NCBI GenBank assembly: GCA_013297725.1
Contig: JAAFIB010000006.1
Coordinates: forward strand, 1 to 64,000
Direction: 5' to 3'
Source of the DNA: Sphingomonadales bacterium
Lineage (GTDB): Bacteria; Pseudomonadota; Alphaproteobacteria; Sphingomonadales; Sphingomonadaceae
DNA: 64,000 nucleotides
Positions within the stretch are counted from its first letter, which is position 1. Every line of letters starts with the position of its first letter. Of the stretch, positions 1 through 64,000 are shown piece after piece. The position numbers and the translations under genes are program-made. The notes beneath the pieces are model-generated. The model saw only the letters and a list, made by a program, of their open reading frames with translations. It did not search any database and was not told the DNA's origin.

Positions 1-933
1 ATGAACGATCTGAACGGCAAATTGGTCACGGTTTTTGGCGGCGGCGGGTTTGTGGGGCGCTATGTGGTGCAGGCTTTGTGCGGTGCGGGCGCGCGGGTTC
101 GCGTGGCAGTGCGCAACACACGCGTCGCGGGCACAGTAAAGCCGCTGGGCAATCTGGGCCAGGTGTCGCTTGCGGCGTGTGACGTGACAAAGCCGGCCTC
201 GGTCGCCAATGCGCTGGCCGGGGCGGACATGGCGGTGAACCTTGTCGGGTCGTTTGATAACATGGATTTGGTGCAGCGCGTGGGCGCAGCGAACGTGGCG
301 CAGGCGGCGGCGCATGCGGGGCTTTCGGCGCTGGTTCATATCTCGGCGATTGGCGCGGATGTGGATAGTGATGCGGTCTATGGCCGCAGCAAAGGTGCGG
401 GCGAGGCCGCGGTGCGCGCGGCGTTTCCGTCCGCCACGATCCTGCGCCCCAGCATCGTGTTTGGCCGCGAGGATGCGTTTATCAACCGCTTTGCCGGGCT
501 GATCCGGATGTTGCCGGTGGTGCCGGTGATCGGTTCGGGCACAAAGTTTCAGCCGGTGTTTGTTGGCGATGTGGCCAAGGCTGTGGTTGCGGCTTTACGT
601 TCGGGTGGCGGGGAGACGCTAGAGCTTGGCGGGCCGCAGGTGCTGTCGATGATGCAACTGAACGAATGGATCGCGCGGGCAATTGGGCGGGCGGACAAGA
701 TATTTGTGCCGGTACCCGACTTTGCGGCACAGGCGATGGCGGTGGGCACAGGTTGGCTGCCCGGCGCGCCGATTACCAGCGACCAGTTCAAAATGCTGGG
801 CCGCGACAATGTGGTGTCGGGTACCGATGGCTTGGCCGCATTTGGCATAGTGCCAACGCCGTTGGATGCGGTGGCCGAGGGCTGGCTGGATATCTATCGC
901 AAGCATGGCCGGTTTGATGGGGTGTCGGCTTGA
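1..933 (+). CDS. NAD(P)-binding Rossmann protein, complex I NDUFA9-subunit-like family
   Basis: 310-aa ORF, N-terminal VFGGGGFVGRYVVQAL nucleotide-binding motif, GRSKGAGE and LRPSIVFGRED motifs of atypical SDRs. Confidence 0.85.
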   Translation: MNDLNGKLVTVFGGGGFVGRYVVQALCGAGARVRVAVRNTRVAGTVKPLGNLGQVSLAACDVTKPASVANALAGADMAVNLVGSFDNMDLVQRVGAANVAQAAAHAGLSALVHISAIGADVDSDAVYGRSKGAGEAAVRAAFPSATILRPSIVFGREDAFINRFAGLIRMLPVVPVIGSGTKFQPVFVGDVAKAVVAALRSGGGETLELGGPQVLSMMQLNEWIARAIGRADKIFVPVPDFAAQAMAVGTGWLPGAPITSDQFKMLGRDNVVSGTDGLAAFGIVPTPLDAVAEGWLDIYRKHGRFDGVSA

Positions 934-970
934 TTGGCTGGACTTAGGAATTCCTTCTGCGCACCAAAAT

Positions 971-1050
971 CCGTTCGTATCGAGCGTAGTCGAGATACCC
1001 ATAGTTGGTGCACCACTTCACTGTGTCTCGACTTCGCTCGACACGAACGG
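971..1050. repeat. Intergenic imperfect inverted repeat (27-nt arms, 3 mismatches)
   Basis: ccgttcgtatcgagcgtagtcgagata at 971-997 pairs with tgtctcgacttcgctcgacacgaacgg at 1024-1050. Confidence 0.85.
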
Positions 1051-1090
1051 TTAAAGGGGTGCAGCAAGTTTTGAGAAAGCCTTTAACAAA

Positions 1091-1891
1091 ATGAGTGAAT
1101 TCTGGACCGCCGTTATCCTTGGCATTGTAGAGGGTATTACCGAATATCTCCCCGTTTCCTCCACCGGGCATTTGATCCTGGCGACCGAGCTGATGGGGTT
1201 TGACCAGTCGCAATGGGAGGTGTTCAATATCGCCATTCAACCCGGTGCGATCCTTGCCATTGTGCTGTTATACTGGCGGACATTTTGGGATGTGGCCAAG
1301 GGGCTGTTCGGGCTGGATAAAGGCGCGCTGAATTTTGTGCGCAATTTGCTCGTCGCGTTTTTCCCGGCGGTGCTGCTGGGGCTGGCCTTTGGCGATATTA
1401 TCGAAACGATGCTGGGCAACGCGCGGCTGGTGGCGTGGACGTTGATACTCGGCGGCGTTGCGATTTTGGTGGTGGAACGCTTTGCAAAGCCGGTTGAGGC
1501 GGGCGGGGTCGCAGCGGTGTCGTTGAAAACATCGGCGTTGATTGGCGTGGTGCAATGCCTTGCGATGATCCCCGGGGTATCGCGGTCTGGAGCGACCATC
1601 CTTGGCGCGATGAGCCTGGGCGTAGATCGCAAAACAGCGGCAGAGTTCAGCTTTTTCCTCGCGGTTCCGACACTGACCGGCGCGACGGCGTATCAATTGT
1701 ATAAACACGGCGATACGCTGTCATCGGATGATATGGGGCTGATCGGGGTCGGCTTTGTCGTCTCGTTCTTTGTCGCTTGGGCGGTTGTAAAGGCGTTCTT
1801 GGCGGTGGTGACGCGGTACGGCTTTGGACCATTTGCTTGGTACCGAATCGTCGCGGGTGTAGCGGCGTTGGTATGGCTTGGAGTGCGCTAA
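1091..1891 (+). CDS. uppP: Undecaprenyl-diphosphate phosphatase
   Basis: 266 aa; GIVEGITEYLPVSSTGHLIL and PGVSRSGATI motifs of the UppP/BacA family. Confidence 0.96.
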   Translation: MSEFWTAVILGIVEGITEYLPVSSTGHLILATELMGFDQSQWEVFNIAIQPGAILAIVLLYWRTFWDVAKGLFGLDKGALNFVRNLLVAFFPAVLLGLAFGDIIETMLGNARLVAWTLILGGVAILVVERFAKPVEAGGVAAVSLKTSALIGVVQCLAMIPGVSRSGATILGAMSLGVDRKTAAEFSFFLAVPTLTGATAYQLYKHGDTLSSDDMGLIGVGFVVSFFVAWAVVKAFLAVVTRYGFGPFAWYRIVAGVAALVWLGVR

Positions 1892-2050
1892 GTCCGAAAC
1901 GGACCTTTTATTGTGAAATATAATTGCGCCCGCCTATAATGATGCTGCAAATCAGGATATATAAGTCAGCATAGCTGTCCTATTGTTCGTTTTATGCATG
2001 ACAGACAGCACATTTGATATTATCGGCCCCTTAACAAAAAGGATCCGGTC

Positions 2051-3490
2051 ATGGCGCAAGAACGCATGCTCAAATTTGTCGGCACAGGCCAAGCTTTCCC
2101 AGAAAAACGGCAGGCTGAATTGCGCGCCGAAGATTTCCAGGAAATCGCTAACCGCTACGCACCTGACAAAGCCGTCGAGCAATCATCGCGCTGTTCGCAA
2201 TGCGGCGTGCCCTATTGCTCGGTGCATTGTCCGCTGGGCAACCACATCCCCGATTGGCTGCGCCTGACCGCAGAGGGCCGCCTGCGCGAAGCGTATGAGC
2301 TGTCGAACCTGACCAGCACCATGCCCGAAATCTGCGGCCGCATCTGCCCGCAAGACCGGCTGTGCGAAGGCAATTGTGTCATCGAATTTGCAGGGCATGG
2401 CGCAGTCACCATCGGCAGTGTCGAAAAATACATCACGGATACTGCATGGGCCGAAGGCTGGGTTGAGCCCATCGCCGTCGGCGCACCACGCGGGCGTTCT
2501 GTCGGCATCATTGGCGCTGGCCCCGGCGGATTAACCGCTGCCGAGTATCTGCGTGTCGCCGGTTACGACGTTCACGTCTATGACCGGTATGACCGTATGG
2601 GCGGCTTGCTGACATATGGTATTCCCGGATTTAAACTGGAAAAAGATGTCGTCATGCGCCGCATCGACAGGCTGGCCGAGGGCGGCGTTATCTTCCACGC
2701 CAATTTTGAAGTTGGCCGTGATGCATCGCTTGATGAACTGCGCGCCAAGCATGACAGCGTGCTGATCGCCACTGGTGTCTACAAGCCCCGCGATATCAAA
2801 GCCCCGGGCATTGGTTTGAACGGCATTCACGCCGCGCTCGATTTTCTGACCGCATCAAACCGTAAAGGCTTTGGCGATGCAGTCCCCGCTTTCGATGATG
2901 GCACGCTGGATGCAAAGGGCAAAAACGTCGTCGTCATTGGCGGCGGCGACACCGCAATGGATTGTGTCCGCACCGCAACCCGCCAAGGCGCAAAGTCCGT
3001 TAAATGCCTATACCGCCGCGACCGTGAAAATATGCCGGGGTCACAGCGCGAAGTGGCGAATGCAGAGGAAGAAGGCGTCGAATTCGTCTGGCTATCCGGC
3101 CCCAAATCCTTCGATGGCGCAGACAGCGTAGAGCGCGTGCATGTGTCCAAAATGCGTCTGGGCGCACCCGATGCCAGCGGACGCCGCGCGCCAGAAAATG
3201 ACCCCGAAGGCGACTTTACGCTGAATGCTGACATGGTCATTACCGCACTCGGTTTTGAGCCAGAGGATCTGCCCAATCTATTCAGCAGCCCCGACCTGAA
3301 CGTAACCCGTTGGGGCACCATCCGGGCGGATCATATCACCGGCATGACCAACCTGCCGGGCGTCTTTGCAGTGGGAGACATTGTGCGCGGTGCCAGCCTT
3401 GTCGTTTGGGCGATAAAGGATGGCCGCGATGTGATAGAACATATGCATCGCTGGATGCAGGCCAATGATAAAGCCCGACTTGCAGCTTAG
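2051..3490 (+). CDS. gltD: Glutamate synthase small subunit / NAD(P)-dependent oxidoreductase
   Basis: 479 aa; Cys-rich CSQCGVPYCSVHCPLGNHIPDWL, GAGPGGLTAAEYL FAD motif, GGGDTAMDC NADPH motif. Confidence 0.95.
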   Translation: MAQERMLKFVGTGQAFPEKRQAELRAEDFQEIANRYAPDKAVEQSSRCSQCGVPYCSVHCPLGNHIPDWLRLTAEGRLREAYELSNLTSTMPEICGRICPQDRLCEGNCVIEFAGHGAVTIGSVEKYITDTAWAEGWVEPIAVGAPRGRSVGIIGAGPGGLTAAEYLRVAGYDVHVYDRYDRMGGLLTYGIPGFKLEKDVVMRRIDRLAEGGVIFHANFEVGRDASLDELRAKHDSVLIATGVYKPRDIKAPGIGLNGIHAALDFLTASNRKGFGDAVPAFDDGTLDAKGKNVVVIGGGDTAMDCVRTATRQGAKSVKCLYRRDRENMPGSQREVANAEEEGVEFVWLSGPKSFDGADSVERVHVSKMRLGAPDASGRRAPENDPEGDFTLNADMVITALGFEPEDLPNLFSSPDLNVTRWGTIRADHITGMTNLPGVFAVGDIVRGASLVVWAIKDGRDVIEHMHRWMQANDKARLAA

Positions 3491-3508
3491 TTTTCTAGGG
3501 AGAGACAT

Positions 3509-4657
3509 ATGCGTAAATTGATACTTGCCAGCCTGCTTGTGACCAGCAGCATGACCGTAACTGCGCAGCCAGCGTTCGCAAAGACCGAAGCGGCTGAAGC
3601 GACTGCGGTGGCCGAAGAGGCCGGGGCAGCTGAAGCAAGCGATGCGATGGACCAGACTGGGCCGAAGGATAAATTCAAAAAAGAGCTGGAAGATATGGAG
3701 AAGCTATTCTCCAAAATCTTTGACACCAAAAACCTGCCCCCGATTGAGCCGGCGCGCCTAACGCTCGCGCAACAGACTACTGCCAAAGTCATGCCCGACG
3801 GCGTTTACGGCAAGATGATGAACGACATGATGGATAAATTCACGGCGGGAATTTTTAATCAAGAAGGCGGTATGTCTGATCTGGAAATCTCGTTGACCAC
3901 TGGCGTCGAAGCGCCCGAGGGTGGGCTGGATGAGGCGAAGCGTAAAGCCATTACCGACATTCTCGATCCCAACCATGCCAAGCGCACAGAGGTGATACAA
4001 AGTAGCCTTAGCCCGATGATCAATAAAATCGCGGCTGTGGTTGAAAAACCAATGCGCGAAGGACTTACCCGTGCCTATGCCCGCAAATTTACAGCGGCGC
4101 AGCTGACCGAACTGAATGCTTTTTTATCGACACCAACGGGCACCCTTTTCGGGACTGAATCTATTCTGTTGCAGGCCGATCCCGAAGTGATGCAGGCCGT
4201 TTTTAAGGCTTTGCCAAAAATGGTCGACGATTTGACTGACCCGGCAACCGAAATCGACAAGAAAATGTCGGAAATTCCGCCAACCAGATCGCTATCCGAT
4301 CTGACCGCCAAAGAGAAAGATTCCGTTGCCAAATTACTGGGCACGACAGCGGATAAGTTGAACGAATATGGCGGCGTTGAAGAGGGTGGTATAGACGAAG
4401 CTACCGCCGCAGCTGCAGATCCCTTTGCCGGTGATACCGGCGAAGAACCATGGTGGGATCGGTCCAATTGGGACAAGGCCGACGAAAAGAAAATGACTGA
4501 GTTGGAAACCAAATCGGGCAAACTCGCCGAGCAGTCGACGGAAGCGTCAAATGCAACGCTCGATTTCGAAAACGAAGTCATGCTGCGCGTCCGTGAACGC
4601 TATCTGGCCAAAGGCTGGAAGCGCGATGCCGCGACTAAAGCAGAGAGCAGCGATTAA
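3509..4657 (+). CDS. Secreted DUF2059-like protein
   Basis: 382 aa; signal peptide MRKLILASLLVTSSMTVTAQPAFA; central RAYARKFTAAQLTELNAFLSTPTG resembles DUF2059. Confidence 0.7.
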   Translation: MRKLILASLLVTSSMTVTAQPAFAKTEAAEATAVAEEAGAAEASDAMDQTGPKDKFKKELEDMEKLFSKIFDTKNLPPIEPARLTLAQQTTAKVMPDGVYGKMMNDMMDKFTAGIFNQEGGMSDLEISLTTGVEAPEGGLDEAKRKAITDILDPNHAKRTEVIQSSLSPMINKIAAVVEKPMREGLTRAYARKFTAAQLTELNAFLSTPTGTLFGTESILLQADPEVMQAVFKALPKMVDDLTDPATEIDKKMSEIPPTRSLSDLTAKEKDSVAKLLGTTADKLNEYGGVEEGGIDEATAAAADPFAGDTGEEPWWDRSNWDKADEKKMTELETKSGKLAEQSTEASNATLDFENEVMLRVRERYLAKGWKRDAATKAESSD

Positions 4658-4756
4658 GGCCCAGCACATAAGCCTCAACAGGATACCATAATGTCCTTTT
4701 TCCAACATACCCTGCCAAGCATAAATGGTTGGCCTCCAAAGTTTTAGGATAGAGAT

Positions 4757-5518
4757 ATGCGCGCATTGATACTTGTTACTTTACTCGCGACTTACGGTAC
4801 GTCCGCAGCGGCAACGCCTGTGTATGCGCAAGCTGAAGCAACTGCCGCATATTCCACCTCAACGGATATGCACCAAACCAAATCCATGTTGCTTGCGGGC
4901 ATTCTAAACAGCGAAGCAATTATCATTGGTGACGACAAGTCTGACGCCAAAGCAGAAACCTTGATGCTCGAACTGATGGCGTCAGACCCTGATCTGGCTG
5001 AGCTAGAAATCGAACATCCGGGCATTGGCATGGAAATGGCAAAGACTGTTTTGCCTATCATCAACAAATATTTGCGCCAACGCTTGCCTGATTTGCAAGC
5101 GCGTCAAAGTGCATTGTATCGCGCCAATTTTTCGGCGTCAGAGCTTGATACATTGATTGCGTTTTATTCTTCTGTAACCGGTCAAAAGATGATCGCCGTA
5201 ATGTTGGAACAGGTGAAGCCAGACGCAATGATGGCAGAAGCCAAGGGTTCGGAGGATTACCGCATTTCAGCGGGCTCGGCGTTGAAGGATATTAACAAGA
5301 CCGTTCCGTCAATAGTGAACGCGTTGGACGATGCCGACCTAAAGGCACTCGATGCGCTGATGCAAACCGGCTTATTATCCGGCCTGCAAAAGATCGCGCC
5401 GCAAACCCAACAGATTGCGCTCGATTGGATGAATGAAAGCGCACCAGGCGAAGATAAAGAAATAGAGGACGCCGCTGTAACTACGATCACACGGCGCACG
5501 GAACAGGCATCGAAATGA
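4757..5518 (+). CDS. Secreted DUF2059-like protein
   Basis: 253 aa; signal peptide; LYRANFSASELDTLIAFYSSVTGQKMI DUF2059-like motif; stop overlaps gltB start (5515-5518). Confidence 0.72.
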   Translation: MRALILVTLLATYGTSAAATPVYAQAEATAAYSTSTDMHQTKSMLLAGILNSEAIIIGDDKSDAKAETLMLELMASDPDLAELEIEHPGIGMEMAKTVLPIINKYLRQRLPDLQARQSALYRANFSASELDTLIAFYSSVTGQKMIAVMLEQVKPDAMMAEAKGSEDYRISAGSALKDINKTVPSIVNALDDADLKALDALMQTGLLSGLQKIAPQTQQIALDWMNESAPGEDKEIEDAAVTTITRRTEQASK

Positions 5519-8500
5519 CACATTATTACCCCACCCCCGAGCACGAACGGTTGGCCCGTGAAGGCATGTATCACCCTGAATCAGAGGGCGATGCTTGCGG
5601 CGTTGGCTTGATCGCGGCGACTGATGGAAAGCCTTCGCGGCGGGTGGTGGCATCGGCGATTGAAGCATTAAAGGCGGTGTGGCATCGCGGTGCTGTCGAT
5701 GCCGATGGAAAGACGGGCGACGGTGCCGGGCTGCATGTTGATCTGCCAGCGCGCTTTTTTGACGATGCGATTGCGGCGGGTGGGCATAAAGTCATGCCCA
5801 ATCGCCTCGCCGTTGGCATGGTATTCCTGCCGCGCACCGACCTTGGCGCACAGGAAAATTGCCGGACATTGGTTGAATCCGAAATTATCGAGGCGGGCTA
5901 TACCATCTATGGCTGGCGTCAGGTTCCGGTTGATGTGTCGGTCATTGGCGATAAGGGTCAGGCGACCCGGCCAGAGATTGAGCAGATCATGATCGCAGGG
6001 CCGATGCCCGATGAAGTCAGCATCACCGAGTTTGAAAAGAACCTGTATCTCGTTCGCCGCCGCATTGAGAAGAAAATCATCGCTGCGCAAATTCGTGATT
6101 TCTATATTTGCAGCCTGTCTTGCCAGTCGATTGTCTATAAAGGGCTGTTCCTAGCCGAGAGCCTGTCGGTGTTTTACCCCGACCTGCAAGACGACCGGTT
6201 TGAAAGCCGCGTTGCGATTTTCCATCAACGCTATTCGACCAATACATTTCCGCAATGGTGGCTGGCGCAACCGTTCCGCAGCCTTGCCCATAATGGCGAG
6301 ATCAACACCATTCGCGGCAACCAGAATTGGATGAAAAGCCACGAGATCAAAATGGCAAGCATCGCCTTTGGTGATCATAGCGCCGACATCAAACCGGTGA
6401 TCCCGGCAGGGTCATCGGACACAGCGGCATTGGATGCGGTGTTTGAGGCGCTGGTGCGGTCTGGCAAAGAAGCACCGACAGCAAAGCTGATGCTGATCCC
6501 GGAGGCATGGCAAGCCAACCCCAACCTGCCAACTGCGCATAAAAGCATGTATGAATATATGGCCAGTGTGATGGAGCCATGGGACGGCCCTGCGGCGCTT
6601 GCCATGACCGATGGACATTGGGCGGTGGCCGGCGTTGATCGCAACGCATTGCGGCCGCTACGCTATTGCTGGACCAATGATGGTATCCTGATTATCGGGT
6701 CGGAAACCGGCATGGTTGTGGTGCCCGAAAACACTATTATTGAAAAAGGCCGTTTGGGGCCGGGCCAAATGATCGCCGTCAACCTTGATGAAGGTGTGCT
6801 GTATCGTGATACCGACCTGAAGAACCGCGTTGCCGCCGAACAAGATTATGCAGCACTGGTTGGGGGCTTTCGTTCAATTGGCGATCTGCCCGATAATGGC
6901 GTTGAAACTCTGCCCACATTCAGCCGGGCGGAATTGACGCAGCGGCAAGTGGCGGCCGGGATGACGCTGGAGGATATGGAAATGATCCTCGCGCCGATGG
7001 CAGAGGATGGCAAGGAAGCCATCGGATCAATGGGCGACGATACGCCCTTGGCTGTGATCAGCGATAAACCGCGCATCATCAGCCAGTTTTTCCGCCAGAA
7101 TTTCAGCCAAGTGACAAATCCGCCCATTGATAGCTTGCGCGAACGGCATGTCATGAGCCTGAAAACGCGGTTCTCAAACCTTGCCAATATCCTTGAAGAT
7201 ACCAGCCAGAATAGCGACGTTCTGGTGCTGGAAAGCCCGGTGCTGATGACAGCGGAATGGACGCGGTTAAAGGCTGCGTTTGGTAAAAATGCCGCGACTA
7301 TCGACTGCACCTATTCGGTTGATGAAGGACAAGAAGGGCTGCGCGCTGCGATTGTTGGCATCCGCGAACAGGCAGAGGCAGCTGTGCGGTCTGGGCAGAC
7401 TGAATTGTTTTTAACGGACGAGAATATCGGGCCGGAGCGCGTTGCGATTGCGATGATCTTGGCGGCGGCGGCTGTGCATACGCATCTGGTTCGTGTGGGT
7501 CTGCGTAGCTATTCATCGGTCAATGTGCGGGCGGCGGAATGCCTTGATACGCATTACTTCGCGGTGTTGGTCGGCGTTGGCGCAACCACAGTAAACGCGT
7601 ATCTTGCAGAGGCAGGGATAGAGGATCGCCATGCGCGCGGGCTTTTGGGCAGCATGGACTTGCAAAGTGCCAAAAATAACTACCGAAACTCGATAAACGA
7701 GGGATTGTTAAAGATTATGTCGAAGATGGGGATCGCAGTGATCTCCAGCTATCGCGGCGGCTATAACTTTGAAGCAGTGGGACTTTCCCGCGCTTTGGTG
7801 AACGATTTCTTCCCCGGAATGCCAAACAAAATATCGGGTGAAGGATACCACTCCCTATTCATAAACGCCCGCGACCGTCATACAGAGGCGTTTGATAGCG
7901 CGGTTACGCGGCTACCCATTGGTGGCTTTTACAAACAACGCAAAGATGGCGAAGCACACGCCTATTCAGCGGGCCTGATGCATCTACTGCAAAGTTCAGT
8001 CGGCAACGACAGCTATTCCACCTATCTGCAGTTTGCAGCGGGGGTTCGCGAATTGCCGCCGGTATATCTGCGCGACTTAATGGAGTTTAACTTCCCGAAA
8101 GACGGCATCGCTCTCGACGAAGTTGAGGCGATCACCGAGATCCGCAAGCGTTTTGTAACGCCCGGCATGTCGCTGGGCGCGCTCTCGCCAGAGGCGCATG
8201 AGACGCTGGCGATTGCCATGAACCGCATCGGCGCCAAAGCCGTGTCGGGTGAAGGCGGCGAAGATAGCAAGCGCTTCACCCCTTATGAGAATGGCGATAA
8301 TGCCAACAGCGTTATCAAGCAGATTGCGTCTGGGCGCTTTGGCGTGACCGCCGAATATCTGGGCGCATGCGAAGAGATTGAGATCAAAGTCGCGCAAGGG
8401 GCAAAACCCGGTGAAGGTGGGCAATTGCCCGGTTTCAAAGTGACCGAGATGATTGCGCGGCTTCGTCATTCAACACCTGGGGTGACGTTGATCTCCCCTC

Positions 8501-10041
8501 CCCCGCACCATGATATCTATTCGATCGAGGATTTGGCGCAGCTGATCTATGATCTGAAACAGATTAATCCGCGCGCGAAAGTGTGCGTGAAGCTAGTCAG
8601 TGCGGCTGGTATCGGAACGATTGCAGCAGGCGTTGCCAAGGCACACGCCGATGTAATTCTGGTTTCCGGCAATGTCGGCGGCACGGGTGCCAGCCCGTTG
8701 ACCAGCATCAAATACGCAGGCACGCCTTGGGAAATGGGGCTGTCCGAAGCCAACCAAGTGTTGACGCTCAACGGTTTACGACACCGCATTAAATTGCGTA
8801 CAGATGGTGGCCTGAAAACTGGTCGTGATATCGTGATAGCGGCCATCCTTGGCGCAGAGGAATATGGCATTGGCACGCTGAGCCTCGTCGCGATGGGCTG
8901 CATCATGGTGCGTCAGTGCCATTCCAACACCTGCCCCGTCGGCATTTGTGTGCAAGATGAAAAGCTGCGTGCAAAGTTCTCTGGCACGCCTGAAAAAGTC
9001 ATCAACCTGATGACCTTCATCGCCGAAGAAGTGCGCGAAATTCTGGCCAAGCTAGGCTTCCGTTCGCTTGATGAAGTGATCGGCCGCACCGAATTGCTTC
9101 GTCAAGTAAGCCGCGGTGCTGAACATCTCGACGACCTTGATCTCAACCCGATCCTCGCCAAAGTCGATGCACCCGATAGTGCGCGGCGGTTCCATATTGA
9201 GGGCAACCGAAACGAAGTACCCGACAGTCTGGACGCGCAAATCATCAAGGACGCACAGCCCGTGTTCAACCGGCGTGAGAAGATGCAGCTGACGTATAAT
9301 GTGCGCAACACACACCGCGCAGTTGGCACAAGGCTATCGTCAGAAATTACACGATTGTATGGCATGAAAGGCCTTTCCGACGGGCACGTCCATGTCCGGT
9401 TGCGTGGGAGTGCAGGCCAATCGCTGGGCGCGTTCCTGTGCCAAGGTGTGACGCTGGAAGTGTTTGGCGATGCAAATGATTATGTCGGCAAGGGATTGTC
9501 CGGTGGACGCATCGTTGTGCGCCCTACGGTCAGTTCACAGCTGGAAAGCCAGCACAATAGCATTATCGGCAACACAGTGCTTTACGGAGCGACCGCAGGC
9601 ACTTTGCTAGCCGCAGGACAGGCCGGTGAGCGCTTTGCCGTGCGCAACTCTGGGGCCAAAGTCGTCGTCGAGGGCTGCGGTGCCAATGGCTGCGAATATA
9701 TGACGGGCGGCATTGCTGTGATCCTTGGCGAAACCGGTGGCAATTTTGGGGCCGGGATGACGGGCGGTATGGCTTTTATACTCGATCCGAATGGTGAGGT
9801 CGAAAGCCGGGCCAATCCAGACAGCATCGTTTGGCAACGGCTCGACAGCGACCATTGGGAAGGCGTGCTGAAAGACCTGATCGCCGAACACGCCAATGCC
9901 ACTGACAGCCAGTGGTCGAATTCGATCCTAGAGGATTGGGATCGTAGGCGCGGGGAATTTTGGCAAGTCTGTCCAAAAGAAATGCTAACCCGGTTGCAGC
10001 ATCCATTAAGCGATGCGGAAGTGCTGGTTGCTGCAGAGTAA
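5515..10041 (+). CDS. gltB: Glutamate synthase large subunit
   Basis: 1508 aa; DACGVGLIA class II amidotransferase start, QRYSTNTFPQW, GEGGEDSKRF, SGNVGGTGASPLTSIKYAG and CPVGIC motifs. Confidence 0.97.
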   Translation: MTHYYPTPEHERLAREGMYHPESEGDACGVGLIAATDGKPSRRVVASAIEALKAVWHRGAVDADGKTGDGAGLHVDLPARFFDDAIAAGGHKVMPNRLAVGMVFLPRTDLGAQENCRTLVESEIIEAGYTIYGWRQVPVDVSVIGDKGQATRPEIEQIMIAGPMPDEVSITEFEKNLYLVRRRIEKKIIAAQIRDFYICSLSCQSIVYKGLFLAESLSVFYPDLQDDRFESRVAIFHQRYSTNTFPQWWLAQPFRSLAHNGEINTIRGNQNWMKSHEIKMASIAFGDHSADIKPVIPAGSSDTAALDAVFEALVRSGKEAPTAKLMLIPEAWQANPNLPTAHKSMYEYMASVMEPWDGPAALAMTDGHWAVAGVDRNALRPLRYCWTNDGILIIGSETGMVVVPENTIIEKGRLGPGQMIAVNLDEGVLYRDTDLKNRVAAEQDYAALVGGFRSIGDLPDNGVETLPTFSRAELTQRQVAAGMTLEDMEMILAPMAEDGKEAIGSMGDDTPLAVISDKPRIISQFFRQNFSQVTNPPIDSLRERHVMSLKTRFSNLANILEDTSQNSDVLVLESPVLMTAEWTRLKAAFGKNAATIDCTYSVDEGQEGLRAAIVGIREQAEAAVRSGQTELFLTDENIGPERVAIAMILAAAAVHTHLVRVGLRSYSSVNVRAAECLDTHYFAVLVGVGATTVNAYLAEAGIEDRHARGLLGSMDLQSAKNNYRNSINEGLLKIMSKMGIAVISSYRGGYNFEAVGLSRALVNDFFPGMPNKISGEGYHSLFINARDRHTEAFDSAVTRLPIGGFYKQRKDGEAHAYSAGLMHLLQSSVGNDSYSTYLQFAAGVRELPPVYLRDLMEFNFPKDGIALDEVEAITEIRKRFVTPGMSLGALSPEAHETLAIAMNRIGAKAVSGEGGEDSKRFTPYENGDNANSVIKQIASGRFGVTAEYLGACEEIEIKVAQGAKPGEGGQLPGFKVTEMIARLRHSTPGVTLISPPPHHDIYSIEDLAQLIYDLKQINPRAKVCVKLVSAAGIGTIAAGVAKAHADVILVSGNVGGTGASPLTSIKYAGTPWEMGLSEANQVLTLNGLRHRIKLRTDGGLKTGRDIVIAAILGAEEYGIGTLSLVAMGCIMVRQCHSNTCPVGICVQDEKLRAKFSGTPEKVINLMTFIAEEVREILAKLGFRSLDEVIGRTELLRQVSRGAEHLDDLDLNPILAKVDAPDSARRFHIEGNRNEVPDSLDAQIIKDAQPVFNRREKMQLTYNVRNTHRAVGTRLSSEITRLYGMKGLSDGHVHVRLRGSAGQSLGAFLCQGVTLEVFGDANDYVGKGLSGGRIVVRPTVSSQLESQHNSIIGNTVLYGATAGTLLAAGQAGERFAVRNSGAKVVVEGCGANGCEYMTGGIAVILGETGGNFGAGMTGGMAFILDPNGEVESRANPDSIVWQRLDSDHWEGVLKDLIAEHANATDSQWSNSILEDWDRRRGEFWQVCPKEMLTRLQHPLSDAEVLVAAE

Positions 10042-10200
10042 AGCTGCGCAATATCACGTTACAACTGTTTACCACGCTTTCGCAAATCTGACAGGTCTGT
10101 TCAGTTTCCAATCAGCTTCATGCTGCTAATGCCCGATTGTTCAGGCGCAAAAGCCTGTGGTTGGCCCATTACACGATCGGGCTGGTTGGAAGGTACGCTC

Positions 10201-10809
10201 ATGCGTTCAATCGATTTTCGCATCCCTTTGCTTGCTGGTGCAGCTGTGCTGTTGCTTGCGTTTTCGCCGGCCAAAGCCGCTGAACCAATCCTGTTTGTGT
10301 CCGGCACTGGCGAACCTGTGTTGACCCCCGTTTTAGCCGAAGAAAGCCCTGATCTGCCGCAACAAGCCGAACAGCGCGGCGATCGTAATGACCGCTACAG
10401 CGACGCACGCAGCAGCGACACACAGGCCGAGCTTAACGCGATGGCCGACAAGCTGGCCAACCCGAAAATGCAAAAGGGCGTTGCTAATATGGTCGAACGT
10501 ATGACCGAGAATATGCTCGATCTGCCCATCGGCCAATTTGTCACCGCGATTGAAAAATCGGTTCCCGGTGCAAACAAAGGACGCAAGCGTATTCGCGCAA
10601 ACGACACTCTTGCCGATATCGCAGGCCGCGATGCCGATAGATTGCCTGACCAGCTAGCCGATGGCAGCCGCCAAATGATGGGCATGATGAGCAGCTTTGC
10701 CGCAGCCTTTGCAAATATGGTCCCAGAGTTTGAAAAGATGGGCCGCGATATGGAAAAAAGTTTTGAAGACATTGAGGACATTGAGGGATCAATTCGCAAA
10801 AGCGACTAA
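10201..10809 (+). CDS. Secreted hypothetical protein
   Basis: ORF track 10120-10809; internal ATG at 10201 begins a signal peptide (MRSIDFRIPLLAGAAVLLLAFSPAKA). Confidence 0.65.
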   Translation: MRSIDFRIPLLAGAAVLLLAFSPAKAAEPILFVSGTGEPVLTPVLAEESPDLPQQAEQRGDRNDRYSDARSSDTQAELNAMADKLANPKMQKGVANMVERMTENMLDLPIGQFVTAIEKSVPGANKGRKRIRANDTLADIAGRDADRLPDQLADGSRQMMGMMSSFAAAFANMVPEFEKMGRDMEKSFEDIEDIEGSIRKSD

Positions 10810-10862
10810 TTCCACGTTCTCTGCCCGGCTTCGTTAACAGGGGCATTCGTTAACGGGGGGAG

Positions 10863-10896
10863 GGGCAGTGCAGGGTCGCGCACTGCCCTTTTCTTT
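10863..10896 (+). terminator. Rho-independent terminator
   Basis: gggcagtgc (10863-10871) / gcactgccc (10880-10888) 9-bp stem followed by ttttcttt. Confidence 0.8.
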
Positions 10897-13861
10897 AATC
10901 CTCCAATGACAACAATGACGCGTTGCCACCCGAACTTGTAGTGTCGACACTCGTCGTCCGTTCGGCGCAAAACCTATACAGATAATGCGGCCCGCCCGCT
11001 TTTGGTCCGGTACCCGAAAGCCCCTCGCCACCAAAAGGCTGGCTGCCCACCACCGCCCCAATCATCGATCGGTTGATATACAGATTGCCAACATGGGCGC
11101 TGGCCTCGACCAGATCGGACACACGCGCAATCCGGCTGTGCAGCCCCATAGTCAGGCCAAATCCCTTGGCATTAACTTGCTTGATCGTTTCTTCCAGTCT
11201 GCCTGCCTGCCATGTTACGACATGAACGATGGGGCCAAACCATTCGGTATTGATGTCATCAAGGCTGTCGAGCCGTATGACTGTCGGCGGCACAAACAAC
11301 CCGCCTGCTGGCACATCAAGAGTATGGACGATCCGGACTGCATTGGCGGCGCGATACGCCATCAACCTGTCATAAGCCGCTTGGTCGATGACAGGGCCGA
11401 TATCAGTCACAGGGTCTGACGGATCGCCGATCACCAATGCGTCCATCGCACCCGCCAGCATTTCCAGCGTGCTTTCGGCAATTTCTTCTTGCAGCAACAG
11501 CAACCGCAAAGCTGAACAGCGCTGCCCCGCCGATTGGAAACCCGAAACGATCACATCACGCACAACCTGTTCCGACAATGCGGTTGAATCGACGATCATC
11601 GCATTCAACCCGCCGGTTTCGGCGATCAGCGGAACAAGCGGCCTATCGTCATCTATTAACAGGTTGCGGGCAATCGCCTTGGCCGTTGCCACCGACCCGG
11701 TAAACACCACACCCGATATACGCGTATCACCGGTCAAAGCTGCGCCAATGTCGCCGCCGCCTGTCACCAGCTGTAATACGCCATTTGGAATACCTGCCTG
11801 ATACGCCAGTTGAACTGCATAGCGCGCAATATCCGGCGTCTGCGGTGCGGGCTTTGCCACCACAGTATTGCCTGTGACTAAAGCCGCCGTCACCTGACCC
11901 AGAAAAATCGCCAGCGGGAAATTCCAAGGCGCAATCGCTGCCCAAACGCCTTTGGCCTCCATGCGCAGCACGTTGCGCTCGCCCGTTGGGCCGGGAAGGT
12001 CAATAGGTTCCAAATCGCTGATCGCGCGCGCAGCATAATAGCGGCAAAAATCAATCGCCTCGCGCACTTCCGACAATGCATCAGGAATTGTCTTCTTCGC
12101 CTCTTGCACGGCAATGGCCATCAATTGCGGCTTATGCTCCTCCAACAGATCGGCAAGACGTACCAGGCATGCTGCGCGTTCTGTGACGGGTGTTGCTGAC
12201 CAGCGGGGGAATGCGTCTGTCGCAGCGGTGATTGCTGCAGCCACTGAAGCAGCATCGACCGCGGGGATTGGCACAGGCGTAGCTACTGCCGCAGCCATAC
12301 CTGCCAATATGTCCGCATCGTCCAAATCAATCCCGCCACTATTGGGTCGTTCAGGCTCAAAAAGCTCTGCGGGCAAGCGAATTGCCGGATGCCGCGTGCC
12401 GCCGACAGCCATCACCTTTTCCACCGGATCGGCTAGCAGTTCTTCCTCGCTGATATCAGCATCGGCCAATTGATGAACAAAGCTGCTGTTCGCACCATTT
12501 TCCAATAATCGGCGAACAAGATAGGCCAGCAGATCCCGGTGCCCGCCAACCGGCGCATAGATACGGCAATGATAGCCTTGCTGACTAACCAGCTTTTCAA
12601 ACAGCCCCCGCCCCATGCCATGCAACCGTTGGAATTCAAAATCGCGGGAGTTGCCAGCCCATTCCAATATCGTGGCAACGGTCATTGCGTTGTGGGTGGC
12701 AAATGCGGGGCGGATGTTGCTGGCCGCTAGCATATCCTTTGCACACGAAAGATAAGATACATCGGTTGCGGCCTTGCGGGTGAACACCGGATAATCGGAT
12801 AGTCCGCGTTCCTGCGCCCATTTGATCTCGCTATCCCAATAGGCGCCTTTGACGAGGCGCACCTGCATGATCCGCCCGGTTTCGCGCCCCAATGCATCGG
12901 CCCACGCAATCACGGGACGCGCCCGTTTTGTATAGGCCTGAACAGCCATGCCAAGACCATCCCAACCTTTCAGTTGCGGATCGCGGGATGCAGCTTCGAT
13001 GATATCAAGGCTCATTTCCAGCCGCGCTGCTTCTTCGGCATCGACCGTCAGCTGCACGCCAGCACCCGCCGCCTGCCGTGCCAAAGTAATCAGCATCTCT
13101 GTCAGTTCAGGAACGCAGGTTGCGGCCTTTGCCGTTTCATAGCGCGGGTGGAGAGCAGACAGCTTCACAGATATGCTGTGTCCACGATCAGCATTTTTGC
13201 CAACAGCAGCTATCGCACAGCGATAGGCATCGAAATAGCGTTGTGCATCCGGCGTCGTCCGTGCAGCCTCACCCAGCATATCGAAACTGGCGGTGAAGCC
13301 GCGGTGATCGCGCCCCTCCATCCGCTTCATGGCCTCTTCGATCGTGCGGCCCATGACAAAGACTTGCCCCATCAGCCGCATCGCAGCGCCCACGCCTTGG
13401 CGCACAAATGGTTCCCCTGCCCGTGCGACTAGCCCGCGCAGTGCGCCGCTGGCTTGATCGCCCACCATCGCCTTACCCAGCACCAGCCCCCAGGTTGCGC
13501 TGTTAACAAGCAAGCTAGCCGATTGCCCCTTGTGCGCCCGCCAGTCTGCATCGCCAAGCTTATCGGCGATCAGCATGTCGGCGGTTTCAGGATCGGGAAC
13601 GCGCAAGAAGGCCTCGGCCAGCGACAGCAAAGCTGTGCCTTCCTCAGTCCCCAAACGGTATTCCTGCAGGAATTGATTGACCCAACCATCGGTCTGCGCG
13701 TCGCGCAAAGCATCTAGCAGATGGCGCGCCCGCTCTGTGATCTGTGCATATTCGCTAGCGCCCAATTGCGCAGTAGCAACCAACGGCGCGAGCGTTTCGG
13801 GTTCCGGGGTGCGGTGCAGCGGACGGATCGCTGCACGTGCTTCATTAAGTTCGAATGCCAT
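10895..13861 (-). CDS. putA: Bifunctional proline dehydrogenase / L-glutamate gamma-semialdehyde dehydrogenase
   Basis: ORF track 10895-13879; start set to MAFELNEARAAIRPL at 13861. PRODH motifs (VKGAYWDSEIKWAQ, HNAMTVATIL) and ALDH motifs (AETGGLNAMIVDSTAL, GQRCSALR). Confidence 0.95.
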   Translation of the reverse strand: MAFELNEARAAIRPLHRTPEPETLAPLVATAQLGASEYAQITERARHLLDALRDAQTDGWVNQFLQEYRLGTEEGTALLSLAEAFLRVPDPETADMLIADKLGDADWRAHKGQSASLLVNSATWGLVLGKAMVGDQASGALRGLVARAGEPFVRQGVGAAMRLMGQVFVMGRTIEEAMKRMEGRDHRGFTASFDMLGEAARTTPDAQRYFDAYRCAIAAVGKNADRGHSISVKLSALHPRYETAKAATCVPELTEMLITLARQAAGAGVQLTVDAEEAARLEMSLDIIEAASRDPQLKGWDGLGMAVQAYTKRARPVIAWADALGRETGRIMQVRLVKGAYWDSEIKWAQERGLSDYPVFTRKAATDVSYLSCAKDMLAASNIRPAFATHNAMTVATILEWAGNSRDFEFQRLHGMGRGLFEKLVSQQGYHCRIYAPVGGHRDLLAYLVRRLLENGANSSFVHQLADADISEEELLADPVEKVMAVGGTRHPAIRLPAELFEPERPNSGGIDLDDADILAGMAAAVATPVPIPAVDAASVAAAITAATDAFPRWSATPVTERAACLVRLADLLEEHKPQLMAIAVQEAKKTIPDALSEVREAIDFCRYYAARAISDLEPIDLPGPTGERNVLRMEAKGVWAAIAPWNFPLAIFLGQVTAALVTGNTVVAKPAPQTPDIARYAVQLAYQAGIPNGVLQLVTGGGDIGAALTGDTRISGVVFTGSVATAKAIARNLLIDDDRPLVPLIAETGGLNAMIVDSTALSEQVVRDVIVSGFQSAGQRCSALRLLLLQEEIAESTLEMLAGAMDALVIGDPSDPVTDIGPVIDQAAYDRLMAYRAANAVRIVHTLDVPAGGLFVPPTVIRLDSLDDINTEWFGPIVHVVTWQAGRLEETIKQVNAKGFGLTMGLHSRIARVSDLVEASAHVGNLYINRSMIGAVVGSQPFGGEGLSGTGPKAGGPHYLYRFCAERTTSVDTTSSGGNASLLSLED

Positions 13862-13895
13862 GTCGCCGCATAGCGCCAATGGCTATGCGGCGACA
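13861..13895 (-). promoter_or_regulatory. 14-bp inverted repeat abutting the putA start codon
   Basis: tgtcgccgcatagc (13861-13874) / gctatgcggcgaca (13882-13895), 7-nt loop; base 13861 is the A of the putA ATG on the minus strand. Confidence 0.75.
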
Positions 13896-13925
13896 AGTTT
13901 CAATTGTTACCAGATATAGTCGCGA

Positions 13926-14264
13926 TTAGCGATAACGGCGACGGCAGTTGCTGTCTGCCTTATCAATCGCGCGACCGGCAAGGGCGCCGACTGCTGCACC
14001 GATGATTGCGCCTTCGGTTTTGTTGCCGCGCCGTGCTACTTCACGTCCGGCAAGTCCGCCTACGACTGCGCCGATCACTGTACCGCCGGTGCCTTTGTCA
14101 CAGCGACGATTGCTGCGACGGTCGCCATAATAGCCGCGATTGTCATAGTTGTAATAACCGTCATCACGGTCATAACGATCATAGCGAGCTGCTGCTGGAA
14201 CAGCGGCGAAGCCGGTTGCCAATGTGGCGGTGGCGATAAGTGCTGCGAGTGTCTTTTTCATCAT
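13926..14264 (-). CDS. Glycine-zipper 2TM outer-membrane-type protein
   Basis: Start at MMKKTLAALIATATL with ggagc upstream; GTVIGAVVGGLAGREVARR...GAIIGAAVGALAGRAI glycine zipper. Confidence 0.8.
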   Translation of the reverse strand: MMKKTLAALIATATLATGFAAVPAAARYDRYDRDDGYYNYDNRGYYGDRRSNRRCDKGTGGTVIGAVVGGLAGREVARRGNKTEGAIIGAAVGALAGRAIDKADSNCRRRYR

Positions 14265-14438
14265 GATCTGTGCTCCTTTTGCTGTTTGGGTTGGCCCGCA
14301 GAAATTGCTGAAAACTGCGGACCGGAAACTCTTTCCCTGTGACATCTGGATATGCGTTCGCTTTTGAGCCATTGCTGAATGCGGTGTTATTTTTTGTTCA
14401 TGTTTGAGTTCATTTTGATGAACAGCTATTGAGGTTAG

Positions 14439-15461
14439 ATGTTGAAGCGTTTGCTGCGGCTATTGCTGATTTTCATGCTCGCGGCACTGGCCGTTGGCGG
14501 TGTGCGCAGGGTTTATGAAAACCGCAGTCAGGATATTGCGCTAACACCGTTGTTGTTTGATGAGAGCAACCCAAGCCGGAAGTCAGTCGGTCCGTTGACG
14601 TTCCTTGGTGCATGGGAATTGCGCAGCGACAATGGAGATTTTGGCGGCATCTCCGCTTTGGTCGCATTAAAGGATGGCCGGTTTATCGGCGTTAGCGATG
14701 CAGGGGCGCTGATCGGCTTTGGCCTGACCAACGATGACACAATCGACCGGCCGTTTATCGCTGTGCTTCCAGGGGCATATGGCAAACGCGTAACTTATGA
14801 AGATCGCGATACAGAGGGCATTGCCTATGATCCGGTGTCAGGCAAAGTGTGGGTCAGCTATGAAGTCCGCCACGCCATACGGCGCTTTCCAACATCACTG
14901 TCGCGAATTGATGGTGCTGTTCGCCCGGCAATTATGCGCAACTGGATCGCAAACAAGGGCACCGAGGCGTTAATTCGGCTAAACGATGGACGCTTTTTGG
15001 CCTTTGCCGAGGGCGGTGCTGATGACGGCGTTTATCCCGCAGTTCATTTTTCGGGCGATCCGGTGGAGCCCGGAACTACATATTATCCGTTCCGTTACCG
15101 GCCAAGTGACGGATATCGCATAACGGATGGGGCGCAGCTGCCCGATGGGCGGTTGCTGCTGCTGGAACGCAGGGTCGGCTTTCCCCAAGGCTTCACGGCA
15201 AAGCTGTTAATTCTGGATCCGGCCAAAATCATGCGCGATGCCACAGTGTCCGGCGAAGTTATCGCCACGTTGGCGCCGCCGTTGCTGGTCGACAATATGG
15301 AGGGGCTTACGATCACGCAGGATCAGGGGCGCACGATTGTTTGGTTGATATCGGACAATAACTTCAACGCGATTCAGCGGACGTTATTGATGAAGTTTGC
15401 GCTGACACTGCCCAATAAAAAACCGGAGGCGACGAACGCCCCCGGCTTTGATTCGCTATAA
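14439..15461 (+). CDS. Esterase-like activity of phytase family protein
   Basis: 340 aa; FGGISALVALKDGRFIGVSDAG, EGIAYDPVSGKVWVSYE, DNMEGL motifs. Confidence 0.75.
   Translation: MLKRLLRLLLIFMLAALAVGGVRRVYENRSQDIALTPLLFDESNPSRKSVGPLTFLGAWELRSDNGDFGGISALVALKDGRFIGVSDAGALIGFGLTNDDTIDRPFIAVLPGAYGKRVTYEDRDTEGIAYDPVSGKVWVSYEVRHAIRRFPTSLSRIDGAVRPAIMRNWIANKGTEALIRLNDGRFLAFAEGGADDGVYPAVHFSGDPVEPGTTYYPFRYRPSDGYRITDGAQLPDGRLLLLERRVGFPQGFTAKLLILDPAKIMRDATVSGEVIATLAPPLLVDNMEGLTITQDQGRTIVWLISDNNFNAIQRTLLMKFALTLPNKKPEATNAPGFDSL
15417..15445 (-). terminator. Rho-independent terminator for rpmB, inside the 3' end of the convergent gene
   Basis: Minus strand ccgggggcg-ttcgt-cgcctccgg-tttttt (9-bp stem with one mismatch). 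Confidence 0.65.
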
Positions 15462-15471
15462 AGCTAATGAA

Positions 15472-15762
15472 TTAAGCGGCGATAGCCTGCTTTTTCGACA
15501 AAGCTTTTTTGACTTTGCGCGCATTAATGCTCAGCTTATCATCCGATGTTTTCAGCAACCAGTTGTCAAGGCCGCCAACATGTTCGACCGAGCGCAGGCC
15601 CGATGTCGACACGCGGAATTTGAAACCTTGATCAAGGCTATCCGACAGCAAAGTCACATTCTGCAAATTAGGCAGAAACGTGCGCTTTGTCTTGTTGTTC
15701 GCGTGGCTCACATTGTGACCAACCATGCGACCTTTGCCGGTCAGTTCGCAGATACGCGCCAT
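15472..15762 (-). CDS. rpmB: 50S ribosomal protein L28
   Basis: [34 protein letters not shown]; start trimmed from ORF 15472-15849. Confidence 0.97.
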
Positions 15763-15845
15763 GTCAAAAAATCCTATAAAAATATGATGTGCGGGAATCA
15801 GTGACCCCGGAAAGCGGTAGCCCCTAACCTTAGGCCGGTAAAAGG

Positions 15846-16955
15846 TCAAGCAAGAAGCAAATCCGCCAGCTTTGATCGGTGATACGCGGCATCACCATAT
15901 TGCGACGCATGGAAAATCGCGGCGCGCCGGTGCAGCCCCGCATCGCAATCATGCGTAAAGCCAAAGCCGCCGTGAAACTGGATTGCACGGTCCGCGGCAT
16001 AGGCATAGGCTTTGTCCGCCGATGCCTTTGCCATATGGGCAGCAACTGCGGCTTTGCCCTGCTGTCCGTGACTATGCGCCGCACCATATAGATGCGACCG
16101 CGCTTTTTCATAGCTGACATAAGCATCCACCATCGGATGTTTCAGCGCCTGATATTCACCGATCAATTTGCCGAATTGCTTGCGCGTTTGCAGATAGCCC
16201 AAAGTGTAATCGATCACCGCTTGCGTGCCGCCAACCATCTCGGCGCTTTGCAAAAGCAACGCCGCATCGGCCAAAGCCTGTAGGTTGGGGGCTTTGATCA
16301 AGGCCGTGTGCGGAACCGATATCCCAGTAAGCGACAGCGCAAAGCTGCGTTTCGTCTCATCAATAATTGTCTCGCGGCGAAGTGCGCCAGCGGGCAGATC
16401 ATCGCGGTTCAGCAACACCAACGCCGCCTCACCGCCGAACTGCACTGATGCAACAATCAAATCGGCACTGTCGGCCCATAGGACAAAATGTTTCTGTCCC
16501 GACAGTGCCAGCCGATCCCCATCCTGCACCGCACGCGCATCGATATGGCCTATATCCCAATCGCCATGCGGTTCTGACAAGGCAAGCGTCGCCACCGATC
16601 CTGCGGCCAGCTTTGGCAGCCACTCCGCCTTCATCGCATCGTTGCCACCGGTCAACAAAGCCTGCGCCGTCAATGTCGTCTGCACAAATGGCGAGGCCAG
16701 CATGTTGCGCCCCATCTGCTCAATCACCGGCGCGACCTCGGCAAGTGACAAGCCAACACCGCCAAATTCCTCTGGCACCGCAATTGCCATCCAGCCCAGA
16801 TCCGCCATCTCGCGCCATACCGCCGCGTCAAAGCCGCTGTCACTTTCCATCAAAGCGCGCACTTTGGACATCGGCGATCGGTCGCGGCAAAACTCGGTCG
16901 CAACCTCCAGCAAATCCCCTTGCGCTTCGCTAAATCCGATATCTGCCAATTGCAC
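15846..16955 (-). CDS. Acyl-CoA dehydrogenase family protein
   Basis: 369 aa; [56 protein letters not shown] motifs. Confidence 0.9.
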
Positions 16956-17004
16956 AGCCTGTCCCCATACTATGGCAAATGCATGCGGGATAATGCGGGA
17001 CTAA

Positions 17005-17739
17005 TCAAGACAGGCGCGTGCCGATTAATGTGCCCTTTGTCCCGCGCTGATCGAAGGTAAAGTCAAAATCCGGCCAGTTCTTGCGCCAACGCCGCGCCAC
17101 AACGCGCTCCCCCGGTCTGGCAGCATCATCCAGCAAAACCTGGCCGCCGATGCTGATCCTGTTGAACAGCGATTCCGCCGCACCGCGCACATGCGGGTGG
17201 ATGGCCCATGGCGGCCCATCAATGACCAGCAAGTCTATAACAGGCGGCACCGGATCAAGCTGATACCAATGCCCCGGCCAATCCTTTGGCGCTGGCCCCA
17301 AAGGCGCGTGGTGCAAATCGCCGGTAATCTGATGCTCATTCAACCACCGCTGCGTTGATGCGACAAATTCCCGGTGCTGATCAAAACTCAACAACCGCCC
17401 ACCACCGTTCAGCATCAGAGCTTTGCCAATAACAAAGGTCGATGCGCCGCACCCCAATTCGACCACAGACTTTGGCCGTAGGGTTTCAATCGCGCGGCAG
17501 ATATGCGCCAAGAAAAACGTATCGGCTTTCCAGCTTCCCAGATTGGGCAGCGCATCATGCGGCAAACCCAACCGTTCGAGCAGTGCATATTTATGGTCGC
17601 GCCGCCCGCCAGACATGCTGCGTAACAGCCACGGCCACTGGATCGCACCATAAGCACACACGGCGATTTTGTCGGAAAGGCTTTGCCGGATATTCCCGTC
17701 AGACTGCACCCACAGCCCGGTTGCTTCTCGCGATGTCAC
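17005..17739 (-). CDS. Class I SAM-dependent methyltransferase-like protein
   Basis: 244 aa; SVVELGCGASTFVIGKAL motif I, LLVIDGPPWA. Confidence 0.7.
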   Translation of the reverse strand: MTSREATGLWVQSDGNIRQSLSDKIAVCAYGAIQWPWLLRSMSGGRRDHKYALLERLGLPHDALPNLGSWKADTFFLAHICRAIETLRPKSVVELGCGASTFVIGKALMLNGGGRLLSFDQHREFVASTQRWLNEHQITGDLHHAPLGPAPKDWPGHWYQLDPVPPVIDLLVIDGPPWAIHPHVRGAAESLFNRISIGGQVLLDDAARPGERVVARRWRKNWPDFDFTFDQRGTKGTLIGTRLS

Positions 17740-17812
17740 TGTTGGGAACTCCTAAAAAGGTATTCCCCTGTAAGCCGACGTTTGCGTAATTTTATGACAA
17801 GATCAAGACTCG

Positions 17813-18319
17813 TTAGGGCCGGATCGTAATCGGCGTCCCGTCATCCACCTGTTTCCAAACCCGTTTCATCTCTGCATTGGAAAGCGCGATGCAGCCATCG
17901 GTCCAATCATTGGGCAACCGGTCGATGGGCGATCCATTGGGTTGGCCGTGGATAAAGATGTCCCCGCCCGGTGACTTGCCCTTTGACTTGGCAAAAGCGC
18001 GGTCCGCGGCATTGGGGTAGGAAACGCGCAAGCTAAGATGATAGCTGCTGCCGGGATTCCGGCCGCTAATCGTATAGTTGCCCTCGGGCGTTTTCTCATC
18101 CCCCTCAAACTGCTTGTGCCCCACCGGCGCATCGCCCAATTTGATGTTTGCATAACGCGCGATTTCTGCGTCCGCTTTATACAAGATCATCACTCGGTCA
18201 CTTTTGTCGACTAGGATACGGTCAGCTTTGACGATGGAGCTGATGTCTTCAGCTTGGCCGGAGGAGCAAGCCCACAAAAGCGGCATCAACAAAAACAAGC
18301 GCAGAAATAGGCCGATCAT
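17813..18319 (-). CDS. L,D-transpeptidase (YkuD) family protein
   Basis: 168 aa; signal/lipobox-like N terminus, IFIHGQPNG and DWTDGCIALSNAEM catalytic motif. Confidence 0.88.
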   Translation of the reverse strand: MIGLFLRLFLLMPLLWACSSGQAEDISSIVKADRILVDKSDRVMILYKADAEIARYANIKLGDAPVGHKQFEGDEKTPEGNYTISGRNPGSSYHLSLRVSYPNAADRAFAKSKGKSPGGDIFIHGQPNGSPIDRLPNDWTDGCIALSNAEMKRVWKQVDDGTPITIRP

Positions 18320-18620
18320 CGCCGAAAGGTCTCACTAAAGTCACACCTGAACGGTTGGGGAGGCGTGTGGAATGATGGGGTAGCGCGGTTAACAAAAATC
18401 GGGCGCACCTGTGATGAGGAATGAAGCGAATCAAAGGGGCGAACATCACTTTTCATCGTTGTGTAGTCTGACAGGAAAAATCCTATTTTGCAAGGTGGAT
18501 TGTAGAAAAGGTTTGAATGTCGGCTAAGTTGGGGGGAGCGGACTGTCCGGTTTTAAACTGAACAGAGTAGAAACTGCTGTTCGGCAATCTGCCATTAGCG
18601 CAACAATCCAAGAATTTTCT

Positions 18621-19061
18621 TCAAGAAAGAACATCCAAACAAAGATGGTGAGCTGTGACAGACTCGCTAGCTAGCAGTTCTAATATTTCATCGTCATCAC
18701 GAGAAAGCTGTCGCACCTCCGAATGTGGTTCGTTTCCATCAATTGGAATATGCACGATACGCACTCGTGCATGTCGGGATACGCAAATAGCCTTAAAAGC
18801 CGCTACGTTCGCAATGGCTACACGCGATTTTTTCCCAATAGCTATTCCCGCCGTAAGAAGTTCGACCGTTCTTCGTAGTTTGTTGGCTGCATCGGCGTCC
18901 GCACGTTCAAGCCAGTTTACTGACAATCCATCTTCATTGTATCTGCGGCGAAAAGCTTCCGCAGAAATGCCAAGAACTGTATCATCAGCATCTTTGGCGA
19001 CTTGATTCCAGCCTACGTAGCGGACAATGTGATCTTCGTCCGGGACATTAAGCTGGCTCAT
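18621..19061 (-). CDS. Hypothetical protein of a three-gene unit (RYVGWNQV...LSVNWLE type)
   Basis: Start at MSQLNVPDEDHIVRYVGWNQ, overlapping the stop of the upstream gene at 19048; no family assigned. Confidence 0.6.
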   Translation of the reverse strand: MSQLNVPDEDHIVRYVGWNQVAKDADDTVLGISAEAFRRRYNEDGLSVNWLERADADAANKLRRTVELLTAGIAIGKKSRVAIANVAAFKAICVSRHARVRIVHIPIDGNEPHSEVRQLSRDDDEILELLASESVTAHHLCLDVLS

Positions 19062-19722
19062 TGCCGAACCATTTATCGGGCTGAAATACCGCGAGAAGTT
19101 TTCGAACGTTAAAGATCGACGCATCAGCAGCAGCTGTCCGACGTTTGCCCTCTTCCATATACGAAAGCACATATCGCAGATCGTCATCGCCGAAGCAATA
19201 AATCGTCAGCCTCATATCGTCAGCTTGCCATATAGCCATGAGATTACCGTCGGAGGTCATGCCTAACCCCGGCTTGATTCTTGGCTGGATAATAAACATC
19301 AAACGCAGGAAGGTTTGGTATGATTCCGTCGTAAGCGGCTCATCGCCTAACATCCACTCGTCAGCGTCCAAAACACTATCAATCTGACGAAAAAGTTGTT
19401 TTCGCCAGTTTTCGTTGATGCGCATCGCAACTTCAACTTGTGCAGTGTATATCTTCGCGCTTGCCTTAGCGTCGAAAAGTCGTTCTTCTGTCGATTTTAT
19501 TGCAGGGGCCGAGGCTAGGGCAGCGCTACTTGCGGTGAAATTTTTTTCTTCTGTAGATTGAAATAGCGCTTTCGTCCCAGCCGCATCGAATGAAAGTGAT
19601 TGGCCTAATCCAGTTATGCCGAGTGACTGTCTGATGGCAGCATTACCGAAGATGCTTGTCATTCCTAAATCTATCGCGGGCGGCGTCGGTGATGAGGGCC
19701 TGGAAGACATCATTTTTTGCAT
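19048..19722 (-). CDS. Hypothetical protein of a three-gene unit
   Basis: 224 aa; ESYQTFLRLMFIIQPRIKPGLGMTSDGNLMAIWQ...VLSY; overlaps both neighbours. Confidence 0.65.
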   Translation of the reverse strand: MQKMMSSRPSSPTPPAIDLGMTSIFGNAAIRQSLGITGLGQSLSFDAAGTKALFQSTEEKNFTASSAALASAPAIKSTEERLFDAKASAKIYTAQVEVAMRINENWRKQLFRQIDSVLDADEWMLGDEPLTTESYQTFLRLMFIIQPRIKPGLGMTSDGNLMAIWQADDMRLTIYCFGDDDLRYVLSYMEEGKRRTAAADASIFNVRKLLAVFQPDKWFGNEPA

Positions 19723-20386
19723 GGCGCATTTTCTCCAGTAAACTGCTTATATCGGTGTCATGTTGCGGCACGTCAACCTGTCGGATAACATCAATATCCA
19801 AGAGGAACCCGGCATGTTTAGGAATTGGTGATTCCATTGCTCCTGAATTGATGACCGCAAAACAATGGACGTCAGGTAGCGGAAGTCGAGCCATCAGCGA
19901 GTATCCATTTGTGTTGGGATATGAGGATGGCAACTGGATTTGCAGCGTGAGGTAATCCTCATGCCTCGCGACATCATCAACCAGTGGAACATCGATTCTA
20001 TTTATGAACCGCATACCAATCTGTATCACTTTACGATGTCCTACAACTGACTTCCATGTAGTCCAGTCTCGTTGGAAGCGCTCAAAAAACTTGGCCCAGC
20101 CGGGGTAGGTCGCTCGCTGTGATACCGATAAACTGTTGGGTCCTAGAAGCATTTGCTCATCTTCGTCGGCATTAGCTCTGGTAACAACCGTACCCTCGGG
20201 ATTGATGCTAGCTATGTCCTGATCGAAATCGACGTTAATCGTCTTTTTCATTTGCAAGCGCTCGGTTGGATAAAACTTCGACAGCTTTTTTCCTATTTTA
20301 AGCCTGTCTGCCTCGTCAATCAGTCCATCCACTCTCACCTCAATGACAGCTTCTATGATAGGAGGGAAAGGGTAACTCTCATGCAT
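19643..20386 (-). CDS. TIGR04255-like family protein
   Basis: 247 aa; begins MHESYPFPPIIEAVIEVRVD and contains IGMRFINRIDVP, as in the sporadically distributed TIGR04255 family. Confidence 0.75.
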   Translation of the reverse strand: MHESYPFPPIIEAVIEVRVDGLIDEADRLKIGKKLSKFYPTERLQMKKTINVDFDQDIASINPEGTVVTRANADEDEQMLLGPNSLSVSQRATYPGWAKFFERFQRDWTTWKSVVGHRKVIQIGMRFINRIDVPLVDDVARHEDYLTLQIQLPSSYPNTNGYSLMARLPLPDVHCFAVINSGAMESPIPKHAGFLLDIDVIRQVDVPQHDTDISSLLEKMRHAKNDVFQALITDAARDRFRNDKHLR

Positions 20387-20545
20387 CTTTAGTCAAATCC
20401 GTCTGAAGAATAGCATGTATTGCTGCGAAATGTGTGCGTTGCAATAGCTCACGACTTCTCTTTCATCTCGCCATCTGCCGTCGGGCATTGTTATTCTACC
20501 CATAAATGCTCGCCATTTCGGCGAAACCATTCTGCCCCAACCCCA

Positions 20546-21835
20546 TCAATCCGCAAACGGATCCCTTACTAAAATCGTGTCCTCCCGCTCGGGCGATGTG
20601 CTCACCAACGCCACTGGGCATTCGATCAGTTCCTCGATCCGGCGCACATATTTGATTGCTTGGGCGGGCAGATCGGCCCAGCTGCGCGCGCCTGCGGTGG
20701 TTTCTTGCCAGCCGGGCATTTCTTCGTAAATCGGCACTGCGCGCGCTTGGTCGGCGGCATGGGGCGGCAGGTAATCATAGGTTTGATCGCCGATTGTATA
20801 GCCGGTGCAGATTTTCAGCGTTTCGAACCCGTCGAGCACATCCAGCTTTGTCAGCGCAATTCCGGTAATGCCGCTGACCGCCGCGGATTGCCGCACCAAC
20901 ACAGCGTCGAACCAGCCGCAGCGGCGTTTGCGTCCGGTAACGGTGCCAAATTCATGGCCGCGTTCGCCAAGGCGCTGTCCTGTCGCATCCTCCAGCTCTG
21001 TGGGGAATGGTCCTGCGCCAACGCGGGTGGTGTATGCCTTTACAATGCCCAGCACGAAGCCGACCGATGATGGGCCGAGGCCCGAACCACCGGACGCTGT
21101 GCCCGCAATCGTATTCGAGCTGGTCACAAACGGATAGGTGCCGTGGTCAACATCAAGCAGCACGCCCTGCGCGCCTTCGAACAGCACGCGGTCGCCGCGC
21201 TTTTTCGCTTGGTTCAGGGTGAGCCATACAGGCTTTGCAAACGGCAGCACAAACGCCGCGATATCCCATAGGTCATCCAGCAAACGTTGCCGATCGATTG
21301 GTGGCTGGCCAAAACCGGCGCGCAACGCATCATGGTGCGCGCAGATGCGGTCAAGTTGGGGCTCCAGATCATCAAGGTGCGCCAGATCGCAGATACGAAT
21401 GCTGCGGCGGCCAACCTTATCCTCATATGCAGGGCCAATGCCGCGACCGGTGGTGCCGATTTTGCCAGCGCCAGCTGCCTCTTCGCGCATCGCATCAAGA
21501 TCGCGGTGGAACGGCAGAATCAGGGGCGCGTTTTCGGCGACTTGCAGGTTTTGCGGATTGATATCGACGCCCTGCCCGGTCAGCTTTGCCACCTCATCGC
21601 GGAAATGCCACGGATCAAAAACGACGCCATTGCCGATGACCGACAATGTGCCGCGCACGATGCCCGATGGCAGCAGCGATAATTTATAGGTTTGATCGCC
21701 GACCACCAATGTGTGCCCGGCATTATGCCCGCCCTGAAAACGGACCACGACATCAGCCTTGATCGCCAGCCAATCGACAATCTTGCCTTTGCCCTCGTCA
21801 CCCCATTGTGCGCCGATTACGGTTACATTCGCCAT
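20546..21835 (-). CDS. purA: Adenylosuccinate synthase
   Basis: 429 aa; [44 protein letters not shown]. Confidence 0.98.
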
Positions 21836-21985
21836 GTGAATTTTCCCTAAGGATCAGGGAGGGTTTTGCCCGACGCCCTGTTGGCCTTTTTCTGCGCAGA
21901 AAACATTCCTGCGAAGGGATTCGCCGTAGCCCGCGTTATGGTTTTGGATGCGCAAGGTCCACCGAAAAAAGCAATTCTTGCCGAG

Positions 21986-23047
21986 TTAAACCGGTTCGGG
22001 TCGTCCATTACTTAAAACATGCGTGCAGATTTGTGCCTCGGCGCTGTCATCCTCGGTCAGTTGTGCAACCGCGACCCAGCCTTCCGCGCGCAACGCAGCG
22101 GCTTTACCGGCATTGGTGCCGATTGGCAGAAACAAGCGGCGGCGTTCACCACGGGCAAGCCCTGCATCAATCAGCGGGTCGATATAGGCGGAAAAGCCAA
22201 CCGCCGGTTCTTTGCCAATCCGGTAGCTGCCGCCGCGCCCGATTTCGCCGGATGCTTGCGCGGAGAATATCGAAAAGCCAAACCAGCTTTGATACTCAAA
22301 ACCGTGGCGTTCGGTGGGATCGAGCGTCAGGCGGACATCGGCGGGTAGCGACGCGGCAATCGCCTCAATCGCATCCAGCCGGTCCTTTAGTTTACCGTCC
22401 GTGTCGAAATTGCGCATCCGTTCAAGCGCATCGGGCAGCGGCCCTGCAGCGGCGATCAGCGGTGCGAATTCGGCGGGCACGGCGCCTGCGTCCTTGGCAT
22501 CGAGCGCCGCCTTTAACGCGGCAAGATCACCCTTTGGCTTCAGCACATCGATCAGGTCTGGCATCGTCAGGTCAACGGTGATGTCTTTAACGCCCGCTGC
22601 TTTCAGCCCCTCAATCGCGACCATCAACACCTCGGAGGCAGCGGCTACGCTATCAAGACCGATCAGCTCTGCACCGACCTGCATCATCTCGCGTTCGGGG
22701 CGCAGTTGTGTGGCGCGCAGCTTAACAACTGGCCCGCCATAGGAGAGCCGTACCGGACGCGGATGATGGCCGATGCGCGTTGACGCAATGCGCCCCACTT
22801 GCCCGGTAATGTCACTGCGCACCGCCATCGTCTCACCCGATACCGGATCGACAAAACGCAGCAAGTCGCGCGCCGATGTGCCGAGGCTACCCGTCAGGCT
22901 TGCCTCATATTCGGCGAGCGGCGCCTGCACGCGTTCATAGCCAAAACTGGCGGCGGTATCGAGGATCGCACGCACCAGCCGCGCCGAGGCATCGGCCTCT
23001 GGCGGCAAGCGGTCACGAAACCCGGTGGGGAGAAGGCTGTTGGTCAT
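21986..23047 (-). CDS. hisZ: ATP phosphoribosyltransferase regulatory subunit
   Basis: 353 aa; class II HisRS-like: LLPTGFRDRLPPEA, RSDITGQVGRIA, FGFSIFSAQASGEIGRGGSY. Confidence 0.88.
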   Translation of the reverse strand: MTNSLLPTGFRDRLPPEADASARLVRAILDTAASFGYERVQAPLAEYEASLTGSLGTSARDLLRFVDPVSGETMAVRSDITGQVGRIASTRIGHHPRPVRLSYGGPVVKLRATQLRPEREMMQVGAELIGLDSVAAASEVLMVAIEGLKAAGVKDITVDLTMPDLIDVLKPKGDLAALKAALDAKDAGAVPAEFAPLIAAAGPLPDALERMRNFDTDGKLKDRLDAIEAIAASLPADVRLTLDPTERHGFEYQSWFGFSIFSAQASGEIGRGGSYRIGKEPAVGFSAYIDPLIDAGLARGERRRLFLPIGTNAGKAAALRAEGWVAVAQLTEDDSAEAQICTHVLSNGRPEPV

Positions 23048-23095
23048 GGGTTGCGGCTTTACGAGAGGTTGGCGTGGTTGGGAACAGTTGAAATG

Positions 23096-23244
23096 ATGTC
23101 ACCCAAAGGACCAAAGACCCAAAGGGGTTGAGAAGCCACGCAAGCGAAGCTTGTATTTTATCCGTTCGCGCCACCCGCAATACACAAGATTGCGCTTTGA
23201 GACCGACACGAGTCCTTTGGTTTCTTTGGTGCTTTGGGTGACAT
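23096..23244. repeat. MITE-like inverted repeat between hisZ and serA
   Basis: atgtcacccaaaggaccaaagacccaaagg (23096-23125) vs cctttggtttctttggtgctttgggtgacat (23214-23244); outer 13 bp perfect. Confidence 0.85.
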
Positions 23245-23252
23245 TTATCGAT

Positions 23253-24836
23253 TTAGAACCGCAACGCCATCGCGCGCTTTACGCCGGGCAGATTGTGGAT
23301 CGCCTCCAATGTTTCGGCAGGAACCACGGTATCAACCGACAGCAAGACAACAGCAACGCCGCCTGCTTCTTGGCGGCCAAGGTGGAACGTGCCGATATTA
23401 ACGTCCGCTTCACCCAATGCCGAACCCAGCCGTCCGATAAATCCGGGTGCATCCTGATTGACGATGTACAGCATATTACCCTCAAGATCCGCTTCGACCT
23501 TTACGCCGAACAGTTCGACCAAACGCGGTGTGCCGTGGCTGAACAATGTACCCGCAACTGATCGTTCGCCAACATCGGTCTTCACCGAAACGCGCAGTAA
23601 TGTGTGATAGTCACCTTCGCGATCGTGCCGCACTTCGCGTACTTCTAGGCCGCGTTCTTTGGCAAGATAAGGCGCGTTGACCATATTCACCGCATCAGAG
23701 AACCGGCGCATAAAGCCGGAGAGGACAGCTGCCGTAATTGGCTTAATGTTAAGCTCCGCTGCTGCACCTTCAACCTCGATGCTGATCTGCGTCAGATCGC
23801 CATGCGCCAGCTGCCCGATCAGCGAACCCAGCTGTTCGGCAAGCGCCATATAGGGACGCAGCTTCGGTGCTTCCTCGGCCGATAAAGACGGCATGTTCAG
23901 CGCATTGGTAACACCGCCATTGACCAGATAATCGGCCATCTGTTCGGCAACCTGCAAGGCGACATTGACCTGCGCTTCGTTGGTCGATGCGCCCAGATGC
24001 GGGGTGCAGATAAAGTTGGGCGTCCCAAACAAAGGCGAATCCTTGGCAGGCTCTGTCTGGAATACATCCAGCGCCGCACCACCAACTTGGCCGCTATCAA
24101 GCGCATCTTTCAGCGCCGCCTCGTCGACCAATCCGCCTCGCGCACAGTTGATAATCCGCACCCCTTTTTTGCATTTGGCAAGGTTCGCGGCGGACAAGAT
24201 GTTGCGCGTCTGATCAGTCAATGGCGTGTGCAAAGTGATAAAGTCCGCCTTGGCCAGCAAAGTATCAAGGTCCGCCTTTTCAACGCCCATTTCGATGGCG
24301 CGTTCGGGAGTCAGGAACGGATCGAATGCAACGACTTTCATTTTCAGGCCCAATGCGCGGCTGGCAACGATGCTACCGATATTGCCCGCACCGATCAGGC
24401 CCAAAGTCTTTCCAGTCAGCTCAATACCCATGAAATCATTCTTGGGCCATTTGCCCGCTTGCGTCTGCGCATTCGCCTCAGGGATTTGGCGAGCAAGCGC
24501 AAACATCAATGCAACTGCATGTTCGGCTGTAGTGATCGAGTTACCAAATGGCGTGTTCATAACGACTACGCCCTTGGCCGAGGCGGCGGGAATATCGACG
24601 TTATCCACACCGATGCCGGCGCGGCCGATGACTTTCAGATTGGTCGCGGCATCAAGGATGTCTTGTGTGGCTTTAGTTGAGCTTCGGATTGCAAGGCCAT
24701 CATATTGCCCGATAATTGCTTTCAGTTCCTCTGGCGTTTTGCCGGTGATGACATCGACGTCGCAGCCGCGCTCTTGGAAAATGAGAGCAGCGTTAGGATC
24801 CATTTTGTCGGAGATAAGTACGCGGGGTTTGGTCAT
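23253..24836 (-). CDS. serA: D-3-phosphoglycerate dehydrogenase
   Basis: 527 aa; GRAGIGVDNVDIPAA, LGLIGAGNIGSIVA, C-terminal ACT domain (IVNQDAPGFIGRLGSALGEADVNI). Confidence 0.96.
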   Translation of the reverse strand: MTKPRVLISDKMDPNAALIFQERGCDVDVITGKTPEELKAIIGQYDGLAIRSSTKATQDILDAATNLKVIGRAGIGVDNVDIPAASAKGVVVMNTPFGNSITTAEHAVALMFALARQIPEANAQTQAGKWPKNDFMGIELTGKTLGLIGAGNIGSIVASRALGLKMKVVAFDPFLTPERAIEMGVEKADLDTLLAKADFITLHTPLTDQTRNILSAANLAKCKKGVRIINCARGGLVDEAALKDALDSGQVGGAALDVFQTEPAKDSPLFGTPNFICTPHLGASTNEAQVNVALQVAEQMADYLVNGGVTNALNMPSLSAEEAPKLRPYMALAEQLGSLIGQLAHGDLTQISIEVEGAAAELNIKPITAAVLSGFMRRFSDAVNMVNAPYLAKERGLEVREVRHDREGDYHTLLRVSVKTDVGERSVAGTLFSHGTPRLVELFGVKVEADLEGNMLYIVNQDAPGFIGRLGSALGEADVNIGTFHLGRQEAGGVAVVLLSVDTVVPAETLEAIHNLPGVKRAMALRF

Positions 24837-24874
24837 GGTTTTAATCCTTGGAACGGAACAATGTGAATTCTAAC

Positions 24875-24986
24875 CCGTCATGCTGAACTTGTTTTACCTA
24901 GCGGTAACTTCGTTCCAGCATCCATCGTGCAGCAGGGGCGGACCTTGAACGGATGGATGGACCCTGAAACAAGTTCAGGGTGACGG
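24875..24986. repeat. Intergenic inverted repeat between serA and serC
   Basis: ccgtcatgctgaacttgttt (24875-24894) vs aaacaagttcagggtgacgg (24967-24986), 2 mismatches; same core as 59227-59299. Confidence 0.85.
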
Positions 24987-24994
24987 CGTTTAGT

Positions 24995-26122
24995 TTAGGG
25001 TTTCAGCGTTTCATAAGCCCAATCGAGCCACGGCCCGAGTGCTTCGATGTCAGCGGTATCGACCGTCGCACCACACCAGATGCGCAGGCCAGCTGGTGCA
25101 TCGCGGTATCCGGCAATGTCATAGGCGGCATGTTCCGCCTCTAACAGGCCGGCAAACTTCTTGATGAAATCAGCATCGGCACCTTCGACTGTCAAACACA
25201 CCGAAGTCGTCGAACGCGTCGCTGCATCCTGCGCCAAATGGCCCAACCAACTGCGCGATTCGACGATAGCATCCAGCGCCGCCGCATTGGCATTGCTGCG
25301 CGCTATCAACCCGTGCAAACCGCCTACAGACTTTGCCCATTCCAGCGCAAAGATCACATCCTCGACAGCCAGCATCGACGGCGTGTTGATCGTTTCGCCT
25401 TTGAAAATACCCTCGGCGAGCGCACCCTTTGACATCAGGCGGAAAATTTTCGGCAATGGCCATGCGGGTGTGTAATTCTCCAGCCGCTCGACTGCGCGTG
25501 GGCCTAGGATGATTACGCCATGCGCACCCTCACCGCCCAAAACTTTTTGCCAGCTAAAGGTTGTGACATCCAATTTGTCCCACGGCATGTCATAGGCAAA
25601 CACCGCACTGGTCGCGTCATTAAAGGTCAAGCCTTCACGGGTATCGCTGATCCAGTCACCATTGGGCACACGCGCGCCGCTGGTTGTGCCGTTCCATGTG
25701 AAGACAACGTCATTGGAAAAATCGACCTGTGTCAGATCAGGGATCTCGCCATAAGGCGCATTAATAACAGTCGCGTTCAGTTTAAGCTGTTTGTTGACAT
25801 CTGTGACCCAGCCTTCGCCAAAGCTTTCCCACGCCATCATCGTCACCGGACGCGCGCCCAGCATCGTCCACATCGCCATTTCGATAGCGCCTGTATCGGA
25901 ACCCGGAACAATGCCGATGCGGTGTGTGTCGGGCACCTGCAGCACTTCGCGCATCAAGTCGATGGCGAGTTGCAAACGCGACTTGCCGATCTTTGCACGG
26001 TGCGACCGGCCAAGGCATTCGGTTTGAAGTTTGGAAGCTTCCCAGCCCGGCGGCTTTGCGCAGGGGCCAGAGGAAAAATAGGGACGCGCAGGTTTACGCG
26101 TCGGCATTGGGGTACTCGTCAT
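24995..26122 (-). CDS. serC: Phosphoserine aminotransferase
   Basis: 375 aa; [52 protein letters not shown]. Confidence 0.95.
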
Positions 26123-26200
26123 GTCATTCTCTCCTTACAGAGAGCTCGCGCGGCGTTGGGACCGCGTGGCCCGAGGTCGCATGTAGAGGCGACCCCGGGA
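26123..26200 (-). ncRNA. Candidate serC leader RNA motif
   Basis: 11-bp hairpin with one G-U pair (26170-26180/26189-26199, loop ctctacat) plus a 5-bp hairpin (26129-26133/26140-26144) enclosing the Shine-Dalgarno, directly upstream of serC. Confidence 0.65.
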
Positions 26201-26214
26201 AAGTCAATGCAGGT

Positions 26215-26535
26215 TCAATAACCTTCTTTGCGGAAAAGCACTTTGCCGCGCTTTGCGACATAGAGTTTTTCGAGGCTTACCGGGTGGAAATAGGCCTCAA
26301 CGCGGTCGCCTTGTGGGGTGGTGCCATACACTTCGTAACAGCCGCCATCGACCTTTGCTTTGCGAACGACCCAGCCTTCTTTGACCAGCTTAGCCTTTAG
26401 CGTGTCTTGACTTTTCCAGCCTGAAACAGGGCCAGACTTACACTTGATCGCACCGGTTGCCGAGGCTGGCGTGGACGCAAAGCCAAGCGCAGCGGCGGCT
26501 GTAAGGATAGAAAGGGAGAGTATACGCATAGTCAT
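26215..26535 (-). CDS. Small secreted PepSY-like protein
   Basis: Start MTMRILSLSILTAAAALGFASTPASA; LVKEGWVVRKAKVDGGCYEVYGTTPQGDRVEAYFHPVSLE; 4-bp overlap with upstream gene. Confidence 0.7.
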   Translation of the reverse strand: MTMRILSLSILTAAAALGFASTPASATGAIKCKSGPVSGWKSQDTLKAKLVKEGWVVRKAKVDGGCYEVYGTTPQGDRVEAYFHPVSLEKLYVAKRGKVLFRKEGY

Positions 26536-27125
26536 ATTCCTTTGCTTTGAACTTTGGGGGAGAAAACAGATTTGGCAAAAATTACTACCCACAACAGGAT
26601 CAGCGGCGCGAAGTGAATGATCGCTGCTTGGTAGCTGTTATGAACCCAGAACCAGTGCAGCAAAGTCAGCAGCGCGGCGGCATAGACCAACCGCTGCACC
26701 GACTTCCAATTGGCTTTTAAAGCACGCATCGCGGCATCATTACTGGTCAGCGCGATTGGCACAAATACCAACATGGCCGCCCAGCCTGTCCAGATACCCG
26801 GCATCGTCCATTCAGCGAGCATATCGTCCAGATTGCCCATGTCGACCATGTAAAAGATCAGATGCAATACAGCATAGGCAAAGGCGCCAACGCCCAGCGC
26901 GCGCCTTCTGAACAATAGCCACTTTAGCCAAGGCCGTGGTCCAATCACAGCTGCCAATGGGCCCAGCATCATTGCAATGATCATCAGCCGCGCCGACCAC
27001 TCGCCGGTTGGGTGCAGCATATCCATGCTGTCTATCGTGCCGCGCCAATAGCCCGAAAGCATCAGCACCGCCGGGATTGACAGCAGCAACCAGAACACAG
27101 TCTTCTTATTGAGAATCGTTCGCAT
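26532..27125 (-). CDS. Ferric-reductase-like (MsrQ-type) transmembrane protein
   Basis: 197 aa, multi-TM, His residues in LHLIFYMVDMG and LLTLLHWFWVHNSYQ. Confidence 0.72.
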   Translation of the reverse strand: MRTILNKKTVFWLLLSIPAVLMLSGYWRGTIDSMDMLHPTGEWSARLMIIAMMLGPLAAVIGPRPWLKWLLFRRRALGVGAFAYAVLHLIFYMVDMGNLDDMLAEWTMPGIWTGWAAMLVFVPIALTSNDAAMRALKANWKSVQRLVYAAALLTLLHWFWVHNSYQAAIIHFAPLILLWVVIFAKSVFSPKVQSKGI

Positions 27126-27212
27126 AAACTTTGCGCTAGTCGAAGCCTATTATCAGGTCAAGCGTTAGCGACATTTAGGATTTGTTAACCATAACTCTAC
27201 AAAAGATTACGC

Positions 27213-27863
27213 ATGGTACGCACGGCACCCATCCTGCTCTTTGCTTTACTGGTCACCGCCTGCGGCGGGGGTAAAGGGCGCGATGTGGTGCCGCGTGCCA
27301 ATGATGCCTTTAAAAGCGAACCGGCGCGTCAGTGCCTAAAATCGTTAAAGGCCAATAATGTTCAATACACACCTCTCCCCAACCAAAGTTTTGGCGGCGG
27401 ATGTCAGACAATTGACACCGTAAAGCTGATGCAATTTTCAACGGATGCCAGCAATCTGGGCGCAATGACATGCCCGCTTGCGGCATCGTTCACGGCCTGG
27501 GCCAAACATGCTGTGCGTCCTGCAGCGCGGCAATATTTGGGATCCGATGTCGTCAAGATCGAGACTATGGGCACGTATAATTGCCGAAAGGTCAATGGCG
27601 CGCGCTCGGGCAAATTGTCCGAACATGCATTTGGCAATGCCGTCGATGTGGCCGCATTTGTCTTGCAAGACGGGCGGCGTATTTCGGTGTTGAATGGCTG
27701 GAACGGGAAAGACGACGAGCGCGCTTTCCTGCGCCGACTGCACGAATCGGCGTGCAAACGTTTTGGCACAGTGCTTGGCCCAAATTACAATGCCGCCCAT
27801 GCCAATCATTTCCATTTCGACATGGGCAAATCGATGAAAGATGGCTCCGCCTATTGCCGCTAA
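27213..27863 (+). CDS. Extensin-like C-terminal domain lipoprotein
   Basis: 216 aa; lipobox LLVTACGGG; YNCRKVNGARSGKLSEHAFGNAVDVAAF, HANHFHFDM. Confidence 0.88.
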   Translation: MVRTAPILLFALLVTACGGGKGRDVVPRANDAFKSEPARQCLKSLKANNVQYTPLPNQSFGGGCQTIDTVKLMQFSTDASNLGAMTCPLAASFTAWAKHAVRPAARQYLGSDVVKIETMGTYNCRKVNGARSGKLSEHAFGNAVDVAAFVLQDGRRISVLNGWNGKDDERAFLRRLHESACKRFGTVLGPNYNAAHANHFHFDMGKSMKDGSAYCR

Positions 27864-27933
27864 AGTTTGTTTCAGTTCCACTGAAACGAACACTAATCGT
27901 AGCTATTCTCATCAGAACCAGTATTTGGAACCT

Positions 27934-28809
27934 ATGACTAAAAAAGATTTGAAAGACCGGCACTTTTACAAAGCCAAGCAAGAAGCCAAGTTTGCCAAAG
28001 ACCTGGCCCCTGTAACCCCGCAAACCCAAAGCAAATCCTATAAGCTGGCGTTTCAGGACAATGAATTCTTGCTGCGCGAAGAGCTGCGCCCGGTGCGGTT
28101 TCAGCTGGAATTGCTGAAACCCGAAATGCTGTTGGACGAAGCTGGCATTGCATCGATGCTGGTGATATATGGATCGGCGCGGATTCCAGAACCCGATGCT
28201 GCAAACGCGTTGATCGCCACCGCAACGGATGAGCGCAGCAAGATTATTGCCGAACGGTTGCAGGAAAAATCGCGTTATTATGATGAATCGCGAAAGCTTG
28301 CCCAAATCGCCAGCCAATGCGGTGTTAAAGATGCGGCAGGCAACCGGCACTTTGTCGTGTGCTCGGGCGGTGGCCCCTCGATCATGGAGGCGGCCAATCG
28401 CGGTGCGCACGATGTTGGTGCCGAAAGCGTTGGCCTTAACATTGTCTTACCGCACGAACAGGCCCCGAATGTTTACGTAACGCCAGAGCTTAGTTTCCAG
28501 TTTCACTATTTCGCATTGCGCAAAATGCACTTCCTGTTGCGCGCCCGCGCCGTTGCCGTATTCCCGGGCGGATTTGGAACTTTTGACGAATTTTTTGAAC
28601 TGCTGACGCTGGTGCAAACCGGCAAAGTTGAAAAAATGCCGATCCTGTTGTTCGGCAAATCATTTTGGGAACGCGTCATCAATTTTGAAGAATTGATGCT
28701 TGAAGGCGTTATCAGTCCAAAGGATCTCGACCTGTTCCAGTTCGTTGAAACTGCCGAAGAAGCATGGACAAAGATTGCCGCGTTTTATGAATTGGAAGAT
28801 TGCGGCTGA
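27934..28809 (+). CDS. LOG family protein (TIGR00730)
   Basis: Start MTKKDLKDRHFYKAKQEAKF; VVCSGGGPSIMEAANRGAHDVG and FPGGFGTFDEFFELL (PGGxGTxxE). Confidence 0.92.
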   Translation: MTKKDLKDRHFYKAKQEAKFAKDLAPVTPQTQSKSYKLAFQDNEFLLREELRPVRFQLELLKPEMLLDEAGIASMLVIYGSARIPEPDAANALIATATDERSKIIAERLQEKSRYYDESRKLAQIASQCGVKDAAGNRHFVVCSGGGPSIMEAANRGAHDVGAESVGLNIVLPHEQAPNVYVTPELSFQFHYFALRKMHFLLRARAVAVFPGGFGTFDEFFELLTLVQTGKVEKMPILLFGKSFWERVINFEELMLEGVISPKDLDLFQFVETAEEAWTKIAAFYELEDCG

Positions 28810-28833
28810 GGCCTTGAGCGCCTCAGCAAAATC

Positions 28834-29256
28834 CTATTTCTGCTCTTTAAGATACTCGATCAGAGCTTTGCGTTGTTCTGCATCGCTGATGCCCGCAAAC
28901 GCCATTTTCGTTCCAGTGACGGCTTTGCGCGGATTTTCGATATACGCATCTAACGCGGCGTCATCCCAAACACCGCCTTTGGCTTTCATTGCGGCAGAAT
29001 AGCTGAAGCCTTCGACAGTGGCAACTGCGCGCCCAACGACGCCATGCATATTGGGACCAACGCTGTTGCGTCCGCCCTTGTCAATGGTGTGGCAAGCAAC
29101 GCATTTTTTATAAATATCTTTGCCGGCCATAGCCACAGCGGTTGCGGGACTTTCAGTTGCGACGTTGGTGGCTGGACCATCAGCTTCGCTATCATTTCCA
29201 CCACCACACGCAGAGAGTGCAGCAGTCAAAACCAAGGTAAATGCAATTTTACGCAT
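28834..29256 (-). CDS. Class I cytochrome c family lipoprotein
   Basis: 140 aa; lipobox LSACGGG; heme motif CVACHT; distal TKMAFAGI. Confidence 0.92.
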   Translation of the reverse strand: MRKIAFTLVLTAALSACGGGNDSEADGPATNVATESPATAVAMAGKDIYKKCVACHTIDKGGRNSVGPNMHGVVGRAVATVEGFSYSAAMKAKGGVWDDAALDAYIENPRKAVTGTKMAFAGISDAEQRKALIEYLKEQK

Positions 29257-29888
29257 TACTTTTTCGCCGCTGGGTCGGCAGGGGCAGCTTTGGCTGCATC
29301 CGCAGGTGCAGCCGCATCCGGCGCCTTTGCGTCACCCTCGGCAGGTGCTGCGCCTTCGGCTGGTGGCGGAGGCAATGGCAGGTTTGATCCTTGCGCGTTT
29401 AGATATAACAACAACGCTGCACGCTCTTCAGGATTGCTGAGGCCAGCAAACGACATTTTGGTTCCCGCCGCATATTTCTTGGGGCTCGCCAGCCATTTGT
29501 CCATGTTCTCCCAATCCCACATGCCGGGTGCTTTGAGCAATGCTTCGGAATAGGCAAAGCCGGGAAGATGGCCGTGCTTTTTGCCCATAACGGCGTGGAG
29601 ATTTGGACCGATCCCATTAGCACCGCCAGCATCAATCGTATGGCACTGTTTGCATTTGGCAAAAGTTGCTTCGCCCTTTGCAACGTCCGCCGCCGCCAGC
29701 AATGTGGCCAAAGGAACAGCAGCAGCGCCGCCGCCTTCGCCGCTTTCGACACCTTGGATGGCATAGCCTTGCTTGCCTTCGTGGGGTACCTCCGAATGGA
29801 ACACTTTGCCGAACAGGATTGATCCACCCAATGCAACGATACCCGCCGCTAAGACCCAGCCTGCGATTGTGTTGCTATTGTCTGCCAT
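29256..29888 (-). CDS. Membrane-anchored cytochrome c family protein
   Basis: 210 aa; N-terminal TM, heme motif CKQCHT, TKMSFAGL, Ala/Pro-rich C-terminal tail. Confidence 0.92.
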   Translation of the reverse strand: MADNSNTIAGWVLAAGIVALGGSILFGKVFHSEVPHEGKQGYAIQGVESGEGGGAAAVPLATLLAAADVAKGEATFAKCKQCHTIDAGGANGIGPNLHAVMGKKHGHLPGFAYSEALLKAPGMWDWENMDKWLASPKKYAAGTKMSFAGLSNPEERAALLLYLNAQGSNLPLPPPPAEGAAPAEGDAKAPDAAAPADAAKAAPADPAAKK

Positions 29889-30031
29889 AATCTAGTGCCC
29901 TGTTTAGGATTAAGAACTGCGCGCTGCAGTTTTTGATGATTCATCGTCCCTCTAATTCGGCTTCCTGCGCCGTGCAAGTGCCGAAATCCGCCTTGCCGGT
30001 TGCAATTTGCTGCACTATCGCCGCGTTCGAT

Positions 30032-30937
30032 ATGGACAGCTTCCCAAAATCCGCCCTTGCCCTTGTCGAAACGATGACGGCCACCGCAGCAAAACAGGCT
30101 GAACGCGCCGTTGCTTTTCAAGGCGCGCCCGGTGCAAATTCGCATTTGGCCGCATTACAAGTCGACCCTGATTGCTTGCCAGTACCGTGCTTTTCATTCG
30201 AGGATGCGATTGATGCAGTGAAGGATGGCGTGGCCGCCCGCGCGGTAATTCCGATTGAAAACTCGTTGCACGGACGCGTTGCCGATATCCATTTTCTGCT
30301 GCCCGAAAGCGGGCTGTCGATCATTGCCGAACATTTCATGCCGATCCGCCACTGCCTGATGGCAAAGCCGGGGCATGAAAAATTGACCAGCGCGATGAGC
30401 CATCCGCAAGCATTGGGCCAATGCCGCCATTATCTGCGCGAAAATGGCATCATCCCTGTTGCCTATGCCGATACTGCGGCCGCAGCAGCCTATGTCGCCG
30501 ACCATGATGATCTGGGAGCAGCAGCCGTTGCACCGCCGATTGCCGCTGAGCTTTACGGCTTGGACGTCGTGCAAGACGGCATTGAAGACGACAACCGCAA
30601 TACCACGCGCTTTGTTGTGTTATCACGCGAGCCTGTCATTCCAGAAGCCAGTGACGGCGCCAATGATGGGATTGTGATGACTACCTTTATCTTTGAGGTG
30701 AAGAATATCCCGGCGGCGCTTTACAAAGCGATGGGCGGCTTTGCGACCAATGGCGTCAATATGACTAAGCTGGAAAGCTATCAAAACGGCGCAAGCTTTG
30801 CTGCGACCGAATTTTTCGCTGACATCGAAGGCGCGCCCGGCGATGCCGCGGTTGACCGTGCGCTTGATGAATTGCGCTTTCATTGCAATTCGGTGCGGCT
30901 ATTGGGAACGTATCGGCAAGCCCGCGCGCGGGGTTAA
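30032..30937 (+). CDS. pheA: Prephenate dehydratase
   Basis: Likely start MDSFPKSALALVETM; VAFQGAPGANSHLAAL, IPIENSLHGRV, ACT domain with TKLESYQ. Confidence 0.93.
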   Translation: MDSFPKSALALVETMTATAAKQAERAVAFQGAPGANSHLAALQVDPDCLPVPCFSFEDAIDAVKDGVAARAVIPIENSLHGRVADIHFLLPESGLSIIAEHFMPIRHCLMAKPGHEKLTSAMSHPQALGQCRHYLRENGIIPVAYADTAAAAAYVADHDDLGAAAVAPPIAAELYGLDVVQDGIEDDNRNTTRFVVLSREPVIPEASDGANDGIVMTTFIFEVKNIPAALYKAMGGFATNGVNMTKLESYQNGASFAATEFFADIEGAPGDAAVDRALDELRFHCNSVRLLGTYRQARARG

Positions 30938-31998
30938 GCGTCCTGCAAAGCCTGTGCTGGCTGCGACTCGGGGAACATTACCGAGGGCTTAGTCGGAATG
31001 TCGTGCACATCGGGATAGCTTAGCTCTGCACTGGCCAATGGAACGCGCGACTTTGCGCGGCGCTGCACATTCCAAACCAGACCCATTTTCTCCATCGCAA
31101 AAATCGTCCAGCCGTTGGGATCAAGCTCCCACCAGCCGATGTGATTTGATGCTGCGCGCGGTTGCGCATGGTGGTTATTATGCCAACCATCGCCAAGGGT
31201 CAGGATCGCAATGAACCAGTTGTTTGTTGATGTGCTGTCATCATTAAACCGGCGATAGCCAAACAGATGCGCTGCGCTATCCGTTCCCATCACGCCGTTC
31301 ATAAAAATGAAATTGCGCAGGCCCGTGCCTAGCAAGATGCAACCGATGATGTCTGCCGCACTGCCAAATGACAGCGCCCATGCGACGGGCAGCACCACAT
31401 AGGAAAACGCAATCCAGTGCCAGCGGGTGCGGTGGCAAAATTCGACAACCTCGTCACCGACAAGTCCTTTACCGAACACTTCCATATCGGTGTGCGCATT
31501 GTCCCATAACCAGCCGAAATGGGCCATTAACAGGCCTTTGACTTTGCCCATTGGGCGGCCATGGCCATCGACAATCGGGCTATGCACATCACCCGGGCGA
31601 TCGCCAAAGGCGTGGTGACGGCGGTGATCGGCGGTCCAGTATTTCACTGATGTCATCGCCGACATCTGCCCCATAATGCCAAGCACATAGCGCATTGTCT
31701 TTGATGTTTCGAACGAGCGGTGCGTGAAATAACGGTGAAAGCCAACTGAGAAACCAAAGTTGCTCATCAGATAACCGACGATGAACAAGGACCAGATCGT
31801 CCAGTTGGTCGGCTGGGTCAGCAGATACCAAACGCCACCCGTAGCGGTGCCAACATGCAGAACAAAAAGTCCCGTCATGTCATAATGCTTGCGCCGTGCG
31901 CCGGGGCCTCCAATTAAGACGCCGCGCTGCGGATGCGGCTTGCCCTCACGCTCCCAAGCTCGGTCGGTAGGATAAAGTCCGGTAAGTTTGTCTGCCAT
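30934..31998 (-). CDS. Acyl-CoA / fatty acid desaturase
   Basis: Start MADKLTGLYPTDRAW; His boxes HRYFTH, HRRHHAF, HNNHH. Confidence 0.92.
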   Translation of the reverse strand: MADKLTGLYPTDRAWEREGKPHPQRGVLIGGPGARRKHYDMTGLFVLHVGTATGGVWYLLTQPTNWTIWSLFIVGYLMSNFGFSVGFHRYFTHRSFETSKTMRYVLGIMGQMSAMTSVKYWTADHRRHHAFGDRPGDVHSPIVDGHGRPMGKVKGLLMAHFGWLWDNAHTDMEVFGKGLVGDEVVEFCHRTRWHWIAFSYVVLPVAWALSFGSAADIIGCILLGTGLRNFIFMNGVMGTDSAAHLFGYRRFNDDSTSTNNWFIAILTLGDGWHNNHHAQPRAASNHIGWWELDPNGWTIFAMEKMGLVWNVQRRAKSRVPLASAELSYPDVHDIPTKPSVMFPESQPAQALQDA

Positions 31999-32142
31999 GG
32001 AAACCCCGTTGCGATAAACGCGATAAAACCTTGAGCAGCCCCTCGACACCCCTTCGAATGCTGTCATGTGCATTATGCGGCCTCGCGCATCATGGTGTCA
32101 AACAAATTAACCACGGCGGCTTTACGGGATTAACGCCTAGGC

Positions 32143-32808
32143 TTAGCTTGTAGCCAGCGCTTTACGAACCTTTTCCAGCCACTCTTTCCGATCTGCTAGT
32201 CCGATCAACGCGCCATTGATCCGCCGTGTCACTTCTTCAAAATTGCGTTCGTCGCATAACGGGTTGAGGTTCTTCCACTTCCAAAAGGCGCAGGCGACCC
32301 GCAAAGCATCCGCCGTTGCAATGGCCCGTTCGGGTTGGCTAACCAGATCAATCCCGGCATTCAGCCCAGTGTTTCGATAGCCGTCTTTGCCGGTAATCTG
32401 GATATAGCCCCTCCCGCGATAACGATAGCCATCGCCCGATTCCGGCGGACCATTTCCCATGCGGTTGGAATAGACTTTGTTTGCCAGTTTTTCCGGATTG
32501 CCCGCAAACGGTTCTGCCGAGGCAATCGTTGGAAAGCGCGTCGGCCAAATTTCGGTAAGCCGCTTTGCTGTATAAGAAAGATTTTCGACAGACCGCGTCA
32601 GCCCGCCCGTTTCATGGGCAATTTGCGCGAGGAAATACTCGGTCCGGATCCGCTTTTCGGACAAGCCAAATTCTTTAAACAAGGCTGGCGATTTTGCGGC
32701 AAAGGCCTTGACCGTTGCATCTTTAGCATTCGGGAACAGCCGCCGTAATTGGTTTTCCGTTACCAAAACCACTCTCCCATCAATGCGCAGCACCCCAGCT
32801 TGGACCAA
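32143..32808 (-). CDS. Glycoside hydrolase family 19 (chitinase/endolysin-like)
   Basis: 221 aa; YFLAQIAHETGGL, YRYRGRGYIQITGKDGY. Start uncertain: a GTG at 32772 would remove the polA overlap. Confidence 0.85.
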   Translation of the reverse strand: MVQAGVLRIDGRVVLVTENQLRRLFPNAKDATVKAFAAKSPALFKEFGLSEKRIRTEYFLAQIAHETGGLTRSVENLSYTAKRLTEIWPTRFPTIASAEPFAGNPEKLANKVYSNRMGNGPPESGDGYRYRGRGYIQITGKDGYRNTGLNAGIDLVSQPERAIATADALRVACAFWKWKNLNPLCDERNFEEVTRRINGALIGLADRKEWLEKVRKALATS

Positions 32809-35596
32809 CCCCGATCTCGACGCCCAATGGCACCGACAGCTTGACCAAAGGTTCCGCTGCGCCCGCCATTACAGCTTCGATGATCTTGCTCGCCGCAGCC
32901 ACATCGCCCTCGGGCAATTCGAACACCAGTTCGTCATGCACTTGCAACAACATGCGGACATTTGGCAAGCCAGCCTCGGCCAGTGCCGGCCCCATACGCA
33001 CCATCGCGCGTTTGATGATATCAGCGCTGGTGCCCTGAATCGGAGCGTTTATGGCGGCGCGTTCGCTGCCCTGACGTTCAGCAGCGTTGGCCGATGTGAT
33101 CCGCGGGAACCAGCATTTGCGCCCGAATAGTGTTTCGGTAAATCCGGTTTCGCGGACGCTTTCGGTAGTTTCCTGAATATAGGCACCGATCCCCGGGAAC
33201 CGTTTGAAATAGGCGTCGATCAACTGCTGCGCTTCCTCGGAAGAAGATTCCAGCCGCTTCGCCAGCCCCCAACGCGAAATGCCGTAAAGGATCGAAAAGT
33301 TGATCGTCTTTGCCCGCCCGCGGGTATCGCGGTTAACCTCACCATATAGTTCGCGCGCGGTGCGGGCGTGGATGTCCTCGCCCTCTTCAAACGCCTCTCG
33401 CAATGGCCCGACATCGGCGATGTGCGCTGCCAGCCGCAGCTCGATTTGGCTATAGTCAGCTGACAAGATAACATTGCCGGGCTCCGCCACGAAAGCATCG
33501 CGGATTTGCCGCCCTATCTCTGTACGGATCGGGATATTCTGCAAATTCGGATCGGTCGACGACAGCCGACCGGTCTGTGCCCCGACAAGGCTATAGCTGG
33601 TATGCACACGCCCTGTTTTTGGATTGATCTGTTCCTGCAGACTATCGGTGTAGGTTGATTTCAGCTTTGCCAGCTGCCGCCATTCCAACACTTTTCCAGC
33701 GATCTCGACGCCCTGCCCAGCCAAGTCTTCCAGCACTGTTACATCCGTTGAATACTGGCCTGACTTACCCTTTTTCCCGCCTTTATGCCCCATTTTTCCA
33801 AACAGGATTTCGCCCAATTGTGCAGGACTGCTGATCAAGAAGCTTTGGCCCGCAAGCGCATGGATTTCTTTTTCCAGCACCGCGCCTGCTTCGGCAAATT
33901 CGCCCGACAGCCGCGCCAGAACTGACCGGTCCACTTTGATTCCGGCACATTCCATTTGCGACAATACGGGCACCAGCGGACGGTCCACCAGTTCGTAAAC
34001 CCGCGTCACTTTTTCAGGGGCCAGCCGCAGTTTCAGATGATGCCACAACCGCAACGTAACATCGGCATCCTCGGCGGCGTATTTGGTCGCCTCGGCCAGT
34101 GGCACCTCGGCAAAGCTGATCTGGCTTTTGCCTGTGCCGGTCAGCGATTTGTAACTGATCGGTTTGTGGCCCAGATGCAGTTCGGACAGTTCATCCATCC
34201 CATGCCCCTGCCGCCCTGCGTCGAGTGCAAAGCTCATCAGCATGGTGTCGTCCAAAGGATGAATGCTCAGCCCATGTTGGCGCAGCACCGACATATCATA
34301 TTTCAGGTTCTGCCCGATTTTCAGAACGGTTTCGTCCTCCAGCAACGACCGTAAACGCGCCACTGCATCCGCCATTGCAATCTGGTCTGGCTTTTCGGCA
34401 AACATATCCGTTCCGCCATGGCTCAGCGGCACATAGCACGCCTCACCGGGAGTGATTGCCAGCGAAAACCCGACCAGCCTTGCAGTAACGGCTTGCAGGC
34501 TATCCGTCTCGGTATCAAACCCGCACACGCCAACTTCGCGCGCGCGCGATATCCAATAATCCAGCCGGTCGAGCGTTGTGACGCATTCATAATTCGCCGC
34601 ATCAATCGGCGGCATCGGCGCAGGCTTTGCTGCACCGCCCGTTACGGGAGCATTCGCTGCGCCATCGCCTGTGGTCACATGTTTAGGTGCACCTGCAATC
34701 GACCTATTCGCTGCTGCGGTATCGCCAACATGGCCAATCCGTTTCAGCAATGAATTGAAGCCATGATGCTGCAAAAATGCCGCCAGCGGTTCCTCAGGAA
34801 TTGTACCCAGTGCCATATCCTCAATCGGGATCGGCAGCGGGCAATCTTCTTTCAGCGTCACCAGCACTTTCGACAGCCGCGCTTTATCGGCATGTTCGAT
34901 CAAATTGTCGCGCATCTTTGACGGCTTCATATCCGGAGCTGCCGCCAGCACGCTTTCCAGATCGCCAAATTCTTGAATCAACTTGGTTGCCGTTTTTGGT
35001 CCAACCCCCGGAACGCCGGGAACATTGTCAACGCTATCCCCCATCAGCGCCAGCACATCGCCGACCTTATCCGGGCCGACGCCAAATTTCTCGATCACTT
35101 CTTCGTCACGGATGCGAACATTTTTCATGGTGTCGAACATGTCGACGCCGGGTTCGACCAGCTGCATCAAGTCTTTATCAGACGACACAATCGTCACATG
35201 CCAGCCCGCAGCAGCAGCAGCCTTGGCATAGCTTGCGATCATGTCATCCGCCTCGACATTATCCTCCTCCACCATTGGCAAAGAAAATGCGCGCGTTGCA
35301 TCACGGATCATCGGGAATTGGGGGCGTAAATCCTCCGGCGGTTCTGGCCGGTTGGCTTTATACTGGTCATAAATCTGGTTGCGGAATGACTGCGAACTTT
35401 TGTCGAGCACCACGGCCATGTGTGTCGGGCCATCGGCTTGGTGCAGGTCATCCGCCAGTTTCCACAGCATCGTGGTATAACCGTAAACCGCACCGACCGG
35501 CTGGCCATGGACATTGGTCAGCGGCGGCAGGCGGTGATAGGCACGGAAAATATAGGCAGAGCCATCGACGAGGTAGAGATGCTTTTGGTCGGACAT
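32780..35596 (-). CDS. polA: DNA polymerase I
   Basis: Start MSDQKHLYLVDGSAYIFRAYH; 5'-3' exo, 3'-5' exo (FDTETDSL) and polymerase motifs (SADYSQIELRLAAH, QVHDELVFELP). Confidence 0.98.
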   Translation of the reverse strand: MSDQKHLYLVDGSAYIFRAYHRLPPLTNVHGQPVGAVYGYTTMLWKLADDLHQADGPTHMAVVLDKSSQSFRNQIYDQYKANRPEPPEDLRPQFPMIRDATRAFSLPMVEEDNVEADDMIASYAKAAAAAGWHVTIVSSDKDLMQLVEPGVDMFDTMKNVRIRDEEVIEKFGVGPDKVGDVLALMGDSVDNVPGVPGVGPKTATKLIQEFGDLESVLAAAPDMKPSKMRDNLIEHADKARLSKVLVTLKEDCPLPIPIEDMALGTIPEEPLAAFLQHHGFNSLLKRIGHVGDTAAANRSIAGAPKHVTTGDGAANAPVTGGAAKPAPMPPIDAANYECVTTLDRLDYWISRAREVGVCGFDTETDSLQAVTARLVGFSLAITPGEACYVPLSHGGTDMFAEKPDQIAMADAVARLRSLLEDETVLKIGQNLKYDMSVLRQHGLSIHPLDDTMLMSFALDAGRQGHGMDELSELHLGHKPISYKSLTGTGKSQISFAEVPLAEATKYAAEDADVTLRLWHHLKLRLAPEKVTRVYELVDRPLVPVLSQMECAGIKVDRSVLARLSGEFAEAGAVLEKEIHALAGQSFLISSPAQLGEILFGKMGHKGGKKGKSGQYSTDVTVLEDLAGQGVEIAGKVLEWRQLAKLKSTYTDSLQEQINPKTGRVHTSYSLVGAQTGRLSSTDPNLQNIPIRTEIGRQIRDAFVAEPGNVILSADYSQIELRLAAHIADVGPLREAFEEGEDIHARTARELYGEVNRDTRGRAKTINFSILYGISRWGLAKRLESSSEEAQQLIDAYFKRFPGIGAYIQETTESVRETGFTETLFGRKCWFPRITSANAAERQGSERAAINAPIQGTSADIIKRAMVRMGPALAEAGLPNVRMLLQVHDELVFELPEGDVAAASKIIEAVMAGAAEPLVKLSVPLGVEIGVGPSWGAAH

Positions 35597-35653
35597 GAAA
35601 TGCGGATAGCATCGGCCCACGCGCCTGTCTTGCGCAAATCATCCTTGCGGAAA

Positions 35654-36376
35654 TCACTGCTGCGTCAGTGCAACTTTCATCTCAGCCGGCGTGCCGCTTT
35701 CAAGCTTGACTATGCGCGGCCTGCCCTCTGCCATCCATTGCCAGCGGAACAACCGAACCACAGTGACGTGGCCAGTAATAACGCCGCCCATACGTTTGTG
35801 CGACAGGATTGACGGCAGATTATAATCGGCGATCCTGCTCATCGACCACGCGCGATCATGCGCACACAACCAATTCGCTGTTCCGGCCCAAAGCGCTGCA
35901 AAACCACGGCCCAACCTGTTTTCTGGCCGCACCCACAGCCCTGTGTCCCATCCCGCTTCTTTAGGAACATAGAAACGCACATGCACCTCGTCCTCTAAAA
36001 AAGGACCGCAGCCTACCCAATTGACACCGACCAGTTCGTTTTTGGTATTGAAAGCGCCAAGACAGACCAGACTTTGCGCAAAGCGTGTTGCCTGAACCTC
36101 TGATGAGACATCTATGCTATGCCCCGCCAACGCATCGGCATCCAGTTGCTCAACACGAAAGCCGCGCGGCATTTCGGGCATTCCTTCAACGGGAACTGCT
36201 ACCAATGAATATCGGTTATAGCCAAGCATACCCGCACGCGCAGCAAAGCGTGCAGCCGCGTATGACAACACGCCGGCGAGCCCGAGCATCTGTAATGTAG
36301 TGGCAGTTGGCAAACCCGTTTCTCTTTTCAGTCCATGTCCGTAAACAACTATTCCCAAATTTTTCCTGAACAACAC
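35654..36376 (-). CDS. Hypothetical protein, possibly GNAT-fold
   Basis: 240 aa; start uncertain; fold assignment is a guess from general layout. Confidence 0.5.
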   Translation of the reverse strand: MLFRKNLGIVVYGHGLKRETGLPTATTLQMLGLAGVLSYAAARFAARAGMLGYNRYSLVAVPVEGMPEMPRGFRVEQLDADALAGHSIDVSSEVQATRFAQSLVCLGAFNTKNELVGVNWVGCGPFLEDEVHVRFYVPKEAGWDTGLWVRPENRLGRGFAALWAGTANWLCAHDRAWSMSRIADYNLPSILSHKRMGGVITGHVTVVRLFRWQWMAEGRPRIVKLESGTPAEMKVALTQQ

Positions 36377-36443
36377 GCCACAAAACGTTAGTAATTGTTA
36401 AAAGTTACAGTCGTAAAGCCGTAGCTCCATCAGTTGGGGCGCA

Positions 36444-38567
36444 ATGAACTTACGAAGCATAACAGCTACACGGCGGCACATGCTGACTGTTTGCGCGCTA
36501 GGGCTGCTGTTTCTGGCTGTGACGATAAGTGGCTTTTTTGCAACGTTTACAGCGACAAATCATGTTGAGCAACAACGCTCAATGCGGCTCGCCGAGGCGG
36601 CGGTTAATTCGCAAAAAGCCGCATTGGGAATACTTGCCGAAGACAATGCCTGGTGGGACGAAGCTGCACTTGACATCTATATCAACGGAAAGGCGCAGAC
36701 CTTTTTTCAGGAAAACTGGGCCGACTATACCGTCAACAATCCCAGCTATGATATGGTTCTACTGGTTGATAAAAATCAAAATGTCCTCGCTGCAACCGAA
36801 AAAGGTGAAGCGATCACGTTGGATATCACGAAAGCTTTCGGGAAAGCGGCGGTCGATACAATAGGCACGTTAAGTCTAAAAGCGCCCGCCAAGCAAATGC
36901 TGGTCGTGGATCGGCACGGGCTTTCAGTGATCGCCGCGTCAATGGTTCGCCATACTGATAATGAAAAGAACCCCGGCCTTATCGGGAATACGCCGCGCAT
37001 TCTTGTATTAAAGAAACATCTATCAGCCGAAGCGATCAAAAGCATTGCGCAGCAGTACAATGTTCCGGGCCTTCGCTATCATACACGCCCGCCAAATAAA
37101 GACAGCTTTCCCCTTACCGATGGCAGCGGCGCAGTATTGGGATATTTGTCATGGGACGCACCGACATCTGGACTGTCAGCGGCAAAAAATTCCTTGCCGG
37201 TATTGATTGTAGGCGGACTGTTGTTTTTCGCGGCGTTAAGCTTTGGCGCACGGATGGGATTGATGTTGCTCAATTCACTATCTGCGCAGGCCTATACCGA
37301 TAGCCTAAGCGGAATGCCTAACCGGCGCGCGTTGCGCTCTGCCATCCGGCGGGAACAAGCAAAAAGCAGCACTCATGCGCTGGCGCTGATCGACCTTGAT
37401 GGCTTTAAGTATGTTAATGACAATTTTGGGCATGCCGTTGGCGATCAGTTGATCAAGAAAATCGCCGAAATGTTGAACGCACAGGTGGGGGATGAGGGTA
37501 TTGTCGCAAGGCTGGGCGGAGACGAGTTTGCAATACTGCTCGCCAGCAACGATGCACAAAGACGCATTCAAGCGATATCGGACCGTTTTCTTGAACGGTT
37601 GACTATGCCGGTCATGGTCGAGGATCGCGCATTGTCGATTGGCGCGAGCATTGGGCTTGCGGCAACGTCTTGTCCGTTAAAGGATGAGGGCGAGCTGCTG
37701 CGCCGCGCAGACATTTCTATGTATCAGGCAAAACGCCTCGGCAAGATGCAGGTGCAATGGTATGATCCGCTGCTGGATGAAGAACAGTCCGTTGCCAATG
37801 AATTGGCCGCCGAGTTGCGGCATTCGCTATCGATGGGCGAACTGACGGTCGTTTACCAACCCATTGTCGAAGTCGAAGATCGGCGCTGCGGCGCAGTTGA
37901 AGCACTTGCACGCTGGAACAGCCCGACACGCGGACCCATTCCGCCAAACACATTCATACCGATTGCAGAAAACACCGGCCTGATCGACGCCATTGGATTA
38001 TTCGTCCTGCGCCGGGCCTGCACAGATTTAAGCGCTTGGCCGGACATAAAGCTGGCGGTCAACGTATCGGCAGCGCAGCTTAGAAACCCGATGTTCCCGC
38101 AACAGTTGCAAGCGATCTTACTCGATACAGCTTTTGACCCACAACGGCTTGAGCTTGAAATTACCGAAACATATTTGATCGCCGATGCATCGCTTGCCCG
38201 CAAAGTTATTGAAGGCGTTGCCAGATTGGGCGTTATGCTGTCGCTTGATGACTTTGGAACCGGCTATGCTTCAATCGGATTTCTGCGCCAATTTTCCTTT
38301 GGCAAACTTAAAATTGATCGCTCGCTGGTCAAAGAAGCACAATATGACGAGGCGGCACGCATGCTTGTGCAGGTCAGTGTCGCTGCGGCTCGCGCGCTGA
38401 ATATGGTCGTCACTGCCGAGGGTGTAGAAACAAGCGCACACGCCGATCTTATGAAAATCGCGGGATGTGATCAATTGCAAGGCTGGTTCTTTGGTCGGCC
38501 CGTTGAGTATGATGTGCTGGCGGTGATGCTGGCCAAAACGCAGAGTAACGCAGCACAGATTGGCTAG
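36444..38567 (+). CDS. CHASE4-like sensor with GGDEF and EAL domains
   Basis: 707 aa; TM-flanked sensory region, RLGGDEFAIL, EALARWNSPTRGPI, DDFGTGYASIGFLRQFSF. Confidence 0.93.
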   Translation: MNLRSITATRRHMLTVCALGLLFLAVTISGFFATFTATNHVEQQRSMRLAEAAVNSQKAALGILAEDNAWWDEAALDIYINGKAQTFFQENWADYTVNNPSYDMVLLVDKNQNVLAATEKGEAITLDITKAFGKAAVDTIGTLSLKAPAKQMLVVDRHGLSVIAASMVRHTDNEKNPGLIGNTPRILVLKKHLSAEAIKSIAQQYNVPGLRYHTRPPNKDSFPLTDGSGAVLGYLSWDAPTSGLSAAKNSLPVLIVGGLLFFAALSFGARMGLMLLNSLSAQAYTDSLSGMPNRRALRSAIRREQAKSSTHALALIDLDGFKYVNDNFGHAVGDQLIKKIAEMLNAQVGDEGIVARLGGDEFAILLASNDAQRRIQAISDRFLERLTMPVMVEDRALSIGASIGLAATSCPLKDEGELLRRADISMYQAKRLGKMQVQWYDPLLDEEQSVANELAAELRHSLSMGELTVVYQPIVEVEDRRCGAVEALARWNSPTRGPIPPNTFIPIAENTGLIDAIGLFVLRRACTDLSAWPDIKLAVNVSAAQLRNPMFPQQLQAILLDTAFDPQRLELEITETYLIADASLARKVIEGVARLGVMLSLDDFGTGYASIGFLRQFSFGKLKIDRSLVKEAQYDEAARMLVQVSVAAARALNMVVTAEGVETSAHADLMKIAGCDQLQGWFFGRPVEYDVLAVMLAKTQSNAAQIG

Positions 38568-38622
38568 CCGATTTTGAAATCAGCTTGTTGCCTGACCTGT
38601 ATTATGTCAGCAACACGCCAGT

Positions 38623-39753
38623 ATGACGAGTTTTCACCAAATCGATCTGATGGCGCGCGGGGCTGCAATCGCATTGTTCCTATTATGGAGCTGGATATTG
38701 CTGCGCGATCACCGCGAGATATTGGCTGCGCGCCTTGCCGTTGCGATGAACGCCGGGATCATCGGTTATGTGCTGGCAACATTATCGTGGAATTTTGATC
38801 CAAGCCCTGCTCGCATAGTCTGTTCGATTTTTGCAGGATCCACGCCGGGGCTGTTTTGGTTATTTGCGCGAACATGGTTCAATGACCGGCAGCATCTGGA
38901 ACGCTGGGCGGTTCTGACTGTCGCGCTTTCGGTCCTGAACGTCATTGTCATGCAAATGACCTTTGGGCGTCTTGTCGGGTTTTCATTTATATCGGGAGTT
39001 CTGTTTAGGATCGGCATGTTCGGCTTTGCTACTGCGGGGTTATGGGAGGCTTGGCGCGGACGCGAAGGTGATCTTGTCGAAATACGAAGGCGCATGCGCC
39101 CGCGTCTTGCAGCCGCTGTGGGAATAACGGTGATACTGGTCGCGATTGTCGAAATCGCGGTGCATAGTTTTGCTGCGCCAATGTGGCTGTTGCGCGCAGT
39201 AGGCGGCTGGATTGCGATCCTTACACTGCTATTTTGCACAGCAATGTTTGGCATGCGCCAACGCGATTTATTCGGCGCATTGCTAAAGCCATTGGCAGCG
39301 ACAACAGCACCATTAGACAAAGCGATGGCAGAACGGCTACTGTCACTGATGGCTGCGGAATTGCCGCACCGTGATGAAGAAATGACCATCGCTAAGCTTG
39401 CCGCGCAATTGGGCATTCAAGAATACCGTTTGCGTCGCCACATTAATGGCGCGCTTGGCCACCGTAATTTTACCTCGTTCCTGAACGGCTATCGCCTTGC
39501 CGAAGTAAAGGCTGCACTCAGCGACCCATCCCAAAAAGACGTGCCAATCATCACGATTGCACTTGATGCAGGCTTTGGTTCACTCGGTCCGTTCAACCGG
39601 GCATTTCGAGAAGCTGAGGGAATGACGCCAAGCGAGTATCGTGCGCGGAATTGGTCGATTCCGGAATCGGCTAGCCCGGTTTCAAAAAATGGCAGTAAGT
39701 CAGAAATTGATACAGCAAACGGCAAAGACACACTGCCAAGGACAAAAATATGA
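38623..39753 (+). CDS. AraC family transcriptional regulator with multi-TM N terminus
   Basis: 376 aa; C-terminal HTH ALDAGFGSLGPFNRAFREAEGMTPSEYR. Confidence 0.9.
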   Translation: MTSFHQIDLMARGAAIALFLLWSWILLRDHREILAARLAVAMNAGIIGYVLATLSWNFDPSPARIVCSIFAGSTPGLFWLFARTWFNDRQHLERWAVLTVALSVLNVIVMQMTFGRLVGFSFISGVLFRIGMFGFATAGLWEAWRGREGDLVEIRRRMRPRLAAAVGITVILVAIVEIAVHSFAAPMWLLRAVGGWIAILTLLFCTAMFGMRQRDLFGALLKPLAATTAPLDKAMAERLLSLMAAELPHRDEEMTIAKLAAQLGIQEYRLRRHINGALGHRNFTSFLNGYRLAEVKAALSDPSQKDVPIITIALDAGFGSLGPFNRAFREAEGMTPSEYRARNWSIPESASPVSKNGSKSEIDTANGKDTLPRTKI

Positions 39754-40568
39754 ACACCGGAATTCCTCCCCTCGATATCCTGCTCAACCATGGGCGCGAG
39801 ATTTTCACTTTTGATTTCGGTCGCTATTTTATGGCAGCGTCGATCACGTTTGCTATCGTCTGGTTGTTGCGTCGCACCGTGTTAAAGACACGGAAGATTC
39901 AGGGCCGTGAAGCAACGTTCACCGATATGCGGCGTGAGTTTTTGCAGTCGCTACAATCGGTATTCGTCTATGTCATCGGTATCTGCTTCCTGATCTGGGG
40001 CCGTGAAGTCGGAGTGTTCTACGACATCATTGGAGAAAGCCTGGGTTGGGCAACCGATCTGGCGATGCTCGCCGCGATCATCATCGCGCACGACGCCTAT
40101 TTCTATTGGGCGCACCGTTTTATGCATCACCCGAAACTGTTCAAAACTTTCCACCGCGCGCATCACCGGTCGATCACTCCAACCCCATGGGCCGCGTATA
40201 GCTTTGCAATGCCAGAGGCGCTGGTGATGTTTATGTTCGTGCCGATCTGGCAGTTCTTTGTCCCGACCCCGGGCTGGGTGATGTTTGTCTGGCTGAATTT
40301 CCAGATCATCCGCAACGCCATGGGCCATGCCGGATTTGAGTTTTTCCCGCGCTGGTGGCTATCCACGCCGCTGACCCGCTGGATCAACACAACGGTGCAT
40401 CACGACCTGCACCACAATGGCGGCTTCAATACCAACTACGGATTGTATTTTACGTTTTGGGACAAATGGATGGGAACCGAACATCCCAAATATGCCGAAA
40501 AGTTTGCCGAGGTTGTCGGACGTGGCCGGATCGAAAAGCAACCAGAGACGCAGACTGTTCCTGCCTGA
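39750..40568 (+). CDS. Sterol desaturase / fatty acid hydroxylase family protein
   Basis: 272 aa; HDAYFYWAHRFMHH, FHRAHHRS, HHDLHH His clusters; ATGA overlap with the AraC gene. Confidence 0.93.
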   Translation: MNTGIPPLDILLNHGREIFTFDFGRYFMAASITFAIVWLLRRTVLKTRKIQGREATFTDMRREFLQSLQSVFVYVIGICFLIWGREVGVFYDIIGESLGWATDLAMLAAIIIAHDAYFYWAHRFMHHPKLFKTFHRAHHRSITPTPWAAYSFAMPEALVMFMFVPIWQFFVPTPGWVMFVWLNFQIIRNAMGHAGFEFFPRWWLSTPLTRWINTTVHHDLHHNGGFNTNYGLYFTFWDKWMGTEHPKYAEKFAEVVGRGRIEKQPETQTVPA

Positions 40569-40606
40569 CCCTTGACGCGCGGGGTAAATCCCCGCAGTCA
40601 GTTGTT

Positions 40607-41962
40607 ATGTATCATAATCACAGCCGTTTGCCGCTTTGGCTGGTTATCGCATATGGCTGTATTGCGATGCCGCTTTCCACAATTGGTCTGCCGCTTTCGA
40701 TTTATCTTGCGCCATTTTACGCAGGCGAATTGGGACTGTCGCTTGCAGCACTTGGCACTGCAATGGTGCTCGCCAGATTGGTTGATGTCGTCGTCGATCC
40801 CGTTATCGGTATTGTCTCTGACAGGTGGCGACCGTCTGTAGGTCGGCGAAAAATCTGGTTGCCCATCGGTGTTGCGGCACTTGCCATTGGATCATGGATG
40901 CTGTTTCAGCCGGGCAAAAGTGGTGCCACCATCACCTATTTCTTTATGTGGACCACAGTCATGTATCTGGGGTTCACCGCAACAAAGCTGCCGTATGAGG
41001 CATGGGGGGCAGAGCTTTCCACCGACTATGCAGAGCGCACACGCATTGCCTCTTTCCGCCAAGCGTTCAGCCTGATCGGCCTTGTCGTTGCCACAGTTAT
41101 CCCGGCGCTGATCCTGATGCAGAAAGGCAATACGGCGGCTGATGTGTTAAGCGGGATGAGTTGGATCATTTTGGCGTTGCTGCCGGTCTGCGCGATCATT
41201 GCATTTCTGGTCGTTCCTGATGCCAGTCCGGCTGAACCCAAAAGCAACGAAAGCCTGTGGCGGCAATGGCGACCATTGTGGCGCAATGGCCCGTTCCGCC
41301 GGATCGCGCTCGCACTTTTGGTCGCCTATATCGCAGAAACGGCGCGCGTTACGATCACGCTGTTTTTTGCCCGTGATGCGATTGGCGTAACCAATATCGG
41401 CGCAGTCTATGTTTATTATTTTGTGGCCGGATTGGTGGGTGTGCCCTTTTGGTTTTTCTTGGGGAACCGGATTGGCAAGCACCGCGCCTTGGCCTTGGCA
41501 TTCAGCCTATTGATCGTATTTAACAGCGCGATTTTCTTTTTGTCGCGCGGTCAAGAAGCGGCCTTTACCGTTCTGTTCATTGCAAAGGGGCTTTGCTTTG
41601 GCGCGCTGGAATTGCTGCCCGCCGCCATGATCGCAGACACGGTCGACATCGATGCGGCACGAACGCGGCGTCAGCGACAGGGGCTGTATTTTGCGGTCAT
41701 TGGCATATTGGTGAAATTCGGTCAGGCGGTCGGCCAAGGGCTATCGCTGAATATCCTCGACTTTTTTGGCTATAAAGCAGCGGGCGGCAATGATGCGGCG
41801 GCAATTCATAGCCTAAGCCTGCTGTATGCCATCCTGCCCAATGTGTTATTGCTGATCCCGATCTGGCTGATCTGGCACTATCCATTGACCGCTGTTCGGC
41901 ACAGTAGGCTGCGCGGCGCGCTTGAACGCCGCGATGCCATTGCGGGATCACCAATGCATTGA
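40607..41962 (+). CDS. MFS transporter (GPH/MelB-like)
   Basis: Start MYHNHSRLPLWLVIAYGCIAMPLS; LVDVVVDPVIGIVSDRWRPSVGRRKIWL. Confidence 0.9.
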   Translation: MYHNHSRLPLWLVIAYGCIAMPLSTIGLPLSIYLAPFYAGELGLSLAALGTAMVLARLVDVVVDPVIGIVSDRWRPSVGRRKIWLPIGVAALAIGSWMLFQPGKSGATITYFFMWTTVMYLGFTATKLPYEAWGAELSTDYAERTRIASFRQAFSLIGLVVATVIPALILMQKGNTAADVLSGMSWIILALLPVCAIIAFLVVPDASPAEPKSNESLWRQWRPLWRNGPFRRIALALLVAYIAETARVTITLFFARDAIGVTNIGAVYVYYFVAGLVGVPFWFFLGNRIGKHRALALAFSLLIVFNSAIFFLSRGQEAAFTVLFIAKGLCFGALELLPAAMIADTVDIDAARTRRQRQGLYFAVIGILVKFGQAVGQGLSLNILDFFGYKAAGGNDAAAIHSLSLLYAILPNVLLLIPIWLIWHYPLTAVRHSRLRGALERRDAIAGSPMH

Positions 41963-42021
41963 CGGCATCGTTCAAATTTGAGACCATCAAGCATTATTGA
42001 AACGCCATCCGGAGAAGCCCG

Positions 42022-42762
42022 ATGATCCAGAAAATTGACCGCGCTTTTGGCGAAAAATATCTGACCTGCACGGATAATTTCTACGAATATGGCGTGCACC
42101 TCTTGTTCAACGAATGGTGGGACGCTGCCCCTGCCGATGCCGTTACAAAATATGTAGCGGCCATCGAAGATCATCCGGAACAGGGGCCATTGGCGAAAGC
42201 GCGCTGGTATGCAGAACCGTTTAGCCTTGCGCAGTTGGAGGGCTATGCACCCGGCACATTGGGTGCAGAATGGCTGGCATTCATGGTCGAAAATAATCTG
42301 GTGGAGCGACTGGCGCTCGGCTATCGCGAACTACACGAGGAATTTGCAGCATCAGGCAAGCTGGATAAGATGCCGGACGTGCTACAGTATAAAGTGCTAC
42401 GCGGCTATCAAACGCACGACATCCATCATGTGCTAACCGGCTATGGCGCAACGCCTTTTGACGAGCTGGCATTGCAGTCATTCCAACTTGCACAGATGGA
42501 TTTTCCCTATTCGGCGATGACACTTGCCACGATTATGGGCCATGCAACGTTGGTTGATCCGTTACTTATCAAGCCCGCGATGGATGCGATTACCGATGGC
42601 TGGGCCTATGGCCGCCGCGCGCGCAGCATACAGTTTGTGGCATTTGAACAAATGCTCGATCGTCCGCTGGCTGATCTTCAGCGCGAATATGGATTGGGGC
42701 GTGAGGCCACTTTTTTACCGAAAGTCGTGCAAATGCCGGAGTTGTTGAAAACGGCGGCCTAG
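42022..42762 (+). CDS. Coq4 family protein
   Basis: 246 aa; DIHHVLTGYGATPFDELALQSFQLAQ matches the HDxxH-type Coq4 region. Confidence 0.85.
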   Translation: MIQKIDRAFGEKYLTCTDNFYEYGVHLLFNEWWDAAPADAVTKYVAAIEDHPEQGPLAKARWYAEPFSLAQLEGYAPGTLGAEWLAFMVENNLVERLALGYRELHEEFAASGKLDKMPDVLQYKVLRGYQTHDIHHVLTGYGATPFDELALQSFQLAQMDFPYSAMTLATIMGHATLVDPLLIKPAMDAITDGWAYGRRARSIQFVAFEQMLDRPLADLQREYGLGREATFLPKVVQMPELLKTAA

Positions 42763-42770
42763 GTCTAAGC

Positions 42771-43244
42771 CTAGGGTATCTCGTCGCCCCACAACCGTTC
42801 TGCCTCTATATAGCCGCTGCGTCCAGACACATCGAGGCGGCACCAGCCTTTTTGGCAATCATCAACGCGGCCCACAACGCCAGGTTCGACGCGCCACGCA
42901 ATTCGCGCGGTTGCCTCTGGACTATCTCGCAATGATGCAACGCCGCTGCCGGTGACAAGCGCAGTGCGGTTTGGCGTTACCAAGCTGACATGCATCCAAC
43001 CCTGATCGCCATCCGGGTCTTCAATTTTGCGCCAGTCTTCATACACAGCGACAACTTTCAGCGGCAGCAACTGCCGCTTATAAACCCACTTCACAGGATA
43101 ATCTTTACCGGGCCCGGTTCGCATGCGCGCTTCTTCACCCTTAATGGATACCCAATATGGTGTTTTCTTCGTCGATTGCGCCTGCGCGATGCCAGCGATT
43201 AGTGCCAGCGCCATAAATGCTGTGATTTTAAAGTGTCTTACCAT
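42771..43244 (-). CDS. Secreted SH3-domain protein
   Basis: Start MVRHFKITAFMALALIAGIAQA; ARMRTGPGKDYPVKWVYKRQLLPLKVV bacterial SH3 repeats. Confidence 0.85.
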   Translation of the reverse strand: MVRHFKITAFMALALIAGIAQAQSTKKTPYWVSIKGEEARMRTGPGKDYPVKWVYKRQLLPLKVVAVYEDWRKIEDPDGDQGWMHVSLVTPNRTALVTGSGVASLRDSPEATARIAWRVEPGVVGRVDDCQKGWCRLDVSGRSGYIEAERLWGDEIP

Positions 43245-43346
43245 GTCGATATCCAGCCCCTGCCCTTGCATCCTATAGTGTAAGCTATGCCGACAGTTCA
43301 AGGGCGATGACTTGACCTTTTACATTGTGCGAGCCTAGGGCAAAAC

Positions 43347-44345
43347 ATGACTGATTTTCAGCGTATCGAACGCCCCCGCATTGCCGTCACCCGCCGTTTG
43401 CTGCCCGCGATTGAGGCGCGCATGGCCGAACTGTTCGATTGCAGTTTCAACGATGATGATCACGCAATGACGCGCGATGAACTGATCGCAATCATGCAAG
43501 GCTGCGACATATTGGTGCCAACGGTCACGGACACAATCAACGCAGAGCTGATCGCTGCGGCCCCGGCTTCGCTGAAAATGATCGCTAATTTCGGCGCGGG
43601 TGTGAACCATATCGATCTGGCCGCTGCGAAAGCGAGGGGCATTCTTGTCACCAACACGCCCGGCGTATTCACCGACGATACCGCTGACCTGACGATGGCA
43701 TTGATCCTGAACGTGCCGCGCCGGTTAGGCGAGGGGCACAGGCTGATGCGGTCTGGCGAATGGAAAGGCTGGGCTCCCGCCGGGATGCTCGGCCACCGCG
43801 TTGGCGGAAAGACCCTTGGCATCGTCGGCTTTGGCCGGATTGGTGAAGCTGTCGCCGTCCGCGCCCGTGCCTTTGGCATGAACATCCTTTACAATAAACG
43901 CCACCGCCTGCCTGCTAGCGTCGAAGCGGAGCTTGGGGTGACATTTGAACCCGATCTCGACAGGCTGATCGCAAAAAGTGACATCGTCACGCTGCACTGC
44001 CCGCTGACTGCAGATACGGACAGACTGATGAACCGCGCCCGCATCGGCATGATGAAATCGGATGCGTATCTGATCAACAGCTCACGCGGCGAACTGGTTG
44101 ATGAAGATGCGTTGATCGAGGCGTTGACGCGCGGCAAAATCGCAGGCGCAGGACTTGATGTGTACACGCACGAACCAGCCATCGATGCACGGTTCCTATC
44201 GATCCCCAATGTCGTGCTACTGCCGCATTTTGGCAGTGCCACCTTTGAAGGCCGCGAAGCATCGGGCGAGCGCGTGATCGCCAACATCCGCATCTTCGCC
44301 GACGGCCACCGCCCGCCCGATCAAGTGCTGGAGGGCTGGGCGTAA
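43347..44345 (+). CDS. D-2-hydroxyacid dehydrogenase
   Basis: 332 aa; GAGVNHIDLAAAKARGI, GKTLGIVGFGRIGEAVA, INSSRGELVDEDALIEAL. Confidence 0.92.
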   Translation: MTDFQRIERPRIAVTRRLLPAIEARMAELFDCSFNDDDHAMTRDELIAIMQGCDILVPTVTDTINAELIAAAPASLKMIANFGAGVNHIDLAAAKARGILVTNTPGVFTDDTADLTMALILNVPRRLGEGHRLMRSGEWKGWAPAGMLGHRVGGKTLGIVGFGRIGEAVAVRARAFGMNILYNKRHRLPASVEAELGVTFEPDLDRLIAKSDIVTLHCPLTADTDRLMNRARIGMMKSDAYLINSSRGELVDEDALIEALTRGKIAGAGLDVYTHEPAIDARFLSIPNVVLLPHFGSATFEGREASGERVIANIRIFADGHRPPDQVLEGWA

Positions 44346-44460
44346 AGCCCATGGCGCAATTTCCTGTCGAAAAGATGCTTAACGGCGCAATTAGCGATTG
44401 AAGCCTTATACGTCCCTCGCCTAGAGCGTTGCCAATAACACGTCGCAGGGGGAAGAAATT

Positions 44461-45792
44461 ATGCGTCATCTGGCGAAGGCTGTATTGGGTTTAGGCGCAT
44501 TGGCATTTGCCACGCCGTTGATGGCGCAAGAAGTTGTTGCACAGGCCGCCCCTGACAGCGGCGATACCGCATGGGTGCTGACTGCCTCAGCCTTGGTCCT
44601 TATGATGACGCTTCCTGGCTTGGCGCTTTTTTATGGCGGCCTGGTGCGCGCCAAGAATTTCCTGTCTGTTTTGGTCCAGTGCGGCGCGATTACGGCGGTG
44701 ACATCTATTCTGTGGATTACCGTTGGCTATAGCCTCGCGTTTTCCAGCACCGGCGGCGAGTATATCGGCAACAGCCAGAATTTCTTTTTCACCAACATGT
44801 TCCTGATGCGTGAAGAACAAAGCATTGGCGAACTCGTCTTTGGCCTGTTCCAAATGACCTTTGCCATCATCACTCCCGCATTGATTGTCGGCGCATGGGT
44901 GGAACGCGCGCGCTTTGGCTGGGTTGTTGCATTCAGCGCGCTTTGGTCGCTGCTGGTCTATGTGCCTGTTACACGGTGGGTATGGGGCAATGGCTTTCTG
45001 TTCGGAGAAGGTGTGATTGATTTTGCGGGCGGGATCGTGGTGCACACGACCGCAGGCGTATCCGCACTGGTCGTGGCCCTGATGTTAGGCAAGCGTATCG
45101 GCTTTCCTAAAACGCTTATGCTGCCGCACAGTCCTGCGCTGACTGTTGCTGGCGCTGGCCTATTATGGGTTGGCTGGTTCGGCTTTAATGGCGGCTCGGC
45201 ACTTGCGGCAAATGACGAAGGTGCTGCTGCAGCAATCATCGTTACACATCTGGCGGCATCTGTTGCCGCTTGTGTATGGATGCTGTTGGAGCGGATTAAA
45301 GTGGGCAAAGCAACGGCGGTCGGTTTCGCCACAGGCGCTGTCGCGGGACTTGCGACGATCACCCCGGCAGCAGGGTCGGTCGGCCCCATCGGCGCAATCA
45401 TCCTCGGGCTACTCGCTGGCGTCGTCTGTTTTTACGCAGTTGGCCTTGTGAAGAACAAATTGCAGATCGACGATTCGCTTGATGTGTTTGCCGTCCACGG
45501 TGTCGGCGGGATCATGGGTTCGATCTTGCTCGCGGTGCTGATGTCGGACGCGAGCTTTCTTGGCGGTTACGTGAGCTTTGGCGGTAATGGTTACGCCGAG
45601 GGCATGGGCATGGGCAGCCAGCTGTGGGTGCAGATCAAAGCCGTTGGCATCGTTGGCGTGTATTCAGCTGTGGTCACGTTGATAGTCGGCTATATGGTGT
45701 CGATGGTGCTGCCGATGCGCGTTAGCGAGGATCAGGAGCGTGACGGGCTGGATATCGCAAGCCACGGTGAGCGGGCTTGGGATCTGGATTGA
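44461..45792 (+). CDS. amt: Ammonium transporter
   Basis: 443 aa; DTAWVLTASALVLMMTLPGLALFYGGLVR, DFAGGIVVHTTAGVSALV, HGVGGIMGSIL. Confidence 0.96.
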   Translation: MRHLAKAVLGLGALAFATPLMAQEVVAQAAPDSGDTAWVLTASALVLMMTLPGLALFYGGLVRAKNFLSVLVQCGAITAVTSILWITVGYSLAFSSTGGEYIGNSQNFFFTNMFLMREEQSIGELVFGLFQMTFAIITPALIVGAWVERARFGWVVAFSALWSLLVYVPVTRWVWGNGFLFGEGVIDFAGGIVVHTTAGVSALVVALMLGKRIGFPKTLMLPHSPALTVAGAGLLWVGWFGFNGGSALAANDEGAAAAIIVTHLAASVAACVWMLLERIKVGKATAVGFATGAVAGLATITPAAGSVGPIGAIILGLLAGVVCFYAVGLVKNKLQIDDSLDVFAVHGVGGIMGSILLAVLMSDASFLGGYVSFGGNGYAEGMGMGSQLWVQIKAVGIVGVYSAVVTLIVGYMVSMVLPMRVSEDQERDGLDIASHGERAWDLD

Positions 45793-45813
45793 TTGGTCTT
45801 AGCCAATACCCCC

Positions 45814-46146
45814 TCAACCAGTAACTAGGGTCAGCGTCCGGAACAACGATCGGTCCAGCGGTTCATCAAAGCGGCATCCAAGGATATCGCCCTCGGCCCA
45901 GACTATCGTTGCCGCGACCGGATTGTCGCCCTCAAAGCGCAGCCATAGCCGCTCGTCGATCTTATAATCGGCGTTGACCGCAAGTCTGCAGCCATAAATG
46001 GAAAGATCAACCAGTTCGGCCTCGACCGGCTGGCGGCCATGTCCGCGAACTTTTGCGCGCCGGACGATCACCGGATGACGTGCTATTTCGCGCTGCTCAA
46101 TCCGAGCAGGCTCGACTTTGCGATAGGCTGATGCGGTAAAACCCAT
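45814..46146 (-). CDS. PilZ domain protein
   Basis: 110 aa; VEAELVDLSIYGCRLAV PilZ-like motif. Confidence 0.78.
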   Translation of the reverse strand: MGFTASAYRKVEPARIEQREIARHPVIVRRAKVRGHGRQPVEAELVDLSIYGCRLAVNADYKIDERLWLRFEGDNPVAATIVWAEGDILGCRFDEPLDRSLFRTLTLVTG

Positions 46147-46208
46147 GATCCTAACTCCCGATTGCCAGAAGCTATCAGGAGAGCGTCAAAAAACGGTTAA
46201 TTGTAAAA

Positions 46209-47612
46209 TTAATCCCCCGTAAGGATGCGATCGACCAGCTGCTTCACCGTCGGCACAAAGCCGTTCGAGTAAAACGGATCGCGGCCAAATTCATACGCCT
46301 TGTGCCCTGCAAACATCAGATGTTCGTCAATCGGCGAACCATGCGCAATGTTCTGCAATGCTTTTTGAATACAAAAACTGCGCGGATCGGCCAACCGCCC
46401 CGTCGAGTTATTGTCATGGTCTTTCCATGACGAAAATCCGCAATGCGACAGGCAACCCATGCAATCGGTCTGGTCCTTGCGGATGACATCGCGTTCGGCT
46501 GGCTCGACATAGATCAAGGTGCTGTCCGGCGTTTTCAGCGCAGAGGTAAAGCCGCGCGCATCCCATTCGCGGGCGCGTTGCAAGTCGTGCGGCGTCACCC
46601 ACATATTCTTTGCCTTTACGCCGACATCCAGCTGCGATGTGTGGTCGCCTGCTTGTTCAGTCGAATAGGGTATCTGACGGTCTGACCGCGCCTGTAATTG
46701 GCGCAAGAACGGATTGATAACCGCGCTGGAATAAAATCCGGTCGGCGAAAATTTATGCAACAAAACGCCGCCCTCTGGAATTTTGGTCAGCGCATCTTTC
46801 CATCCGACAGGGATCGGGCTTTCCTGCGTCAGCAAGGGCCGCGTGCCAAACTGGAATGCGATCTGCCCCAGTTCCGGATTATCGATCCAGCTTTCCCATT
46901 CGCGCAAATACCACACGCCGCCCGCCATAATTATCGGCAGCTCGTCGGGAATACCCAGCTCGCGCATCACATCGCGCACAGCTTTCACGCGTGGATATGG
47001 ATCCTCCGGCTTAGTCGGGTCTTCGGCATTGGACAGGCCGTTATGCCCTCCCGCTAACCACGGATCCTCGTAAACCACCGCGCCCAACCATTCGGGAACC
47101 TTGTGATACGCGCGTTTCCACAGCGCGCGAAAGGCGCGGGCGGAACTGATGATCGGCAGGTAATACACGCCATATTGCGCCGCGATTTCCGACAGCTTGT
47201 ACGGCATACCCGCGCCGCACGTGACGCCTTTGACCATGCCCTTGGTCTGTTCCAATATGCCGTGCAAAATCGGCTGCGCGCCGCCCATTTCCCACAGGAC
47301 ATTGATATTGATCGCACCTTTGTCGCCCGCAATATCATGCGCGCGCTCGATCTGCGCGATGCCGCCGCGGATGCCGTATTCAACCAGTTCCTGATGCCGT
47401 TCGGCACGCGTTTTGCCGGTGAAAACTTGCGGGATCATCTCGCCATTTTCGTCATAGCTATCGGCATTGACCGCCGAAATAGTGCCAATGCCACCGGCAG
47501 CCGCCCAGGCGCCAGAACTAGCATGGTTCGTCGCCGCAACGCCCTTGCCGCCTTCGATCAATGGCCAGACTTCGCGTCCTGCATAGCTGATGGGTTTAAG
47601 ACCCTTAAACAC
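46209..47612 (-). CDS. NAD(P)H-dependent flavin oxidoreductase / nitronate monooxygenase family
   Basis: Likely GTG start V-FKGLKPISYAGREV; PIIMAGGVWYLREWESW, QFGTRPLLTQESPIP. Confidence 0.85.
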   Translation of the reverse strand: MFKGLKPISYAGREVWPLIEGGKGVAATNHASSGAWAAAGGIGTISAVNADSYDENGEMIPQVFTGKTRAERHQELVEYGIRGGIAQIERAHDIAGDKGAININVLWEMGGAQPILHGILEQTKGMVKGVTCGAGMPYKLSEIAAQYGVYYLPIISSARAFRALWKRAYHKVPEWLGAVVYEDPWLAGGHNGLSNAEDPTKPEDPYPRVKAVRDVMRELGIPDELPIIMAGGVWYLREWESWIDNPELGQIAFQFGTRPLLTQESPIPVGWKDALTKIPEGGVLLHKFSPTGFYSSAVINPFLRQLQARSDRQIPYSTEQAGDHTSQLDVGVKAKNMWVTPHDLQRAREWDARGFTSALKTPDSTLIYVEPAERDVIRKDQTDCMGCLSHCGFSSWKDHDNNSTGRLADPRSFCIQKALQNIAHGSPIDEHLMFAGHKAYEFGRDPFYSNGFVPTVKQLVDRILTGD

Positions 47613-47682
47613 GCATTGCTCCCCTAAAAAACTTTGCTGCGCTATTTGCGCGCGCCCCATAATTATCCGCTAGCCAATCCTC

Positions 47683-48972
47683 CTAGTCTTGTCGCGCAAA
47701 ATCCGCGCGTTTCATCGCATTGCCGTAGAGTTTACGATAACGCGCGAACATTTCGGCCTCTCCATATTCGGCAATGGCCAGTGCCTGATTGTCAGCGCCT
47801 ATTCTTTGCCGCAGTGCAGCATCACCTGCCAATGCCGAAAGCGCCACAGCAAAGCCCGCCTCATCCTCTTTGGCAATGATAAAGGGCCGGTTGGCCTCTG
47901 TCACAATATTGCGGACATCGCCGACATCGGTGCAGACCGCAGGCAGCCCCGCCGTCATCGCCTCAACCAGCGAGATTGGATATTGCTCGCTATCCGACGA
48001 CAAAGCGAAAATATCAAACAAGCCGACATAGCGCGCAGGGTCGCGCATAAATCCCGGCATGATCAGGCGATCCGCAATCCCCAACCGTGCAGCCTCCGCC
48101 TTAATCGCCGCCAGCTCTGGCCCCTCACCCGCAATCGCCAATCGCACATTCGGCCCAGCCGCCGCAACCGCGCGAACAAGACGCGGCAGATTTTTAACTG
48201 CACGCAGGCCAGCGATCGTGCCGACCACAACTTCGCCTTCATTTTTGACAAGGCCTGGAAAAGCGTCAGCCTTTGGCGGCACCTGATATCGCGGGATGTT
48301 GATGCCATTGGCTATGCGTATTAAGCCCCTCCCCTTAAGGGGAGGGGTTGGGGTGGGGACTGTAAGCGAAGCGCCATCGCCGAGAGCCCCCACCCCACTG
48401 CGACTAGGCATCAAAGATGCCAAGTCTCGTTGCCCCTCCCCTGAGCCGAAGGCCACCGAAGGTGAACGGGAGGGGCTGAATCCCCAATGCCGCAACGCAA
48501 TCCTCTCAAGCGTCATAGACGGCACGACTAACGCATGCGCACCTTTCAACGCCAGCCGCCGGAACGCATTGCGCTTTCCGTTCAGCCGCACCGCCTCATC
48601 CTGATTATAGCCATCCTCATGATGGATCAGCGGGGGCAATTTCATAAACGGGCCAAGCAAACAATGCGCCATCACCCCATCCATCGAACCCCAATTATAC
48701 GACAGCACAAGGTCAAAACCCTGCATATAGCGCGCAAGCCGCAGATAGCGCGCGGGCGCGGGCTTGCCATAAAGCGGCGGCGCGGCATCACCGGGAAAGT
48801 CCACAGCGATGGCAGGATCAATCTCGCTACGCGCGCCCATGGCATTCGGCATAGCGGACAAGATCGCGTGGCACGCCTCATCCCCAAAATGGTTCATCAA
48901 CTGCACCGCCCGCGCCTCTTTACCGCCAAGGTCAAACGCGCTGTGCAAATGGAGGATGCGGATAGGCTTCAT
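47683..48972 (-). CDS. Glycosyltransferase family 1 (GT4-like) with internal repeat-derived segment
   Basis: Start MKPIRILHLHSAFDLGGKEARAVQLMNHF; VGTIAGLRAVKNLPRLVRAVA, FALSSDSEQYPISLVEAMTAGLPAV. Confidence 0.9.
   Translation of the reverse strand: MKPIRILHLHSAFDLGGKEARAVQLMNHFGDEACHAILSAMPNAMGARSEIDPAIAVDFPGDAAPPLYGKPAPARYLRLARYMQGFDLVLSYNWGSMDGVMAHCLLGPFMKLPPLIHHEDGYNQDEAVRLNGKRNAFRRLALKGAHALVVPSMTLERIALRHWGFSPSRSPSVAFGSGEGQRDLASLMPSRSGVGALGDGASLTVPTPTPPLKGRGLIRIANGINIPRYQVPPKADAFPGLVKNEGEVVVGTIAGLRAVKNLPRLVRAVAAAGPNVRLAIAGEGPELAAIKAEAARLGIADRLIMPGFMRDPARYVGLFDIFALSSDSEQYPISLVEAMTAGLPAVCTDVGDVRNIVTEANRPFIIAKEDEAGFAVALSALAGDAALRQRIGADNQALAIAEYGEAEMFARYRKLYGNAMKRADFARQD
48325..48477. repeat. 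GC-rich palindromic repeat inserted in the glycosyltransferase gene
   Basis: gcccctccccttaaggggaggggttggggtgggg...cccccaccccac...gcccctcccctgagccgaaggccaccgaaggtgaacgggaggggc; nested inverted repeats, boundaries approximate. Confidence 0.8.
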
Positions 48973-49226
48973 TACGAAGGGCGTATAACCAAACAGAATG
49001 AAAAAATCCCCAACATCGTGTTGTGGAGTTTTTGGTGTGGAAAATGGCTGGAGTAAGGGGGGAGCTGGCTGTCCGGTTTTATGTTGGAAATTTGGAAAAC
49101 TGTCACTCGCGTTTCTTTGAAGCCTTGATGTCCGCCTGGCCCCAAAGCGTTTGGGCAAAGATATGCTCTGCTTGGAAATCGGCAATTAAATCAACCATGA
49201 TGCAGCCCCCTGCCGCTTAAATTTGT

Positions 49227-49859
49227 TCAAACAACCCGGCACTTTTTCAAGAAGAAACCTTTGTCGGCTTTTGCCTTTTTCAGGGCATCGCCTAACGCCG
49301 CACTGAGAAAAAAAGCGCTTCCCACTGACTCGTCGATCCAAATGCTTGGTCCAGCCAGTGCAACAGAAGACACTGACATATCACCATCTTTGACAACAAA
49401 AGACGGAACCCAGCCTTTGATGCCTGGGCGAATATTTCGTAGCATTGCCGTCGGCGACTCATCCGGCAAAAAAGCATCCTTCACATTCCCGAAATTGATG
49501 CAAAACCATTCACCGTCGACGGGCGTTACGCGGTCCTTCTTGAAAACCTTTACCGGATACAGTCCGCCTCCGCCCAGATCGAACTGGCGCAAAACATCCG
49601 CTGCTGCTTTCGAGACCAACCAATAGCCATAAGCATAGAAAAGATGCGGAAAATTATAGCTTTTCTCGGTCGCCTCCGGTGCACCAAAAAAAACATCCGG
49701 TATTTCATCGGCAGAAAGCGGCAAGCCGGCATCTATCTTTTTTATAATGTCCCGCAGCCTGGTCTCTTGAGCTGAATCGTCGTGCGAGAAGCTGTGCGTA
49801 ATCCACCGCACCTTGTCTCCCCGCCCCATCGCCGTACTCATCCAAACATAATCACTCAT
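49227..49859 (-). CDS. Imm11-like (DUF1629-type) immunity-family protein, tentative
   Basis: Start MSDYVWMSTAMG; YGYWLVSKAAADVLRQFDLGGGGLYPVKVFKKD and WIDESVGSAFFLSAALGDALKKAKADKGFFLKK layout. Confidence 0.5.
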   Translation of the reverse strand: MSDYVWMSTAMGRGDKVRWITHSFSHDDSAQETRLRDIIKKIDAGLPLSADEIPDVFFGAPEATEKSYNFPHLFYAYGYWLVSKAAADVLRQFDLGGGGLYPVKVFKKDRVTPVDGEWFCINFGNVKDAFLPDESPTAMLRNIRPGIKGWVPSFVVKDGDMSVSSVALAGPSIWIDESVGSAFFLSAALGDALKKAKADKGFFLKKCRVV

Positions 49860-49899
49860 GCTGCTTGCTCCAATTTCTGACGACACCCATACCCCGAAG

Positions 49900-50166
49900 T
49901 CATTGTTCACCCCTTTTGCGGCCTCTGTACAGCCACGCCGCCAACGCTATGCCTGCGACAATCAGCAGCCCAACCGCCAATGGCCGCCCAAGCGGTGCGA
50001 CCAACGCTCCATTCGTAAAGGAATCAAGCATGCCGATAATCGCCGAGCGCTTGCCACTGCTTGCCACAATCAGGTCGTTCAAAAACCCCGTCGCCACATG
50101 CGCCGCCCAAGCCCAGAAGCCAACAAGCGCCCATAACGGGTAAAACCAAGGCTTGTTGTGCATCAT
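49900..50166 (-). CDS. Small membrane protein
   Basis: 88 aa with two hydrophobic segments. Confidence 0.5.
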   Translation of the reverse strand: MMHNKPWFYPLWALVGFWAWAAHVATGFLNDLIVASSGKRSAIIGMLDSFTNGALVAPLGRPLAVGLLIVAGIALAAWLYRGRKRGEQ

Positions 50167-50402
50167 GCTCCCCTTGCGCGAGATGACCGCAGCCTAAACC
50201 GCCCCATTCCAATCACTCCAATCATAAATAGACTACGGCAATGAAAACATCGTAAATGGACATCAGTTTTCATGGATCGCTCGTCAGCACTTGAACGACT
50301 GAAAACTTGTCGACACCGATCTTTATCATCTTTGAAAATCGTAGCAGCCTGCGGCCTTGACACATTGCCAATGTTCATGTATTGTTCCAACGCTCTTTGA
50401 TA

Positions 50403-50464
50403 TTGTCAGCATCGTTCAGTGGCAGAAATTCTGTAGCAGGACTTAATTTGTCAAATGCTGACAA
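50403..50464. promoter_or_regulatory. Possible operator cluster (TTGTCA-type inverted repeats)
   Basis: ttgtcagcat at 50403, ttgtcaaatgctgacaa at 50448-50464 (6-bp arms); the right end atgctgacaa is the reverse complement of the first copy. Confidence 0.4.
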
Positions 50465-50627
50465 GTTTACACATTTGCGTTCGTCATGGTAAACTTTGGG
50501 GGTGTCCTGAGAGCACTTGAAACCAGTGCAGGTGAGACTTTAGCGTGACCTTTCGCGCAATTCTGCGAGTCTTAGCTTAACTCTGCCCGCCGCCATACAG
50601 TCAAACACAGCCAGCGCATCGGCCCTC

Positions 50628-51509
50628 TCACCGAACCCCAGCCAAAAAGCCCTTAATCGCCTCCTGCGCCTCCACCTCGTCCAATGTTGGTGCATGGCCG
50701 ATGCGCGGGATCGTTACCAACGTCGCATCCCCATGCTTTTTCACCATCCGGTTCGCGACCGTCTTTTCCAAGATATCCGACGTCGCACCGCGCAGAACCA
50801 GTAACGGCACACCCGCCATGCCCTCAAACATCGGCCATAGGTCAACGCCTGCTTCGCCGCCGGGAAGTTTAAACGGCTCGGCTATCTTCATGTCGTAATC
50901 AAACACAATGCGGCCATTGTTTGATAGTTTGCAGGTGCGCTTTGCCAGCCGCAGCCAATCGTTCAGTTTGAAATCGGGATAAACCGCGCCATGTGCCTCC
51001 GCCATGGAACGCGCGGCGTGCACCCATGTTTCAAAGTTCCGCGTTTGCCCGACATAGCCGCGAATGCGTTCCACACCTTTTGTGCCGATTTCGGGGCCGA
51101 TATCATTTAGGATCGCGCCCTTCATCTTGTCTTTCCACACCGTCGCCAGCAACATCGAAACAATACCACCCAGCGAGGTGCCGAGCGTGATAAAGGATTT
51201 CAGCTGAAGCGCGCGCAGCAACGCATCGACATCCTGCATATAGGTGATCGGCGTGTAGTTCATCGGGTCTTTGGCATAGCCGCTGTCGCCGCGACCGCGA
51301 AAATCGATGGCGATCATCCGCCGCTTGGCACCCGGTATTTTGGCAAGCAATTCCGCAACGGGTTCAAAGTCGCGGGCGTTGCGGGTAAGCCCCGGCATAC
51401 AGATCAAAGGCGCGCGTGAGGCGGAAGCTGAGCCAATAGCAGGATAGTCGCGGTAATGCAGCTTTAGCCCATCAGCAGACTCCCAATATTTGTCCTCAAA
51501 AACGGCCAT
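50628..51509 (-). CDS. Alpha/beta hydrolase
   Basis: 293 aa; CMPGLTRNARDFEPVAELLA, IDFRGRGDSGYA, TLGTSLGGIVSM (GxSxG). Confidence 0.93.
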   Translation of the reverse strand: MAVFEDKYWESADGLKLHYRDYPAIGSASASRAPLICMPGLTRNARDFEPVAELLAKIPGAKRRMIAIDFRGRGDSGYAKDPMNYTPITYMQDVDALLRALQLKSFITLGTSLGGIVSMLLATVWKDKMKGAILNDIGPEIGTKGVERIRGYVGQTRNFETWVHAARSMAEAHGAVYPDFKLNDWLRLAKRTCKLSNNGRIVFDYDMKIAEPFKLPGGEAGVDLWPMFEGMAGVPLLVLRGATSDILEKTVANRMVKKHGDATLVTIPRIGHAPTLDEVEAQEAIKGFLAGVR

Positions 51510-51547
51510 GCTTGCCTTTCTGTTTTGCGCGCTTCACAGCGTGGGGC

Positions 51548-52930
51548 ATGAATCTGCAACCTGCCCCATCCCCCTACCGCGCCGATCCGCAAATCTCTAG
51601 CCTTGGTGCAAAAATTGGCGATCCGGTAAAGGCCGCCGACTTTCCGCAGGCGGTGCTGCGATATCGCAATGATCGCTGGGCCGCGACTGTCGGATTAGGG
51701 CATCTAAGCGATGCGGACTGGATTGCGCATTTCGCGCGGTTTGAACCGTTGCCAGACAACATGCCGCAACCGCTGGCGCTGCGCTATCACGGGCATCAGT
51801 TCCGGCACTATAACCCCAACATCGGCGATGGGCGCGGGTTTTTGTTTGCGCAGATGCGCGATCATCTGGGGCGGTTGCTTGACCTTGGCACCAAAGGTTC
51901 AGGTACTACGCCCTATAGCCGCGATGGTGACGGGCGGCTGACGTTAAAGGGCGCGGTGCGCGAGATTTTGGCGACCGAGATGCTGGAGGCGTTGGGCGTT
52001 GAAACCTCCAAGACGTTCTCGGTCATTGAAACCGGCGAAGACTTAATGCGCGGGGATGAGCCATCGCCAACGCGCTCGGCCGTGCTGGTTCGGCTAAGCC
52101 ATAGCCACATCCGCATCGGTGCGTTTCAACGGATTGCCTATGAGGACGATGCAGCAATGATGCAGCGGCTGGTCGCGTATTGCCTCGATACGCTTTACGC
52201 TGTGCCACACGGCGAGATACCGGCGGCGAAGCTGATGAATTTGGCGGTCGAACGGATCGCTGATCAGGCGGCAAGCTATATGGTCGCAGGCTTTGTCCAC
52301 GGCGTATTGAACAGCGATAATATAAACATCACCGGCGAAAGTTTTGATTACGGCCCGTGGCGCTTCACCGAGTTTTGGGATCCCGCCTTCACCGCCGCCT
52401 ATTTTGACCACAACGGGCTGTATGCTTTCGGGCGGCAGGCAGAGGCGGTGCATTGGGATTTGGCGCAGCTGGCGATTTCTCTGCGCTTGATTTGTGAAGC
52501 GCCGCCGTTGGTTGAGGCACTGGAGCGGTTTCCCGGTTTGTTTCAGGCGGCGATTGTGAAACGCTTCCTTTGGCGGCTGGGCGTAGCTTCGCGCGGCGAT
52601 GATGAAGATCGCGGATTGGTCGAGGCAGGCGAAAAGGCCATGATCCGCGGCAAAATGCCGATTGCGGAGTTTTTCACGCGTTTTCAGGGTGGCGCGAATG
52701 CTCATCCGGATGGCAACAATGAAGAATTGGATGCGTTCAGGCAGGTGCTAACGCCCTATCTTCCGGCGCGGGCGATGATAGTTCCGATGTGCGATATGCT
52801 GATCGAAGAAGTCGAGGCGATCTGGGCCGCGATTGCCGAGCGTGATGACTGGTCGCCGCTACAACAAAAAATCGACGCTATCCGGCATTTTGGTGCAGCA
52901 TTGCGCGGCCAGAACGCACCGGCATCCTGA
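51548..52930 (+). CDS. selO: Protein adenylyltransferase SelO (YdiU/UPF0061) family
   Basis: Start MNLQPAPSPYRADPQISSLG; YHGHQFRHYNPNIGDGRGFLFAQ, KGSGTTPYSRDGDGRLTLKGAVREILATEM, GVLNSDNINITGESFDYGPW. Confidence 0.95.
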   Translation: MNLQPAPSPYRADPQISSLGAKIGDPVKAADFPQAVLRYRNDRWAATVGLGHLSDADWIAHFARFEPLPDNMPQPLALRYHGHQFRHYNPNIGDGRGFLFAQMRDHLGRLLDLGTKGSGTTPYSRDGDGRLTLKGAVREILATEMLEALGVETSKTFSVIETGEDLMRGDEPSPTRSAVLVRLSHSHIRIGAFQRIAYEDDAAMMQRLVAYCLDTLYAVPHGEIPAAKLMNLAVERIADQAASYMVAGFVHGVLNSDNINITGESFDYGPWRFTEFWDPAFTAAYFDHNGLYAFGRQAEAVHWDLAQLAISLRLICEAPPLVEALERFPGLFQAAIVKRFLWRLGVASRGDDEDRGLVEAGEKAMIRGKMPIAEFFTRFQGGANAHPDGNNEELDAFRQVLTPYLPARAMIVPMCDMLIEEVEAIWAAIAERDDWSPLQQKIDAIRHFGAALRGQNAPAS

Positions 52931-53013
52931 CCCTGCGATAATTTACTTGATGAAAACCCTCCGCCATCCTCATAGGGTTACATTAAGGGGCATGAGGTAG
53001 GGTTTAAAACGCT

Positions 53014-54426
53014 TTGAGCGAACTGATTTCCATTGAGCCAGCGACGGGGGCCGAACTGTGGCGCGGCGAAACGAGCGACGCCGGCCGCGAAGTCGCCGCC
53101 GCGCGCGAGGCTTGGCCGCGCTGGGCCGCAGCACCGCTTGCCGACCGCGTTTCTGCCCTGCGCAGTTTTTCAAGCAAAGTACGTGCTGATCTGGAAAATC
53201 TGGCGGACCTGATCGCCCGCGAAACCGGCAAACCATTGTGGGAAGCGCGGACCGAGGTGGAAGCGGTTGCCAATAAAGTCGACATCTCGATCAAGGCCTA
53301 TGCTGACCGCACATCGCAGCGGCTGTTTGACGGCAAGCCCGGTTCGCGCAACGCGGTGCGGCATAAACCGCATGGTGTGCTGGCGGTGCTCGGCCCGTAT
53401 AACTTCCCCGCACATCTGCCCAATGGCCATATTGTGCCCGCCCTGCTCGCGGGGAATGCAGTGGTGTTTAAGCCATCGGAAAAGACCCCAGCGGTGGGCC
53501 AACGACTGGTTGAGCTGTATCACAAAGCCGGTGTGCCCGAAGGCATCGTTCGCATTGCGCAAGGCGGCGTTGATGTTGGCAAAGCCCTATCGATGCATCC
53601 CGATATCGACGGCCTGTTATTCACCGGATCGGCGCAAACCGGCATTGCCCTGAACCGGCAATTTGCAACGCGGCCCGACAAAATCCTTGCCCTTGAAATG
53701 GGCGGGAATAATCCAGTTATCGTTTGGGACACGCGCGATTTGCACAGTGCAGCGGTGCTTGTCGTGCAATCGGCGTTTCTATCCGCCGGTCAACGGTGCA
53801 CGGCGGCGCGGCGTCTGATCATCAAAGATGATCTTTACGACAGCTTCATCCCCGAGTTGAAAAAGCTGACCGACCGGCTTGTCATTGATGAACCACACAG
53901 CGACCCGCCGCCGTTCATGGGACCGGTGATCGACAATGAAGCTGCCGACGGCCTGACCGAAAGTTTCCTTGCGCTGATGAGCCATGGCGGTCGGCCCATC
54001 CGTCACATGACACGCCCATTACCAAACCGACCATTCCTTTCGCCGGGTATCATCGACCTGACCGAGATGCAGAACCGCCCGGACATCGAACTGTTTGGAC
54101 CTTTACTACAGGTGGTGCGCGTTCCTGATTTCGATGCTGCGATTGATGAAGCCAACAACACACGCTTTGGACTTTCTGCGGCGTTAATCGGCGGCACCCC
54201 CGAGCAATATAATGAGTTTTGGGCCAATAGCCGTGCGGGCGTTGTCAACTGGAACGCGACAACCAATGGCGCATCATCGTCGGCTCCCTTTGGCGGGATC
54301 GGTCTTTCGGGCAATCACAGACCCAGCGCCTTTTACGCTGCAGATTATTGCGCTTATCCGGTTGTTTCGTCAGAAGTCGATGTGCCCCGCGCCACAATCG
54401 GCATTGGCCTGAAAGACGAAGAATAG
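53014..54426 (+). CDS. astD: Aldehyde dehydrogenase, succinylglutamate-semialdehyde dehydrogenase-like (AstD)
   Basis: 470 aa, TTG start; LGPYNFPAHLPNGHIVPALLAGN, EMGGNNPVIVWDTRDL, GQRCTAARRLII. Confidence 0.85.
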   Translation: MSELISIEPATGAELWRGETSDAGREVAAAREAWPRWAAAPLADRVSALRSFSSKVRADLENLADLIARETGKPLWEARTEVEAVANKVDISIKAYADRTSQRLFDGKPGSRNAVRHKPHGVLAVLGPYNFPAHLPNGHIVPALLAGNAVVFKPSEKTPAVGQRLVELYHKAGVPEGIVRIAQGGVDVGKALSMHPDIDGLLFTGSAQTGIALNRQFATRPDKILALEMGGNNPVIVWDTRDLHSAAVLVVQSAFLSAGQRCTAARRLIIKDDLYDSFIPELKKLTDRLVIDEPHSDPPPFMGPVIDNEAADGLTESFLALMSHGGRPIRHMTRPLPNRPFLSPGIIDLTEMQNRPDIELFGPLLQVVRVPDFDAAIDEANNTRFGLSAALIGGTPEQYNEFWANSRAGVVNWNATTNGASSSAPFGGIGLSGNHRPSAFYAADYCAYPVVSSEVDVPRATIGIGLKDEE

Positions 54427-54442
54427 GCATAACCACCATATT

Positions 54443-55480
54443 ATGAAATCAGCCGACATCTTTGAATTTTACCGGCGGCTGGCAGAGGCCAATCCTGCGC
54501 CTGAAACCGAACTGGCCTATAGCAATGACTATCAGCTTTTGGTTGCCGTTGTCATGTCTGCGCAGTCAACAGATGTTGGCGTCAACAAAGCTACCAAAAA
54601 ACTGTTCGAAGAGATCAAAACCCCCGCACAAATGGTAGCGTTGGGGGTAGATGAGCTAAAGTCGCACATCAAAACCATCGGGCTGTTCAACGGCAAAGCC
54701 AAAAACGTCATCGCGTTATCCGAGATACTGGTTCGCGATCATGATGGTGTCGTTCCCGCTGATCGCGATATCCTGGAAAGCTTACCGGGGGTGGGGCGAA
54801 AGACGGCTAATGTCGTTATGAACACCGCCTTTGGCGCAGAGACATTTGCTGTCGATACTCACATTTTTCGCGTCGGCAATCGCACCGGTCTAGCCAAGGG
54901 TAAAACACCCTTAGCGGTGGAAAAGGCTTTGGACAAAAAGACGCCGCAACCGTTCCGCCTTGGCGCACATCATTGGCTGATCCTGCACGGCCGCTATGTC
55001 TGCAAAGCAGCGGCGATGAGAAACTTGGTTTTAGGATTGGCGACACTCGCTGTTGCAACCACCGCTGGCGCATTTGGCCCCGCAGAACGCCGCGCGAAAC
55101 AGCTGGCGGCCTATACGCCGGTCGGTGAAGCAGTGAACTGCATCGACATTAGCCGTATCGATTCAACCAATGTCGTCGCCAGTAATGTTATCGATTTCAA
55201 AATGCGCGGCGGAAAAGTTTATCGCAACACTCTGCCTTATAGCTGCTCAGGCTTGGTATCAGAGGACGCCTTTTCCTATCGCACATCGACCAGCCGCCTG
55301 TGTAATGTCGATACCATTCGTGTTCTGCAAAATTACGGCGGCAGGGTGCAGGAAGGCGTTGGCTGCGGCTTAGGAAAATTCCAACCCGTTGAAAAAGCGT
55401 CAAAAGTCGAAGAAATTAGTTATAGCGAAACCGAATGGGCACCGTTTGAAATTGTCGAACCAGATAGCGTTACTGGATAA
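54443..55480 (+). CDS. nth: Fusion ORF: Fe-S-loop-less endonuclease III (nth) joined to a secreted hypothetical protein
   Basis: N part has [16 protein letters not shown] and [14 protein letters not shown] and ends at [10 protein letters not shown]; then [21 protein letters not shown], a signal peptide whose Met is at 55016 in the same frame. Confidence 0.85.
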
Positions 55481-56834
55481 CCCCGAACAGATCGTGTTCG
55501 TCTGCATCTTCGATTTGCACCTCGACAATATCGCCTGATTTCACTGTCGCCGCTACATCACGCAGGAATACATTGCCGTCGATTTCAGGGGCATCCGCCT
55601 GTGACCGACCCGTTGCGCCTATGCTGCCATCCTCATCAGCCTCGCCGACATCATCGATTATCACCGGCAATATGCGGCCAACCTTTGCTACAAGTTTTGC
55701 CGCGCTGATCGCTGCGGTCTTTTCCATGATCCGCTGATACCGCTCTTCCTTAACCTCTTCGGGGACAGGATTGGGCAACGCATTGGCCGCTGCGCCCTCG
55801 ACAGGTTCGAAACGGAATGCGCCCACACGGTCCAACTGCGCCTCATCCAGCCAATCGAGCAAATACTCAAAATCCGCCTCTGTCTCACCGGGGAAGCCCA
55901 CGACAAACGTCGATCGAATGGTAATGTCGGGGCAGATATCACGCCATTTATGCACGCGTTCCAGCACCTTGGCTTCGTTCGCCGGGCGCTTCATCGCTTT
56001 CAACACATTGGGCGCAGCATGCTGAAACGGTATGTCCAGATAGGGCGTTATCAAGCCCTCCGCCATCAACGGGATGACTTGGTCGACATGGGGGTATGGA
56101 TAGACATAATGCAACCGCACCCATGGCGAGATGCCATCGGCAGTTCGCAGCCCGCCCAGTTCACGCGCAAGATCGGTCATATGCGCGCGCACCTCGCGGC
56201 CCTTCCACTCGCGCGGTTCGTGACGGGTATCTACACCATACGCCGACGTGTCCTGCGAAATGACCAGCAATTCCTTTGTCCCAGCGGCAACGAGCTTCTC
56301 TGCCTCGCGCAGCACAGCATCAATCCGCCTGCTAACCAGATCGCCCCGGATGCTTGGGATGATGCAAAATGCGCAGCGGTGATTGCAGCCTTCGGAGATT
56401 TTCAAATAACTATAATGGCGCGGCGTCAGTTTCAGCGCACCTTCGGGAACCAGATTGATAAACGCGTTGACCGGCATCGGCGCTGCTTCATGCACTGCGC
56501 CGACAACTTCTTCATATTGCGCAGCGCCGCTGATGGCGAGGACTTTGGGATAACGCGCGCGGATCATTTCCGCCTCTTTGCCAAGGCAACCTGTTACAAT
56601 CACCCGGCCATTTTCGGCAAGCGCCTCGCCAATCGCCTCTAGGCTTTCTTCCTTGGCACTATCCAGAAAACCGCAGGTATTGACCAATACCACATCGGCC
56701 CCGGCATAGTCCGGCGACATCGCATAACCATCGGAGCGCAGCTTGGTCAGAATCCGTTCGCTATCCACCAATGCCTTGGGACAGCCCAAGGATACCATGC
56801 CGATTTTCGGCGCTGCTTCGATTTTAGTTGCCAT
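55470..56834 (-). CDS. rimO: Ribosomal protein S12 methylthiotransferase
   Basis: Start [29 protein letters not shown]; radical [26 protein letters not shown]-like C terminus. Confidence 0.96.
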
Positions 56835-56938
56835 GATGCGCTGGCCCTTAGGGCTTTTATTGCCTCTTGTCACGACGCGCATTTCGAAGCATCAATATAA
56901 CCGTTCTAATGTAAACGCATCAAACAGGGAGTATCTTC

Positions 56939-57340
56939 ATGGGTAATGTAAACTTGTTGGCAGTGCTTGTTGCAGCGGTATCGGCTTTCATGGTTGGCGG
57001 AATTTGGTACGGGCCACTGTTTTCCAAGGCGTGGCAGCGCGAAATAGGCCTTAGTGATGAGGCATTAAAAGCTGCAAACCCCCTGAAAGTTTACGGCCTT
57101 GCCTTTTTGCTCAGCGTTTTGTCCGCGCTGTTTCTTGGCCATTTGCTAGCATTTTTTGACACCAGTTTTCGCAGCACAATGATGATCTCGGTCGGCATCG
57201 CGCTGACCTTCATTGTCCCGGCGCTGGGCATCAACTATCTTTTTGGGCTGAAATCCGGAAAGCTGTTCGCCATTGATGCAGGCTATTGGATCGCGTTCTA
57301 CGCTGCGATGGGCTTAGTCTTCGGGTTTCTAGGGGCTTAA
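56939..57340 (+). CDS. DUF1761-like membrane protein
   Basis: 133 aa; VGGIWYGPLFSKAWQREIGLS motif, 4 hydrophobic segments. Confidence 0.85.
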   Translation: MGNVNLLAVLVAAVSAFMVGGIWYGPLFSKAWQREIGLSDEALKAANPLKVYGLAFLLSVLSALFLGHLLAFFDTSFRSTMMISVGIALTFIVPALGINYLFGLKSGKLFAIDAGYWIAFYAAMGLVFGFLGA

Positions 57341-58395
57341 CGCGCTGGCAATTTCGTGAGCGGGTCGACCGGCTTACGATCTTTGCGGATTTCGAAATGT
57401 AGCTGCGGCGTGCTGACATAGCCAGTGTCGCCGACGCTGCCCAATAGATGTCCGCGTTTGACCTTCGCACCGCGTGTAACGGCTAGCTTACCCAAATGGC
57501 CATAAGCGGTCATCCAGCCGTCACCATGGTCAATCATCACCAGCCCGCCGAAAACTGCAATTTCATTGCCAGCATAAACGACAACGCCGTCGCCTGCTGC
57601 GGCGACATTAGTTCCTAAAGCAGCGGCAATGTTGAGCCCGTCATTGACCTGCCCGCCGCCTTTTGAACCAAAGCGCGAGACGACATTTCCTGCCAAGGGC
57701 CAGCCGAATGTGCCAGCAAAACCGGTGGGCTTAGCGATGGGCGAAGACAGTGTGGAGGGTGAACGACCCTGCTCTGGCTTTGCCGGCTGGCTGCCCGTTG
57801 CGATGGTATCAATATCTAGGACAAACGCGTCTGCTATGGTTTGTGGATCAGCTTGCGCCACATCCGCAGTGACCGCAGCATCCGGCAATCGTAAATACTG
57901 GCCAGAGCGTAAAACAAACGGTTCGGTCAGCGCATTAAGCGTCACCAAATCCGCCCATGCCGCATTATAGGCGCGGGCGATCGCAATCCCCGTCTCACCA
58001 GCCGCAACACGGTGGAATTGTCCCGCCGGAATGCGAAGTTTTTGCCCGGCCTGCAACGCAAAGGGCGCGGTCAGGCTGTTCGCCTTTGCGATCGCTTCCG
58101 CGCCTGCCCCTGTTTGATTGCCAATCCGGTAAAGCGTATCGCCAGACCGCACGATATAGACTGAAGCCGCCACCGATTGGGCGTTGCGGGTGACAGTTGC
58201 TGGATTCCAACTGGGCGTTTCTTCCAAAATCTGGGCCTCGGGAACGAGGATAACCGGACTGCCCGTTGCGGTCTTATCAGCGGCGACATCACTGCTCGTT
58301 TCAACGCTATAATTTTCGCCACCACGCGGAATGCAGGCCGAGAGCAGCATCACGGCTGTCAGAGCCGTTGCCCGCTTTGCCCCTGCTACCGCCAT
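57337..58395 (-). CDS. LysM / M23 peptidase lipoprotein (NlpD/EnvC-like)
   Basis: 352 aa; two LysM repeats (YIVRSGDTLYRIGNQTG; HRVAAGETGIAIARAY), M23 region GDGWMTAYGHLGKLAV...PQLHFEIRKDRKPVDP. Confidence 0.92.
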   Translation of the reverse strand: MAVAGAKRATALTAVMLLSACIPRGGENYSVETSSDVAADKTATGSPVILVPEAQILEETPSWNPATVTRNAQSVAASVYIVRSGDTLYRIGNQTGAGAEAIAKANSLTAPFALQAGQKLRIPAGQFHRVAAGETGIAIARAYNAAWADLVTLNALTEPFVLRSGQYLRLPDAAVTADVAQADPQTIADAFVLDIDTIATGSQPAKPEQGRSPSTLSSPIAKPTGFAGTFGWPLAGNVVSRFGSKGGGQVNDGLNIAAALGTNVAAAGDGVVVYAGNEIAVFGGLVMIDHGDGWMTAYGHLGKLAVTRGAKVKRGHLLGSVGDTGYVSTPQLHFEIRKDRKPVDPLTKLPAR

Positions 58396-58405
58396 GCCCT
58401 GCCCC

Positions 58406-59173
58406 TTAGTCCTTAAACACTGCCGCCAACGTGCCGAGCGATTCGCGGTGCGTCAAGTCGAGTTGCAACGGTGTTACAACTACATAGCCGTCATCGACGA
58501 TCTCTAGATCAGTATCATGCCCCGATGTGTGTTCAACGCCGTGTAGCCCAAACCAGTAATAGTCATAGCCACGCGGATCAGTGCCTTTGACAATAGAGCC
58601 GCGGCTGTAATCATGAAAACCTTGACGCGCGGTGCGGATGCCTTTGACCGCGTCGGGTGCCAGTGCAGGGAAATTGATGTTTACCAAAGTGCGCGGTGCA
58701 AAATCCATTTCCAATAGAGGCGCGATCACTTTTGGACCCCAAACTTCAGCCGCAGAAAACGGCACTGTGTCGCCCATGCCCTCTTTGCGGTACACTTGGC
58801 TTAACGCAATCGAACGCACCCCTGCCAGCGCGCCTTCCATTGCGGCGGAAACGGTGCCCGAATAGGTAATATCGTCGCCAAGATTGGCTCCGCGATTAAC
58901 GCCGGAAAGGATCACATCAGGCCGTGCATCCTTCATCAACACGCCAAGTGCAAGCATGACCGAATCTGTCGGCGTGCCAGCAACTGAGTAATGCTTTGGG
59001 CCATGTTCGCGGATGCGCACGGGGCGGGATAAGGTCAGCGAATGGCCCGCGCCCGAGTTTTCCTCGGCAGGAGCCACGATCCAGACATCATCGCTAAATT
59101 GGCGCGCGATTTTTTCCAGGATTTTCAGGCCCGGCGCGTTAACGCCGTCGTCATTGGTGAGGAGAATGCGCAT
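58406..59173 (-). CDS. surE: 5'/3'-nucleotidase SurE
   Basis: 255 aa; MRILLTNDDGVNAPGL, VAPAEENSGAGHSLTL, SGVNRGANLGDDITYSGTV. Confidence 0.97.
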   Translation of the reverse strand: MRILLTNDDGVNAPGLKILEKIARQFSDDVWIVAPAEENSGAGHSLTLSRPVRIREHGPKHYSVAGTPTDSVMLALGVLMKDARPDVILSGVNRGANLGDDITYSGTVSAAMEGALAGVRSIALSQVYRKEGMGDTVPFSAAEVWGPKVIAPLLEMDFAPRTLVNINFPALAPDAVKGIRTARQGFHDYSRGSIVKGTDPRGYDYYWFGLHGVEHTSGHDTDLEIVDDGYVVVTPLQLDLTHRESLGTLAAVFKD

Positions 59174-59226
59174 ATAGAAATCAGATCCCGATAAACTTCA
59201 AAATTCATAGTCGTAAAAACCCAAAA

Positions 59227-59299
59227 TCGTCATCCTGAACTTGTTTCAGGATAACAAACGACCGTCGCGCGTTATCCTGAAACAAGTTCAGGATGACGA
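59227..59299. repeat. Perfect 29-bp inverted repeat between surE and serS
   Basis: tcgtcatcctgaacttgtttcaggataac (59227-59255) and its exact reverse complement at 59271-59299, 15-nt spacer. Confidence 0.95.
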
Positions 59300-59321
59300 G
59301 GTGGTTTTGTAATCAACGGAG

Positions 59322-60596
59322 TTAAGGAACCAACCGTTCCAACCCGCCCATATACGGCAACAAGACCTCTGGCACAGTCACCGAACCATCGGCTTGCTGA
59401 TAATTCTCAAGCACCGCGACTAAGGTCCGCCCGACCGCGAGGCCCGATCCGTTCAGCGTATGGACAAAGACATTGCCTTTACCCTCCGCTGGCCGATACC
59501 GCGTATTCATCCGGCGTGCTTGCCAGTCACCACAGTTGGAACAGCTTGAAATTTCGCGGTAAAGCCCCTGCCCCGGCAGCCAGACTTCTAAGTCATAGGT
59601 CTTGCGCGCAGAATTGCCCATATCGCCGGTGCAGAGCAGCAGCTTGCGATAGGGCAGTGCAAGCGCTTGCAGGATGGACTCTGCTGCACCCACCATCCGC
59701 TCATGCTCGGCTGCGCTATCCTCGGGGCGGACGATACTCACCAGTTCAACCTTTTCAAACTGGTGCTGACGGATCAGGCCTTTGGTATCCTTACCCGCAG
59801 CACCCGCCTCTGACCGGAAACACGGCGTCAGCGCAGTCATGCGGATGGGCAGCGCAGCTTCATCCAAAATCTGTTCACGCACGCTGTTGGTCAGCGATAC
59901 TTCGGCGGTAGGGATCAGCCAGCGGCCATCCGTGGTCTGAAAATTATCTTCGGCAAACTTGGGCAGTTGACCAGTGCCAAATAGCGACTCGGTGCGAACC
60001 AGATAGGGCGTGTTGCATTCCGCATAACCATTCGTCGCAGTTTGATGATCGAGCATAAACTGCCCCAACGCCCGGTTCAGCCGCGCCATTTGGCCGCGCA
60101 TAAAGGTAAAGCGCGCGCCAGAAATTGCGACACCCGTTTCAAAATCCAACCCCAACGACGGACCGATGTCGGCATGATCCCGTGGTGCGAAATCGAACTT
60201 GCGCGGTTCGCCCCAGCGGGCGATCTCGACATTATCGGTTTCGTCTGCACCTTCCGGCACGTCATCCATCGGCAGGTTGGGGATCGCGGCGAGCAAACCA
60301 TCAAGCTCAGTCCCCAATGCGCGTTCTTCGTCTTCAATCGCAGGCAGGCTATCTTTCAGCGTCGCGACCTCGGCCTTTAGCGCGTCTGCTGTCGCAGTAT
60401 CGCCTTTGCCCATGGCCGCACCAATGGCTTTGGACGCTTCGTTGCGCCGCGCCAGCCCGTCTTGCAACTTGGTCAAAACACTGCGCCGCCGCTCGTCTAG
60501 CGCGACGATCTGCGCGGCTATTTGCGATGCGCCCCGGCGCGCCAGTGCAGCATCAAAGCCTTCGGGATTTTCGCGGATGGATTTCAGATCGTGCAT
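59322..60596 (-). CDS. serS: Seryl-tRNA synthetase
   Basis: [68 protein letters not shown]. Confidence 0.98.
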
Positions 60597-60641
60597 AGCC
60601 ATGGCCTATGCCGAGCCAGCGCGCGCGGCGCAAGTCTGCAA

Positions 60642-60675
60642 AAGAAAAGGGCGACCCGCAGGCCGCCCCTTTTTG
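60642..60675 (-). terminator. Rho-independent terminator, possibly bidirectional
   Basis: Minus strand gggcggcc-tgcg-ggtcgccc followed by ttttctttt; plus strand side has ctttttt. Confidence 0.7.
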
Positions 60676-60697
60676 AATTCTTGGATTGGGCGGAGGC

Positions 60698-61879
60698 TTA
60701 AGCCATCGCTACCTTATTCTTGTTCTTTGCATTGCGGCGGCGCGCGAACATCGCGGCTGCAGCTGCACCGAACAGTAATACCATTGGCGGTGCAGGAACA
60801 TCGGTTCCGCTGGAGCCACCAGAACCGCCACTGGCACCCGAAGAACCAGTCGAAGTCGAGGACGACGTGGACGATGAAGTGGAACTGCTAGTTGACGAAG
60901 ACGTCGACGAAGACGTCGAAGACGACGATCCAGTTGACGTTGTGCTGCCACCAAAGCTGGAAGACGTGCTAACGTTCCCCGATGACGTCGAGCTTCCCGA
61001 AGAGGTCACTGCGCCACTTGAGGTCGAGCTGCTGACATTACCGGTCGAAGTACTGACATTCCCAGATGATGTTGTGCTTGAACTCGTTACACCGCCTGTC
61101 GATGTCGAAACACCTCCAGTTGATGAAGAAACGCCGCCGGTTGACGTCGATACGCCGCCCGATGTCGAGGATGTGCTTGATCCGCCTGTGGATGTCGAAG
61201 TGCTAACGCCAGAACTTGTGCTGACATTGCCCGAACTTGTGTTGGTGTTGTCAATATCGATCACGATGCCGCTTGATCCACCGGTGCTGGTCGAAATACC
61301 GCCACTAGACGTTACTACAGTACCACTGCTTGTGGATGAAACATTGCCGCTCGACGAAACATTGCCACTCGACGAGATGATCGTTCCACCGCTGGTCGAC
61401 GAAATATTACCGCTCGATGAAATGATAACAGAGCCGCTGCTTCCGCCGCCACCGCCGCCGCCGCCGCCACCGCCGAAGAAGCCGCCACCAAAGCCGCCGC
61501 CGCCGAAGCCGCCACCGACATAACCGCCGCCGACTGCAACGGGAATACCGCCGCCGCCAAAGTCAATCGCACCCTGTGGCTGTGGAGCTACATAGGGCAT
61601 TGGCGGGATAGGAGCGCCTTGGCTTGCAACTGTGACTACGCTTGGCGCACAGGCCGTCGTTGTTGTCGTGCGCGTTACCTTACGGACACGCTTTACCTTG
61701 CGGACCGGAGCGCGATACGCGACTTTCCGGGCCTTGACCTTTTTGTGGGCCTTTTTGGTGTAATGCTTTGAAGCAACCTTTGCTGGAGGCGAATCCGCAA
61801 TCTGCGCTCCACCAACGCCAACCAAGGCACCGCCACATGTGCATGCGCACAATTTCGCTAAAGCCATGCGTACCGACAT
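60698..61879 (-). CDS. Ser/Thr/Gly-rich low-complexity surface protein with PEP-CTERM-like anchor
   Basis: 393 aa; repeated SSSGNVSTSTGGVSS tracts; C terminus VPAPPMVLLFGAAAAAMFARRRNAKNKNK (motif, TM, basic tail). Confidence 0.8.
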   Translation of the reverse strand: MSVRMALAKLCACTCGGALVGVGGAQIADSPPAKVASKHYTKKAHKKVKARKVAYRAPVRKVKRVRKVTRTTTTTACAPSVVTVASQGAPIPPMPYVAPQPQGAIDFGGGGIPVAVGGGYVGGGFGGGGFGGGFFGGGGGGGGGGGSSGSVIISSSGNISSTSGGTIISSSGNVSSSGNVSSTSSGTVVTSSGGISTSTGGSSGIVIDIDNTNTSSGNVSTSSGVSTSTSTGGSSTSSTSGGVSTSTGGVSSSTGGVSTSTGGVTSSSTTSSGNVSTSTGNVSSSTSSGAVTSSGSSTSSGNVSTSSSFGGSTTSTGSSSSTSSSTSSSTSSSTSSSTSSSTSTGSSGASGGSGGSSGTDVPAPPMVLLFGAAAAAMFARRRNAKNKNKVAMA

Positions 61880-62271
61880 AATTTCAGACCTTCTTCAAAC
61901 CCTTAGGCAGTGCGCCTTAATCCCCTGCGGTTAAGATATTCTGCCTTTCGGTAAATCTAAAAGCACAGAAGCGACCAACCACCGCAACGCTATTAACCTT
62001 ATTCAGCGCCCAATAACAAAAAAAATCGCGCCCGTCGCGGTGCTTGTGGCCCAAACGTCCCGATGTGGAACTGTTTACAAGCCAGAGTGTTAACTGCATC
62101 CGAACGCAGGCACTGGTCTGGGTGCGTAAATACAAAGCTATCCACAAGTGTATGCGCCCTGTCTTAATTGCTGCTTGTCTGCCCAAAACGCGGCGTCTAT
62201 AGCGCCGCTCGAGAGCAGGATTGGCAGGTGATTAACCGCTAGTCATCGCACAAAGAGGTGGAGAAATATTC

Positions 62272-62736
62272 ATGGCATCAGGTGCCAAGGCAGACAAAAA
62301 ATCTCCTGAAATCAATAGTTTTGATGGAGAGATCGATCCGGACTATGTCCCGACCGATGCCGAACCGTTTATGAATGACCGGCAGCTGCAATTCTTTGAG
62401 AGGCAGCTGAACAACTGGAAAAACGAAATCCTGGAAGAATCACGGGGCACGCTGAACCAGCTGCAAGATGGCCCCATCCGCGAGCCTGACCTGAATGATC
62501 GCGCATCCAGCGAGACTGATTGGGGCATTGAACTGCGCACGCGTGACCGTCAACGGAAGTTGATTTCAAAAATCGACTCAGCGCTGCGGCGGATTGCGGA
62601 AGGCGAATATGGTTATTGCCAAGTGACCGGCGAACCGATCTCGCTCGCCCGCCTGCGCGCTCGCCCCATTGCGACAATGACGCTGGAGGCACAAGAGCGC
62701 CACGAGCGGCAGGAACGCGTTTCCCGCGACGATTAA
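62272..62736 (+). CDS. dksA: RNA polymerase-binding protein DksA
   Basis: 154 aa; DRASSETDWGIELRTRDRQRKLISKIDSALRRIAEGEYGYC...GEPISLARLRARPIATMTLEAQERHE. Confidence 0.93.
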   Translation: MASGAKADKKSPEINSFDGEIDPDYVPTDAEPFMNDRQLQFFERQLNNWKNEILEESRGTLNQLQDGPIREPDLNDRASSETDWGIELRTRDRQRKLISKIDSALRRIAEGEYGYCQVTGEPISLARLRARPIATMTLEAQERHERQERVSRDD

Positions 62737-62739
62737 GAT

Positions 62740-63804
62740 TTAGCGTTGGTTTCCAGCGCCAAAGATACAGTCGCGGCCATTGGCCTTTGCTTCATACAAC
62801 GCCAAATCGGCAATATGCAGCAATGCCTCTGGCGAATTGGCCTGCGCAAAATCAGCAAGCCCTGCTGAAAAAGTCACACGGCCTAATTCCTCTTTGCTGT
62901 CGCGCTTTACCAGATTGCGATTCCCCAGATCAGTTTTGGCTGCCTCAACCAGATCATAGGCATCCACGACCCCCATCCCTTCAAACAGGATAACGAATTC
63001 CTCGCCGCCAAAACGGCAAACATCGGCATGTGCACCGCAATGGCTTTCCAATATCTCGCCCACCAGTTTCAAAACGCGGTCGCCAGTTATATGGCCAAAA
63101 CGGTCATTGATCGATTTGAAATGGTCGATATCGCAAATCGCCAGCGACACAATCGTCTGCTTAGTTTCTGCCCGCGCGCACGCAGCGCCCAATGCGCGTT
63201 CAAATGCACGGCGGTTTGATAGGCCCGTCAGCATATCAGTGTCCGCCTTCATCCGCGCATCCGCCAGCGATGATTTCAGATTGCGTACCGCATCATTGCG
63301 GTCTTTTAACTCGCGCTCTGCATCGCGCGCTTTTTCTACCATAGATTTTGTCAGTATTATCAGCCGCTCAAGTATCGCGTCGTTATTGGCACCGGATTGA
63401 AACTGGCTGCTATTGTCCTGCAAAGCTTTGCCATAGCCTCCGGTCTCGCTGGCATAGGAACCAATAGCTTCCTCGACAGCCGCGAGCTGAGACTGCACAG
63501 CATCAGCAATCTGACGCAAATCGTCGCCTGAAAGCTGTCCGTTATCAGTATTTGCGCTCCAGCTGTTGGTATAAGGACTATGGACCAATTGCTCAATTGT
63601 CGGGCCTAATGCCTGCTCCTCCAGCACCTGATGCCGGTAAACCAGTTCGTAATTTGCAGGATTGGGATCAATGCCGTGTCGTCCCAAAAAATCAGCGGTC
63701 AGATACAACGACGCAAGATGATCAAAGATATGAGGCTGGTTTTGCATCCGTAGCCTAAAAAATTTGCGATATGGCCGCGCCAGTTTTTCAAACGACAAAT
63801 CCAT
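62740..63804 (-). CDS. GGDEF-domain diguanylate cyclase
   Basis: Likely start MDLSFEKLARPYRKFFRL; DMLTGLSNRRAFERAL, CRFGGEEFVIL. Confidence 0.93.
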   Translation of the reverse strand: MDLSFEKLARPYRKFFRLRMQNQPHIFDHLASLYLTADFLGRHGIDPNPANYELVYRHQVLEEQALGPTIEQLVHSPYTNSWSANTDNGQLSGDDLRQIADAVQSQLAAVEEAIGSYASETGGYGKALQDNSSQFQSGANNDAILERLIILTKSMVEKARDAERELKDRNDAVRNLKSSLADARMKADTDMLTGLSNRRAFERALGAACARAETKQTIVSLAICDIDHFKSINDRFGHITGDRVLKLVGEILESHCGAHADVCRFGGEEFVILFEGMGVVDAYDLVEAAKTDLGNRNLVKRDSKEELGRVTFSAGLADFAQANSPEALLHIADLALYEAKANGRDCIFGAGNQR

Positions 63805-63899
63805 CGACCATGCTTTCCGCTTTAGGGTTCCGTTAAGCATAAGACGGCAGGTCGCCCGCAGATTTTAGGGGAGTGTTAATGGCGCTCTCTTCTGATGTG

Positions 63900-64000
63900 C
63901 CATCGAACCCGCAAGGGTTCGCAAGGCCGACTGGCCGCCCGAGCTGATGCGAGGAAAGCCAAGGTCGCGGATGCGACCGCCCGGCGCATGAGGGTAAACA
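63900..64000 (+). ncRNA. Possible structured RNA truncated by the window end
   Basis: Consecutive tetraloop-sized hairpins gaaccc-gcaa-gggttc, ggcc-gact-ggcc, ggtcgc-ggat-gcgacc. Confidence 0.4.

Follow-up and report, generated by a model that had tools for sequence, protein, structure and literature searches.

A palindromic element read in frame in a sphingomonad glycosyltransferase gene and its probable kinship with DUF559 nuclease units

Results

The window analysed here, a stretch of 64,000 nucleotides, belongs to the draft genome of a Sphingomonadales bacterium (G000; 3.02 Mb in 148 contigs) placed in or near Sphingorhabdus by its named orthologue loci. It carries a glycosyltransferase (GT) gene whose coding frame includes a palindromic block (Table 1). 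The open reading frame (47683-49185, minus strand, 500 residues from a TTG) runs uninterrupted across this block, as the initial annotation had stated; the likely start is an ATG at 48972, which gives a reading of 430 residues. The protein matches the Pfam family Glycos_transf_1 (E = 1.6e-26), and its match to TIGR03088 scores under that family's cut-off. In 73 of 80 Sphingomonadaceae loci, the GT orthologue has a nitronate-monooxygenase gene as a neighbour.

Table 1. Features of the glycosyltransferase gene and its palindromic element (window coordinates)
Feature	Position	Strand	Basis
GT4 glycosyltransferase gene, Stp2-like, of the XrtA/PEP-CTERM type by distant match	47683-48972	-	Pfam, TIGR03088, synteny
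Palindromic, MITE-like element of 158 bp, read in frame as GFSPSRSP...PPLKGRGL	48323-48480	-	Copies in G000, alignment, consensus fold, absence from orthologues
Left arm AAGCCCCTCCCCTTAAGGGGAGGGGTTGGGGTGGGGACTGT, of the type of the arms flanking DUF559 in G000:C138, G026, G027 and G029	48323-48363		Local alignment of 36 nt (score 33.5)
Perfect 22-bp terminal palindrome (left hairpin)	48326-48347		Inverted-repeat search
Right arm with internal hairpin GACTAGGCATC-AAA-GATGCCAAGTC	48388-48444		Compensatory pairs; match to DUF559 arm
27-bp piece of a second, unrelated small repeat, GAGCCGAAGGCCACCGAAGGTGAACGG, nested in the right hairpin loop	48443-48469		Separate matches

The nested palindromes reported earlier are indeed there, and the bounds first given to the block (48325-48477) were roughly right, the best ones being slightly wider. 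The terminal palindrome, CCCCTCCCCTTAAGGGGAGGGG, is perfect, with 0 matches expected from 100 shuffles, and the inverted-repeat search found further nested repeats within the block. The terminal inverted repeats of the element (48310-48336 and 48465-48491) are 78% complementary. The block folds at -98.9 kcal/mol (z = -7.4), a stability reached by none of 200 shuffles. A group I or group II intron, or another known RNA family, was considered and rejected, since no Rfam model matched the block up to E = 1. Two reading frames are open in this copy, and most family copies have one to three. The nested 27-bp fragment has its own matches elsewhere in the genome, on contigs C62 (100%), C61, C138 and C63.

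Alignment with the orthologues places the insertion precisely. They read W-HQPLEK-I where the window GT has the W, 53 residues and then LIR, so the 158-bp element takes the place of about 6 codons, with a net gain of 47 residues (141 bp). All 36 same-genus orthologues lack the insert and match only query residues 1-169 and ~216-430, and all 80 named Sphingomonadaceae matches have the insert-free length; in the 67 of these 80 loci where the loop is measurable it has 13-16 residues, nearly always 15-16. The claim that some 50 residues were added at a usually short linker holds. The AlphaFold2 model of the window GT (44 aligned sequences; pLDDT 84, pTM 0.82) resembles GT4 structures of the BshA, HepE and PimA type in a structure search. 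It is folded except for insert residues 169-214 (pLDDT ~26), which are predicted to be a disordered loop. The segment had been thought to lie between the two Rossmann lobes; in the model it belongs to the N-lobe, where it follows helix 153-162 and precedes strand 216-219, and the C-lobe starts near residue 248.

The gene itself is peculiar. In the window GT, 13% of otherwise invariant positions (19-20 residues) are altered, far above any orthologue, against 2-3% in further genes of this genome that carry inserts; the E-x7-E region is retained. The gene shows relaxed constraint, and its function is uncertain; being unusually divergent at conserved sites, it may be losing function.

A search of the same genome for other copies of the block recovered about 11 near-full-length ones, with 74-86% identity, plus fragments. 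A covariance model based on 16 copies, whose E-values are rough, recognised 28 distinct elements at E <= 1e-5; raw model counts run to about double the true number, because a palindromic model matches both strands. The family ends in TAAGCCCCTCC...GGGGCTTA, and its consensus comprises TAAGCCCCTCCCCTTCAGGGGAGGGGTTGGGGTGGGG, a variable stretch of ~30 nt and CCCCACCCCGCTGCGACTAGGCATCAAAGATGCCAAGTCTCGCTGCCCCTCCCCTGAAGAGGAGGGGCTTA. In the consensus fold both ends pair and enclose two arms with a linker, and compensatory changes among the copies support the internal hairpin. These copies, together with the orthologues without the insert, give good support to the reading of the block as a scattered palindromic repeat of intergenic type that has inserted in frame, for which Rickettsia had been cited as precedent. 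Neither of the findings named beforehand as refuting it was seen, be it distant orthologues with an unrelated sequence of equal length or a lack of further genomic copies. Searches of plasmids and of the literature with the insert peptides gave no match. The frame is uninterrupted in every intragenic copy examined, versus 23 of 102 frames open among copies not read within a gene, a weak contrast since genic copies were identified by being in frame; for the same reason, disruptive insertions are under-sampled.

The window insertion is not an isolated event. Peptide searching combined with a survey of ORFs, with genes confirmed by Pfam or NCBIfam matches beyond the insert, yielded 11 in-frame copies across 9 genes of G000. 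Besides the window GT, these genes encode HrpB, MutL, CarA, GlyS (two copies), a ligase-associated DEXH helicase (two), FlgI (in the signal-peptide region), the exosortase XrtA (at the N-terminus) and an NTP_transf_5 protein. Relatives bear in-frame elements in SufC, Lnt, DnaE2 (two), MutL and a helicase; a dehydratase-like case in G026 was left out of the count for want of Pfam support at 1e-10. The MutL, CarA and GlyS genes of G000 show normal constraint despite their inserts (2-3% of otherwise invariant residues altered), and most relatives are insert-free at these sites. Two species, G000 and G026, have an element at the MutL site. The GlyS and CarA loops hold different sequences in other relatives, and several of these can be recognised as belonging to other repeat families. 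The two loops of GlyS (glycyl-tRNA synthetase beta; loci L206-L234) carry unrelated repeat families in different species, read as PAQAGAQ...LDPGLRRG, SPERGGG...PPPRAGE, RHPELVSGS...LKQVQHDG and TPAKAGGQ...DSRLRGND.

A closely matched pair is offered by DnaE2, where G033 has two in-frame inserts of +123 bp and G061 has none, the genes being 95-96% identical over most of their length. Here, as upstream of carA, the flanks are altered near the inserts and no clean target-site duplication was seen. Co-conversion of the DnaE2 flanks from the G001 lineage was considered but found no support, as the insert-adjacent flanks diverge from G061 and match G001 no better.

The arms of the element also occur around a nuclease gene. 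At G000:C138:7863-8298 (L200:2564-2999), a DUF559 gene is flanked by inverted arms of the window family, with the same ends as the window element, which makes this unit a candidate autonomous partner with a putative mobilising role. There and at G027:C88 the arms differ little, if at all, from the window family. In local alignment each half of the window element has a match among DUF559-flanking arms, and the element's right-arm type is found beside DUF559 in G027:C12, G062:C93 and G016:C2 as well. The C138 nuclease matches PF04480 at 2e-31, above the family cut-off, and DUF559 matches the structure 3hrl in the PDB (1.5e-15). Across 51 units, the nuclease residues E, D, E-x-D-G and H are conserved at 98-100% per column.

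The association extends across the genus, where 29 of 45 genomes hold a total of 63 DUF559 matches; Caulobacter vibrioides is the sole positive of the 14 control genomes. Inverted palindromic arms within 350-bp flanks accompany 49 of the 55 testable DUF559 genes, versus 3 among 2,272 ORFs and 2 among 784 random intervals at control loci. Units are mostly 417-560 bp long, and in 29 of 48 neither arm interrupts the nuclease ORF. Arm similarity follows nuclease similarity (Mantel r 0.62; 0 of 2,000 permutations), also when only 36 representatives below 80% identity are kept (r 0.55; 0 of 2,000). The site upstream of carA holds a full unit in G014 and G063, a single hairpin in G028, G008, G025 and G064, and neither in G006 and G018. 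With kinship among genomes ignored, element and DUF559 counts correlate over the 45 genomes (Spearman 0.67), and the median element count is 12 in genomes with DUF559 and 0 in those without. In G032 there are 35 model matches (raw, both strands) and no DUF559 gene; either the nuclease has been lost there or another enzyme acts.

Beyond the genus, 11 of 16 plasmid DUF559 genes have arms, including two from Deinococcus and two from cyanobacteria, the weak arms of a Picosynechococcus plasmid being among the 11 counted. Clear arms are absent at some DUF559 loci, such as those of G013, G036 and G011, and in 5 of the 16 plasmid records. Several units lie in or next to conserved genes. Units lie inside operons in Sphingomonas parapaucimobilis, one separating sufB from sufC (L467, NZ_CP155753.1 111949-113606) and another between transhydrogenase subunits (L469). 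Units directly adjoin glyS in G063, G020 and G026 (L448, L423 and L425), and in the first two of these loci the nuclease frame opens in sequence resembling the beginning of glyS (MDGKER..GM). A partial DUF559 match within a 1,121-residue frame (L433, G004:C4:201018-201257) is possibly an in-frame remnant of the nuclease.

Discussion

The closest known parallel is provided by the Rickettsia palindromic elements (RPEs), which are palindromic, dispersed, about 100-150 bp long, divided into several families and found in frame in conserved genes (PMC2229807, PMC10969869). The window element, of 158 bp and with 28 distinct elements in its genome, likewise has in-frame copies in conserved genes, a likeness drawn from published descriptions. 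In-frame palindromic elements have been described as unusually frequent in Rickettsia. The present family differs in belonging to other bacteria, the free-living Sphingorhabdus, and in sharing its arms with DUF559 units, for which the literature that we searched gave no RPE counterpart. No paper naming an enzyme that moves in-frame palindromic elements was found either.

The CcrM-associated intergenic repeats (CIRs) of Caulobacter are also alphaproteobacterial, about 110 bp long and made of two long inverted-repeat arms with a linker. They have been described as confined to the space between genes, with each of the six frames closed by stops and with conserved GANTC sites (PMC2229807, PMC10969869). 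We reject identity with CIRs, as the family described here is often intragenic, has open frames and shows GANTC in only 7 of 28 copies, the other 21 being without it. Bacterial MITEs such as ERIC/RU-1, Correia and RUP are non-autonomous, have terminal inverted repeats, occur both between and within genes and can form in-frame fusions. Our family shares with them the terminal inverted repeats, the lack of an enzyme of its own and the existence of a larger unit, here that of DUF559, with the same ends. The known or suspected partners of MITEs are transposases; our family has a Vsr-like nuclease as its candidate. Homing endonuclease genes, including Vsr-like homing nucleases, are small nuclease genes that behave as selfish mobile units in permissive sites. 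The DUF559 unit differs from them by its hairpin arms and nuclease-less derivatives, and no intron or intein is involved.

Taken together, these data lead us to consider it probable that the window block is a nuclease-less, MITE-like derivative of a DUF559 element, fused in frame and most likely translated as a disordered loop. The full element would consist of two hairpin arms flanking a gene for a DUF559 nuclease (Vsr fold, PD-(D/E)XK type), and the window element of the same two arms joined without that gene. It seems to have entered the N-lobe at a surface turn that tolerates additions, exchanging about 6 codons for 53 with the frame kept, and both the GT transcript and its protein most likely include it as a disordered loop. 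DUF559 would be the mobilising enzyme, perhaps cutting at palindromes, with repair then copying the element. The arms are readily compatible with coding, probably because the nuclease frame often runs through them in full units, and surviving insertions would be in frame and in loops because selection purges those that break needed genes.

DUF559 could also be a passenger, lying in or beside the palindromes of a Rickettsia-type element moved by another enzyme such as an IS transposase or a REP-associated Y1 transposase. The TA-type ends and the MITE-like shape fit transposase-moved MITEs (PMC2229807, PMC10969869), and G032 has many elements and no DUF559. The tight flanking, the covariation of arms and nuclease and the conserved nuclease residues are nonetheless what a cognate enzyme would lead one to expect, not a random passenger, and the flanking recurs in plasmids of Deinococcus and cyanobacteria; we thus regard movement by another enzyme as unlikely, if worth keeping in mind. 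Slightly less doubtful is a decay of the GT in which the insert is a lesion tolerated because the gene no longer matters, an explanation compatible with a mobile-element origin. The many altered invariant residues speak for decay. Against it stand a frame intact over 430 residues, the retention of the E-x7-E region and of synteny, a confidently predicted GT fold outside the insert, and the essential genes of the same genome that bear such inserts at normal constraint.

The remaining explanations carry much less weight. The very stable fold of the block might suggest a segment removed from the RNA in the manner of an intron, or bypassed by the ribosome, and so absent from the protein. The Rfam result, the open frames of the intragenic copies compared with those elsewhere (with the bias already noted) and the coding of homologous arms within DUF559 ORFs all make this very improbable. 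Hardly more credible is a co-option of the insert, for example as a binding or regulatory loop: occupation of the MutL site in both G000 and G026 would agree with it, but the insert peptides are of low complexity and predicted to be disordered, and both frame and family vary at the same loop. An assembly artefact, conceivable in a draft of 148 contigs, or a set of chance palindromes can practically be dismissed, because the window copy is at most 86% identical to the others over its main length and holds a unique nested fragment, so that it is no mis-joined copy, and independent genomes show in-frame elements in other genes.

Conclusions

On a wider scale, we give about even odds to the proposal that DUF559 proteins are the enzymes of undescribed and widespread small mobile elements (~420-560 bp: arm, nuclease, arm). 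The nuclease-less derivatives of these elements would be the GC-rich palindromic repeats that abound in sphingomonads, and perhaps in other alphaproteobacteria, and would be able to lodge in frame in essential genes. A DUF559 protein of Caulobacter has been studied as a Vsr-like repair nuclease (PMC12907096). Our search of the openly accessible literature found nothing linking DUF559 to palindromic repeats, and novelty is therefore provisional.

A behaviour like that of the Rickettsia elements is now seen in essential genes of free-living bacteria, some of them cultured, and with a concrete candidate enzyme. The movement of such repeats, and their entry into proteins, thereby becomes directly testable, and a role is suggested for the DUF559 family. 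The findings also carry a warning, in that some odd protein loops in databases are repeat insertions.
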